Both the position numbers and the translations under genes were made by a program. A DNA stretch of 64,000 bases from Paragyromitra xinjiangensis (Eukaryota; Ascomycota; Pezizomycetes; Pezizales; Discinaceae), in contig JBCAMK010000018.1 of assembly GCA_038503065.1 (NCBI GenBank), forward strand, positions 1,116,001-1,180,000, written 5' to 3'. The notes under the pieces were generated by a model, which had not been told where the DNA came from, did no database searches, and was given only the letters and a program-made list of their open reading frames with translations. Below are positions 1 to 64,000 of this stretch, in pieces (positions within the stretch are counted from its first letter, which is position 1; each line of letters opens with the position of its first letter).

Positions 1-467
1 GCTTCGTGGGACTATTTATTGTTGTATTGTCTGGAAAAGTAGATACTTACCGCCGTGCTAGGCGGGGTTTACTGGTGGAATAAACCACGGGAATATTCCC
101 GGTGATACGATCATTTCCAGTGGTCGTCTAGACAAGCGTTTTAGCTGAGGATCTATGGCTGCGCATAAATTTAGATAGGCCTTGGTGTTACCTGAAAGGC
201 CACGAAGGTGTCACAGCGATTAATTCGTGTGCGAAGTGGGAGACAACGTGGTGGTCTCTCGGTTCAGTAACCAATAGCAGGCTGTTGCGCATCCAACAAG
301 GCTGAGATCCCCCCCCCTGTTTCGTCTCATCGACCGGAGTATTTCCCTCTACCCTCCATTGTCAAGTACGCTAATCCCCTCGGAGAGCTTTATTATCTAT
401 CGCTCGGCCTACTACTCCTACCGGTATTATTCCAACAACCACAGTTTGCGGAAGTCCACAACCACAC
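1..467. other. Upstream non-coding stretch
   Basis: No coding exon is visible. It ends at the start codon of the F-box gene. A C-tract lies near 309-318, and the sequence just before the ATG is probably 5' leader. Nothing else is recognisable. Confidence 0.5.
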
Positions 468-2460
468 ATGTCCGATCCCGAAACAGGCCCTAGTGGCTTT
501 CTTGATATGTCGGACCTTGGATCAAGGGCCAGGATCCAGCCCCAGATGGTTCCTAGACAAGAGCCTAACGAGACAGAAGCCCAAGCCCGAAAGTTAAGTG
601 CTCGACGTCGCGATCTACAGCCGGTCAACATTCCGTTAGACATCTACCTAGTTATCCTCGAGCACTCCTCTGGGGTCACGCTTCGGAACTTCTGCCTTGT
701 ATCAAGGCTCTCATATCACTATGCTTTCCCCCTTCTGTGGAAGGATGTCAAGCTGTCGCTAGAGGAATCGAACCCTTCTGAATTCACTAATGCATTGAGG
801 GATATCACCAAGCGGCATGGGAAACATGTTGAAACCATCGACCTTGGCTTTCTCTGGGAAGAACGTTATGACGATTCATATTCGGTGCGTCCAATCGAGG
901 TGCTCACGAACAGCTTAGGTATAGGTCTCCTAGGCTCAATTATTCGCCGAGAGTTCTGTCTTTGAAGTAGTCTCTAATACGGGTTTGATATTATATTTAG
1001 TTGAACTTGCGGTCGAGAAAATGCCTAAGCTACGGAGTGTCATGTGCGTTCCCACTCAGACTAACGATTTACCAGAATCCAGTACCATTAGCGCTTTTGC
1101 TAACGCACCCTAAGTTGGGGCGGCGGCCAGACTCCTAGTAACGATGTGCTTGACGCACTCAAGAACCTACCGTGTCTTACTGAATTCCAGCTGGACAGCG
1201 ATAATTGGAATATGTCTCTCGTCACCGAGTTAAACTTCTCCGGGTTTCGTCATCTTACATCCTTCACAATGGACAATATATGCGACGACAGCCAAGTATT
1301 AGCAATCAGACACATCCTCGATACCTCCACAGCTCTCAAAAAGCTCTACTTCAAGTTCGCCGAGTATTTCTGGGAAGATCGGGAACAGGAGGACAGTGTA
1401 GATGTTTTCGATATCCTATTCTCGAAGGAAAATCCACGAAATGGAGATGGACCTGCCCCTGGGAAAAATCTAGAGGAGTTTACAATGATCCATGGACTCT
1501 TCGATGAACATGACTTCGGACCATCCTTCTTCAGGGCTGCTGGGTTATGTTTCAAGAATCTGGATTCTCTGACATTACATCACTTTCGCACTGACGAAGT
1601 CCTTACACTGGGCCGACCAGGAACCTTACGTCTACGGAAACTGCGGCTCCAGTGTCATTCATGGAAGACTTTCCAGCCGTTACTAGAGGAGTCAAAGAAT
1701 CTCGAACTGTTATACATACAGATAACCCACGCGGGATTTGATTACGATCAGTTGGTGCCATTGATTTGTCTAAGCAAAGATACCTTGAAGGATCTACGAC
1801 TGGAATGGGATGGCATTCGGGGAACTTCTGCACTGGAAACTATGTGCAAAGACGATATATGGAACCTGGCTTCAAATTGTAGCAAAATCCGCGAATTGAG
1901 TCTTAGGGCAGACTTTGATACAGACGATTGGGTGAGAACAGCTAGAATTTCGGTGGCTGTGGGTAGATGACTGACTTGGCGATAATGTATGATCATAGCG
2001 TCACATTGAAGATTGCTTCCCGGTCTCGTTCGTCGATCTCACACACTTTAAACTCCAAGGCACGATTCCGAGGGGGAAGCCGCCAAGGCAACCAGCCAAC
2101 TCAAATGGATCCTCGGGCTCGGGGAACGCCAAAGATGCAGTGGATGCTAAGCAGCTCTTAAGTATCAAATTTATAATAGGGGTGAATAACGAGAATAAAT
2201 ATCCCGAAAACACAACGGGTGATTTTTTCGCTGCTTTTATTACGGCTGCCAACGACCCTCCGTTCCCGAGCGATGACAACGTTACGAAACTTAAATATGT
2301 TGGCATTGATGGTCACGTATATGAGCTTCATGTATCGGATGGCAAGTTTACGTATAGCGAGGTTCCGGGAGGGCTGGTTGAACGCTGCGGTGGCCCCTTT
2401 GTGCCAATTAAACATATCGATAAATCGTCGGAGGCGTTTCGTTTGGCGTCTATTGATTGA
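468..2460 (+). CDS. F-box / leucine-rich-repeat-like protein, four exons
   Basis: Probable substrate-recruiting subunit of an SCF-type ubiquitin ligase; the substrate is unknown. Exons are 468-918, 1001-1043, 1115-1931 and 1999-2460, giving 590 residues with the frame kept through all three introns. Residues about 50-90 read as a degenerate F-box (IPLDIYLVILEH, then NFCLVSR and FPLLWKDVKL). The long middle part has repeated LxxLxL-type segments (LDALKNLPCLTEFQL, KNLDSLTLHHF, LRKLRLQCHSW) typical of fungal F-box/LRR proteins. Exon 4 adds a Ser/Gly-rich linker and a C-terminal tail that would be lost if the third intron were missed. Splice sites: intron 2 starts GTGCGT with a GCTAAC branch, and intron 3 starts GTGAGA. 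The F-box identity is a family inference; the exon chain is read directly. Confidence 0.72.
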
Positions 2461-3341
2461 TATCTTACTCTTACTGTAGGTTCTCCTGGTGATGCTTTAT
2501 TTTTCTTTTCATCTTTGGTTTACTGCTGACGTTTTTTGAGGTAGTATTGGCGTTCGCTTCACTTACGAATAGGCTTGTGTCGATGGCTTCCTCGCTTTTC
2601 ACCTATTGATTGGAGGGAATTTCGGGGGATGATATATTTTCGGAGAGTTAAGAGATTGGCGACTGTAGACCAGATGATGGAAACAAAGATGGGCGAAGTT
2701 GAGTATGGACTATGAGCCTACGCTCAGGGTATGGGTTTCGGCTAGACCGAGTATTTTTATGGCGTTGAAGTCACTATTTGGAGTTTAGGTGCTTTGGAAA
2801 TTTCTGCTACAAATTTCTGCATGTATTGAATGAATAAACACGATTGATGCCGAATACTTCAACCAGGTTGGAGGCGTTTAGTATCCTAGCGTGATGAAAC
2901 CTGGTTAGTTGATTTTGTGACTCTTGGGGGTTCCTGTGGCGCGTGCACAGCGGAAGTCCGTGTCCAAGCAACGGAACCCCGGTTCTTAAAAGCTTGGTTA
3001 TCAATAGTCCCCAGAGTACCAGTTATAGCGACTTTTAGGGGAGCTCCAGAAACTTCTGCCCCGGAGTTCCTTGTGGTTAATGCGACGATGACAAATGCCA
3101 ATAGGAGATGTGGCTATGAAACTGCTGACATGCTATACTCGGAATGGTTCCGGGGCTGGTTAAGGTTTGCATCCCTATTGAAGAGCTGGAGATCTTTAAT
3201 ATAAATATCTTTTATGTCCCATACGAGGTCTTCTTTTCGTAGACTACCACCTTTAAACCCAACAAGTATCGATACTTCCTCCTACAAAAGCACAACGAAA
3301 TCAGCCACAGCCCCCCCTAAATACCACTAAATCTTCTCAAA
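2461..3341. other. Intergenic, nothing recognised
   Basis: It contains a 95-codon + strand frame (2917-3204) overlapped by open frames on the other strand. None has a domain or splice context. The last 100 bases are C/A-rich, as in a fungal 5' leader of the next gene. Confidence 0.45.
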
Positions 3342-4476
3342 ATGACACAATCTCTTGTCCTCCTCACTGGCGCAACAGGTTTCGTGGGTGCCCACATCCT
3401 CCACGAACTCATCACGAAAAACCACCGCGTTATTGTACCTATCCGTCCTGCCTCAGCATCTAAAGCCGATTTCTTCGTGGAAAAATACAAAGCCTATCCC
3501 AGCGCACTACGATTCGTCGAAGTTGCAGACCAAACAGACGCAACAGCATTTGTACCCCATCTCAAGGGTGTCGAAGCTATTATCCACACAGCATCCATTG
3601 CGCCGGGCTTTGGGGGCCCGGCTAAAGATGCTGTGAAGGAGGTCCTGGAACCCGTGGCTGGCATGATCACTGCGTTATTTGAGGCGGCGCTGCAGGTCGA
3701 TAGTGTTAAGCGGTTCGTGTTCACGAGCTCGAGCACGGCGGTTTATGGGACTGTGGATTTGAGTAGGAAGGAGTATACTGAAGATGATTGGAATCCGATT
3801 ACGGCGAAGGATGTGCAAGGGCCGTGGGACCCGAGTCAGATTTATAGGGCTTCGAAAACTTTGGGGGAGAAGAAGCTGTGGAAGTTGACGGAGGAATATA
3901 AGCCGGCTTTTGATGTTGTTATTCTCTGCCCGCCCAGTAAGTTTAGTAACCCTCTCACTAGTTGCTTTGTTACTGATCACTTGGAATAGTGGTGCTCGGG
4001 AAAAGTCATCACGAAGTCAAGGGCCTATCGAACTTAGGAGGTTCAGCAGGGCCTATGCTCCTGAGACTAATCGACATGAAGGAAGTTCCAGAGAATATAT
4101 GTCCTCAATTCATGTGAGGCTTCCCTCTTCCTATTACTCTCATTGCAGAAACTAATTCACAAACAGAAATGCGGTTGACTCAGCTGAAGCACACGTTGCT
4201 GCTATCACTGCCCCGCTTCCCCGAACTCCCGATGTTCCCCATCGTTATCTAGTCTCTAGCGGGACGTTCTCGTTCCATCGTCTTATTCCTGCGCTGTTGG
4301 AGCGATACCCTCAGTTGGCTGGGAGACTTCCAGATACGGATCCGGAGAAGCGTGATGAAGTCTTTCCCCCTTTTGCGACGGAAAAAGTGAAGAAAGAATT
4401 GGGAGTGGAGCTAGGTAGAGGGTGGGAGGAGTCGGTTGTGGAAGGGCTGTTTTCGGAGGCTTTTGAGTATTTGTAA
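3342..4476 (+). CDS. Extended short-chain dehydrogenase/reductase (GRE2-like NAD(P)-dependent carbonyl reductase)
   Basis: Probable cytosolic NAD(P)H-dependent reductase of aldehydes or ketones, in the extended SDR group with yeast Gre2 and dihydroflavonol-4-reductase. Exons are 3342-3936, 3990-4113 and 4167-4476, giving 342 residues, normal for the family. The Rossmann dinucleotide motif TGATGFVGAH is at residues 9-18. The catalytic YxxxK is Tyr168/Lys172 (QIYRASK), with the Ser region FTSSSTAVYG at 127-136. The exon 2/3 junction restores NAVDSAEAHV, the usual late family segment, which supports the intron at 4114-4166. Both introns are 53 nt. The start follows a C/A-rich leader and is the first in-frame ATG. 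The substrate cannot be told from sequence. Confidence 0.88.
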
Positions 4477-5671
4477 GGGATTTTGTGGGAGATAGTGTAT
4501 TACTAGGCTAAGCCTGTAGGTACATGTAGTTTGGGGGGTGGGAGGTAGCTAGCTCTATTTTTCGAATTAGGGAGTGAGAAGTTTTATTTAAATCTAGTAG
4601 TTTAAGTGTTATCGAATGACTGTGCAGCTAGGGTTCATAAGGAACAGTGATATGAGTAGGTATTCTCCCCAAACTTGAACATACCTAAATTTATTCATAT
4701 CGTAACTTGATTCACTGAAAGATGCTCGCATCCCCATGGCTCTGGCTCGAGTATATGCTGGAGTACTTTAGACCAGAACCATTCGGATTAACCAGTTAGG
4801 AGGCTTTGCCAAGACCGACTCTTATTGGTTACTTCCAACGACATCTTATTACTGCGGACATTTTTTTGCTACGTTACTCTCTTTTGATTTCGTAGCTTGC
4901 TTTGTAGTCAAGGCCTGTAGAAGTCTAGATTTCTCTATTATTTTATGAGGTATTTGGTAGGAAGGGCACTGGCTTCCTATACAAAAGTTGCAGTCTTTAA
5001 GAATAAAAGCAAGATGAAAGATTAAGAAAACCAAGTCCAGATGTATCAACATCGAAAGGTAGGAAGGGGGAGAAAAACAGATACCACTATATGCGCCAAT
5101 AAGAACAAGAAGCAGGGGAAAATGGAAGCTTGGAAGAGGGGAAACAGTATGCTGTCAAACTAAGCCCCGAACCCACTCACCATCCGCCGTTGTTCCCTAG
5201 TAAGGAAATCTGATATAGCCTCAGAATTTTTCTCTTCTAATGTTTCTTTTACGCATTGGTTTGGCTAAGGCCTGCAATCCGGGGGATAACACCGCATCCG
5301 CTAATGGTATCTTCGACTTCAGAGAGCTCTCCTTTGAAGGCCTTAGCCCTTCTTCCCTAATCTTTAGGGCTACTTCCATTTCCTTTACCATCCTCTTCTT
5401 TCTCTTGTTTTCATTTCCGTCTCGCCTTTGTTCACTCTGTTGTCCAATCCCTCGTCCTCGCCCTCATCCTCATCCCTATCTGCATCACCATCCTCGTTCT
5501 CATCCCTTTCTATTTCCCTAGCTACCCGTGGCACAGAAAATTGCGAATCTGACCTTGTATACACTGCTGATTGAATAACGTTTAAACCAAGGAATATTAG
5601 TATGCAGCTTCTGACACTGGCTGCTGCCGCTCTTTTCGCCTCCGGAAAGGTTTGCCTCGCTAGGAATGCTG
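4477..5671. other. Intergenic stretch with low-complexity pyrimidine tract
   Basis: No supported gene. A CT-rich tract around 5385-5520 gives a His/Pro-rich frame on + and an Asp/Glu-rich frame on -. Both look like by-products of the simple sequence rather than proteins. Confidence 0.4.
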
Positions 5672-6450
5672 CTACCGCATTTTTGCGGCCTTGGTCAACG
5701 AAAACACTCCCCATCTTTCGATAGTGAGCTTAACCATCTCTCTTGGTATGTTTCCATTGCTGCAATTATGCGGCCTTCGTGAGAAGCTAAACTCGCAGGC
5801 AAACACTCCCCTGGATCTCATTTGTCTCAGCTGATATCCTCCCCAGCGAAATTTTCCTGAGTTCCATGGGGTAGCCGTAGTAGTCTCGGTTTCTTTTTTA
5901 TAGGCATCCAACCACCAGATTAGCCATGTTTTGGGCATTTCCATCTTATTAGCGATGCTAACGAAACAATTTGTTAGAGACGTTTCCGTCTCTTTTCCCT
6001 CCGCCCCTTCTTTCTCCCACTCAAGCAAAACTTTCTCTTCCACAAGCATCTGAGCCGAATTTCCGGCTGAAAGATCCTTTCTTCCGTTATCTTTTGCGAA
6101 ATTCCTGGTACTTTTGATTGTCCCGATCACTCCTACAAGGTAGCCACCATATCGCGACCCCCAGAGCAGCAATCATCAGTCCTCTGCCGTTCCTCTAAGC
6201 TTCACTTCCACCGTCTCGATTTCTCCTCCCTACTCTTCACATAGTTCACAATCGCCTTAAGGCTCGCAAGGGCGGTCGTTTTGTGTCGGTGTTTGTTGCT
6301 ATTGAGACCTCCAGCTAAGGTACTGAGAATTTCCTTGAGACGGGGAATTATATCTCGGGATGAGAGGTCACTTTCGGAAGACACTAAGCTCGCAGCCGTG
6401 TTCATTTTTTCGATTGTCTGTTGCAGCGTTCCGACAGTGGTGCGTGCCGT
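5672..6450 (-). CDS. Possible minus-strand hypothetical gene (fragmentary)
   Basis: Two minus-strand open segments look mildly coding. The first, about 6435 down to 6202, reads through TVGTLQQTIEKMNTAASLVS and continues as a helical Leu/Lys-rich segment (RLKEILSTLAGGLN, ALASLKAIVNYVKS). The second, 6172 down to 5672 (166 codons), has an acidic then Trp-rich stretch. They could be joined by an intron between about 6230 and 6100, but I could not fix donor and acceptor with confidence. No domain is recognised. It may be a decayed gene or chance frames; expression data would decide. Confidence 0.25.
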
Positions 6451-7342
6451 GGAGGCACGTCTCTTTTAGGGATGACAAGTTCGGCCATCCGGAAGGGTGT
6501 AAAGGTGGGGAACCTAAGATTTTGGCTGAAGTCTGTCAGACCAAACAGTAAGACAGTAGAGAGTGATATGGCGCGTGCAGGCTTACATGAGACTGGCCGG
6601 ACACGAAAGGGGATGTTTTTGAGCCTTTTTTTGAGGCAGATTCTTGTACCGATGGTGGTGAGAAGTGTAGATTCAGAAGGAGGTGTCTCTGGAAGCATTG
6701 GGGGTGGGGTGGAGCTTTAGTGTTCTATTGGCCGGGTGATCTGAGAGATGTGTCAGACGACCCTAAGCCCTTAGTGTATATCTGTAAATGGAGGAGGTAT
6801 ATTTAGGAACGTTCTATCTCAGTATTCTCATAGCCAAAAGCTACCTGTAACTACATGTGGGTTTTATCTCATCATGACCCCGACTCCTGTACATTGCAAA
6901 AACTTCAATTTTTCCAAACATATCTTACTGGCCTTCTGAAATTTTCCTATCACCTGGTTTCCGCAAATTTATCTCAAAATCCGATAACCGGGAAATCTTT
7001 TCTGGATAGCTGATCTTCCAAAAAGGAAGTCGGATCAGATATGGTTCGTTAGTCACACACGATGTTGGGGTTATCTTCTTAGGTAAGATGGCCTTCGCTT
7101 GCTACTTTTCTAGAGAAGAGAATTTTGGACGTCGTGTGTGACTATTTGAATAGTAATACGGTATGGGGTGCCATTGCGTGTGGCGAAGGATCTCGATTCA
7201 TGGGTGATCATCTGTGGACTTTTCAGCGCGGAGCGAAATACTCGCAGTTCATCTCGGAAGTTCACAGAACTCGAGATTGATAAGCCACCCTCATTTCGCC
7301 GAATGCCCAATAAATTAGGGGAACTACAAGACCAAAACTACC

Positions 7343-7454
7343 TACTCATGTTGCCAGAATTAATGTCAGTCACGTGACGGTACTGACCAATCAAAACCGA
7401 ATCCTCCGTCCATTAGTCAGCCCGCGACCGACATTAATTCTGGCAGCATGAGTA
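7343..7454. repeat. Short inverted repeat, 24-nt arms
   Basis: Left arm 7343-7366 and right arm 7431-7454 are reverse complements at 23 of 24 positions, with a 64-nt spacer. The arms contain the motif CCAGAATTAATGT and its complement. It directly abuts the larger inverted repeat that follows. Confidence 0.8.
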
Positions 7455-7713
7455 CCGTCGTATTTCGCAGTTAAGCCTCGAGGCGTAATGCAGAGTGGAG
7501 TGAGAAAAGCCTGCAGGAAAGTTGTCTCGGGTGTCTCTGCTACGCTTTTGACTAATGCAAACAGGTTGCACTCATACCATAAGTGACGGTCCCTAACCCT
7601 ACAGTAAATTGACTCCCTCCATTGGCTAAAAATCGGAATCTAAGACCTTTCCCGCAGGCTTTTCTCTCTCCACTCTGCATTACGCCTCGAGGCTTAACCG
7701 CGAAATACAACGG
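7455..7713. repeat. Inverted repeat with about 67-nt arms (MITE-like)
   Basis: The left arm at about 7455-7521 pairs with the right arm 7647-7713. By eye only about four positions differ, three of them transitions. The arms carry a CCTCGAGG palindrome. The spacer is about 125 nt and holds a telomere-like CCCTAACCCTA at about 7592. No transposase is present. It could be a non-autonomous foldback or MITE; target-site duplications are not evident. Confidence 0.75.
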
Positions 7714-8402
7714 TAGGTTAGGAGGTGTGTTCAATAGACTCACGTTGCTTGGTATCGTCGGTTTCTCGTCCAATCATTTGGGTTAGATTTCTGCTTGACT
7801 CATACCTGCCGTGATATTTAGGTCTTGGCTCGATCTACTTCGTCGCTCGCATGGGGATTCGTTTACGAGAGAAGAACGCAGTCTCTTGGCTGCGGCACGG
7901 GAGAATTATCCTGGTTGAAATCCAAGGGCTGAGAATCTCCAGCCAAGACGAGAAACGAAAATTTATGTTGCTAGGACCAGGCATATGGAGATGGAACAGG
8001 TCTCACACTTTTTGTATGGTGGCCTCGCAGAACGGAAAATTCCGGTGTTCCATCTCCACTACCCTGACCGAGTACATTAATGCAGAGCAATCTTTGCAGC
8101 AAGCCAATAAGAAGTGGGTATGCTCAATTAGTAGTAGTGGGAAACAATATCTAACATGGATGCTCGGATGGACTAAACCCCCGCATGTCTGTTTTGTTTC
8201 CCCGCCCAACTTCAGCCCTACCAGTCTATATCTCGGAACAAAACTAGGAGGCATCGTTCATCAAGCTCCGCTACCTCCTTAGCTAGAACCTCGCACTATA
8301 ATCGCCTATATCGACGTCCACCATTTCTCGTATACCCGATTTTGTCATTTATTCTACAAACCCCGGGGTGCAGGGGAGCGTGGAAACCCCCTACAAATAA
8401 TT

Positions 8403-11400
8403 ATGGCTGAAATCATCGGACTCGTTTCCAGTCTCGTCGGTATTATACAGATTGCTGGCCAGGTAGCTATCTTAACCCATGGCTATATTGGCGGGGTAAA
8501 GCGGGCATCACAAGATATCTCATCGCTTATAGATGAACTTGGGTCGCTCAGTAAAGTTCTCGGTGCTTTGAAGGACTATATTGAGACTAAGCCAAAATCG
8601 CTTGCTCTTTTGAAGCTTAATGGCCCTGATGGTCCCATCCGAGGTTGTGTTTGCGAGCTTGAGATGCTCCGGGCTAAATTAGCGCCTAGGGATGGGTTCA
8701 AGGGGCTACTGGACAGTCTTAAGTGGCCACTAAAAGAAGCCGAGACCCAGGCTTATGTCGCGCAGTTTGAGAGACATAAAACTCTCTTCACTCTAGCTCT
8801 TTCTGTCGATCATATGTGAGTTAGATTGGAATGTAATATTCTCTTTGAACGAATTACGCTAATCCGAGACTAGAACACTCTCGAAAGAGATTGAAGCTTA
8901 CGTCCAAACCACAACGGTTCTTGTTCAAGATATTTGGGTAGAATCAACAGATCAGAGAGCCTGGAGACTGAAATATGACACTATTTACTTAAGTAATAAT
9001 ATGCTTTGTGTTTTATGCTATCCTTATTGAATTCCGTTACTGATCCTAGTGTTAGCGGAAAAACGGGACAGGGTGCTGGGTTGGTTAAGCCCGAAAGATT
9101 TTGAGAGAAGAACTGAAGACAAGCATCTCGAAACCAGCAAACTAAGATACGAAAATACTGGTAAATGGCTATTGATAACGCCAGAACTTCGGGATTTGGT
9201 TAAGAAAAATACGAAGTTTTCGCTACTTTGGGGGTTTGGAATTCGTAAGTCTGATCAACAAAGGGATCTCTGATGGGTTGATAATAACCGAATTTATAAT
9301 AGCTGGAGCGGGAAAAACGTTTTTAAGGTATGCAGTTCCTCTTCTGTATAGGAGGTTTCTTTGCTCGAATATTTTCTCCAAATCCAAAATTCTTCAGAGA
9401 ATTGGGGAAGCTTGCCTCTCGTTCAGGGTTGGCCGTCAAACATAAATTAGGCGAGCTAATGTAACTGATGGCGAGAGGTTTGGCCCGCGACGAATTCCCT
9501 TGTCCAGTGATGACTTTCATATACCAGTCCGAATATGCCTTCACTTATCCTCTCTCTATATCATCAGATCTTGCCTCATTTGTATCTCCACTAGCCAGGG
9601 GATCATCTAGGATCTGATCGATCCTATCCACCCCTTCTGATATTTATCTTTTCTCACGCCCTTCTTCTCAGCCTCAAATATATCGCGAATTTTACCAACT
9701 AACAAATGGCTTATCATACAGCTCAGTCGTGATCGATCACTTCTTAAAGGAGGCAACTACGAAAAAATACGGTGTAGCCTACATGTACTTCGAGTACAAA
9801 GAAAGGGAGCAACAGACTCCTATGAATATCCTTGCTAGTGTGGTTAGACAGCTTGCGGCTCAAATCCCCACCCTCCCCACGGAAATCGAGGCTCTCTACG
9901 ATAGACTAGAGAGCAAAGGGGGGAGACTTAATTTCGAAGGACTATATACCGCGTTGACTGCGACACTCAAATCATTCGATCAAGTATTTTTGGTTTTCGA
10001 TGCTTTAGACGAATGCGATGCAAGGGGTCAGCGGAGGGAACTTCTTCCGCTATTCCATCGTATGAAGAAAAGTGGCGCTAGCCTGTTTGTGACTAGTCGT
10101 CAATACCCCGAAGATATCCAGGAATCCTTCCGCGATGCGGCAAAGATCGAGCTCTCGCCAAAAGGGGAGGATATCGGGGCCTTCATCCAGCAGAGGATTG
10201 ATGAGGACGCCCGAGCTAGACGTCTTGTTCGACAGGCGAAATGTGAAAGCAGAATTGTCTCCGAGCTAGTTGATACCTCGCAAGGGATGTGAGTATTAGG
10301 TGGGCGCTGGTTTTAGAGCTTGGCTGACAGAGGGCCTAGGTTCTTGCTTGCTCGTTTTAATATCGAATATATCTGCCAACAACCTACTGCAAAGAAGGTC
10401 TTGATTGCCCTCGATAAAATCAAGAGCTCTTCTACAACAGACAGGCCTTTGGATCCCACTTACGATCGAGCTATGGAAACACTCCGAAGCCAAAGCGAAG
10501 ACTGTATAGAAATGGGATTGCTCGTGCTCACCTGGTTGGTAAAGGCCAGCAGGACGCTCACAGTCGAAGAGATCCGTGTGGCGATTGCGATCGAGTGCGA
10601 TCGGTACGAACTCGACGAACTCGACTTACCGGATAAGACAACAATTCTTGACGTTTGTGCCGGACTAGTAATCATCGATGAAACTAGTAACACTATGAAG
10701 CTGGCTCATTATACAGTTCAGGAATATCTTTTGAATAATTCAGTAATACCTAAAGACTCAGACTTCAAGCTTGCGATGGCTTGTACTACGTTCCTGGCAT
10801 TCGAGGTCTTCGCCGAAGGCGCCTGCACGTCTGATGCCGCTCTCAAGGAGCGGCTTGAGTCACAACCATTCCTTGTATATGCTGTTCATCAGTTGTCGGA
10901 TCACCTTAAAACTTGCGATGAAGACCAAACGACCGATATGGTCATGAAATTTCTTGAAAATCCTGGTAATATCACGTCCTACCTTCAAGTCTTGTACTAC
11001 GAAGAGGAGGTAGAGGATATTGAAGAGGACAACAATGAATATAGTGAAGAGGAGGAGGAGGAGGAGGAAGAAGAAGAAGAGGAGGCGGGAGAGGATGCAC
11101 AGGTGGAGGTGGAGGCAGAACCTTTTGACTGCTATCCAAAGCAGCACTCCGCTACACACGTGGCATCGGCACTAGGGCATCGTGCTGCGCTCGAACTATT
11201 GATGGCGCAAGGAGTTGATATCTCAATCCCAGATAGCTTTGGGAATACGCTCCTTCATCTTGCAGCGGCTGGGGGACATGATGAGATAGTTGAGCTGTTG
11301 ATCGAAAATGGATTCGATTGTTCAACCCTAAACCTAGTTCGAGAAACGGCATTGCACCTTGCTGCATGGGGAGGACACGAGTCTGTGGCACGTCTCCTAC

Positions 11401-12821
11401 TAAAGCAGGGAGCCGAATTGCCCATTCAAGCAACTAATGGCTCAACAGCATTATTTCAGGCAGCGATGGCCGGAAACCTCGAGGTTGTTCGTCTACTGCT
11501 TGAAAATAATGCGGATAGTTCGACTCCCGACATGGATGGGGAAACAGCACTACATATTGCCGCAGTTGAGGGCCACAGAGAGGTGTTCCGCCTACTGCTT
11601 GAGCATGGTGCAGATTTCACTGTTATGGATGATGCTGGAGAAACTGCACTGCACGAAGCTGCTTGGAAAGGTGATGAGCAATCAGTCCAATTGCTAATCG
11701 AAAGAGGCGCCGATATATCCGTTCGAGATAAAAATGGAGTTTCGGCATTAGGCAATGCAGTGTCTGCTGGCCACATCGAGGTGGTTAAACTTTTACTTGA
11801 TAAAGGTGCAGACTTTCTGGGTGTGGACAACGATGGAGAGACACTGCTACACATCTCTGCAAGAGCAGGGCACCCTGATGTTTCCCTTCTACTACTTGAG
11901 CGCGGTACAGATATTTTCGTGGTAGACAACGAAGGACAGACTGTGCTCCATCAAGCTGCCTGGCTCGGTGATGAACGGCTAGTCGAATTACTGATTAAAA
12001 GAGGCGCCGAGATATCCGCTATCGACAAGTGCAAATGCACACCGTTACGCAACGCATCATTAGCTGGCCACGCTCGTACAGTTCATCTTCTTCTCGAGGG
12101 AGGTGCGGATTTTTCTATTGCAGATACAGCTGGTTTTCAGCCTCTGCACTACGCAGCATACCATGGCCGTCTCGAATCAATCCCCATACTACTTGATAAG
12201 GGGGCGGATATATCTGCTGTCGAGAGCAGTGGAGCAACACCACTGATGCTCGCAGCAACTGGCGGGCACGAGGCGGTGATACGGCTGTTAATCGAGAGAG
12301 GTGCCAGTTGCTTTGTTCGAAATACGTCAAATGAAGGGCCATTACACCTAGCTGTGTACAAGAGCCGCACTGCAGCTGTGCACCTGCTACTCGAGAATGG
12401 CGTTGATATTGACGCTCGGGACGATGATGGGGAAAGCGCGTTGCATACAGCTGCCCGGGGAAGCGATGAGAAAATGGTCCAGTTATTGCTTGAAAACGGT
12501 GCCGATATAAACCTTCTTGATAACGCAGGAAAGTCAGCACTGAACAGGGCAGCGAAGTGGGGTAATCTTGCGGCGTTGCAGCTGCTCCTCGAAAAGGGTG
12601 CTGATATCTCCAACCAGAACAAAAGGGGACACACTGCACTGCACCACGCGGCAGGGGCGGGGCACGAAGCGGTGACGCAATTGTTGCTCGATAAGGGTGC
12701 CGACATATCTGTTAAAGATGCCCAGGGAGAAACAGCTCTTGATAAGGCGGTGTCTCGGGGACATAGTGGCGTAGTTGCTTTACTAGAGTCAGCAACACCC
12801 AAAGAAGCGAAAATAACGTGA
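8403..12821 (+). CDS. STAND/NLR-type protein: HeLo-like N-terminus, NACHT ATPase, 17 ankyrin repeats
   Basis: Probable intracellular NTP-switch receptor of the fungal NLR class, the type involved in incompatibility and cell-death signalling. Exons are 8403-8815, 8874-8992, 9050-9244, 9303-9327, 9722-10288 and 10340-12821, giving 1266 residues. Residues 1-137 resemble the fungal STAND N-terminal/HeLo-like helical domain (start MAEIIGLVSSLVGIIQIAG). The P-loop PGAGKT is at 243-248, encoded by a 25-nt exon. Walker B (VFLVFDALDEC) is at about 339-349. A winged-helix-like region follows to about 640. An acidic linker, including 12 or more Glu in a row, is at about 661-700. About 17 repeats of 33 residues fill 709-1254. 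The intron before exon 5 is unusually long (394 nt). It converges on the NLR-kinase gene, its paralog. The ligand and the output are unknown. Confidence 0.88.
11045..11098 (+). repeat. GAG/GAA trinucleotide microsatellite inside the NLR gene
   Basis: A run of GAG and GAA codons encodes a poly-Glu tract that separates the NACHT/winged-helix part from the ankyrin array. Such tracts change length easily by slippage. Confidence 0.85.
11145..12789 (+). repeat. Ankyrin-coding tandem repeat array (17 x 99 nt)
   Basis: Each unit follows the ankyrin pattern xTALHxAAxxGHxxVxxLLLxxGADxxxxDxxG. Repeats 5-7 resemble repeats 8-10 one for one: AAWKGDEQSVQLLIERGADIS in repeat 6 pairs with AAWLGDERLVELLIKRGAEIS in repeat 9. 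This implies a past block duplication of three units (297 nt). Nucleotide identity between units is modest, so the array is not freshly homogenised. Confidence 0.85.
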
Positions 12822-14040
12822 TTCATGGGGATTTGGATATGTTTCTTGCTGGTAAGCATCAATCCTTTCGGGGATTGAATAACTTCTGTTGCTAACTTTA
12901 CCGCTCAGCCGGTTAGCGTTTATGGGTGAAAAAACTTACGAGAGGAGGATCTATGTTTGGGTTGTTTTCAGACCATACTTGATTCTCAGGTTGAGGAACT
13001 ACACGATTTCGGGTGAAATTTATAGCTCCGTGTTTTTGTTTAAGGATTGCCTCTTTATTTCTGGGTGTAAGCTTAAGCTAGGGCTAGAACCACCATAGAA
13101 TACGGTTAAAATTAGGTAACATAGGGAAAAATTTCCGATCAACCATCTGGGCAAGTTCAAGACTACAGTATCGCACAGTAGAATTAGCGATGTCCGTAGC
13201 GCCCAGTGGAATCGTTGATGCATGTAGATTTTTATGTGGTAAAGATTGCAGCTATGAAAATTCATGTTGACATTGATCGCATAGCAAGGCTAACTAATCA
13301 CAATAATGTCAATGTATACCGACAACGGACTCTATTCTTAAGCTTACTATAGAAGAAACCAGTGTTTTGGGGATAAACTCGAAAAATAGGCCATCCATTG
13401 AAGATGTAGCTCTCATGTAGGTTCTCCCTCTAACCTCCAACCAGCTCCTATAGTCAGGTATCTTCGTAGGTTAATCGATTTGCTATCTTCTGGCTTCATA
13501 TGCTCATGCCTCTTTCGATGAATAGGGGCCAAAAATTCCGATAGCACGCAAGGTAAACGCGTCTGTCAGGGGGAGAATAGTGCATTCGGGGTAATCTTAA
13601 ATTCACCTCTTGCAAGTACTAGAGACATTTACGGAATTCCTCCGCCGATATATGCTGGCAAGATATTTCACCTACAAAAATATTTGACCGATTAAAAACC
13701 CAACGAAAACAAACAAACCACATAGTCTTTATGCTTCCCAAAAACACAATACCTTATCACCACTAAATATGCCCAATAAAACAAACAAACAAACAATAAA
13801 CCCACCATCACTATGCCCCCCATTTCCCTACTCCCATTTCCCTACTTCCAAATCCCACTCCCCTATCATATTTTTGTTATCTATCTTGCTTGAGTGGTAG
13901 TACCTTCCGAGAAACCCCAGTGGGCTCCGAAGTCGGCAAGGTATCGAGTTACGAGCAAATACCAAGGACAACCCAAAAACAAGGTTGGTGTGCTAGCTGT
14001 GGTAGCGGGCACGTTCAGGAATCCCAGTCATCGACGTACT
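12822..14040. other. Convergent intergenic region between the two NLR genes
   Basis: This 1.2-kb A/T-rich stretch contains the 3' ends of both NLR genes. An A/C-rich tract lies at about 13680-13830. No exon, repeat pair or RNA gene is evident. Confidence 0.5.
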
Positions 14041-17000
14041 TTAGTTTTCCTCTTCTAATAGCCAGGGGCCTTCCAGGCCTTCTGCTGGAGGCATTCGAGA
14101 GCTGGGGTTGGGGTCCAGCAGTCTCTTCACGAACTGGATCCCTTCTCCACTTACTTGGGAACCCTGCAAAGGTCCAATCGGAAACTCAATGGTACCCTGG
14201 CAATAGTCTAACAGAAGCCCCATATCTACCTGCGGCGCTACAGACCCCTCACCCAATTCCTCGAACAAAGACATTTCTGAATAACCGATTGGGAATGGTT
14301 CTTCAGCGAAAGGTAGCTTAGAAGTCAAAATTTCATGGACGAGACAGCCCAAAGCCCAAAAATCCACAGCATTGGTGTATGATCTGCCTATTCCAAACCG
14401 TTTAGGCAATAGTCCCAAAATCTCTGGGGCTAGATAGCCTCCTGTTCCAAGTTGCGTGTGTAGATTAGTATTTTTCTCGCGTTTCGAGACCCCGAAATCA
14501 GCAATTTTGACCCATATCGGCTTCACGCAAGCAACGAGAACGTTCTGTGCTATGAACTTAGCTTTCCAGGGCATTAAGATTGCGAGGATGTATGGATGCC
14601 AACCTGCGGCTTCAAATCGCGATGACATATCTGTCTTTCATGCAGTACCATAAGCCCTTGGTGAAGTTGATTGGCAATCTCTCTAGCTTTTAACCGTGCG
14701 CTTCCGTCTTTGATATATTGACTCAAGTCGCCGTACTCCACGTACTCCATTGCAATGTACAGGAACTGACTATCCTCGTACCATCCGAAAAATTCTACGA
14801 ACAGATGTTGATGCTTTCGTCCCATTAGGTTCATACCCAAAAAGGAAAATAGACCCACGTACATCTGTCAATTTGGCCAAAATATTCAATTCTTGCGAAT
14901 AATCGACGTTTCGCCTTGCTAGGGACAATTTTTTCACTGCTCTTAACTTGCCTCTTTTCTCCTCTTCAAGCAAGACAACCCCAAACCCCCCAACACCTAT
15001 CTCTTTTTTCAATGCCCACCTCTCTTCAATGGGGACCTTCCGCTGCCTAGCCGCAAGGTCTGTTTTGTATATTGTGTGGATTACAATATCCTCGAGTATT
15101 GTGGTTTCTAGCCTATATCTACCAGCCTTTGAACTCAGGTTTGCGTGAATGGCTTTTATATTCCCATTATTATCCGTAGCGGAGACATCATTGTCCTTAA
15201 GAGGAAGCTGGACTACCGATTTTTGGCTCTCAAAAGCATCTGGACCTGGAGACTCGGCCCGTTTCTGTAACATGGATCGAACAAGAGACTCCTGCCCTTT
15301 GCTTTTTGCCCAGTCTAGGGCTGTGACTCCGTTCTTATCTGCGATGAATGGGCTGGCGCCTTTCTGAAGTAGCAAGCGAGCTACCGATTCATGCCCTTCA
15401 AAAGATGCAAGATGAATTGCAGTTCGTCCGTTGTTATCCACAGCATCAATATCCATACATGTATCTTCTACTAAAAGCCGAGCAACGGAGCAGTGCCCTA
15501 GGGCGGCTGCTATATGCAATGAATTCTGACCCCTAGGATACGCACTATAACCATCTTCATCGTTAAATACTCCGGAATCCTGGATGTAGTGTCTTGGGGT
15601 AGCATGAACCGCCTGTAAATAAGAATCGACGCTCCCTGGATTCTCCAAAAATTTGAGAATAAGCTGTGTGGTTGACTCCTCATCACATCCTTCAAGGTGA
15701 AAGGGTAGATTATTTGCTGCATAGTCGAGGAAGGGGTAAAGTCCACGCCGGGTGCGTAGTGAATAATCAGAGTCGCATGCACCCTCAGCAAATATATCAA
15801 ACGAAAGAAAGGTAGCACATGTCATGGTTAGCTGAAAGTCCGTGTCCTTCAGAATTATCGAGTTTCTAGACAAATACTCTTCCAGCGTAGGGTGCACAAG
15901 ACGAATTGTGTCATCAGATTCGTCGATCGTCACCAATCCAACGCACATGTCAAGTAGGGCGATTCTATCGGGTAAATCCATCTCCTCAAGCTCGTACCTC
16001 TCAGGCTCTATAGCAATTACTGTTCGAAGTTCGTCGACTGTAAGCGTGCGTTGAACCTTGCAAAGCCATGAGAAAATCCTAGAAGCCAAATCCACGCAAC
16101 TTCGAGATTTTAACCGAAGAAGTGTCATAGCTTGATCATAAATAGGGTCTAAAGGCTTCTCCTGGCCAGAAGAACTTTCAATCTTATCAAGTTCAGTCAA
16201 GATTTGTTTACTGGTGGCCTGTTGACAAATGTGCTCGAGGTAGAGATGAACAAACAGGAACCTAAACCCAGTCAATATATTGAAGGAAATCTCAATGCGT
16301 AGAACACTTACATCCCCTTAGCACAGTTAGTTAGGCAGGAGATAACTCTATCTTCACATTGTGCACGGTCAACAAGACGCCTCGCCCTAGAGTTCTCATC
16401 AATTTTTTGTACGATGTAGAGAGCGATGTCTTCATCCTTTGCCGAAATCCTGATCTTCAGTGCTGAATCGGACAAAAAATTATGGATATCTTCTGAGTAT
16501 TCCCGGCTTGTTATGAATAAGTTTACACCGGCCTTGCGTATCTGGTGGAACAATGGCAAATATTCTTTCTGCCGAGCCTCCTGGTGACATTCGTCCAAGG
16601 CGTCGCAAATGACGAATGTTCGGACGAATGACTTTGTCAATACTACGAGAACGGCACACAAGTCTTCGAGGCTAGGCCGTTTTTGCTGACCTTTTAGGGT
16701 TTCATACAGCTTTTCGATAACCTCTGGAATTTGTGGTACTTGGCACACCAGTTGTTTAACTAGGCTGGAAAAGATGTCGATAGATCCTTTCTGGTCGTGA
16801 TCGAAGTAAATATAAGCAACTCCATAGTTCTCCGCCGTACCGCTCAACAGATAGTCGATCACCATAGAACTAGGCCAAAGTCAGGACTCTGATTGCTTCC
16901 TCTAATAGTCTCACTCGGAGGCCAGTTGGATCCTACCTAACAAACGTTTTACCAGCACCAGCTATAATTACGTTCACTGTTAGGCTCGATATCTAGCAAA

Positions 17001-17880
17001 AACCGCCCCCTTGTGTTAGTACGTACGAATTCCATAACCCCAAAGTAATCTGTAATTTGAGTCTTTCCATTCCACAAACTCCGGGGATTTCAGAATCCAT
17101 TGACAAGTATTCCTTTGCCTTCTGCGGTGAATCTTGACGTGCGTTTTGTCAAAGGCTTCCGGATACAACCAATCCAGCAATCTTGTTTGTTGAGTCACTT
17201 CGACCGAGTCAAATCAGACACGTGACCACTCATCAGCAACAACATTCGCTATCAGAACCATCCAAAAGAAATTCGAGCATCCCTTACCAACCCAAGTTTT
17301 ATCATCTCTTTCTCTCTCTAAATTCAAGGCTCCCACACGTGCCTCCATAATCCTTGATCGTGATCTGCCGACGATCCAGCTCCATGTTAGCGGGATCGCA
17401 AGATACCCTAGGGGCTAGAGATTGTATATATCGTGTGACTGATTTACAGTGCCAGTAATATAATTTCCCCACCTAACGAAACACCTCAGTCTCAACTTAC
17501 AACTGAACACCACTCAAAACATGGGTAAAATTCTCCCTATGCCTTTTCAATACCAAAACATATCTCGAAGAAACCCTCTCACTCCATTTCAACCTAACCA
17601 CAAATGACCGCGACGACTCGCTATTACGCAATTTTTGGCGCAACTTCTCTATATCACTCTGACATGCCCGGATAGTGTGCTCAATACTCGGTAACGATCC
17701 AGGTTCTGCAGTTTCGCAGTTTTCCACACTCTTAAGGACCTGGGTGAGCAATTCCAGCTCATCCAAAATACCTTGGATATTTTCTGAGAACTTTTTCTGC
17801 CTAGAGCTTAACCGAATAGCATCTCCTGCGAGCTCAATGACAGCAGTGATGGCGACGATGACACCGACGCTCGAAGCCAT
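14041..17880 (-). CDS. STAND/NLR protein with C-terminal protein kinase: HeLo-like, NACHT, ankyrin, Ser/Thr kinase
   Basis: Probable NTP-switch receptor with a built-in kinase output. Exons, transcript order: 17880-17501, 17364-17288, 17197-17027, 16961-16937, 16869-16312, 16261-14863, 14813-14604, 14544-14041; total 3324 nt, 1107 residues, in frame throughout. Residues 1-130 form a HeLo-like/STAND N-terminal domain. The P-loop PGAGKT is at 210-215, encoded by a 25-nt exon as in the paralog. Walker B (FVICDALDEC) is at 303-312. About three ankyrin repeats lie at 648-739. The kinase runs from about 820 to 1107: glycine loop GVGGFGVV 826-833, Lys847 (AVKK), HRDLKPQN 934-941, DFG 956-958 and GTGGYLAPE in the activation segment. 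All catalytic motifs are intact. The HRDLKPQN motif only appears after intron 14603-14545 (GTTGGC donor) is removed. The first intron (136 nt) is the least certain junction. Confidence 0.85.
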
Positions 17881-20464
17881 ATCATCAAGGTGAACGTCGA
17901 GACCCCGGAGACCCCGGAGACTAGGCCGAGCGGTCGGGAATGTATAAAGTGATCTGAAGTGGATGGCAGCTGGCAGCCCGAGGTTTCCTCACAGCGATGG
18001 ATTGTAACTGCGGGGCTTGGCTTGACGATCGTGTCTTGTGTAACAGTACTGCATATCTATATGCATGTCTGGCCAATTGTTTAACAGGGAAAAATCAGGG
18101 GATAATGTTCGGGGATGGAACGCTGTTGAGAAATATGAACCAAATCCCATCTATTCGTTTCTAAAGTTTAGAACTGATCGTAAAAGAACCATAGCCGAGG
18201 TGAAAGCTATTGTACAAGATGCTGTGCCTTAAGATCGACCTATCTATTGAACGTTTGGGTGCTGAGATACACCATTAGAAATACCATTTACGTCTGATCA
18301 GCTTAAGTAAAGCGCGTCCCACGAATGAAGCGCGATACATGGGGAATATCTTGTAGCCAGTGTTATCAAGCTGCTTAAGCCTAAAGAGCTCAGTTGAGGG
18401 GCTCCTATGCCCCTACCAAATAGCCAAAGGCAAAGAGGACATTAAGGACCACATATTTTAACAAACCTGTGCCGAGATGTCCCCGGATCAGAGCAGAGCA
18501 GGAATTTGGGGAGCCAGGCCGCAGAAACGTCCAAAACAGAGAGATGTATCCCGCAGTTCCCGGCCCCAGTCCGAAGATCACACTTATGCATACGGTTCCA
18601 CGATATAGTCCCAACAAGCTCAATTAATATCTTCTATGCAAAATTTATCACAATCTCAGCTCTCCTCAGTGTTCTACCTACTAGTTTGTTTCTTTGACCT
18701 AGATTCAGAGCAAAAATACATGGTGATACTCCAATATATGCAAGTGATATCAAAAGTTTAATTATGTTACACGTGATGTGTTATAACCTCCACAGAATAA
18801 ATGCTGGAAGCTCACCTCTCCCATTGTCGACCAGCTACGATCAACCACTTCACATCACCCCAGGCCTACAGGACCCTGCCCACCTCTTATCTATCTCGTC
18901 CTGCATCAAACCTGCAGACCATTCACAGCTCACTCTATGGCAGCCATTGAATACGTTGTATACGCTTCTTCGGTATTCATGCAAGAGACACGGGCCCAGG
19001 CCCCGCCGTCTATAGCACGCACCACGTTATGAACCTGCTATTGATAAGAGGTTTCCGAGATTTTCATCAGTGAGTAAGACCTGCAAACAATTGTGGGGCG
19101 GCTGACGTTATTGGTTTATCTCACAATAACAAATAATCGCATGCTTATTCATTCCCAGCACACAGACCACAAAACAAACTTACTGCAACTGCACTACGAT
19201 GCAGGTGGCAACTCGAGAAACCATGCGTTGAAAAATGTATCGACTACCTCAGTAACCACCGAAGAGCGGCTACAACTATCCGGGAGACTCTCTATTCAAT
19301 GAGATTCTCCAGCTAGCTTAAATAAAACAATCATTGCAGATCACTCGATATTAGTGGCGCTACTATAAATAGCCGCCGGCACGGATCGGCCGGCTACAAA
19401 TGCCTACGGTTCACTCCTTACGATCAACGAATCAGATACAGCCCTCGCCCATCGCACAAGATTTCCCTGCCGAGCATATCCTGGGTTCCTATTGACTAAC
19501 AACGACACCTCTTATGCCAAATACCTTAATTCTGCTGACCAAGACAGTTGACATGAAGGGTTATTCTTCCTCCATCAACTCGCTCCGAGGAAATACTGAA
19601 CCTGTTATGGATTCCAAATCACGAGTCACCCTTGTTTATTACTCTACAGTTCGATCCAACCGACAGATCACATATGTGGGTAGATGAGTCCATCTGCCCC
19701 TGCCATATCCCTGGTAAGTCGTTCGACTCACGGGCTCAAACATCTCATTCACAGGGAAAGACATCCGTCTCGCTTCAACGGCCAGTTACGACATTCAAGT
19801 GTCATCAATCCTGGTACAAATACGTGCATACTCCTACGACTTAAGCTTATTCATAAAAGCCGGTAGTATATGAAGGGCCCAAGCTGCGGTGAACCGCGAG
19901 ATCTTCCCTGTAGCACATATCTAATTGTGGCACTTTGATTATTATTTGAATACTCCGTCGGCTTAAGACTCTTAAGTCCTTTGCTGGAAGTGTACTCGTA
20001 AGCGGTTTTTCCAATTACAAATTCCAAGGAACGGAACTTATTAGTCAACATTTGCCAGGATCGTGAGTAGTTACTAGTACTTTCTATATTTCCAGGATGT
20101 ATATGTGCTCTTGTGGCAATTCACTATCATGCGTACGCACGGGAGACAGGTTTGAAAGGATATGTTTCCGTTTAGCGGCATATTTGCCCATAAATTGGAC
20201 GTCGTGGTGGGGGGGATGCAGCTCGACCGTAAACGGGCTTGATGTTGAACATGGAACGAATCAAACCAACCGCATTTGGCTACCCGCACATCACTACGTC
20301 ACTCTCTCTACGGTTGCTCCGTCCAACGGTTTATAAGCCGAGCGAATTACCTCCGGCGTGAGATAGGCGATTCTAAGGTTATATAGTGAGACTAGAGGTT
20401 CTCTGAGTTCGAACATAGATCCAGATCCATCGTTTATAACATTTCTTTATCTAAACTCGCGACT
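17881..20464. other. Intergenic, divergent promoter side of the NLR-kinase and EGT1 genes
   Basis: No supported gene in 2.6 kb. Several 60-80 codon frames on both strands lack domains. A GC-rich imperfect palindrome (GCCGCCGGC...GCCGGC) lies at about 19371-19393. The last 100 bases are probably the EGT1 leader. Confidence 0.45.
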
Positions 20465-23356
20465 ATGGGCTCTCTCGGATCCGAAAAAGACCTTACCAAC
20501 GGTGAACGGAATGTGGAAATCATAGACATCCGCGTCAACAAGTCTGAACTCACCAATTCTCTAAAAGACGACATTCTAGCTGGTCTACAGAATGGAATGG
20601 GCCAAAAAACACTCCCGACGTTGCTGCTGTATGACGAGCGTGGATTGAAAATATTTGAGGAAATCACATATAGTGACGAGTACTACCTGACCAACACCGA
20701 AATCTCAATTCTAGAGCAGTATGCGGAGAACATGGCCGAGCGGATCGAAGATGGTGGGATCTTATTGGAATTGGGGAGTGGGTGAGATCATCCCTTTCAT
20801 GCTTAGGAATGGAGTGATCATTCCCACGGAGACTCCCGGTTAACCCTCCCTAGGAACCTCCGGAAGGTGAATATCCTCCTCCATGCACTCGACCGTCTCG
20901 GAAAGAAAATCACTTATTACGCCCTTGATCTCGACCGCTCCGAGCTCGTGCGAACACTCCTCACTGTTCCTCCGGGAACCTTCAAAAACGTTCGTTGCGT
21001 TGGTCTTCATGGCACCTACGACGATGGTCGAGCCTGGCTTCGCTCCTCCGCGACTGCAAAAGACAAGAGTCGTTGCATCCTGTGGCTTGGGTCCTCTGCG
21101 GGGAACTTCAATTTGAATGAAATTGCGGAATTCCTGCGCCAGTGGACAGAAGATGCACTACGTGCTGGGAAACAGGATTGTATGCTGGTTGGTCTCGACG
21201 GCTGTAAAGTTGGGAAGAAGGTTCACTTGGCGTATAACGATCCCAAGGGCCTAACAAGGGAGTTTATTCTAAACGGGCTTTGGAATGCGAATAAAATATT
21301 AGGAAAGGAATACTTTGTCCCCGGAGAGTGGGGCTACATCGGAGAGTGGAACACTGAGGAAGGTAGGCACCAGGCCTACTACGAAGCATTGAGAGACATC
21401 ACCTTCGGGGGAGAATTCCAAGGCATCACAGTGAAGAAGGGCGAAAGAGTCAACGTCGAGTACAGCTACAAGTTCGACGAAGTCGAATCACGGCTGCTCT
21501 GGTCCCAGTCCGGACTAATGGAGGGCGCACAATGGTCCAATGCCGCTGGCGATTATTGTATGTGCACAATTGTGGAAATAACCCTAACCCTAACATCTAT
21601 CTGACCGCTGACATTATGAAACCCAGATCTCCACATGCTCTATAAACCCAGCTTCTTCTTCCCGTTAGGCCCACCTTTGAAGTATGCTCCGGAGCCAGCC
21701 CCGACTGTCGCTGAGTGGAAAGAACTTTGGGCTGCTTGGGATCTTGTCACCCTCGGCATGATCCCGAAGGAGAGACTTCTCGCGAAGCCAATTGATCTTC
21801 GAAATCCGTGCATCTTCTATCTCGGTCATATCCCAACTTTCTTGGATATGCATATCACCCGCGCGACAGGCAGTGATATGACTTCCCCAGGGCAGAAGTA
21901 TCAGGACATCTTCCAGCGCGGGATCGACCCTGATGTGGACGATCCGACTCAGTGCCATAAACACAGCATTGTGCCAGATTGCTGGCCGAAGCTGGAGGAA
22001 ATACTAGATTTCACTCGTAGAGTTAGGGAGAGAACTCTAGCGCTGTATGATGATTCTGGAAGCATTAAGAATTCTTCGGTAAGGTTGCAGCGGGCATTAT
22101 GGGTGGGGTTTGAGCATGAGGCGATGCATCTAGAAACACTGCTGTACATGTTGGTGCAAAGCGAAGATACACTCCCACCGCCTGGGGTGACGGTTCCGGA
22201 CTTTGTATCTAGGAGGGCGTGGGAGAGACGGCGGAAAGGTAATGAGGAGGCGGAGAAGGCATGGGTTGAAATTCCAAAGCAGGTAATTGATATCGGGATT
22301 GATGACCCCGAGGACTTTGAGGGCGAGGTGAAAGTCAATGGTAATGGAGTTCACAATGGAGTTCACAATGGCAATGGTGTACCAGAGCGCTACTTTGGTT
22401 GGGATAACGAGAAGCCGCGTCGGGAAGGGATCGAGGTACCAGCATTTAAAGTTAGAGCATATCCTATCACCAATGAAGAGTACGCACAATACCTTTACGC
22501 CACATCCCCCACGTCGATTCCCGTATCATGGACTCCCACGGTTCAGACTACAAACGGAGTCAAGAATGGCATGAAAGACTCTTTCGAGCATTTCCTTTCT
22601 TCTAAATCTGTTAGGACAGTATTCGGACCTGTTCCCGTAACACTCGCTGCTGACTGGCCAGTGATTGCGTCGTACGATGAGTTAGCGGGTTGTGCTGCGT
22701 GGATGGGTGGCAGGATCCCAACGGCAGATGAAGTCAGGGCTCTGTATAACTTTGTAGAAACGACTGAGGTAGCAGAAAAGACGCTTACAAAGCGGATTGA
22801 TGCTGTGAATGGGTGAGTTGGCAATTTTCTTACAAGACCCTTTCCCCCGTATCATTATATTTATAGTGTGTCCGCTAGTCACTTAATCAACAACGGCGTC
22901 CGCGAGTCTCCTCCATCCGCCGAATCACTGTTCATGGACCTCCGCGACCACAACACCGGTTTTAAGTACTGGCACCCGACGTCAGTTCGGACCAGCGGGA
23001 ATCGTACCCCTCTTGGCCGTTGCGCAACCGGAGGTGCATGGGAATGGACCAGCAGTGTGTTGGAGCGCCATGAAGGGTTCAAAGAAGGACCGTTGTACCC
23101 AGAATATACTGGTGAGTCGTGTGAATGATGTCGGTAGCGCGGTTCTAACAGCGTGGTAGCGGATTTCTTCGATGGGAAACATAATATCATCCTAGGTGGG
23201 AGCTGGGCGACGCATCCAAGACTTGCAGGGAGGAGGAGCTTGTAAGTTGAATTCCTTGGGAATTAGTGGATTGGTACTGATAGTGTGGGTAGTGTGAATT
23301 GGTATCAGCGCAATTATAAGTATACGTGGGCTACTGCTAGAATTGCTGCGATATAA
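20465..23356 (+). CDS. EGT1: Ergothioneine biosynthesis protein 1 (fused EgtD-like methyltransferase and EgtB-like sulfoxide synthase)
   Basis: Makes hercynine from histidine and SAM, then couples it oxidatively to cysteine: the first two steps of fungal ergothioneine synthesis. Exons are 20465-20781, 20854-21557, 21627-22812, 22867-23111, 23160-23241 and 23293-23356, giving 865 residues, usual for fungal Egt1. Residues 1-340 are the SAM-dependent methyltransferase (LELGSGNLRKV near 102-112, LLYDERGLKIFEEI upstream). From about 341 the EgtB half begins. Likely iron ligands are His408 (YLGHIP), His504 and His508 (FEHEAMHLET). The C-terminal formylglycine-generating-enzyme-like lectin fold has GGAWEWTSS, ILGGSWATHPRLAGR and FVNWYQRNY. 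An Asn/Gly/His low-complexity insert is at about 577-592. Intron 2 holds a short telomere-like repeat. The intact frame suggests a functional enzyme. Confidence 0.95.
21579..21594. repeat. Interstitial telomere-like CCCTAA repeat in an EGT1 intron
   Basis: About 2.7 units of CCCTAA lie inside the 69-nt second intron of EGT1. The fungal telomere repeat is usually TTAGGG, so this matches in sequence but is far too short to be a telomere. Confidence 0.8.
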
Positions 23357-24108
23357 TAGGTGGGATTTGGAGATTTTGGTACGCTCGGAGTGTCTATTTT
23401 TGAGCTTATTTGCGACTCTCTAGTTTCTTGATAGAGCATGAGAGGAAGGCTTGCGGACGAGGACCTGTTTTTTGGTTTCACGGGCTTTGCAGTGACGTTG
23501 ATGTAGTTTAGTGAAGTAAATCCAAGGATAATCTCGATTGAACTTGTGTTGCACGTTGTGATTCTGCCGATGGCCCGGTGATTGTTCAATCTATCTGTTT
23601 TTCTGGTGAATAGACGTAGCCTAAGACCGTGGTTTTGAGGTGTGCTGTTGGTTGGGGGAGGGTCTTGGTGCCCAGGTTAATAATCTTATTAAAAGCTAAT
23701 ACTCCCGTAAGTAGCATTCACGAGATATCACTCGTAGCAAGATATGTTGGCGAGAACGGTGTTCTGTAGTCGGCTTGGTATAGCGCTTGGCCAGCAATAA
23801 GCGCTCCACCTATGCCTTGTTTGCCCAGAGCAGCTCCTGGGTAGCTTGAATAATTGCCAAATTCACCAAATCCAATCGATAATGAGAATAACCACATCAA
23901 GCGTTAGGAAGCCTGTCCAACATCCCATATCTTGCTCCAACTCCCAACACCCTTACAAGTAATCCTATTCCCTCGACAGGATGACAGCCTAGTTCCACAG
24001 AATAGCTGCCAGGATCCACACAAAGTTGTCTGGTCTTGGCAGCCTCACTTAAGTACAGATATAAACCCATCTCCTTTTACTCATCTTCCTCCAATCTTAA
24101 ACCCCACA
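23357..24108. other. Intergenic, EGT1 3' flank
   Basis: Contains the EGT1 3' flank and minus-strand frames of 60-91 codons without recognisable content. Nothing else is seen. Confidence 0.45.
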
Positions 24109-24733
24109 CCTCCAGCCATTGTTGGAATCCAAGACCTTCCCGATAAGCTTCTCGTCGAAACCATCTCTTACCTCCCCAGCTGCAACCTCAGATCCACCTC
24201 CTTCGTCTCCCACCGCCTCTACACCATCACCTCACAATTCCCATATAGAACCATCTCACTAAGTACACCCCCGGCTTCGGGATAACTCTTCAACTCTTCC
24301 TCCGCACCCTCCTCTCCAATCCCTACCTATCCACCCACGTCTACACCTCTCCCACGAATGGTACGACGACCCCGACGACCCCCTCCACCTCTTCACAAAA
24401 AGCTATCTTCAATCCCTCTCCACCTCCCTATAGAATCCCAACAAACCTAACTAATCCTCCTCCTCCACACCCTCCACACCTGCCCACCGTACGATAATGA
24501 GATCCTCGACTCCTTCCCCACCATCCGGTATCCTCTCACCTAAAGAGTTCTCCCAATCACGGCACGATACAGAGGGCGGGATGCAACCCGCTGTGCTACT
24601 ACCTGCGTTTCTGTTCCCGAGGATCGAGACGATAGTAGCGCATATGGTGAATGGAGAGGTGTTCGCTCCTACTGCTTATGACGGCGAGGCAGGTCGTGGG
24701 GGTTTTGGAGACGAGGGGGGAGGGGGGTTTTAG
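24109..24733 (+). pseudogene. Frameshifted F-box protein relic
   Basis: The segment reads as an F-box start (IQDLPDKLLVETISYLPSCN, then FVSHRLYTITSQFPYRTI) and stops at about 24285. The homologous reading continues one frame over (FGITLQLFLRTLLSNPYLST), then shifts again (RLHLSHEWYDDPDDPLHLFT) and ends at a stop near 24433. A further piece (QPAVLLPAFLFPRIETIVAH) follows at about 24580-24650 in another frame. No GT-AG introns would join these pieces, so this is a decayed copy. It is related in type to the F-box gene at 468-2460 but not close in sequence. Confidence 0.65.
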
Positions 24734-25410
24734 GGAGTTGGAGGAAGTTGTAGTAGGGAGGGCGGGGAGGCGGAGGAGAGGTCGAGGGGCGTGTGAAGCT
24801 GTGGGGGTGAGGTTTAGGAAGTCGAAGAGGTGGTTATAGTGAAGACGGGCGTAGTTCTGGGTAGCTAGATGGGTGTCTTAATGGATAACTGAGGTCAAGC
24901 ATATATTTGATATCCATAGCTAGAAATAGTCATGTCAATAGACTACCCGAAAGAAACAATGCCTCGGCATGGAGTACTTGAGTGTAGGTGACTAGATCAG
25001 CATTCACTTCCACCCACGTAAAAGACCTGCGACTCCATCAGTAACCCAATCCAGCCAGCCCAGAGGTCCACCACTTATCCCAACCACGTGATATCGCTCA
25101 GTCCTGGAAGCAGAATCTAGTGATAAGCATCAACCGAAGAAGTCTGTCTCGATATCATTGGGAATCAATCCCCAGAGACGGGCGGGGGAGCACTCCTTTT
25201 AAGTTACAAAAACACCCGATGGTTCTTTTAGAACTTTCTACCGCAGGACCAATGAGGAGAGGACGTATTCGAGTGGTACCAGACGCCTGAAAGAGGATAT
25301 CGAGTCATAGGTTGTGATTAAGGGACTCTACAGGTGGTATTTTATTACATGTACCCAAAGGACTCGGGGTGTAATGTTTCATCTTTACTAGTAATCATTT
25401 CCGAATCTCA
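24734..25410. other. Intergenic, nothing recognised
   Basis: A G-rich stretch at about 24690-24830 follows the F-box relic and may be more of it. The rest is plain non-coding sequence. Confidence 0.4.
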
Positions 25411-25674
25411 GTGACTTCTTTTCCATCACTATTCAAACCCATCATCTACCCCATAACTTCCACCCCTCGATTCAAACCCCCAAAGCTAAACCTCCACGAA
25501 TTCCACAATCTCAGATCCCTCTACTCTAGATCCACTCCGGCACTCACCCCCAGCAAATCCCATCCCGCCGCTAAAGCCGACAATACCCTTGGCGATCCCC
25601 ACCCATCGGATCTACACCGAGAACCCACAGTGACAGGTCCAGCTCACGACCAATACAATAGCTACTATAAATAG
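25411..25674 (+). CDS. Small ORF, 87 residues, unknown
   Basis: A single open frame with a basic, hydroxylated N-terminus lacking acidic residues for about the first 26 positions, which could pass as a mitochondrial presequence. The second half is Pro/His-rich (DPHPSDLHREPTVTGPAHDQ). No family is recognised. It has no splice evidence and may be chance. Confidence 0.3.
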   Translation: MTSFPSLFKPIIYPITSTPRFKPPKLNLHEFHNLRSLYSRSTPALTPSKSHPAAKADNTLGDPHPSDLHREPTVTGPAHDQYNSYYK

Positions 25675-26127
25675 TGATCCCGATCTAGACAAAACCCTAA
25701 CCCTGAGGCCTGTGCGGGTGTGTTGGTTCCAGAGTTCTTCGTGATGTCGTGTCTGCCGGCTGTTTGCAGGTGCGTTACTGGATTGCTTGAAGAGTAGAAT
25801 CCGGGGTATTACCGTTCCTGTTACTATTACTATTACTATTACCCCATCAGTCAACTCCGCACCCCGCATATCCAAACCCACTCCTCCAACAGGAGAATTC
25901 ACATCTCCAGAAAAACAAAACATCCTCCCAATGATAGCAGAGCGGATGCCACCGCATTTATGCACCCGCCCCCATGTGAACCCACCTAACCAAAAATATC
26001 ACTCCTCCAATGGATCGCTGCCAACAGATGTAAAAGGCCCACATCGCCAAAACAGCTCCCCCTAGCTCTTAAATATCCCAAGTCCTCCCCCCCAATTCCA
26101 CCTCCCTCCCCCCCACCAAACCCCACA
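25675..26127. other. Intergenic leader of the SET gene with a microsatellite
   Basis: Contains a telomere-like AAACCCTAACCCTGA at about 25692, a TTACTA trinucleotide-type microsatellite at about 25819-25843, and a strongly C-rich tract (26080-26125) just before the SET ATG, typical of a fungal leader. Confidence 0.5.
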
Positions 26128-27102
26128 ATGTCGAACCCACTATACGACATAATGCTAATCCCGCACAGCGGCAAAGGCATCGTATCCAAAACCTACATCC
26201 CACGAGGAACGCGCATAATTTCCGAAAAGCCTCTCTTCAGCATCTCCAACTTCGCCGCAACAAGCCTAACCGACATAGTCTCCTACGTAACCACCCAACT
26301 CCGCACCCTCCCAAAAGACGACCAACGCGGGTTCCTCTCACTCCACAACGCCTTCATCCGACAAGCCAGTCCATTCTACGGCATCGTGCGCACAAACTCG
26401 CTCCCCTTCGGTCCAGACTCCCCAGAACTAGGCCTCTTCCTGACCTGCGCACGACTCAACCACTCCTGCTCCCCGAACGCAAACCACTCATGGAACCCAC
26501 ACACCCGTACCGAGAACATCCACGCCGTACGCGATATCGACCCCGGTGAGGAAATAACCATCTGTTACCAATCCGCACACTCCTCGCATCAGTCCCGCGC
26601 GAGCCGTCAAGACGAACTCATGAAGATGTTTGGGTTCGAGTGTCACTGTATGATCTGCGATCTACCCGAAGAAGACTCCCTCGAGAGCGACACGCGTCGC
26701 GCGGAGATCGAGCAGTTGGACGCTATGATAGGCTCGGGGGATCTACTGGCGGTTAATGCGCCGAAGGCGCTCGGGGCGTGTAGGACTATGTTGGAGCATT
26801 TGGAGGATGAGGGGATTCAGGATATGAGGATCGCTAGGTGCTACTATGATGCGTTTCAGATCTGTGTGTCGAATGGGGATCTGGCGAGGGCGAGCGTGTT
26901 TGCGAGGAAACATATCGAGGAGATGATGGTGTGTGAGGGGGATGATGCGTCGGGGTTGAAGGAGAGACAGATGTTGGTTGAGAAGCCGGAGACTCATAGG
27001 TTGGCGGGGGTGTCGTCGAAGTGGGAGTCCAAGTTGGAGGATAGGGCCAGGTCGGATCATGCGGATTTTGAGGGGTGGTTGTGGAGGAGGGCGACGTATT
27101 AG
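26128..27102 (+). CDS. SET-domain protein (SMYD/SET5-like lysine methyltransferase)
   Basis: Probable protein lysine N-methyltransferase using SAM; the target is unknown. Intronless, 324 residues. The N-terminal SET part has GKGIVSKTYIPRGTRIISEKPL (split SET-N, residues about 15-36). The core motif ARLNHSCSPNANHSW is at 108-122 and GEEITICY at 140-147. The post-SET-like cysteine cluster ECHCMIC is at 171-177, as in the fungal SET5/SMYD-like group. No MYND zinc finger is present between the SET halves, which is common in short fungal members. The start has a CACA context after a C-rich leader. The C-terminal 120 residues are helical, as in TPR-like SMYD tails. Confidence 0.9.
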   Translation: MSNPLYDIMLIPHSGKGIVSKTYIPRGTRIISEKPLFSISNFAATSLTDIVSYVTTQLRTLPKDDQRGFLSLHNAFIRQASPFYGIVRTNSLPFGPDSPELGLFLTCARLNHSCSPNANHSWNPHTRTENIHAVRDIDPGEEITICYQSAHSSHQSRASRQDELMKMFGFECHCMICDLPEEDSLESDTRRAEIEQLDAMIGSGDLLAVNAPKALGACRTMLEHLEDEGIQDMRIARCYYDAFQICVSNGDLARASVFARKHIEEMMVCEGDDASGLKERQMLVEKPETHRLAGVSSKWESKLEDRARSDHADFEGWLWRRATY

Positions 27103-27547
27103 GGTTTGTATATTGGGACTTGTAACTGTTTTTTTCTTGGTTGATGGCGGTTTTTGTTTTTGTTTGTATATATCAATGCGTGGAGTTGAATGAAACGATA
27201 TTGTACCGTTCGATTGGAGTATCCTGCAGACCCTATATTTAACCCACACTATACTGGGAGTGAGATTATCAATTCCCTATTATGCGTAGGTCGTATTTCA
27301 CAATCCAGACACCAAGCAATAAGTACCGTGATGCAAAAATCGAATTCACGAGGCTGTTTATTAAGTATAAAATAGTAAAGAATGTTTTCTGGGATCTATA
27401 CACAGCCCCACACCTGATAGAAAATATTGTCTCACAACTTAAGGATTCTACAGATCACGTCTGTCAGTCCGTGGTAGGATATATGCTTCATTGTGTTAAC
27501 GATTTTGTTAAGCCATGATCAACATGAAGGGAGAATAGAGCCCAGCT

Positions 27548-27674
27548 ACTTAGATAGAACCATAAGAACCGGAAAACAAGGGGTGTGGCTTCGTATGCTA
27601 CGGAATAGCGCACAGATATCGTCACATAGAAAGCTACACCTCATGTTTTCCGGTTCTTACGGCTCTACCCAAGT
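27548..27674. repeat. Small inverted-repeat element, 44-nt imperfect arms
   Basis: Arm 27548-27591 pairs with 27631-27674, with a 39-nt spacer. Most mismatches are A/G or C/T changes. The core AAGAACCGGAAAACA is perfect in both arms. It may be a small MITE or a foldback; no coding capacity. Confidence 0.7.
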
Positions 27675-28221
27675 ACATGTACCCAATGATCCCCAGGGAT
27701 AGGCACTAAAATCTGCTTTTTGGTGCTTACTTTTGCGACATCTTGTTACTATTCCGCTTCGTTCGCCGATTCCCCACAGCTGCTCCTTGAAGAAAGCCCT
27801 CGTCCAGATATGTCTCCGAGCCAGCTGCTCGATGGATAACCAAGTTGTTCTCCCCCAGCTCGCCCAACCCAGAATTCCTACGCTTTTGATGTCGGCTCGA
27901 ATCGAGTCGCGTAGACTAGATTGCCCCCAAAAATCCCAACTTCTCAGAGAGGGAAGCAAATACGTGAGTCTTGAAGACTACATCAGAAATTGCTTCTGGA
28001 GTTCCATTTATCTAGTTCCAGAGCTCCATCGGCTTGGTGAGGTAATCTCCAATTGTCTCCGGTGTAAGGCGAAGACTGCAGAACTGTCGATAGATAGCTT
28101 GTCGACCGACTGCTGTACTGGCTGTACCTAGCCTACTTGATAAGACTGCCCACATCTACTCAGGACTACCGATTTCATCGATGTAGACACGGACCGGGAT
28201 ACCGCAGGAGTAGACCACCGT

Positions 28222-28293
28222 AGAAAGATTATAATCCTACGCCAAAAGGGATACATGCCCTCTGCGTTAGGATCTTTCACTCAACTCCACAAC
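28222..28293 (+). repeat. Dispersed 72-nt repeat, copy A
   Basis: Matches the reverse complement of 40274-40345 at 71 of 72 positions. Such near identity over 12 kb apart in non-coding sequence points to a recent mobile or duplicated element whose remaining parts have diverged. Confidence 0.85.
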
Positions 28294-30313
28294 CGTTGCT
28301 GCGCTCCTCTCGCTGATCGTAGTCCTTGCTTGCAGCTTTTCTAGTCAATCTGCCATCCGCCTGCGGCGCGGAGGCGGGGGCTGTTCCTCCACGCTGCGTA
28401 GTCGGAAGTCGTAGTCGCTTATAAGACTCTTTAGATTATCTGAAGATATCCCCCACCAGACATTTTTCAAAATGAGGGAATAAGGGAGGAAGAATGGAAC
28501 CGTTGAATCAGTAGATTCACTAAGAGCTCATAACCTATCAAGGCGGGAACGCCAAGGTAGTTTTAGACCGACGTTTGCTGGCGACGAAGATTAGAGAACT
28601 AGGTCGAGGAGTAGATTATTTACAAGCTAGCTCCGAGGCTAGCCAAAAGCCTAGTCCAGGGACGCATACACCCACGTACACGGAAGCATCAATCGTTTCA
28701 ACAGTCCACGTACTCCTGCACCGGTGTGGGTATTGATAGGAAGAATCGAGGTGACCAGAGATAGGTCGAACGCTAAGGATGCAAATAGTGATGATATCAC
28801 CTTCACGGATTTCGAGAGATATGATGTGCTGGTCTTTGGCAAACTCGTCAACAGTGGTGCTATGCAGCCCCTCGGCTTCTACCCCATTTCATCTATCTCA
28901 AATTAGCCAGAAAGTTATTAGCTGCATCAATAATGCATCTCATACCTCAACACCAGTTCGGTATCTGTATTCACCGTTGAGCATGAACTGTTTGCCAATC
29001 CTAACTCCGTGCTATACGTACTATAACGAACCCGGATATCGGTAGCTTTTATTCTGGTAAGCTCAATGTACTGCTGTTGCATAAAGCCGGCCGCTGTTTG
29101 ACATAAATCATCTAGCTGGCAGCCCAATTTGAATAGTGCAGAACGCGTGAACCGAAGATACCCGTTAAAATTGTCACAGCGCAGATGAGGCGACTCTCCC
29201 CGCAGAAGAACGCAGGTGAGGTTGAAATTTTACGAGGCAGCATTTGATACACAGTGCTTCGCGTCGTCGGTATCACAGGATCTCACTCGTCGATGTCGAA
29301 ACTATGTAACCAACCAGTCTGGATCGCAGTACAACAAAAGATGGTGGTTGTTACTAAGTTATGGAGGCTATCTGCTTAGAAGTTGGTTTATACGGTGATT
29401 GGAGTTGCATGATACGAAATACGCTCTTTCGGTGGTGTTTGTGCCATATCTGAAGACTGACCTCGGTGCCCTCCACTACAAACTGTAACATACACACCCC
29501 GCTGATATCTATTTACTCTCTTTCCCACCTTTTGCAGATCGCTAAAAGAAGAAGCTTGGGATATCAATAGTCGATGTTGTATCTGTCTTGAGGAAATCTA
29601 TAAATACGATACCATATATACGACTTAGTAAATAGATCGAGAATGATAAGTTAAAATTAACAGCAATATTAAGATTCTCCCTCCATGTATTGACGATTGT
29701 AGGGACGAAGGAAAAAGTGAAAGTAAGGGGTAACTCCTATATACACGAAAGGGTTGTCTCTTATGCCCAAGATCTAGCATTAACTACTAATAGTTACTAT
29801 ACAGAAAAACCGTCATAGGAAGTCCCTTCAAGTTTCATATAACACGCTGCCCCAATCAAGCACTTACCCCTAATGAAACAATTTTGAGCCCAGCCTAGGC
29901 CAATCATTATGGTCGAGATAATACGTCACATATATACATGTATGTGTAGCCACGTAATAAGTATGTAATGAACTACATGTATCTATCCATCAGGCGTAGT
30001 CGCTTAGCTATCTATCGAGTGACATTTCATATATCGGTGAGGTGCAATATCCCATCACTTTCTAGGCAATTCGGGTTTATGGCATTGTATACTCCCTCTG
30101 GTTTTCGTCTTGCCCGGCACTTCAAAATTACTTTTGTAGTTGTTCTGTAGAGTGTTTGGGTTTGTTCTTGCTAGCGTATTGCATGATTAAGCCACAGCAT
30201 CCCCTCCAGCAGATTCAGCTCCTCCAAAACCATCTGAAGTTTTGCTACACTGGTCAATACCCAACTCGACCGATCTCCACAACTAAACCCACATCTACAA
30301 CATCGTCACCCCC

Positions 30314-31117
30314 ATGTCACTTAAAGCTTTAGATGGTTTTGACCAAGAGGCCCTAGCGTTCAGTACAGTCGAGGATTTCTACAAGAAAGTGCTAGCTGCG
30401 CAAGAGAAATTCAGTTCAGGACACTCCTTGCAGCAATTTCTAGCGTTCACGGGGGTCACATCCAAGACGTTCAGCAAGATCGATTCGGACCGCACTCGCG
30501 GAACCCCTAAGGGAGTCCGGTTGACGTATGACGCAGACGAGAACGTTTTGATTCTTAGAATGGTGGGGACGGCTCACGAGCTTGTACACCGGAACTTCGG
30601 AGCTGCGTTCTACGAAAAACTTGCTCCATTCGGGATCACCTGGAGGTCTTTGCCAGCGATCGGTAGTGCAAAAATACAGGGAATAAGGGGTGGTAGTAGG
30701 TCGAAAGAGGCTGACAGTGCCTACAAACCCCTCACACGTCCTCAATCTGGAGATTTCCCTACTGTGGTTGTCGAATGTGGGGTGTTAGAGTCCCTTAGGT
30801 TGTTGCGCAACGATGCGCGTTGGTGGTTGTCACAAGGTGCGAGTTTAGTCAGGATAGTTGTTATAATTATGGTTGATGAGGCGACGCGGAGCATGATAAT
30901 CGAGAAATGGGACTGGTCTGACAGCATCCCCCAGCCCCAACCGACACTCACGCGGGAAATAAGCATCAACGGCACTACTGTAAATAATGCCCCTCTGTCC
31001 CTTGATATCGAAGATATCACAGCCGCTCCACCAATAAACCCCCAGCAGCGTACCATCCACTTCTCCTCAGGAGACCTCCGGAGCCTCTATGATGTTGTTT
31101 TTGGGGCGGTGCAATGA
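30314..31117 (+). CDS. Uma2-like / PD-(D/E)XK nuclease-fold fungal protein
   Basis: Fungal protein of 267 residues with the look of the Uma2-like restriction-endonuclease fold. Supporting segments: SKEADSAYKPLTRP near residues 137-150, FPTVVVECGVLESLRLLRND at about 155-174 and ARWWLSQGASLVRIVVIIMV at 175-194. In this family an acidic residue in the first segment and the Glu in PTVVVE form the metal site. An Asp-x-Lys-type third residue is not obvious, so catalytic activity is uncertain. Single exon, with the start after a C/A-rich leader. Function is unknown; such genes are numerous in plant-associated Leotiomycetes and related fungi. Confidence 0.72.
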   Translation: MSLKALDGFDQEALAFSTVEDFYKKVLAAQEKFSSGHSLQQFLAFTGVTSKTFSKIDSDRTRGTPKGVRLTYDADENVLILRMVGTAHELVHRNFGAAFYEKLAPFGITWRSLPAIGSAKIQGIRGGSRSKEADSAYKPLTRPQSGDFPTVVVECGVLESLRLLRNDARWWLSQGASLVRIVVIIMVDEATRSMIIEKWDWSDSIPQPQPTLTREISINGTTVNNAPLSLDIEDITAAPPINPQQRTIHFSSGDLRSLYDVVFGAVQ

Positions 31118-32488
31118 GCTGCAAAACTACTAACAGTAGTTTTTTCTTTCTTTTTCTCTTTTAAGGGAGCAGCGGGTCTAATAGTTTGCTTTCTTGTTTC
31201 CAGCTCGTATGGTAATATTCTTTGTTAGTTTTTTTCTTCACTTGTGAGACAGCATTCAGTTTCTTGCTCCTATAGGTTCCTAGTCTAGAACAACGTGGTT
31301 TTTTCTTTCTTTCTCGCCTCTCGCCGATCATGACGGCCGAGCTAAATTGTTTCTTGTGGCCCTTTAAAATTTGACTTCCTATTTCCCAGGACGAGATATA
31401 CTGACTACGTCACTCTCTTCCTCTACTTCTTTGACTAGTGCTTAGGTTTATGCATCCAGACATACATTTTCTTTTCCAGCCTACACGTAAGTCGTAGACA
31501 GATCCCTTTACCTCCCTCCTTTTCATCTAGATATCAGGCACGCTCAAATTCCCACCTACCATAGGTCGTTGCGTACCAAGACATGGCTTTTTCAACCACA
31601 ATCCATACCGCCAAACTCTGGGCTCCCCGAGATAGCTTGAGACCCTCATTCCTACTCAGTCCCATACGGGAGATGTATCCCAGGGACGTCACAGACAGGA
31701 AAACACTGAATTTTCGGCAAATCCTATAAGCCCACTTGGTAAGTATATCTACAAAGTAGCTCCACGCAACTACTCGCACCTTCAGCTATCTTTGCTGAAA
31801 ATTTTCCTGGATTTGTCGCAGTATCTCGAGGACCTGGTTCCCTTGCTGGAGTGCTGGAGTGTTGGGGGTTAGGCTGATTTCGTTCGCTGGTGTGTAGATG
31901 TTGAGGAGAAAACTTTTCTAATGCTGGCTACTAGCCATACTTTGGATATCATCTAACATTGAGCGTAGGAAATACAACACCTTAGAATGCTATCTAATAC
32001 TTAGCATAACCAGAGACACACAGAAACCTCTACCTAAGACACACGCGTACACGCAATTTGCCATACTGCTTCTGCTTACCCGAGCTTGGGATTTCAGGAG
32101 AGCATAAAATATGGAGTGAATAAATGAAGTAAATTAAATAGGAAAACAATTAATGAATTTGGTGATAGGAACTTTCTTGGTGGATTTTACAATACTGTTG
32201 ATTTGAAGCGAAGCCTAGCTGGAGCAGCTGGAGCACACTAGCATGCCTAAATAGTTACTATATCTGGTAAAAACTAGGAGAATAGTAAGAGACTGTATGT
32301 CTCAGACAGAAGTTCCGTGTGTCTATGGTTATCTTCTAAAATTTAAACTCATGACGTTAGGAAGTCTATTCCCAATTTTTCTTGCCATAAGCTGATGATT
32401 CATTAAGTACATCCAATCCTGTCACAAGCTACACCTAACTCCCCTTTTGCCAAGGCAGCATTGTTTAGTCCTGCTACGTCCATATCAA
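31118..32488. other. Intergenic, A/T-rich
   Basis: A T-rich stretch just after 31137 is the probable 3' end of the Uma2-like gene. An 81-codon minus frame at 31534-31779 shows no domain. Nothing else is recognised. Confidence 0.45.
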
Positions 32489-34660
32489 TCAAAATTCGCC
32501 CCCCACCATCATCTCCCCAAAGAATTCCTGTTCCGTGAATGCTCCCTTTCTTCCCCGGTGCTCTCTCACGACATCCATAGTGCTCTTCAAAATCTCCTAT
32601 CCCCAACCAATCGGCGTTCACTCCTCTCCCTTGCTCAAGGAGAACCTACCTTGAAAATCACAATACTTCTTAGGATCGGGAAGATACTCCTGAGCAGCGG
32701 AACTTCATAGGGTACACTCCTCACACGCCCCTTCTGTAACCAGCTAACATTTACCCCCAGAGCCCCCACTCTCACCATTTGCAGATACGTCCCCGCATTC
32801 ATCAGTCCGACAACCTACAGTGCACGCATGGTAGCCTCATCATATTGGACCAACGCTTGCAAACGAATTAGCATCTCGCGGAGCGCGCGCACGAGCTTAG
32901 TACCGTCAGGCATCCATTTAGGTTTGTTTATACTTTCAAAGGAGTGTGCCACCTCAATGGCGCCGTATTCGAGAGGGGGGAAGTCTCCAAAAGTGCGAAC
33001 GATGGCGTCGAAACGCGGGTGCGGAGACGCGAGGGGGTAGGTAGTAGTAGTAGTAGTTGCGTTGCGTTTAAGGGAAAGGCAATTGATTTCTTCCCTACGG
33101 AGCGTTAGAAGACCAAGGAGATAGGAAAGAGGAAGGGAGAACCTTTGGACAAGAACGCCATCAAGACCAAGCAGACAATGATCTATAAGTATGGCCCAAA
33201 GGTTCGAATCAAACCACCTTCACGGAGGCCCGGGTACAGGAGGAGGTTGGTAGGTGATTCAAGGATTGAAAGCCTAACTAGTCAGTAAGCAATCCATCTG
33301 TCCAATCACAGTACCCAAAGCAGGGTCAAGGAGAAGAGGAGGTACATCGACAACACACAGGTGTTGACCCACGCAGCATCAAAATGCTTCGCCCGATTAT
33401 AATTCTCGCCCTCTACCTTGTATGGTACTTCTTCTGCAACTCGCCTAAATTCCGCCGCCGTATTCGCCTACCCACATCAGCGTCCCTTCGTAGTACTAGC
33501 AAGGGATAAAACTCGACTCACATTCGCGAATCTCCCCATCGACCCGATGAATGCCTGATCTAGCTCTGGCAAAGGCGGTATGTATGCTCGCAGCCCATTA
33601 AGCTCTGTCTCTTTAAACCAACACGCGACATCCTTATCATCGAGGTTGAGGACCTACTGGCGTGCAAGATTTGGGATGGACAGACTGCATGCATTATCGT
33701 AGATAACATCCTCAAGGATGCGCGAAGTGGATTTAAACCGAAATTTACTGGTGTGGGGGATGGAGTTGAAGGTGACAGTGAAGGTGGCAAGATGATCAGT
33801 TTTAAGCTTTTTGGAACGTGGGAGATTAGCTGCACCCTCTTCTTCTTGGTAGTCTTTATCCTCCTTGAGTACGGAGTCGCTCAATGCCTCAGCGCCGTCT
33901 GCTGAATCCCACACCTCAGGTGATCTCCGTTTTGAACGTTTTTGATTAAGGGTGGTGTTGTGGGGCGCACCTCCGTCAACCGGGGTCCCATTTGTGATAT
34001 CGAGTTTGACGACCTATGGCACGTAAACATTAATAGACACTGTATAAAGGAGGCCACAATAGATCCATCAACGTGCCTCCAAATTTATGCCATTTGTGGC
34101 CCCAATGTTAACAAATGTCCCGTGATTCACAGACTTTTTATAGATAGTGACTGGTGCGCTGTCCCCCACTCCCTTTACTGCAGCTGCAGACATCTGCTGT
34201 CTTAGCCATGCTCTTGCACGGTTCCGGTCTGAGTGGCGACCCTAGATAGAAACTTCAATAAGATTGAGTATAAGGTGCCACCCCACTTCACTGTTCCGGG
34301 GAACTGAGAACCAAACGGGTAACAGATGAGCGAGCAGCTCATCCGCGCTCCAATAACTGGTCGGGAAGGTAGGGTGGGAGTGATGGAAATGAGGAGAAGA
34401 GGTGAAAACTTACGGGATTATGATACTTGAGCTTGAGAGTGAGCCTTATCACGTTGTTCAGGAGGGTAAGCTCCGCTTTGAGAAATGGCTTCAAGAGATT
34501 CAACCCATCTGTCAAGGACTGCTTGGTGGTTGTAGGTGGCAAGGTTTGGATCGTGTTGATCAAGATATGCGAGGATATCCCACTGGTCAGGAGGATTGTC
34601 GAAGAAAAAAGTGGGGTTAGGACTGGAGAGAGTGCGTGGTGTGTGTGATAGCCGGCCCAT
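32489..34660 (-). pseudogene. Broken PD-(D/E)XK-like fungal gene with in-frame TAG stops
   Basis: Minus-strand gene of a widespread fungal family of uncharacterised nuclease-like proteins. Order on the transcript: start MGRLSHTPRTL at 34660; a second segment MSAAAVKGVGDSAPVTIYKK near 34190; a third with ATFTVTFNSIPHTSKFRF; LNLDDKDVACWFKETELNG; an intron (GTGAGT to GGGTAG) before NTAAEFRRVAEEVPYKVEGE; LWAILIDHCLLGLDGVLVQR; then HPRFDAIVRTFGDFPPLEYG, which carries the Asp and Glu expected of the nuclease site; and a last exon ending near 32489. The frame is interrupted by TAG at 33656-33654 and 32817-32815. In both cases the same frame continues as good family sequence, and a Gln (CAG) would be expected. 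Other breaks are likely near 33380. I judge it non-functional unless stop readthrough occurs. Confidence 0.68.
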
Positions 34661-35916
34661 TTGAGTTTGGTACTTTGGGAGTACTAAGATAGTAATAGTA
34701 GATACCGTTCCAATTAAATTACGAGTAAGGAAGAACAAAGTAAACCTATCGATTCAGTGAGATTGAACTATGGAGGGGGGTACCCTTATATCCTCCTTTA
34801 CAAATGAAAGTTATATGTAGATAAAGGAAATCCAGAAAAGGAGATCCGCAAAGAAACTAAACGCCAAACAAAGGAAAATTAAACAACGGGTTCAACACAG
34901 AGTTAACTGAAACTTTAACAAGATCTTAACAGAGAGGTTTCCTTAGCAAGGGGGTTAGCTTTACCGGGCTATTAGAGAGAGAGCAGTTCAAGCACTGTTA
35001 CTTGTTTACCTTATAATTTGAGAGATAGATCAGTAATGGAAGCCATCTCGTAGAAGATCTGAAGCCGCTAGAAATTTTCTGAAGGTTTACAAAAGGAATT
35101 GCTGCCTTTTTTATCGAGGTATATTTTATCCACACCTTGGTTTGTGGGCCGAAAGGCGCCCTCAAATTTTTATAAACCCGCATCCAGCGGTTCCAGATTT
35201 CCTACAAGATGACTTCCAATGATGCTTGGCAGTGGTTTTGGTTGTGGAAAAGGTATCTAGAACAAGCTCACATTTTTCTTTTTTTCTCTTAGCCAAGGAG
35301 GAAAGCAGTCAGGAATTTTTCATCGAAATAACCTGAATTGTCCCATCCATACTCACAATTGACTGCTTTGAGAGTACAACGCAGTATAGGTTTCTGCATG
35401 ATGGATGTTACTCTCTATTTTATTTGTGCCTTTTTGTATCTATGTACATGTAGTTTAACGCCAGCCGAAACTGACTAATAGAGCCAATACCTGTTTTGTT
35501 GATGCGTGGAATTTCGTTTCCTGCCAACCCACCCTTATTCTCACCATTTCGCCGAGGAACTTTAGTAATATCCATTAACCCCATCAGATATTATTGGGCA
35601 CTAGTTCGTGAGAATCAGGTGCCAAAAGCTGGGCCAATAAACAAAGACATTGAAACAAAAGCCTTGCAGCGCTCTATGACGCTCAGAACATCGAAGTGGG
35701 GATACCTGGAGCTCATTTCACATAAACTGTACCGACAACTAATAAAGACTATGATAATAAGTTGTACGGCAAGAAAAGAAATTTTTATTTCTGAGCTATT
35801 TACACAGTTACTGTCCATCGTACAGGGTCCTATACCAATCTATTTTTTTAACCCTTCTTCAGAAAATCAGCCTTCTACCCAATCCCAATCCATTTAGCCT
35901 CTTAATAATAGTAATC
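34661..35916. other. Intergenic, nothing recognised
   Basis: A/T-rich; includes a 133-codon + frame (35496-35897) without a domain. No repeat pair was noticed. Confidence 0.45.
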
Positions 35917-38011
35917 TTATTCGGCAAGAGTGTCAACCTCGTTGAGCTGGTTAAGATAAAGGTTTACTGGGCTGCAGTTATCCCCATACACTGGTTGATC
36001 GTAGAGGTTGTTGACTACCACTTATATTAGTCCCATCTTAAATACCATCAAAACCGACTAGAGGGGGTTATTACAGTCGGAACTCCCGCATGCATAGAAT
36101 ACATTGCTGCCTCCTAACCCCAGGGTTCCATCATCACAAGTCGAGAATCCCGCAGTATAGATAGCGCCTGCCTGAGGCGGGCCATCAAATTGAAACTGAC
36201 GGTTATCGGCAATATAACCAATACGGCCCAGGCTGTCAGTGAGAACACCGTTATCGAGAGAAACAGCAACGGGAACCCCGTTTTGGCGGGTCTTGAGGAT
36301 AGAACGCTTCACTTGGCGAGCTTGCACTTGGCCATCAGCAATCTGGGTCACCGTACCCGAGCTAGTACCTTCATTGCTGTTGACTGACGAGCCCTCAGCC
36401 GCACCAAGTGCAGAAGGAGACTGTGGGACTTCACCCTGGGCGGCAAACTGGGAAGCTTCCTGGCCAACCCGAGCCGGAGGAATTCCTTGTGCACCTGCCT
36501 CAGCAGCGGCAAAACCAGCATTGGCTACCTGGCCCGGGGTAGCACCCACGGTAGCACCTTCGGAAGAAGAGATACTGTTAGAAGAACTGTTACTAGTGCC
36601 CGCAGAATCTACGCTAGCGGCACCGGGGTTGGAGCCTTGAGGAGCTTGGATCTGGCCATCACCAATCTGGGTCACCGAACCAGAAGGGCCTCCAGGCGTA
36701 GAGGAACTTTGGGGCGTGGAAGGCCCAGGAGTAGGGGATCCTTGAGATGGAGAAGGGCCTTCAGGTGTATGACCTTCATTGATGCCCACAGAAGATACGC
36801 TGGTACCGGAGCCTTGAGGGGCTTGGACCTGTCCATCGCCAATCTGGGCCACCGGACCAGGAGGACCTCCAGGTGTAGAGGGACTTTGGGGCGTGGAAGG
36901 CCCAGGAGTAGGGGATCCTTGAGATGGAGAAGGACCTTCAGGCGTATGACCTTCATTGATGCCCACAGAAGATACGTTGGTACCGGAGCCTTGAGGGGCT
37001 TGGACCTGTCCATCGCCAATCTGGGTCACCGGACCGGAAGGACCTCCAGGCGTAGAGGGGCTTTGGGGCGTGGAAGGCCCAGGAGTAGAGGACCCTTGAG
37101 GTGCAGAAGGACCTTCGGGGGTAGAGGCTGAGGGAGGCTGAGGAACTGAAGAGGCCTCAGGAGCAGAAGAAGGTTGAGGAGCAGACGAAAGTTGAGGAGC
37201 AGACGAAGGTTGAGGAGCAGACGGGGGTTGGGGAGCAGAAGAAGGCTGGGGAGCAGAAGAAGGCTGGGGAATTGAAGGGGCAGAGGGGGCAGAGGGGGCA
37301 GAGGGGGTAGGAATTTCGGGTGCAGAAGGAGCCTCTGGAGCCGGGCCTTCGTTATTGTCAGTGCCAGGAGCCTGGACTTGACCGTCAGAAATTTGGGTGA
37401 CGGAACCAGGCCCAATTCCAGCACCGGAACCACTAGGAGTACCAGTTGTGGTGTTGATACCGCTCACAGAGGCGTTACTAGCAGCTCCAGAGGGGACAGC
37501 TTCTTGTTGGGAAGCTGTGTTAGCTAAGCCGGAAGCAGTTCCAGCAGCAGATACTGTAGAGGCTGTGAATAGGTTAATGATAGTCAATTATTAGAAGGAT
37601 AGAAATTTACTCACCAGAGCCGACGTTGCTTGGGGCTTGGACTTGGCCTATATATTGACGTTAGTAACAAGCAACTCAAAGCATCAACGGAGAGCAGTGG
37701 AACTAAGCCCTACCATCTGCAATCTGGGTTACATCTTGTCTCTTTCTAAGAGGAGCTACAACTATAGCCATCAAATCTCATCAGATACTCATCTATCCAT
37801 CTACAGACTCAGTGCTTCGTTCCACTATAAGGGACATACCACCAACGGGAGCAATGGAAACCCCAAAGTTACCCAGAGCACTGAGATTGCATTGCTCAGG
37901 AGCAGGGCCAGGGCTGATGATTTCAGTAACACCCTGGGCTACAGGGAGAGCACGAGCATTTGCACCGATGCCAGCAGTTGCAATGAGGAGAGGAAGAATG
38001 TGAGCGATCAT
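35917..38011 (-). CDS. PIR-type (proteins with internal repeats) cell-wall protein
   Basis: Secreted cell-wall structural protein that Pir repeats typically link to beta-1,3-glucan by an alkali-labile ester. Exons, transcript order: 38011-37840, 37734-37714 (21 nt), 37647-37615 (33 nt), 37562-36075 and 36014-35917, giving 603 residues in frame. The signal peptide is [19 protein letters not shown]. Pir motifs (QIxDGQVQA) occur about six times: [13 protein letters not shown] built across an intron, [48 protein letters not shown] and [12 protein letters not shown]. They are separated by Pro/Ser/Ala-rich spacers, probably O-mannosylated. The C-terminal domain [20 protein letters not shown] continues through a 60-nt intron into [19 protein letters not shown]. 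Without that last exon the protein would end early and lose a conserved Cys. Confidence 0.88.
36656..37125 (-). repeat. 177-bp tandem repeat in the PIR gene
   Basis: Units start at 36656, 36833 and 37010; the third is partial. Each codes for 59 residues: one Pir motif plus a Pro/Ser/Gly spacer. The first two units differ at only a few bases, so the duplication is recent and the length is likely to vary between strains. Confidence 0.88.
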
Positions 38012-38164
38012 CTTGTTGATCTTATCTGTCAAATAATGACGACGTTGAAGCGAGCGAGGATGTTATGAAGCAAATGAGTGTTAAAGGTACTTTGATGAAG
38101 CTCTACAATAAAGAAGGATGGTGATGAAGCAGAGAAGGAAGACGACTGATGGAAAATCTCAGCC

Positions 38165-38170
38165 TTTATA
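38165..38170 (-). promoter_or_regulatory. TATA-like box upstream of the PIR gene
   Basis: TATAAA reads on the minus strand about 155 bases before the PIR start codon, a plausible core promoter position in fungi. Sequence match only. Confidence 0.35.
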
Positions 38171-40273
38171 AATGATCACCTGTTGGTTGGTCTCGTGCCC
38201 AGCCCATACTGCGCAGCTTGCTACGCACCGTAGCCATAGGCAGTAGGGGATGGGAACGAGCTTACCTGTTGGCCTGAGAAGGTTAACCTTGCTAGCATCG
38301 GCTATCCTCGAACTCTTTTTCGGGAATCCAATCACCCGTTACGCGTTGAAAAAACTAGCACATGACGAATTTCAGAACGACAATCGCTGAATTGCTGTTT
38401 ACAAAAGTCGATATAAAATCCCCCATGAACTGTCAATGCTAACTGCACGAATGAGGACATATTTGGCCAAATTCACAGCATAAAGTTTTAAAGAGACCTA
38501 ATATGGTGCGAGAAATAATGAACCAATGCTCTTCATGTTTTTCCTGTTTTCCCTCTGCTGGCTACTTGCTGAAAGCGATAGAAACGCCAAAGACTGTGTA
38601 TTGTGACGAGTTACCTTACACATCCTACAGCCTCCACTCACGATTGGCATACTAGTTTTCTATAGAAAACATGCTAAGAACCTTCCGGAGGTTGATATAG
38701 CCACTCCTCCATATCACGAAGCAGGAAGTTGAACAGAAAATTCAAGCACCGCAAACCGGAAGTCAAGACAAAAATCGAAAACATTTCATATAAAGAGCGT
38801 AAGCAATTGACCAAATCCCAATAAATCCTCATTTAAGATTCGAGACTGTAGTCATCAGAAAGTCTGCGTAACTTCCTATGATGAACATATAATTCTGGGT
38901 GCCAGTAAGATACCACCCATATCTATTTACACCCCATTCCTCGTTTGAGCACAGAGGATCCATTTCAGTTCCCTCTCAACATCAAGTCCTCCCCTTTCCC
39001 CTTTCCGGGTCACAAAGTCACATTAAAATACCCAAAACGTGACTTTAGAACCATTTTGAACAGGTTTTAAGCAGCATTTCGATGCGAGTCGATACTGTGG
39101 AGAACTCAAAGTTACCCCGAGAAGGAAATTTGTGAGCCGAACCACTCTCAGGGGTGTCGTAATCTTCTTCGGCAATCACCACCTCTCGGCAAGTTTAACG
39201 GACCATATCGTTCCTGCTGTTGCTGCCCTGAAATGAAGTGATCATCAATATTTCAAGCCACTAGGGCTCTCTATGTTTTAATGCATGTTTGCTGCCAAAG
39301 AGTGCAATCATCATCAATTTCTCGGAACTTCATCTACATGTATTCTCAAGCTCGACTCCTGACGTCTCTGCATCTCAGGGTTCCAGGGACGTCATACTCC
39401 AACACCCAAAATAGAACCTTGGCGGAACTAGGATCGACCCCGTATCGGCAACAAACCTTATTTTCCTAGGCTCAAACATCGACGCATGGATAAGATTACT
39501 AAGCTGTGCTTGGCTTGCAGACAAGCTTAGTTTGCGTTTGGAGACTTCATATCTCCATCATCACCATCAATCTTAATTCCAATTCAAGGTCCATCGCCTC
39601 GATTGAGTAAAACTAAATGAAATAGGCGTCACCTAGCATCCGTAATACCCCCGGGAGCTTATCTTGATCCATATGGCAAACAAATATAGCTCACACTGCT
39701 TAAAACAGGATAGCGCATCCTCTCTCTCTCAAGTTTATTACTTTGCCCCAATTTTAAAGTGCTTAAATCGAGTAGTATTTTTTTTTCTACCTCTAACCTA
39801 GGTCTTTCTCGCTTGTAGACTCAGACCTTGTATTTCACTATCACTCGACTAATTTTCGGAAAGCCATTCTCCCGCTGAAAGCTTCCCGGAAATCATAGCA
39901 TTACCGAATCTTGATACCTATATCTCCCACCAATCTAGATTCCGAACGTAAGTTTCGGCAATAACCACCGAATATATGCCAGACAGGCTAAAATCTTTCA
40001 GATGAAACTTCATCCGAAAGTTGGGTGATGGGTTAAGGCAGTAGTTTTTAATATCTAACAGGCTCCCCATAGCTTGTAAAAAAGGTTAATAGCTGCTTAC
40101 GTTAGGCCCTTTCGTTATAGCATCTATAACTCAACCTCCACCCAGTTCAGTCCAAGAAACATTCAGTTATTTCTAAACTTGCTAGAGGATGCCTAAATGA
40201 AGCCTACCATGCTAATTAACTTATCTGCCGAAGTAGCTTAGAAAACATTATTTGTAATCGGTTGCGTCAGGCT

Positions 40274-40345
40274 GTTGTGGAGTTGAGTGAAAGATCCTAA
40301 CGCAGAGGGCATGTATCTCTTTTGGCGTAGGATTATAATCTTTCT
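40274..40345 (-). repeat. Dispersed 72-nt repeat, copy B (inverted)
   Basis: Reverse-complement partner of 28222-28293, one mismatch in 72. Flanks differ from copy A, so the edges of the shared unit are close to these positions. Confidence 0.85.
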
Positions 40346-41601
40346 GCTGTGTATCCGGATCCTCATTGCGCGACAGTCCCGATGCAGCCGTGACGAAGGA
40401 TAAAAATCTACCTTTCTCCTTCTTACTTCCTTCCTCCTAACACGTAATTCCAAATCTAAAATAGTCACCTGGAAATTTTGACACAGCTGCAATGAGGGTG
40501 GCTGAAACACATGCCAAGACCTGCAGAGCCGTATCTTATCTACTACGTTCAACCCCCAGGGCTCAGGATAAATCGAACATCACAAGTCAGGAGAAGGTAA
40601 CCAGATGCGTTAAAACTATTAAGAGCAAAACCTTTGTGATTTTATGATAATTGAATGTACAACGAGGTGTCATGAGCTACATGTGTTCATGGTAAATCAT
40701 AAAACCATTTACTATTCAAAGAGCAAAAAAGCATTATGTTTCACTATTATTACTTAAAACAATTACCATATATTTGAGTCTTTTATCATACCAACATGAC
40801 CAAAGCCTAGCTGCGGGAGGAATGGTGGAGTTAGGGTTTCTACGTTCTGTGAGTTTGTGATACCTCGTTGCAGGAACTTGTTGGACGCGGCTGTGGTACG
40901 TGGCGTTCTAAAACACTAGGTGCCGATACCCGGTAGCGGTTGAGTGCTAAATCAGGCCTAGAGCTCGAGGCTTAATTTAGAGCAAGCAGTTCCAGTGGAC
41001 GTATACGTAACACATGTACAGCGGGATCACGTACAACAGATCACACCTAGAACTTCAAGGAGGCTGTCAAATTAAACCGATAACACTTACGATAAAAAGT
41101 ATACTTCCAGCAGCTAAAAGAGACTGGAGCCATGGGCCATTTCATGGCACGCTCAGAGTAACATGAAATCGAGGCTTCTATGCATCCACAGCTCACAAAA
41201 AAACAAACAAATGGGCCATACACCTGGGGTTCCCGCTGTCGAGTGAGAATATATGATAAAAAGCATAATACATGCTGCTGCGGCCTGTGTTACCAAGTCA
41301 GCCTGTTACAAGATAGTACAACCAATTCAGAAAATAAATCAAGGAAGCATAGCCCCTACCCCGCTCACAGATACCCAATTGTACCACAAGTTGGATTTCA
41401 CGATCCACCTCCTTTCTCTTTTCTTCTTCCCCTCTGGATTATTTGGGTTACACTGACCAACGCCACATTTCTACAGCGTCACAGATTTTTGGAGCTGAAA
41501 GCGGTACAGCTGCAGTAACACAAGTAAAGGGGGAGAGTTGTGTCCGTCGTACTATATATGACGCCTAAGTTTCACCCCCTCTTCCTATCGCTCAAGCTTA
41601 A

Positions 41602-41739
41602 GCTTCTACCAACCTTCAATCCCCATCATCCAGAGATCCTTCCAACCATGGAGCCCCAAGCTCAGCTTATGCTTCTACCAACCTCCAATCCCCATCATCC
41701 AGAGACCCTTCCAACCATGGAGCCCCAAGCTCAGCTTTA
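41602..41739 (+). repeat. 69-bp tandem duplication at a gene start
   Basis: Two units, 41602-41670 and 41671-41739, nearly identical. Each contains an ATG followed by the same codons (MEPQAQL). The unit length is a multiple of three, so the frame is preserved. Confidence 0.88.
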
Positions 41740-42597
41740 CTACAACATTCTAGAAGCAATGTTCGATTACGCCGATGAAAACATAGAACCAAAAGGATTA
41801 GGCTTAATAACACACGAGAAGGAGCTCACCCTGCTTGAACAAGTGGGGATGTTTGAACTTGCTGCAGGTCTGTCAATTTCCAAGCCTGCTGTCAGTCCAA
41901 TACTAACTCCGCTCCACACATGTCAGAACAAAGACGCACTACTCATCATTTGCTTGCGAAATCATACGAGTGGGAGGGGTATCAATTCTACATGATCCCA
42001 CCTTATGACGCTAACGCCTCACCGTACGAATTCCGAGAACCAACTCAACCTGCTTTAACGAAGGCTGGGTGGATCAAGGCTGGAGTCATGAATATGATTG
42101 GGGATGGTCCTGAGGTTTGTATCTGTACCTGCTGCCCCGAAGTGTCAATGCTAATTTCATATTCTAGCGAGAGTATGAGATCGTCCAGAACTATGTCACT
42201 CATTTGAACCTAAAAATCAAGGATCCCAGTGATCGAGCGCGCTTCGGTGGAGATCGGTACATACCTTCCAAATTTCCGGAAATGTCGGTGGCGGTATGCT
42301 ACGCAAAGTCTCTTGCACGAGCTCTCGGGTTGGAAAAACCGGGCCCTGTGCCAACGCCGAAGCAGCAAAACATGTTGAGACAGCTGGCAGAGGAAGAACT
42401 TTTGGCGCAAGTGCAGCAAAACAATATGAATAATGCGTTTGCTCAACAGCAGATCATAATGTCTAATTTAAGGCAGCAACAGGCTTTCGCGGCCGCTATG
42501 TCTGCCCAAAATAGTAGTAATTGTAAGTCTCAACAACTTCCATTAGGTGACTGTCCTAGTCTTGCTTACCTCGCCAGACCGCGATTATATTCGATGA
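41648..42597 (+). CDS. Fungal protein of unknown function, four exons
   Basis: Exons are 41648-41867, 41927-42114, 42168-42522 and 42578-42597. They join as ...MFELAA/EQRRTTHHLLAKSYEW...GDGPE/REYEIVQNYVTHLNLKI... and end YRDYIR. There are two candidate starts: 41648 and 41717, created by a 69-bp duplication. The second may be the older start. The middle reads as a compact folded domain (YEWEGYQFYMIPPYDA, KAGWIKAGVMNMIG, YIPSKFPEMSVAVCYAKSLA). The last 70 residues are Gln-rich and helical (QQNMLRQLAEEELLAQVQQN). No family is recognised. Introns are 53-59 nt with normal ends. Confidence 0.68.
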
Positions 42598-45500
42598 AGC
42601 TGTCTCCCGTTTTTTGTTAACGCAACAACACAACGAATTATAAATTTATAGCAATTTCCGTCTATATAAGCATTGCAGCACATAAATTCTCATTCCGATA
42701 TAGTCTCTAGTGAATCGCTGTTTTCCTTCAATAGTGTCTTACGCTTCGTCCAGTTCACATGAAGTTTGCTTTAGTACCGATATATAGGAAGGCTATTTTT
42801 TGAGTAAATCATGAAACCCCCATCGAATAGTGACCCGCAGAGGGGGTTGTTTGAGCTGTAGTAGAGACCCAGCCCAAAAAAACATACTTTCACACCCCAC
42901 AAAACACATCCCCAAAACTCTGAGAAACCCCTTCGGGTGATTAAACCATTACGTCGGGGGAAACCACGAGAGACGCTCGATCCTTACTCCAAAAGCGTTT
43001 TGCTTTCTCTTTGAAAAAGCAATCTCATCATTATTAACCAGTACAGCGCTATTAAGACCTCTCCATAGGCCAGAAGTAGAAGCAGTAAAAACCTGCTCAG
43101 CAGCCGAGAACTAGCTAAATTAGAAATGAGTTAGTGATCACGAGCACTACGTTCAAAAAACGTTCTAAAACCTCCCATTTAACTCCCCATACCACGCGAA
43201 CTCCGTTTCATTCATTTACAACAACCCATCAAATACTAAATAAGATACTTAAACAAAAGGCATACAACATATTTCCACTTTAAGGCTGCATGCCCGATGC
43301 CGCTGGTGCTAATAGGGGGATGTCTTGTCACAGCGTCGTTGTAAAAAACCGAGAGTTGGCCTTGGTAGAGTTCTCTACGTAAAGACTTACCCGTTTGCAT
43401 GTCCTTGACGGATGGCTCCCCCGGAGAACTGTAAAATGATGTTATAGGAACCAATAAGAGAGACCCTTGGCACAGTATCGCCAAGAGTATCGCCAAGAGT
43501 AACATCGCAACGTTTCTATCGTGACATCAAACGAGAAAACTTACGTGGGTCACTTTTCAGCCATTCCTCGGCAGTGTGTTGGTGAGCCCAGTTCAGTTGA
43601 GCGATTCACCATCCGCTACATTTAATTGTGGGAGCACGGACACAGCACTCTTATAACACGTATAGGGAGCGACAAGAAAATACCAGTTTGCCGGAGATGT
43701 AGACCAGGAGTTCAGAATAAAAATACAAGTCATGCGATTGAAATTTCATAGAGATCACGAGTGAAAACCAACCAATTAAGTCATAAAAACCCAGACAACG
43801 AAGAATCACAAACTTATTCATCACTCCCTCGCTAACAGCCAGGAAAGCAACGAAAAAGTCGCGTCAACCGGAGACAGTGCAATACCGGTGACACAGTGGG
43901 GCCAAGGACGTGCAAGCACGGAGCCCCAGCCCCCAGATACAAAAATAAGTATAATCAATAAATGGTTCCATAGAACCGTTTCAGAGATTAAACTGAAAAG
44001 AACAGATACTACACTTGATCTAAGCCTGTATATTCGGGAGATCGTTAGCAAACAGCAAAAAAAAGGACAATGATGAAAAAGAGAAAATTGCGGTGATAGG
44101 AGAAAGGGAGGTAGACATACCAATTGGCAAAGAGAGCTGGTAAGAGAAGAGGGGGGCGGGGTAGGAGGGGTATATATACACTTGGGAGTCTTGGCGCCCA
44201 GCGATATTCCGCCGACAGCCAAGCCGGACGTATTGAGGGGTGACGCACTGACTCCTCAAAATTTCGCCGACCACCAATCAATTCTTTTACGCTAAGATCC
44301 TTACAGGTGTTCGCCAAGTTGGCTTCTCCGAGACTGCCGACCAACAAGTTTAGCACATTCACGTATGGTGGACGGACTCTGGAACCTATACCAAGATGAC
44401 ATAAGGCAAGGTGGCAGCCGTTCACCCTCGCCGCTAGCCAGCAAGAGTATTCAGGAAAAAACCATAGCCCGATAGCCGAATTTTGGGTTCGATTCGCGTT
44501 TTGGTGAGATCCCGGTGTAGGTTCTGGAGTCAGTCCACCATGCATACGAGATAATGCACTCCTCCACAATAATATGAAGCGAATAATTGACATGATTACA
44601 TGACTGTCGTCTCCAGCCTATTTTTCCAAAACTATCATATTTTATTTGCAATTGCGCCAAATAAGACGCGTGAGCCAGCACCAAACATAAGGTCTAGAGA
44701 TAGGACGGATGGCAACTGCATGTACGATACGACCACAGTAAAAGCTTCATGTATTACACACACGGTCTCCTGATAATGGAGAAACCACATAAAAGCAGAA
44801 GTTTTAGCTCAATCGCAGATGACCATGATTGCGGCCTAAGAAAAGTGTTGGTAGTTGCGCTTATCCCACAATCTACAAAGTCACCCGTACCTCTCATCAC
44901 GACACTAAAAAGGGTTGGCAAAAAGGGAATACCAATTACAAAGCCTAAGATACAGTATAATCTAAAACTTGGGATATTTCTGGGATGGTTGGATCATTTA
45001 AATTTGCAATGAGCTCACCGAGCGTTTTCATCAAACCGGATCATGTTGATGCTTTCTCTGATGGAGCTGAAGCATCTATTCCAAGCTCGGGGTTTTCAGG
45101 ATGGGGGTTTTTAGTTTACCTTTACTAGTACTATTTTATCTCTCATATCTCTACGGAAATACATGTATATTACGCTGTTCGCACAGAAAGATGGTCATCT
45201 ATTACGATGGAGGGTACTCTTTAGTGTAACGGATATCAACGCCAAGAAGTTGTGAAAACCGGGAATAAACGAAGGAACTGGGGACACAAAATGCGGGGAA
45301 AGCTTCGTTAAACGTCAATTATGGATACCTACTGCACTATTTCAAGCTTGCGCAGTAAATAAAGTTGGCATCTGCCCCTAAAATATAGCTTGGCGCTTAA
45401 TGACAAAATGATTCCTCACCCACTTGCGACAATAATAGTGGGTATGACGAGTAGAAGAAAATGGATAACAAGCTTCCAAATCGCGCTTGAACACAAGAGA

Positions 45501-45632
45501 GAAATACGCAATGTGCCCTTCATAAACCACAATCGCGACAAATTAAAAGAAATAGCTGATTCCAAAGAAACGAGCTGAGAACAAGCAAATGAACGAAATT
45601 AAAGGCCACTACCCTCAGAAATGCCCAAAACC
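42598..45632. other. Intergenic, weak ORFs only
   Basis: No supported gene. A minus frame at 43505-43236 (89 codons) starts with a hydrophobic stretch that could be a signal peptide, but nothing else supports it. Overlapping minus frames at 43821-44593 have no domain. Confidence 0.45.
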
Positions 45633-46223
45633 CTACGTCTTCACATCCCACTCTTCAATGCCCACAACAACTACATCTTTTCTCCCCTTTTTCACCACAC
45701 CAGTAACAGAACCATCCTTCTTCTTCTTCTTCCGTATCCCCGTCGGCAGCTCCTCCTTATTATCCTCTAGGTACTTCTCGACAGCCTTGCCAGCCCCTAC
45801 AATAGTCTGGCAAACACCAACAACCTCTTTCCCAGCCGGCTTCCCGTAGTCACCATCGATAAAAACCGTTTTAGAAACAATAAACACCTCTTTACTGTCT
45901 TGCAATGGACTTTCTTCCGTTCCCACCTTCACAACCCTAACCGTGAATGTTTCACCCTCCATAGCAACGGCATTGACAGTAACGAGCCCGTCCTCGTCCC
46001 TTGTAATTTCGTATGGGTCGAAAAAGTCTCTGTCCCACTCTTCGAGTAGATCCCTTTCTGCGGCAGCATTCGCTTCGACAAGGGTAGAGTACGTACCCCG
46101 GGGTATGTCGAAGTCTGAGTTGTCGTGCCATGTGGTGTCCCAACTCGTCGTGGTATCTTCGTCTCGGAAGACTTGGTATACCACGCCTGCGTCTTGAGAG
46201 GTGGCTTTGCGTTTCGGAGGCAT
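45633..46223 (-). CDS. Hypothetical fungal protein, 196 residues
   Basis: A single intact exon starting MPPKRKATSQDAG, a basic, possibly nuclear-targeting start, with a good ATG context. The middle is acidic and mixed alpha/beta (VYQVFRDEDTTTSWDTTWHD, GETFTVRVVKVG, SKTVFIDGDYGKPAGKEVVG). The C-terminus has a Lys run (GIRKKKKKDGSVTG). The sense frame is cleaner than the antisense frames. It is not assigned to a family, and no operon-like context applies. Confidence 0.72.
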   Translation of the reverse strand: MPPKRKATSQDAGVVYQVFRDEDTTTSWDTTWHDNSDFDIPRGTYSTLVEANAAAERDLLEEWDRDFFDPYEITRDEDGLVTVNAVAMEGETFTVRVVKVGTEESPLQDSKEVFIVSKTVFIDGDYGKPAGKEVVGVCQTIVGAGKAVEKYLEDNKEELPTGIRKKKKKDGSVTGVVKKGRKDVVVVGIEEWDVKT

Positions 46224-46558
46224 AATTCGTTTAGGGGATAAGGAGGTTGTAAGTTGATAGGGGGTCTCGGTCTGTTGTATAGATTTCTCCTTTGCTTTTG
46301 GGATTAAGGATAGCTTGGACGAGAGGGTTGGTAGCTAGGAAGAGCTACGTCAGGGCTGGGAGTAAGCGAAAGCCGGTTCTGCGCTTAAAGCGGCACCCCT
46401 TTCTGCCCAAACCCAAACCCTCGGGAAGCTGCAATAGGCAATCCTTGGTTGCGGAGATATTCTTTCTTGTCTTTGAGCGCATTGACCAACGAATGGAGTC
46501 GGGAAATACTTGGCGCCTACCGAGTTGCAAGCTGAGCAGTGGAATTAGTGCAGGTATA

Positions 46559-46807
46559 CCGTAGAATCTCAGTTTATTCGGACGGTTGCTAGGCAGGTGG
46601 CTTGCGGATACTATGCTATTTCTAGGTGGAAAATACGCAAATTTGGCCCGTGTGCGCTGGTGTTGGCCTTGATCCCCCCTTAAAATGACCAATTTTCGTA
46701 TGAGGGCTCTGTGCTTTACTTCAATCACTCCCTCAAAAGGTTTAGTTTTTGTTTATGGCGCCAGTCACGGCTCTTGGCAACCGTCCGAATAAACTGAGAT
46801 TCTACGG
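46559..46807. mobile_element. TA-flanked MITE (Tc1/mariner-like), 249 bp
   Basis: Terminal inverted repeats of 31 bp are perfect: 46559-46589 and 46777-46807. The outer ends read CCGTAGAATCTC... and the complement, and are directly flanked by TA on both sides (46557-46558 and 46808-46809). A TA target-site duplication is the hallmark of Tc1/mariner-type insertion. The interior has no transposase. The perfect arms suggest a fairly recent insertion. Confidence 0.85.
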
Positions 46808-46841
46808 TACTCGGCGAAAATTAAAGTATCTGGGTGACATA

Positions 46842-46931
46842 GAAACCCTAACCCGCGCCTAGGCCTGAATGAAGGGTCAAATGAGTGTTGGTGAGCCAGA
46901 GAATACGGCTCGAGCGTGGGGTTAGGGTTTC
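46842..46931. repeat. Inverted pair of telomere-like motifs
   Basis: GAAACCCTAACCCGCGC at 46842-46858 and its near reverse complement at 46914-46931 face each other across 55 bases, just downstream of the MITE. It could be a second small foldback element or a binding-site pair. Confidence 0.65.
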
Positions 46932-47423
46932 CGGCATCCGAATAATAAAATAATCGCTGAGTAGACGTGCGATGGGGTAAGAATTGTGATGCAGCATTGG
47001 GTACGGCTTGTCGAGTGTATATGCTAGTACGGGTGCATGTAATTAAGCCTATAAATTACAGGAGTTAAATTTCATGGCTTCTCACTCGATATAGTAGCTC
47101 CTCTGCTTGTTGAAAACAGGCTTCCTAAAGCCTCTAGTGGAGGCTCTAGTGGCAGGGCCCACTAGGCTAGAGAACGAGGTCGGAAGTTCCGGAACCTATG
47201 AAGAAATTTTCCTGTACTAGCTGTGTACGCCCCCTATAAATTCGGGGTAAGTACCTCAGTAGGAGGCACATCAATCAGGTCTTCTTTCACCTCTCGATCT
47301 CTATAAACTACACTGCTGTTGGTCATTTTATGGCTTGTGATAAGGTATACGTAAGGTTCATCGGGAAGGGCGCGAAGGACGGGTAGGTACATGCATGTAG
47401 GAAGCTGGGGGAAAGTTTATGGG

Positions 47424-47807
47424 TAGATAATGGAGGACTTCCCGTAAGCGATAGAACGAGATCTATGGGGATAGATACCCATTTATGAATAGACTCAGTC
47501 CCCGTATTAGAGCGAAAGCTTCTATAAGCTATAGGATTTCTATTCTGCCCCTAGGACAAATTAGGGATCATGGTAAAAAAGTTTTTTCACTAGTCACTAA
47601 CTATAAACCTTGGCCACTTAAAAATCTTGATAGTCTAGCTGATTGTGGCAGGTCACAGTTGGAATTCTATCCATAGTTCTATTCCTGCGAATAGAAATTT
47701 CCCTATTCGATAGACACCCCGTTCTATATTATAGAGCATCAAAAACAGGTCTATTTCGCGATAGAACTCGTTCTATCGCTTGCGGAAAGTCTTCCAATGA
47801 TAGATAG
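47424..47807. mobile_element. Probable MITE-like element with about 43-nt imperfect terminal repeats
   Basis: The left arm 47424-47466 pairs with the right arm at about 47761-47807. The shared core is AAGCGATAGAACGAG and its complement. The interior is A/T-rich with many TCTAT/ATAGA words, so internal folding is also likely. There is no transposase, and the target duplication is unclear. Confidence 0.6.
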
Positions 47808-47991
47808 AGCACAATTATACATGTCACCATAGATCTTTGTCCGAGTATGTGCAAGTAACGACGTTTAATTTAAATACAAAGTAATAGTACGACCATGAGC
47901 TAGATGACTGACTCAAAGCTACAATATAAGGACTAGACAACGAACACGATAGAAGAACAGAAAATTGAATAATCAACAACAAAGAGAGCAG

Positions 47992-48771
47992 TTACGTGCG
48001 GTGCACGTGCCGATATTCGCGATCATCCATGTAATATCTGCTCTCGAACTCCGGTGTAGGTAGTCTCTCTAGATCAAAGACACCAGCATCGCTCAAAGTT
48101 ATATACTGTTCTATACACTTGCCATACCAGAGGATAACTGCCTCAGCTATGGAACTACCAACTTTGAGTACCCACAGGACCTCCTCCAGGGAGTCATTGA
48201 CCCATTTTAAAAAAGATATCCTGGGGGTATCCCCTCCCATGGCCATCTCCCTACCATACCTATTGTGTAGTTCATCATAGCGAGCTCGCAAAATCCTAGA
48301 CTTATCCTTCCGCGCCAAATCTTCCACTTTTGTCAGTTGCATTTGGGCTTGTATGTGATTCCCAAACTCTATCACGGGGATATTTTGCAGGCTCTCATCC
48401 ATCCTAGCCAGCGTGGCGCTAACAAGGTATGCCCTCTGACCATTCGGAGGGTTCTTTATAAGTTTGCTCTGGTATCCTTCAAGGAGATGATCTACATAGA
48501 TCCGAGGTTTTGCCTCTCCATCAAGCCTGAAAAAGTTCATCTCATCGTAGGCCAGACGTATAGCTTCTGTAGCCGGTTCGTAATCTCCGCAGTCGACAAT
48601 GCCCTCTATCGATTGAATAGAGGTGAGAAGAGTTATTGCTGTCTCAATAGCTTGCATGATCCCATCAGGTTCACCGAGTCTGGCGTCAAGAATTATTTCC
48701 ATCAAGACGAAGAGCTCCTCAGTGAACTCATGGCGATGGAGAATTTTTCCTCGGCGTTGCCGGAATTCCAT
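47992..48771 (-). CDS. Hypothetical fungal protein, 259 residues
   Basis: A single open exon starting MEFRQRRGKILHRHEFTEEL. It is predicted to be mostly helical: LMEIILDARLGEPDGIMQAI, ETAITLLTSIQSIEGIVDCG, LVSATLARMDESLQN. It has a Trp-rich later part (FLKWVNDSLEEVLWVLKVGS, ILWYGKCIEQYITLSDAGVF). It has no signal peptide or membrane segment and no recognised family. Antisense frames are shorter. The intact length and composition support a real gene. Confidence 0.72.
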   Translation of the reverse strand: MEFRQRRGKILHRHEFTEELFVLMEIILDARLGEPDGIMQAIETAITLLTSIQSIEGIVDCGDYEPATEAIRLAYDEMNFFRLDGEAKPRIYVDHLLEGYQSKLIKNPPNGQRAYLVSATLARMDESLQNIPVIEFGNHIQAQMQLTKVEDLARKDKSRILRARYDELHNRYGREMAMGGDTPRISFLKWVNDSLEEVLWVLKVGSSIAEAVILWYGKCIEQYITLSDAGVFDLERLPTPEFESRYYMDDREYRHVHRT

Positions 48772-51700
48772 TTTGCTGGGTTTTGTGATTGTCGGAGTTG
48801 AGAGTGGTGATGGTGTTGATTATTAGTGACCGGAACTGGAGGGTTTGAGGTTTCTGATTCTGGTAGCTAGAGGTGGATTTGAGCCTGGCTTTATACACAT
48901 GAAATCAGTTTACTCTCTTGGAATGCGTTGGTTTAGCTACATTTAATATACTGGTTAATGTTGAGTGCATATGTAAAAACCTTCGTAACGGAGGTATTAT
49001 ATCTGTGCAGGGAGAGAGCGTTTGTGTCTCGCAACCTTCCTAGAAGGCGGACCTGGTTCAGATTGAAGTGGCTCTACTGCCCGTCTGTAGGCTCCCGACT
49101 TTGGGATGAAACGAGAATAAAAAACAGTTTTTTTTCTAGAAAGAGGAAGGTATTTAGTTTCACGAGGGGTTTGCATGGCCAACCTGATTTTAGAAGTGGC
49201 TGCTCCGGAATAGCACCCGACTGAATACAGACGTCATGAACTCACCCTAGGATAGCCGAGGCTATATGAAAATATTATTTCCTTTGGTGGTATTGCAATA
49301 ATGTTTCTTAGTAGTATGCCACAATTGAAGGACATTGAAAACTTTTGGAGTAAGATCTTGGTAGCTGCAGGTGGCGATACTATCGTAGGTCCCTATCCTT
49401 GAGTGCCTACCATTAGTCTCACAGCTTTGTGGAATCATTTGTATGGTATTCTTCGAGCTATTATCCTGAACTAACATCATGTCCAAAGTTTGTGGCTGTC
49501 GGTGACCTCGTAAATAGTTCTAGTTCATCTACTGGGTTCGCATTAGATAGGATTTAGGCGCACAATATCAGGTCCAGTCTCAAATGAATTGGATTTGATT
49601 TGATGACATCATTTTACTTGAACACAATTTTGAATGACTGTTAGTTAATAGCCACAAAGAGTCTATCAGTGATGACCGGTGATGTATTCTTCGAGTTATA
49701 GGGGAACATTGCGCGATTGAGGATCCGTGATAGGATGTACGCCCAACAAAAAAACGGAAATATGTATATCTCAGAACGCATAATATATCAAGTCAATCGA
49801 TCCCACGTTTCCTGAATTAGGTTTGTTTTATTGCTGTATCTGTCCGGTGGTATCCAGAATCCCCCCGTGCATGCACATTTTCAGTCTATCACCCACATCG
49901 GTAATGATTTAATCACGATTCCTCACTCGTTCAAGGTTACCCAACCCTGCTAGAAGAAAGTAAAAATTTTCGGTTTGTCGCCAGTAGTTCTAGGTATGCT
50001 TGAATTTTTGAAAAGCTGTACTTACAGTGCTCCTAGCAAGATAAAACAAAAGTGGCCAAGGGACATTGTTTAATTGGAAATAACCGATGGGGGGTGTGGA
50101 TGAGGATATCGATGCAGAAGTGATGAGAGGAGATGGTGATGTCTGGGTGCTGGGAAAAGTTAGCCCCTGAAGCTGCATATCATTTTTATTACTTCTTACA
50201 TTTACCTTTGAGCCTAGACTTAAGTTTTTTTATAATCAGCTAGGATCTGCGAGGCGAGTCGATTCGAACCTTTATCGCAACTTGACTTGAGCCAGCTTGC
50301 TCTACCTAGCATGAAATATCCTGAGACCTCCCAGAGTGAGCGTCTAAGTCTTTAAACTGGGCTTCGCAACTTAGTTTCTTTTAAAATTGTGATAGATATC
50401 TTCAGCACCATTATGATGGTGGAGAAGTTTCTTTATGCAGGCAAGATTCATATTCAAGAATACTAGCTGGATTAATTCATGGATTTGTGGGTATCGAGTC
50501 AGGTAAGTGGAGCGCAAGCGAGCCGTACGGCTAAGGCTAATGGATAGAGCAAACGCACCTCGGGCCACCACTTGCTACTTTCCGACGAATTGAGATACTG
50601 AATTGGAGGTTTATCGGAGCTGAAAAGTCGTGGTAAAAGCCTTCATCACGAACCACGAATATTTGATTACTTTACTCTATTTTGGGAGCTAGAATCAACG
50701 ACCTGCTACTAGAGGAATGGATAGGGAAAAACCAGTTTTGAGAAATGAAGGTAGATACATGTAGTATACAAACTTCCTACGCTACCTAGGGTTAGGGGTG
50801 ACTGAACTATCAACCACAGCTAGGCACGAGACTACCTTCTCAGGTAAGAGCATTCAAATTCCCCTCTTTTTTCGCCATTTCACTGGAGCTCCACCATCCG
50901 CTTCTCTGTTTTCAGTTCTTCCCTCTTGTCTGATTGACTCTTAATCTACTATCCTCATCGCCAGCACAGGAAGACCTATGGTGCGGGGCAAGTAGTAGTT
51001 GCACAGCCTCCCCCTCATCCTGAACGGAAAATTCCGCGGTTCTTTTAGAAGTGAGCACCCGTATCAACAGCCGTTAAAGAATTATGTAGCTCAAGGTAGG
51101 TTCAGCTCGCACAAACTTCCATCACGTTACCCCACAATTCTGATGCAGGAAATATCTAAAGGAGATGCATCGGATAGTCTGCCCCGACTAAAATGTGATC
51201 TTTCCGAAGCGTGGCTGCCTGATCTGACCTACATGTCTCTCAAATATAGCATCGTACCAAAGAACACCGCAGTATTGGGCGAGTAAGCCCGTGGGCTTAT
51301 AACAGGATAGGAGGAAAAGGTCCAATTGTTCATTAGCCGGTAGGGTCTTGGCGGCAAGATAAGGTTCGGGAATCGCGGCTTGGCTTCTGAAAAAGTGGTC
51401 CAATCAATTACTGACCTCTCTTTATCCTGCTATAACCCGACGAACTTACTCACCAAACACTGCGATACACAAACTCGAACGCCGATATGTTGAGGTTGTG
51501 GTGTGATTGCTCTGCATATCAAAGTTTGGGCTGAATTTGCACAATTGAAGCCGAAAAACTTGGACATAGTCGCACTTTGGAGTGAAATCCCATAATCTGC
51601 GAAAGGAATTGAGATCTCTTGGACTGTGGTATGATGCTTGAGCGATTATGAATGCCATCGACCCTGATATTCTTAGCGAAGCGGTACGTACGGAAATTAT

Positions 51701-52179
51701 TCCTGATCAATATACAATAAGTGCGTGCTAGGTTTAGATATAGAGAGAGCTTACAACTTATAACTGCCCGGTTGGCCTTTTTCGCGTTTATACTGCTGTA
51801 GGAGCTTATGAAAAGAGGCTAACCGACCTGAAACCTTTAGTTGCATGATCAATGTCGTGCAATTCCGTTGTGGTGTCTAATAGCCTTGACACATCCTAAT
51901 TTGCATCATCGGTTTTCGGCCGATCGCCAGCATAAATTACTTTTCCTTCCTGTGTGAGCTGAGACGGGACTGAAAAGATAGAGGGTAAGAACAGAAAGAA
52001 AAATAGCAATTGAATGACGGCTAATAAAGTTCTTTCACTGATATTTACTAAGTAAGGTGCTGAGGGACTCTTCATTTGGGACTGGATTCTGTTATATAAA
52101 TAACCTATAACCCTATCTACTGGCAAGACTTCCTAAACATCGCGATTATCGAGTAGAATCAAGTAATCGATTCAATACA
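48772..52179. other. Intergenic, nothing firm
   Basis: Only short frames, most below 80 codons and on both strands. A weak inverted repeat (TTATAACAGGATA-type and complement) lies at about 51296-51310 and 51420-51434. A tRNA-like B-box word on the minus strand near 50260 is discussed under rejected items. Confidence 0.45.
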
Positions 52180-54631
52180 ATGACCACTCCAACGTGGCAG
52201 ATTAGGTACGTGAGAGCAACACCCGACTTCGCCTGCGTCAATAGCAGAGGGAATACCATCTTCCCTCAAAACCAACAAATTTGGGACCCAAATGGAAGCT
52301 ACATGGATAACGATGGCTCTTTTGTTCCCGTTACTTTTCGTACTCCCCCATCCCTTGTCGGCTATTATGCCGCAATCACAGTGGTAGGAACATGCGCCTA
52401 CCCCCAGTCCTGGCGAGGGCAGAATTACATTATTAGTGGCTGGTTGGGAGGTACTAGAATTCTACAAAGTGGTGTAATTCCCGTCCCAAATGACAACAGT
52501 GTCAATGCGATCAACCTTTTTTTAATATCATCGAACCCCAGTTCTGCTGCAATAATACCATTCCGGTGCTCTGGGGACTTTGTTTGGGGGATTGCTTTGG
52601 CAAGTGCTCGTATGTCACTCGTATTTCACCCACTGTCTGAGGATGAGGTCCAATAACTAATAAACTTTCATTGAGACAGCCGCGGCTTCGTATGCGGCAG
52701 CAAAGAGTACACGCCTGGAACTCTGCTGGTCTCGCGCTATTGCTCCCAACGGTCCCCGTGTGCCAAGCAGCCCCACGCAAAGAACCCGAGTCGATCTCAG
52801 CCCGGGCTACCCCATTGCGCTCTTCCGTTTGTTCTCTCCCTACCCCCCCGAGTTCTCGGCCATTCCTCCAAGCAACATCTTGAAATGGTATGTGGATAGA
52901 ACTATGACGGCGATCTGGAACTGGCCCAACGCCAACCTTCGTCCTCAATATGATGTCTACGGTGGGGCGTCAAAATACGGCGTGTCTGGACTTGGTGGTA
53001 GCTTTAGCTTAGCCGACTGGATGAATAAGAAATTTCCAACACTCAATTGCTATGATTTGGCCGGTATCAGCCAACTTTCCTGTGCCATTCTCGTTGACCA
53101 GAATGGTGCTGAACTTGTAGATTCACATTGGGTTTGGCAAAGCCCAAATGGTTATGTCAATCCGGGGCCATTATACGGATGGAACAAGGTGCAAGATGGA
53201 AGAAATCATATGGCGTGTAACAATCCCTTCTGGGCCAATCCAATATATTGTACGTATCACAAAAACCTTTGACCTATCCCAATCACATTACTGACAACCC
53301 CTCCCCACGAGATAAAGACCCCCAACCGGATGCACCTCGGTTTGATAGCAAACGATCAGGGTTCGGTAATCATGCCTGGGTCGAGATTGGCTCGGGCACT
53401 CCCGTGGTGCTTGATGCTTGCCATGCATCAACAGCACATCCCTATCCTGATGCTGGAACTCGTACCCGGGTGGTTTACCTTGCTGGGACGCTTGATGACC
53501 AAAAGCCCCGAGGCAACGCGGAGAATAAGCAAGGGCTTGGTGGTTCCGGAAATTGCTGTTTGTTCCCTCTCTGTCCCCGCTCACTTTCTGGTCCTCAGAA
53601 GTACTCTACACCACAGGAAAGCAGTTACTAACCATACCCGCTGGGAGATAAAAGACCTTAACCCATTTTATCAACTCGAACGGGTTGGAGTCTACGACGC
53701 TAACGGCCGATCAAACGCGAGATCCTTTTCAAGCTTAATACCTATGATACCACCCTCGTTGAGAACCGATATTGAGGAGACCCTCGAACGTGGGAGATCT
53801 TCTCGAGCGTCTGACCCTTTCTTCAACACCGCACCGGTCCACCCTGACATACTCATCCCACTTTTGTCACTTGAATCAGGCTTGAGGCACCAAGCAACAA
53901 ATATATCCGTTCAACGTTTTGCAACGCGGCTAAACTTAAACTTCAAGTACCCCGAGCCGTCCAATGTCGAGGCCATCGATTTAACCCTTGACATCTTTAA
54001 CTCTTTTGAGGACGCCATCAACGCTCTGACGTCACACCTCCTAACCTTCCAGGTGCTACCCTTGTCAGCCGTCATCAGCCCACTTGAAACTCCACTTGGT
54101 GATTTCTCCTACCAGGCTGCAGGCTCCATCTTCTGGGTTAGGGGTAATCAGTTCATCCACATTCAAGAAATCAAAGTGGATCCTCTCGCTTCTTCGGAGT
54201 CGTTAGCTCTCTACCAAATCGCCGCAAAACTAGACGAGCACCTTGAACCTCGTCCCGGGCGCAACGATACCGGTGTCCCCCACGTCTCCCTTGACGACGA
54301 AAACCTAAGGTCCCATATTCGTCGCGGACAATGTTTCAACATCCCCTTGAGGGAAGACGATGCTCTTTTGAAAACGAAACAAGTATTTTGTGATGATTCG
54401 AGCATCCTCCTGCCATCCGGGCCCGCTTCAGAGAGTGGGGAATTGGAGCTTTTCGCGGTGGCACCCGGAAAGACTCAAGTCAGGGTTTGCGTAGCTGATG
54501 CGGTCACGTTGAGACCTGGAGAAGTGACTTTCGAGATTGAGGTAGAGTCTGGGCCTGATTCTGAGCCTGAGGAAGTGGACACGGGGGTTGTGATGGAACT
54601 TATTTACACGGGGGATGCACCACCTGTCTAA
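52180..54631 (+). CDS. Transglutaminase-like (Cys-His-Asp) protein
   Basis: Probable member of the transglutaminase-like/cysteine protease superfamily. Exons are 52180-52609, 52680-53249, 53318-53528 and 53599-54631, giving 747 residues in frame. Candidate triad: Cys267 (TLNCYDLAG), His352 (GFGNHAWVEIG) and Asp366 (VVLDACHA), in the usual order and spacing style. The N-terminal 145 residues are a separate beta-rich part, and the C-terminal 370 residues resemble beta-sandwich repeats. There is no signal peptide, so it is probably intracellular. Introns 1 and 2 are normal (70 and 68 nt). The third junction only works as a GC-AG intron, 53529-53598 (70 nt, GCAAGG donor); otherwise a frameshift must be assumed. 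The substrate is unknown. Confidence 0.8.
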
Positions 54632-57600
54632 GGGGCAGCTTGAGGGATATTACTGTTGGTATATGATATCAGAATAAGAGGGTTGATGATGATTTTTCTT
54701 TGGGAGTGTTTTACAAGGGATCTGTCGTTCTTTTGGACTATTTCTTCTGCTCAGTATTTCTTACCACCAAATTGTTTCCATGTGCACGATAGGGAGAAAC
54801 AACGCAATAGTTCTATTGAAATTACTATAACCCAGCGGAAATTTTATTGGGCGTCTTGGAACAAGACAAGTTTCTCTTACCAAAGTATGAAATATTCTCG
54901 TGTGCAGCTTGTTGGGAGTAAGAAAACAAGGAAGCTATGGTTGTTTGTTAGTGTGACGTGTGACGTGTTAGGAAAGTCGTTGGCTATTCCTATCCGCAAG
55001 CTCCGGGCGTTAAAGTGGTACATACGTGGAAACCCAAAAAAGGAAACCCAAAAAGAGAACGCCTTACCGTGTAATAACCACATGTAGCATTGAACACCCA
55101 TAGACATTACCCAGCAGTTTCCACGAAAATACCGAATATACAATAAAGAGTTGTAATCTCAGACGAAATAGTTATTATAGTAGTAATAAATAGATCATAA
55201 CGCGACGGTTAAGAAGGCGGGAAGTTTAGAAATCGTAATGGGTACGAGATGTCTCGTATGATTGATGGCACTGGATTCTAGTAGAATCAGTCACATACCG
55301 CAGAAACTGGCGAGAACCGGAATGACGCTAGGACGTCTAAACAGAGTGTGGCTAGGAGATCTTACCGAGAATGGCTTAATTTGGCAGCATAGGTTTATGC
55401 TACTCACTATACCGGTTGAGGAGACTTCTTTATTTTTTCGAGGATAGAAATGTACTTATATGAGTGAGCCACACCACCGCTTCTTATCTCAACCTCTTAG
55501 CGCTATTCTGGTTCTCGTCAATTTCTACGGCAACTATCGTATTCCAGCACTACAAGTTATCGTCACACCCACACCAAATAGTGAAAATATGCTAGGAAAT
55601 AGCGATTTGCCCCACCATTAACAAAGCATTATTATGGCACCAAAAATAAATATGAGATATTAGGAATGATAATAGTAGCGATAATACTAGCACACCACCA
55701 CGGTTTGAATGATTCCTCAAGCTGTATCAGCTGCTAGAGCAAGCCTCCAAATTTAAGCCACATAGATTTATAGTACTACGATAATATATCCGCAAGAACT
55801 TATCCTACGGTGGTCGGGTCAAAAGATCACTAGCATATGTCTAGACCTTGAGCCAAAGCTAACTAACACTCGAGACAAAAATCTTCGAATCTCGACATCG
55901 AAGGTATATCAGAATCACAAAACATACCAATCTGTGTTTACCCTCGATTACCAAACCATAGCAGAGCACTAATCACACCACCGCTGGCGGACTTCGCTCG
56001 CAAGAACGGAGATAGTGCAGCTATATATATTTGACGTAATGAGCGCACGGTCTCGTATGCAGGGACTACCGCACGAACCCATCTAAGCGCACATCTAGAT
56101 GCACACTTTTACGCTCCATTCCGCACTTGTGGTGAGGATGGTAGCATGATCGCCACATCCCTGCTCAGGGAAGAAATACCCAATTGGCAGAAATTGTAAG
56201 CAATTGTAGGAAGAATCTATGAATTGGGTCCATTACCCTGATTCCCAGGCCTGGGTTACCTTTTGAAGAATAGTAATAACCTATAAATGAATACTTGGAC
56301 GACGTTCGGTGGAGCATTAATTGTTCATGGCTGGTTCACGAGGTTAACTCGACGATTTAAGTAGAATGAAGTAAATCCCCGTGAACGCGAGATTTCCTGA
56401 GCTATACTCTTCTATCTGTAACGCGAAGAAATCTAATTGCCTGGTTGGCTTATAGTTATGCTCTAAGAGCTCGAATCTCAGGATATTGGACTTGAGGTTG
56501 AATGACTTTTACTAGATTCAAAGGTGTAAAATCATCTCAAATCACTCGGATACGCTCCAGGCGTTATCCGATTATTCTACCTGAATATAATTTCATTTCG
56601 TAAGCGATAATAAATAGCACATAATATGCTTCAAATGAACCAGAATAGCCAGCGGTCGCGATTGCTGCACCCCACAGAATATAGTCCCAACAATAAAAGA
56701 AGGTGTATTCTAACTACATCAAACCGTCTCTCCGTCAAACCTGATCAATCCCATCACCGACCTCTTCCATTCTTTCGTTACACCCGTGAAAGCCCAAGCG
56801 AGAGCCTGCAGCATCTCCAAGATCTCATCCAAGATCTCTCCCGCCGAGTGTCGGATCGACTAACCGAATACAGACATAACCCAAGACATCGGAGCTCACC
56901 GCGGGGGAGCGAGAGAAGTGTAAATAAATCTTCCAATTCAGACTGGTCTTGGCAGGGACACAAACCTCGGTTTAGTCTGATCTCTGAGGGGTCTGAGCAA
57001 AGTCAACATCTCACGCGGGAACACGGGAGCACACGGGCATTTCGCTTCTTTGTGGAACTTTTGCGTAATCGTGATTATGAGTTAAGGTGAATGGCACGGA
57101 GAGATGGTATTGATTGGTAGCGATGAGTGGCTATACCTAAACGGTGGTTAAGAACTGGCGAATTGCAACTGTGTTGCCTCAGTATTTCAACCCACGATCA
57201 CAAAAACAAGTTCATGAGAACGAATCAATGATTAATAGAAATATATAAGTATACAAATTGCCTAGCTATGAAACTCATTCCCTCATTTTTGCTAGGAAAA
57301 GTCTTAATTTATGTTAAATATCTATCTTCACGTTTGAGCTGAGGCGCAATCTGCGAGTTCCTAATTACCACCTAAGCAGTTAGTTGCTGTGCGAAAATAA
57401 GCAATTCATTAAGAGACATACGGATGCGCCAGGACTGTATAGCTTAGCCGATGTGTACAAAGACGGCCTACTAGCGAATCAACCTCGGAATACCGTATTG
57501 TAAAACTGTGTTGCACCAGCCCGTAGCTCCTGAGACATTCTCGGAGTTGGCGCACGGAATAACCAGTCTCACCCGTCGATCCCGGAGTAAGACGCATCTA

Positions 57601-57953
57601 TTCCGCAAAAACTCAGCTGAACTTAAACCAAATGCCAGCGGAGATCCGGTAAAAAGAATGGTTGAGTTCGGCTCGGAGTAAATACGAAAAAGTTGAAATT
57701 CCGGGGACTGGTCTGGGCGCTGGTGATGTTTCCTCTGGGGGTGGAGAGTCCCGTGCATGCCTATACGAAGAACAAGACATGATTTCTGATTTTCCCTCAG
57801 TGCTTCTCTTGTATAAAGACTACCTTCATTGCCGTTTTCTTTGCTCTCATCCTCATCCTCATCAGCATCTTCGAGTATCACACTTCAACACCCTCAGCAC
57901 ATTTCCACATATTCAGTATTCTCTTCCCAATAAACCAAACCAAACCACCCAAA
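54632..57953. other. Intergenic with one weak ORF
   Basis: A/T-rich. A 143-codon + frame at 54656-55087, right after the transglutaminase-like gene, has no domain. The frame at 56626-57090 is listed separately. The last 100 bases are the leader of the secreted-protein gene, with C/A-rich sequence before its ATG. Confidence 0.45.
56626..57090 (+). CDS. Weak hypothetical ORF, 154 residues
   Basis: Starts MLQMNQNSQRSRLLHPTEYS. It is Ser/Arg/His-rich and looks disordered, with one helical, possibly coiled segment (SLQHLQDLIQDLSRRVSDRL). No domain or splice signs. It could be a small regulatory protein or a chance frame. Confidence 0.3.
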   Translation: MLQMNQNSQRSRLLHPTEYSPNNKRRCILTTSNRLSVKPDQSHHRPLPFFRYTRESPSESLQHLQDLIQDLSRRVSDRLTEYRHNPRHRSSPRGSERSVNKSSNSDWSWQGHKPRFSLISEGSEQSQHLTREHGSTRAFRFFVELLRNRDYELR

Positions 57954-58430
57954 ATGCAATTCAAATCTATCATCCTCACTATCGCCGCCTCCGTGGCTCT
58001 CGTCCAAGCTGCAGCTATCCCACCCTCTGAACCAGTGTACCAAACTGTAAGCTTTTTCGTCTTCGCTGGCTTACCCATAACTACACAAATACTAACATTT
58101 CCAAAGTACGATACCTGTTTAAATGAAATCAGCGCTTCAATTAAATCATTGGGACTGGATTATCTCAAACAAGTTGGATCTACATCTGCCACAGTTCAAT
58201 GCAGTCTATGCCTGTAAGTCTTATCTCGAAGTACCTGGATCGGAAAAATACTAAGACCTTATTCCTCTAGATCCCGGGCTGTCGTAGATTGTGGCCCGAT
58301 GTACATGGCCAGTTCCACCGAGAAAGATACCAATGGTGCGAAGGCATGCTATGAAAATTCGATCAAAGCTTGCAAGATTGGTACTACCAATGCACCAGTC
58401 ACTGCCCCGCCTAAGACCCCTGCTGCTTAG
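57954..58430 (+). CDS. Small Cys-containing secreted protein (candidate effector)
   Basis: Exons are 57954-58046, 58107-58213 and 58271-58430, giving 119 residues in frame. The signal peptide MQFKSIILTIAASVALVQAA is clear. The mature part holds six cysteines: TCLNEI, VQCSLCL, VDCGPM, KACYEN and KACKIG. It ends in a Pro/Thr/Ala-rich tail (APVTAPPKTPAA). Introns are 60 and 57 nt with good ends; the first has a TACTAACA branch. Small, secreted, Cys-rich proteins in plant-associated fungi are often effectors or surface proteins; here that is inference from size and signal peptide only. Confidence 0.82.
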
Positions 58431-59010
58431 GGAGTGATGGAATGAGAGTTGGGCAAGAGATGTAATGGAATTGATGGGGGAGGGTATTACGGGGTTTATT
58501 TCTTGGGGTGGATGTAATGAGTGGTTTATAACATTTAATTGAGAGAACATAACTTTTGCTCTACCAATTTTTTCGAGTTCACGTGAAAACCATAGCAGAT
58601 AACTGAGGTTCCTAATCCTTGGCACAACCCTTAAGCGTTTGATATGGTGCATGGCCTGTAGCTAGCAAAGATAACTCAATGCGACAAGTGTATCATAGAA
58701 TAAGCTTACAATATACTCGACAGAAATTAATGTCTGGATGCCCTAGGACCCTAGCCTACGCCCAGCAGACATGGTGTTCCTCGCGTGTTCCCATGTATCT
58801 CCATCGATACTTATTCAAGTGAGGCATGCGTAGACACGAATGAAAGCTAGTGAGTGGAGAATACAGATATCTACTTGTATGGAACACGAAATGCTATTTA
58901 CGAATGTCATGGTCTCATACTCAAAGTTTTCCGAAGGAAGTTAGTCTAGCAGCGCACACCCGAGTGTGGGTTAGGATTTTAGAGGTATCTGGATACTATA
59001 GTTTCTGTAT

Positions 59011-59089
59011 AGTCGTGTAAGAAAAGTCTTGACACCCTAGTAGCTGTTTCGCTAGTGAGGTGGGGTGTCAAGACTTTCCTTACGCAGCT
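59011..59089. repeat. Hairpin, about 28-nt arms with 23-nt loop
   Basis: Arms 59011-59038 and 59062-59089 are close reverse complements (core AAGTCTTGACACCC, 14 nt perfect). It could be a small foldback element or a structured RNA locus. Confidence 0.75.
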
Positions 59090-60321
59090 GTACATATATG
59101 ACAGTCATTGATATATACGGCGGTTGCAAACCAATAATTTTGGCCCTTGATCCTAGTAACAAGCCACAGGTCAATCTGACGCCAATTAGTATAACAATGC
59201 TTTTAGGCAGCACTAAGGCTGCTGACTGGCTGTAGAAACGTGGGTGAAGCTTTCGGCTTTTCGGCTCCGTGGTTATGCCCTAGCGCTGAGCTGATCCACC
59301 GACCACAATTCAATAAAAGAGTACAAAGTAAAATTTTCCCACAACGGGAAATGGTTCGAGCAAGCAGGTCAATGGTGTTGGGGATAAGCTTCCTAATCGG
59401 GTATCGATAGTAGACTCTAGTAGACTCTAGTGGGACATCGAAAGCCCTGAAAGTTGAAGAATTCTCACGTCCTGGTATGCGTTCGAACGTTCTCTATCTA
59501 TATATTCGGGCCTGTGCCACAGTCAGGAGTCAATACATTAAGTCTTGACCTCTACTTTCAGTAAATGGCTTGGCGACGTGAGACGAGTGATGTTTTGTGA
59601 AAATATTGTCACATGGCTCAGGTTGTGCGCTCGTAACTCGTAGATGGACGTGGGAAGTAATGCCAATAGCCCGTACTTTAATGGGGTGCCCCAGACAAAT
59701 AGCCTTAGATCTACGAGAAGATACTGTACAGAGTACTGTGGTTGTGATATCGGTTTTAAGGTCTTCAACTCAGTTTAGGGCTAGAGACGAGTAGAAACCG
59801 CGACTCTACGTACAATGCTTGGTGGTAAGAACGTTCAAAAGGCAACCAATTAGAAGAGAGGGCTTAGCCATCCCTTCTCGAAGACTTGCCTGTGTTGTGA
59901 GTGAAGAATCACGACTCAGCCCTAACCCATAGCAACAACCTCTGGCTAGCCGGAAGTGCCCGAACGTTGTCCTCTCGATTAACACTTACCCCCATTAAAA
60001 TATAGTGGAGCCGATGCTCCCTCTTGGTAGGGATCCGTCAGTTGGGTAGGATTACACTACTTGGATCAAGAAATATCGAATTTCATCTAGCAGCCCGATC
60101 TTGCATTTTTCAACAGTCTGTATGCGTACCAATCTTGGAATAGTGGCGGACAGAAGCTAACCTTTTACCCCATATCGTTATTTCGATCCAATTAGTTTTC
60201 CACAAACACCTAAAGATACAAGCGTATGGGGGTGAAGTTAGAACGGCAAGGCTACTGAAAAGCTGTTTTTTGTAGCTTAGGGCGGTTCGGGAATATATCG
60301 AAATGGAGTTATTTTGGGGTA

Positions 60322-60581
60322 AAAACTCCGTTCTAAAAAACCTCTGGGTGTTCGACACGCCTAGTGAAGGTAAGAGAAAACGCCGTTATATGGTCAAAAC
60401 ACCGTTTCAAAAAAAAGTAGCCAGTACCTACTTTTTCCACAAAACTCCGTTCCATCTACACCTTCCGGGCTACAACTGCAGCAAGAGATGGGTGGCGCCG
60501 AACAACAATATTTTTTTTCTGCTAGTGGCTAAAGCTCTGTTTCAATATTTACTGGCAAACGGGCTTTCACAAAACGCCGTT
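60322..60581 (+). repeat. Interspersed AAAACnCCGTT motif, five copies in 260 bp
   Basis: Copies start at 60322 (n=T), 60377 (G), 60396 (A), 60441 (T) and 60571 (G), all on the + strand. Spacing is irregular (55, 19, 45, 130). Flanking bases often repeat TT/TTC. It may be a degenerate satellite, an LTR remnant or a cluster of binding sites. Confidence 0.65.
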
Positions 60582-62212
60582 TCCAGTTCCCAGACTTCCC
60601 CTTAATCGTTATAACTGAACATCCCAGCCGCCCCAACTTCACCTCTATACGCTTGTACCCACCGCCCCACTCTGACTAATATCGGCACTAGCTAGCATCA
60701 TAAGTCTCCTTTACACGCTACCGCGGAGCATTTCTCGGCCCCAGTTCTCGGCCGTCTCATAGGGCTTCAATCACTAACCACACTTGTAGTCTGTGTTCCA
60801 GATAATCCACGACAAAACGCTAGAAAAGGAAAGGGGAGAGATTATTCTTTTATTCTATGCGCGATTATCAGCCTAATATCGCTCAGAGTTGCGTATGTCT
60901 GCGGGTGCTAGTAGATATGAACGTTGCCACTGAGCGATAGAGTTAGAGTGGTTCTACTCGGGGATGCAAGAACCATGCAATAAGTGTCCATCGCGGAACT
61001 ACTTGAGCTGGAGTTTACCTGATACTAGAGACTTTGCACAAACAGATCCAGCACGATTTCTAGCAATTCGATTAGTGCCAATCAGCTTCTGATTGGTTAA
61101 AAACCAGGGCTGGCTCGAAAGCGCAAAGTCTCTACTGTTGGTCTGGGTAGTGCGGATGGATATGTGATTAAGAGGTAATCGTGGGTACGTATTCTCGGAT
61201 CATATTTCAGTACTACATTAACGCTAGTACTCCAGGATGGCTCGAGCATAAGCTGCTAGCCATGGAGTCGGAATGAAGCCCGCAGCTGGTAGGTACTCTA
61301 CTCGAAAACGGGCCAGCTCCGAGATATGATCCTTAGTTGACGCCACGGGCGCCATCGGTTGATTACCGTAGAGACTGGGTAAATACAGACCGTTGCCAAG
61401 GGGCGTTTAGGTACTATCTCATAACGGAGGGGATAGTAAAGGCTGGGGTTTGGGGTTTCCTTCAGTGCTTTGGTTTCTGGGTCTTTTCGTGGAAGTTACT
61501 TTTGGGGTCGGTCAATCGAGGGGTTTACTTTGCTTGGGTTCTTGGGATGGGTTTCTCCGGTCATAAGTATAGGCTTAGGGGAAAACCCAGTGGTTTGTTC
61601 GAGATACCGATAGGCGGTCTTTTGGTTGTAGATTGCTGAGTAGGTACCTGGGTTATCTTCCACTTGAAAACCATCTCAGCGTCTGTAACCCAAGAGCCCA
61701 TGCTTTCTTTGGAAACTCATATCGAATGGGACGTCTTGGGAGATGGTCAGATCTGGGCCGGTGGCTTTCCCATTAAATACAGGAACCACACCGCGCCTTC
61801 TCCCTATTATCACGCGAGCCCGGGCAACTAACATTCGGACATGATCAGATTTTATGCGACAGACATCCCATCGGGGGTTATGCCGGCCGACCGGAACAAT
61901 CATCGGGGAAGATCCAAACGAGTGTGGGGCCAGACAGCCAACTGAGGAGTTCTTGTTGGACGACATTGAAAAAACAAGTCTTTTCTTCATGAAGTCTACG
62001 TCAATTGGACGACTGGAACTCCCAGTCAATACCGGGCTCCAATATGAACCCAGACAATTATTCCGCAGCTCGGTGTTTCTATACCGAGGTAACAAGAGAT
62101 CTTCACAACCCCGCATTAGTAGCGAGAGTTTAGCCTATTCTCCATTATGGCAAAAACATCGGTAACCCACATCTCGCTTCAGCGCTTCCCACCACTCTCA
62201 CCCGCAGTTCCC

Positions 62213-62242
62213 CCACATCGGCACTGTGGAGCCGGGGTTTAC
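62213..62242. promoter_or_regulatory. Possible CreA/Mig1-type sites before the sugar transporter
   Basis: A GTGGGG (minus strand, near 62213) and a CCGGGG (+, near 62233) fit the loose carbon-repressor consensus SYGGRG about 340 bases before the transporter start. Such sites occur often by chance. Confidence 0.25.
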
Positions 62243-62574
62243 CCCTGCAGAACCGTTAACGGGAGTCCGATGGTTGTGGCGGTCGGTAACTAAACTTCGC
62301 GACTTCAGCCGGGTCGGAAGAAGTTCAGGCTGAACTCAAGTTTGCGGTTCCTGGTTGTGTAGATCAATAACTAATCGAGCAAGAGCTCAATCTACCCCAT
62401 GGGGTCTGCGTGCTGTCCGGAGGTATGGACGGAGAGGGACTACTGTGGGAGCGGTGGGAGTGGTTTATAAGGTGGTGATTCCTCCCAGCTGCTTGTGGTT
62501 CTCTTTCTGGTCGGGAACTGGTATTCGGGTCGATATATCTGACTGAACGAAACCCGGGATAGAGATACCCAGCC

Positions 62575-64000
62575 ATGTATCGTATAAGCAATATCTACGG
62601 TTCGTTTCGTGTTTTTGGGAGTAAAGGGCTGTATGCTGACGATTGATAGTGCTCGCCGCGTTTGGCACAATTGGGGGTGCCCTCTTTGGTTTTGATATCA
62701 GTTCCATGAGTGCATGGATTGGTACAGATCAATATCTTGATTACTTCAATAGTCCAAACTCGGATCTACAAGGCGGGGTGGGTACTGCTTCTGGATATCT
62801 CTGGCCTCTACTAACATCTATAGATCACCGCCTCTATGTCTGCAGGTTCATTCGTCGGTGCATTAGCAGCTGGATATCTCTCCGATATCATGGGCCGACG
62901 ATACGCATTAGTCGTCGCATCAATCATCTGGATCATTGGATCCGTCGTTTCCTTGAGCGCCCAGAATGTGGGACATTTAATCGCTGGTCGTATCATTAAC
63001 GGTCTCTCCAGTACGTATCACCCAGGTTATCCTATTCCCATCTTATAGACAAACCCTAATAGCTCCCATCCTCAGTCGGCATAATGTCCTCCCAAGTCCC
63101 CGTCTACCTCGCCGAACTCTCCCCAAAGAACATCCGCGGGCGCGTAGTCGGCATCCAACAATGGGCGATTGAATGGGGGATTCTAATAATGTACCTGATA
63201 TCCTACGGCTGCACCTTCATCTCCGGGCCCGCCTCCTTCCGAACCGCCTGGGGTATCCAAGGCATCCCCGCCATAATCCTCTTCATCGCACTCTTCTTCT
63301 TCCCTGAATCCCCACGCTGGTACGCCTCCAAAGACCGCTGGGACGAAGCCCTCGACGTGCTCGCCCTCCTCCACGGTAACGGAGACATCCATAACCCGCT
63401 CGTTCAAGCCGAATTCGAAGAAGTCCGCGAAGCCCAAGCTATCGCAGCTCAAGGCGCGGCCATGTCCTGGCTTGGTCTCTTCGGCCCGGACATGTGGCGT
63501 CGAACAACGTACCCCCCCCTTCCTCCTCCCCTCACACACAATACTAACACACACCAGCGCGGCCCTCGCCGCACAAATCTGGCAACAGCTCCTCGGCGGC
63601 AACGTAATGATGTACTACATAGTCTACGTCTTCCAAATGGCCGGCCTAACCGGAAACGTCAACCTAGTCTCCTCATCAATCCAATACGTAATCTTCCTCG
63701 TCACCACAGCCGTAACCCTCTGCTTCATCGACCGACTCGGCCGTCGCCCTCTCTTCCTCTACGGCGGTATCGCAATGGGAGCTCTCAACTTCGCCGTCGC
63801 AGGACTCATGGCTACCGGCGGCCACTCAGTTACCAACGTTGCCGGGAACTACAACATCAAGTGGCAAGTCCACGGCAGCTACGCCACAGGCGTCATCGCA
63901 TGTAGCTACATCTTCGTCGGGTTCTACGGACTGACCTGGGCTCCCTGCGCATGGGTCTTCATCTCCGAGGTTTTCCCGCTACAGTATCGTGCCAAGGGTG
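62575..64000 (+). CDS. MFS sugar (hexose) transporter, 3' end beyond window
   Basis: Plasma-membrane sugar/H+ symporter of the major facilitator sugar porter family. Exons seen: 62575-62599 (25 nt), 62650-62777, 62824-63010, 63076-63508 and 63558 to beyond 64000. The first short exon encodes MYRISNIY, joined to VLAAFGTIGGALFGFDISSM, the usual TM1 start. Family signatures: LSDIMGRRYALVVASI (loop 2-3, GRR), PVYLAELSPKNIRGR, FFPESPRWYASKDRWDEALD (PESPRW) and RLGRRPLFLYGG in the second half. The sequence is still open at the end (EVFPLQYRAKG), so about the last 100 residues lie outside. Introns are 46-65 nt, and all junctions restore conserved residues. Confidence 0.92.

What the first reader, a model, noticed from the sequence alone, without database searches (positions are those of the whole stretch)
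14041..17880. NLR-type receptor with a complete protein kinase fused after the ankyrin repeats
The sequence shows one in-frame, eight-exon gene running HeLo-like, NACHT (P-loop and Walker B), three ankyrin repeats, then a kinase with every catalytic motif: glycine loop, Lys847, HRDLKPQN, DFG, APE. Fungal STAND proteins usually carry the effector domain at the N-terminus and repeats at the C-terminus. A kinase placed after the sensor repeats would put a second, enzymatic output on the same switch. The kinase motifs are only seen after two introns are removed, so automatic annotation could easily split or miss it.
Basis: partly seen in the sequence, partly recalled or inferred. Interest (0 to 1): 0.88.

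Follow-up and report, generated by a model that had tools for sequence, protein, structure and literature searches.

The report
Fungal immune receptor with kinase tail
This fungal gene really does join an immune-receptor-type switch to a complete protein kinase, and relatives elsewhere share the join, but receptors of this general kind with a kinase at the tail were already described in other fungi.

Summary
Ankyrins, glycine loop and catalytic lysine share one uninterrupted exon. Proteins from two unnamed metagenome contigs (P0297, P0300) match that exon at 60% and 58%, best in the kinase N-lobe: a kept fusion, not an artefact. The kinase belongs to an expanded family: of 48 loci surveyed in this genome, 37 of the other 46 have ankyrins AFTER the kinase; only the window has NACHT in the upstream flank examined. 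One more locus has a kinase after ankyrins, with DFG lost. A 2025 paper (PMC12258605) describes nine Sordariales NACHT receptors with C-terminal CHK2-like kinases, proposed as decoys. Ours looks like an independent case in a Pezizales-like genome, its kinase nearest to another family. Bait or output is open; I favour bait or guarded sensor, with the HeLo-like domain as output.

The parts
17501..17880 (-). Exon 1: N-terminal HeLo-like (PF17111-type) helical domain
   Evidence: PF17111 E 7.7e-4, below cut-off; aligns with Morchella P0121-P0123 (35, 34 and 32 of 126 identical); four helices, pLDDT 63; no significant fold match.
17182..17500 (-). Uncertain stretch: one 319-nt intron (7-exon model) or two introns around a 77-nt exon 17364-17288 (8-exon model, next exon then starts at 17197)
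   Evidence: Morchella relatives have extra residues here, which favours the 8-exon model; one search listed 30 in-frame variants. No transcript data.
16312..17181 (-). Exons 17181-17027, 16961-16937, 16869-16312: NACHT-type NTPase (P-loop, Walker B)
   Evidence: NPHP3_N E 1.2e-34; removing 17026-16962 restores GIPGAGKT.
14863..16261 (-). Large exon: winged helix, three ankyrin repeats, linker, kinase leader, N-lobe with glycine loop and catalytic Lys
   Evidence: matched over essentially its whole length by P0297 (60%) and P0300 (58%).
14604..14813 (-). Exon with kinase hinge and HRDLKPQ
   Evidence: the intron position after LKPQ (14603-14545) is shared by the related kinase loci examined in the genome.
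14041..14544 (-). Last exon: DFG, APE, rest of the C-lobe, stop
   Evidence: P0251 matches at 63% over residues 909-1073.
8403..12821 (+). Neighbouring kinase-less paralogue: HeLo-like, NACHT, long ankyrin array; ends 1220 bp from the end of the receptor-kinase gene (tail to tail). Context, not part of the gene.
   Evidence: 40% identity over residues 187-745; kinase residues of the query match nothing else in the window.

Best explanation
A genuine fungal NLR (HeLo-like, NACHT, winged helix, three ankyrins) whose sensing end has been fused to a kinase from the organism's own expanded leader-kinase-ankyrin family. Most likely way it works (inferred): the kinase is an integrated sensor or guarded bait. 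A non-self factor or attacker that targets kinases of this family touches the fused copy, the change relieves inhibition of the NACHT switch, the protein oligomerises, and the HeLo-like domain acts on membranes. Shown: the fused frame, the domains, the same fusion exon on two other contigs, intact catalytic residues, nearest kinase family. Inferred: ligand, oligomerisation, membrane action, role of kinase activity. I hold the anatomy at about 0.95 and this mechanism at about 0.45.
For: Fusion. The fusion exon is shared with P0297 and P0300 (60%, 58%), with identity to the window of 74-78% in the N-lobe, 59-68% in the leader, 56-63% in winged-helix, following and ankyrin parts, 12-25% in the linker. 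The kinase sits at the recognition end and the ankyrins are about three in all three, against a long array in the neighbouring paralogue. The same kinase family was also placed after a 14-repeat ankyrin array in another gene of this genome (L040), where DFG has become GFE, so catalysis seems dispensable in that parallel fusion. Precedents: nine Sordariales NACHT NLRs with C-terminal kinases proposed as integrated decoys; barley Rpg5, an NLR with a C-terminal kinase, listed among integrated-decoy candidates.
Against: All catalytic motifs are intact and the N-lobe is the most conserved part of the exon, which fits an active enzyme at least as well as a bait. No attacker, ligand, expression or population data. 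The HeLo-like assignment is sub-threshold and its fold model inconclusive. Loss of DFG is seen in a single parallel fusion, and that gene shows no NACHT match to the query. P0297 and P0300 are fragments: neither shows the NACHT or the kinase C-lobe.
Confidence: 0.5

Rival explanations
1. The kinase is a second, enzymatic output: NACHT oligomerisation brings kinase domains together, they phosphorylate each other and then other proteins.
For: Complete catalytic set; N-lobe 74-78% identical where winged helix and ankyrins are 56-63%; in most related genes surveyed the kinase comes first with ankyrins behind it, the position effectors hold in fungal NLRs; PKinase is a listed N-terminal NLR domain.
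Against: It sits at the sensor end here; the parallel fusion L040, grouped near it (support 0.785), lost DFG; a HeLo-like output seems already present.
Confidence: 0.3
2. The fusion is real but dispensable: a gene fusion drifting without function, or a damaged gene (the stretch between HeLo-like and NACHT is poorly defined).
For: The 319-nt stretch 17500-17182 shows no clear coil like the relatives'; 10 of the 30 strongest other NLR matches in this genome have stops inside the match, some perhaps introns.
Against: No stop in the 1076 or 1107 joined codons; fusion exon matched at 58-60% on two other contigs with the N-lobe best conserved; an 8-exon model fills the gap in frame.
Confidence: 0.1
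3. Two separate genes or an assembly chimera read as one.
For: The leader starts about where free relatives have their start codon, and at C12 an NLR gene lies about 2 kb upstream of a kinase-ankyrin gene on the same strand.
Against: Ankyrins and kinase N-lobe share one open exon; no Met between 703 and 861; the same join occurs on two other contigs.
Confidence: 0.03

Closest known systems
Sordariales T-NACHT NLRs with C-terminal PKinase (PMC12258605; e.g. chafim-1_g9256 of Chaetomium fimeti)
   Same: NACHT NLR with a complete tripartite architecture plus a protein kinase at the C-terminus; proposed integrated decoy.
   Different: Theirs resemble CHK2/PRD-4 and are read as one event in Chaetomiaceae and Podosporaceae. 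Ours is nearest to a leader-kinase-ankyrin family (65-69% to three partial sequences, 54-58% to the nearest own-genome members; 32% to a RAD53-named Colletotrichum protein, P0169). Their sequences were not in hand for a direct comparison.
Leader-kinase-ankyrin proteins of Pezizales (P0001, P0002 Maublancomyces gigas; P0005 Morchella snyderi; own-genome loci)
   Same: Same kinase type and N-terminal leader; same kinase intron positions in the own-genome loci.
   Different: There the kinase comes first with ankyrins after it; no NACHT match in the 120 listed proteins or in the flanks surveyed.
HeLo-like NACHT-ankyrin NLRs of Morchella (P0121-P0123)
   Same: N-terminal domain, NACHT, winged helix, ankyrins; P0121 42% over 66% of the query.
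   Different: No kinase domain listed.
Barley Rpg5 (plant NLR with C-terminal kinase)
   Same: NLR plus C-terminal kinase, listed as an integrated-decoy candidate (PMC4246468, passages).
   Different: Plant NB-LRR built of other parts; relation of the kinases not tested.
MLKL / RIPK3 necroptosis pair
   Same: HeLo and HeLo-like domains are reported as homologues of the MLKL four-helix bundle; here a HeLo-like domain and a kinase are on one chain.
   Different: MLKL has a pseudokinase and no NACHT (recalled); no phosphorylation shown here.

Membership tests
Fungal NLR (STAND, NACHT type) | Nucleotide-binding domain with P-loop and Walker B | tested here: met
   NPHP3_N E 1.2e-34; GIPGAGKT and DALDE. 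The NACHT profile itself is below its cut-off (17.5 vs 26.7 bits).
Fungal NLR (STAND, NACHT type) | Superstructure-forming repeats C-terminal to the switch | tested here: met
   Ank_2 621-708 above cut-off.
Fungal NLR (STAND, NACHT type) | N-terminal effector domain of HeLo-like type (PF17111) | tested here: inconclusive
   19.3 bits vs cut-off 27.2; homologue P0121 passes at 27.7; four-helix model of low confidence, no significant PDB match.
Fungal NLR (STAND, NACHT type) | Ligand-induced oligomerisation and response | not testable with these tools
   Needs experiments.
Active eukaryotic protein kinase | Full domain with glycine loop, Lys, Glu, HRD, DFG, APE | tested here: met
   Pkinase 3-263 of 263, E 3.6e-48; residues.
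Active eukaryotic protein kinase | Phosphotransfer activity | not testable with these tools
   Needs an assay.
Sordariales NLR clade with C-terminal CHK2-like kinase | NACHT NLR with complete tripartite plan and C-terminal PKinase | tested here: met
   the HeLo-like part with the caveat above.
Sordariales NLR clade with C-terminal CHK2-like kinase | Kinase derived from CHK2/PRD-4 | tested here: inconclusive
   Nearest relatives are the leader-kinase-ankyrin family, not the one RAD53-named protein used, which served only as root. But RAD53 is the best kinase match among solved structures (E 3.9e-34) and a Maublancomyces family member is itself named 'Protein kinase protein rad53' (P0246), so a deeper CHK2/RAD53 link of the whole family is open.
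Sordariales NLR clade with C-terminal CHK2-like kinase | Nucleotide-binding domain monophyletic with the nine | not tested
   Their sequences were not in hand.
Leader-kinase-ankyrin family | N-terminal leader and the two intron positions | tested here: met
   Leader visible in P0001, P0002 and own loci. After LKPQ a gap of 47-403 nt between exon matches at 48 of 48 loci; at the preceding position 30-250 nt at 40 of 48, no leader/N-lobe match in that call at 7, one mismatched tandem.
Leader-kinase-ankyrin family | Kinase first, ankyrins behind | tested here: not met
   Order reversed here.
Integrated decoy | Effector binds the integrated domain and triggers the receptor | not testable with these tools
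   No effector known.

The most novel reading that the evidence does not exclude
A single-chain 'necrosome': NACHT oligomerisation brings the C-terminal kinases together, they phosphorylate the N-terminal HeLo-like bundles of neighbouring subunits, and this releases the bundle to the membrane. That is RIPK3-MLKL logic, with executioner homologue and kinase on one receptor, in a fungus.
Probability: 0.12. Interest if true: 0.85.

Novelty: new variant of a known kind. Interest (0 to 1): 0.45.

Why it matters
It looks like a second, independent capture of a kinase at the tail of a fungal NACHT receptor, in another fungal class and from a kinase nearest to another family than the published one, and the fusion exon is also present in at least one other genome (two contigs). 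Such repeated capture makes the question 'bait or output?' testable in fungi as it is in plants. The source family (48 loci surveyed here, mostly kinase plus ankyrins) itself looks like a receptor-type family worth studying.

Tried and rejected
Two-gene or assembly-error reading: rejected (one exon, no Met, same join on two other contigs). Direct CHK2 origin as in Sordariales: not supported by nearest relatives, but a deeper link is open. HeLo fold by structure: the exon-1 model (5-row alignment) had pLDDT 63, and Foldseek against PDB gave 385 matches with E up to 10, none at 0.001 or better: inconclusive. One search's motif strings contain misalignments: L036 seemed to have lost the HRD Asp (also written so in notebook entry 5), but direct reading shows HRDLKPQ and DFG intact; for HRD and DFG I use. 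A clade of 'tail kinases' (window, L040, L036) was considered: support 0.785 and L036 shows no ankyrins in its flank, so not claimed. Limits: the whole-length homologue search scored only the 7998 candidates sharing most words; homologue searches list the best 120 of 1753, 2766 and 1742 hits, and only proteins of 0.55-1.75 times the query length were candidates, so rarer NACHT-kinase fusions may have been missed. No transcript data. The contigs behind P0297, P0300 and P0251 were not fetched (metagenome scans capped at 0).

Full report
WHAT IS THERE. The gene lies on the minus strand, ATG at 17880, stop ending at 14041. My 7-exon model (17880-17501, 17181-17027, 16961-16937, 16869-16312, 16261-14863, 14813-14604, 14544-14041) gives 1076 aa with no internal stop. 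Pfam: NPHP3_N 151-309 (E 1.2e-34), weak winged helix 430-508, ankyrins 621-708 (E 8.1e-25), Pkinase 790-1071 (E 3.6e-48, 3-263 of 263). The N-terminal exon matches PF17111 below cut-off (19.3 of 27.2 bits); a paper calls PF17111 'HeLo-like' (PMC9815663, passages), and a Morchella relative with the same plan passes the cut-off narrowly (P0121, 27.7 bits).

WHY IT IS ONE PROTEIN. The ankyrins, linker, kinase leader, glycine loop, Lys816 and Glu830 are in one uninterrupted frame (14770-16317). A given random frame of this base composition stays open for 515 codons with a chance of about 1e-12. No methionine lies between 703 and 861. Proteins from two unnamed metagenome contigs, P0297 and P0300 (330 of 467 aligned residues identical to each other), match essentially the whole exon: 60% over residues 374-839 and 58% over 377-852, with about three ankyrins each and frames that end within about 20 residues after the donor site. 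They could be two loci of one organism, so they stand for at least one other genome; nothing else in the window's own genome matches the exon at that level (best other matches 47-52% and confined to the receptor part). Identity to the window by part, P0297 and P0300: N-lobe 39 and 37 of 50, leader 24 and 28 of 41, ankyrins 58 and 53 of 94, winged helix part 86 and 85 of 137, next part 64 and 65 of 104, linker 10 and 5 of 40. P0251 (63%) looks like the last exon of such a gene, from a third contig. The splice sites of the kinase part are supported by homology: at 48 of 48 kinase-family loci examined in the window's own genome there is a gap of 47-403 nt between exon matches after LKPQ, and at 40 of 48 a gap of 30-250 nt at the preceding intron position.

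WHERE THE KINASE COMES FROM. A search with residues 735-1076 gave 1753 proteins at E 1e-3 or better; of the best 120, the only ones listed, none showed a NACHT or HeLo match to the window protein. The nearest named ones are Maublancomyces gigas P0001 and P0002 (47%), Pezizales, and there the kinase comes first with ankyrins behind it. The window's own genome (48.2 Mb, 22 contigs) holds a large family. I surveyed 48 loci (those I fetched; weaker and unlisted matches were left out, and one locus, L053, seems to hold two kinases): of the 46 besides the window and L040, 37 have ankyrins downstream, 9 have none in the fetched flank, none has ankyrin or NACHT matches in its upstream flank of 536-2701 bases. 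At C12 a separate NLR gene lies about 2 kb upstream of a kinase-ankyrin gene, beyond that flank. In a tree of 83 query-anchored kinase rows the window groups with P0297, P0300 and P0251 (support 0.936; the inner node 0.357); the next nodes outward are 0.785 (with L040 and L036), 0.184 and 0.426, then 0.836 and above up to the last listed node (0.828). P0297 and P0300 contribute only 97 and 103 positions. RAD53 is the best kinase match among solved structures (E 3.9e-34). The organism is inferred to be a Pezizales-like fungus because the best named relatives are Maublancomyces and Morchella; it was not identified.

A PARALLEL CASE. Locus L040 (C18:1243500-1253000, minus) has an 855-aa frame with about 14 similar ankyrins followed by the same kind of leader and kinase N-lobe; its last kinase exon reads KISGFEF where the window reads KIADFGV. 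The string DFG is present at 47 of 48 loci and HRD at 45 of 48. No NACHT match was found in the fetched stretch; cysteine/histidine patterns upstream look zinc-finger-like but Pfam support is weak (zf-C2H2_2 E 0.37). So the kinase module stands behind ankyrins in at least two genes of this genome, and DFG was lost in one. Whether these are one or two capture events is not settled by the tree.

HOW IT MOST LIKELY WORKS. NACHT, winged helix and repeats make a switch; the N-terminal HeLo-like domain is the likely output (HeLo and HeLo-like domains are reported to target membranes; PMC12881547, passages). The kinase sits at the recognition end. I favour integrated sensor or guarded bait (0.45), then enzymatic output (0.3). 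For bait: position, short ankyrin array, the DFG-less parallel fusion, and precedents. For enzyme: all catalytic motifs intact and the strongest conservation in the N-lobe. None of this decides it.

WHAT IS KNOWN. Dyrka et al. 2014 (PMC4986451, passages) list PKinase among N-terminal NLR domains. The 2025 Sordariales study (PMC12258605, passages plus sections 14 and 20 read) reports PKinase in 12 NLRs, nine C-terminal, monophyletic by nucleotide-binding domain, similar to CHK2, and proposes decoys. Its main text does not mention Pezizomycetes, Pezizales, Tuber or Morchella. Barley Rpg5 is the plant parallel (PMC4246468, passages). Other library searches listed, besides PMC12258605, no paper whose title or start of abstract describes a fungal NLR with a C-terminal kinase; I saw only listings for most of them, and the library holds open-licence papers only. 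Hence: new variant of a known kind, interest 0.45.

Noticed in passing
L040 (G000:C18:1243500-1253000, minus): Ankyrin array of about 14 similar repeats fused to a kinase of the same family with DFG changed to GFE; another kinase placed behind ankyrins in this genome.
   Followed up: partly
window 8403-12821 (+): Kinase-less HeLo-like/NACHT paralogue with a long ankyrin array, tail to tail with the receptor-kinase gene.
   Followed up: partly
L039 (G000:C12:1855500-1865000, minus): An NLR-ankyrin gene (stops inside the match) lies about 2 kb upstream of a kinase-ankyrin gene on the same strand: an arrangement from which such a fusion could arise.
   Followed up: partly
G000, 48 loci surveyed: Large expansion of leader-kinase-ankyrin genes, some in clusters (C10:463477-503741, C20:1192241-1221685).
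   Followed up: partly
P0021 (Glarea lozoyensis), P0017, P0023, P0148: Related kinases joined to other parts also used by NLR-like proteins: a 230-aa N-terminal stretch without a Pfam match plus ankyrins (P0021), WD40 (P0017), GTPase (P0023), TPR (P0148).
   Followed up: no
window 20807-22816 (+): Histidine-specific methyltransferase, DinB_2 and FGE-sulfatase domains in adjacent frames; looks like an ergothioneine synthase gene (Egt1; name recalled).
   Followed up: no
window 36058-37587 (-): PIR-repeat cell wall protein (PF00399, PF22799).
   Followed up: no
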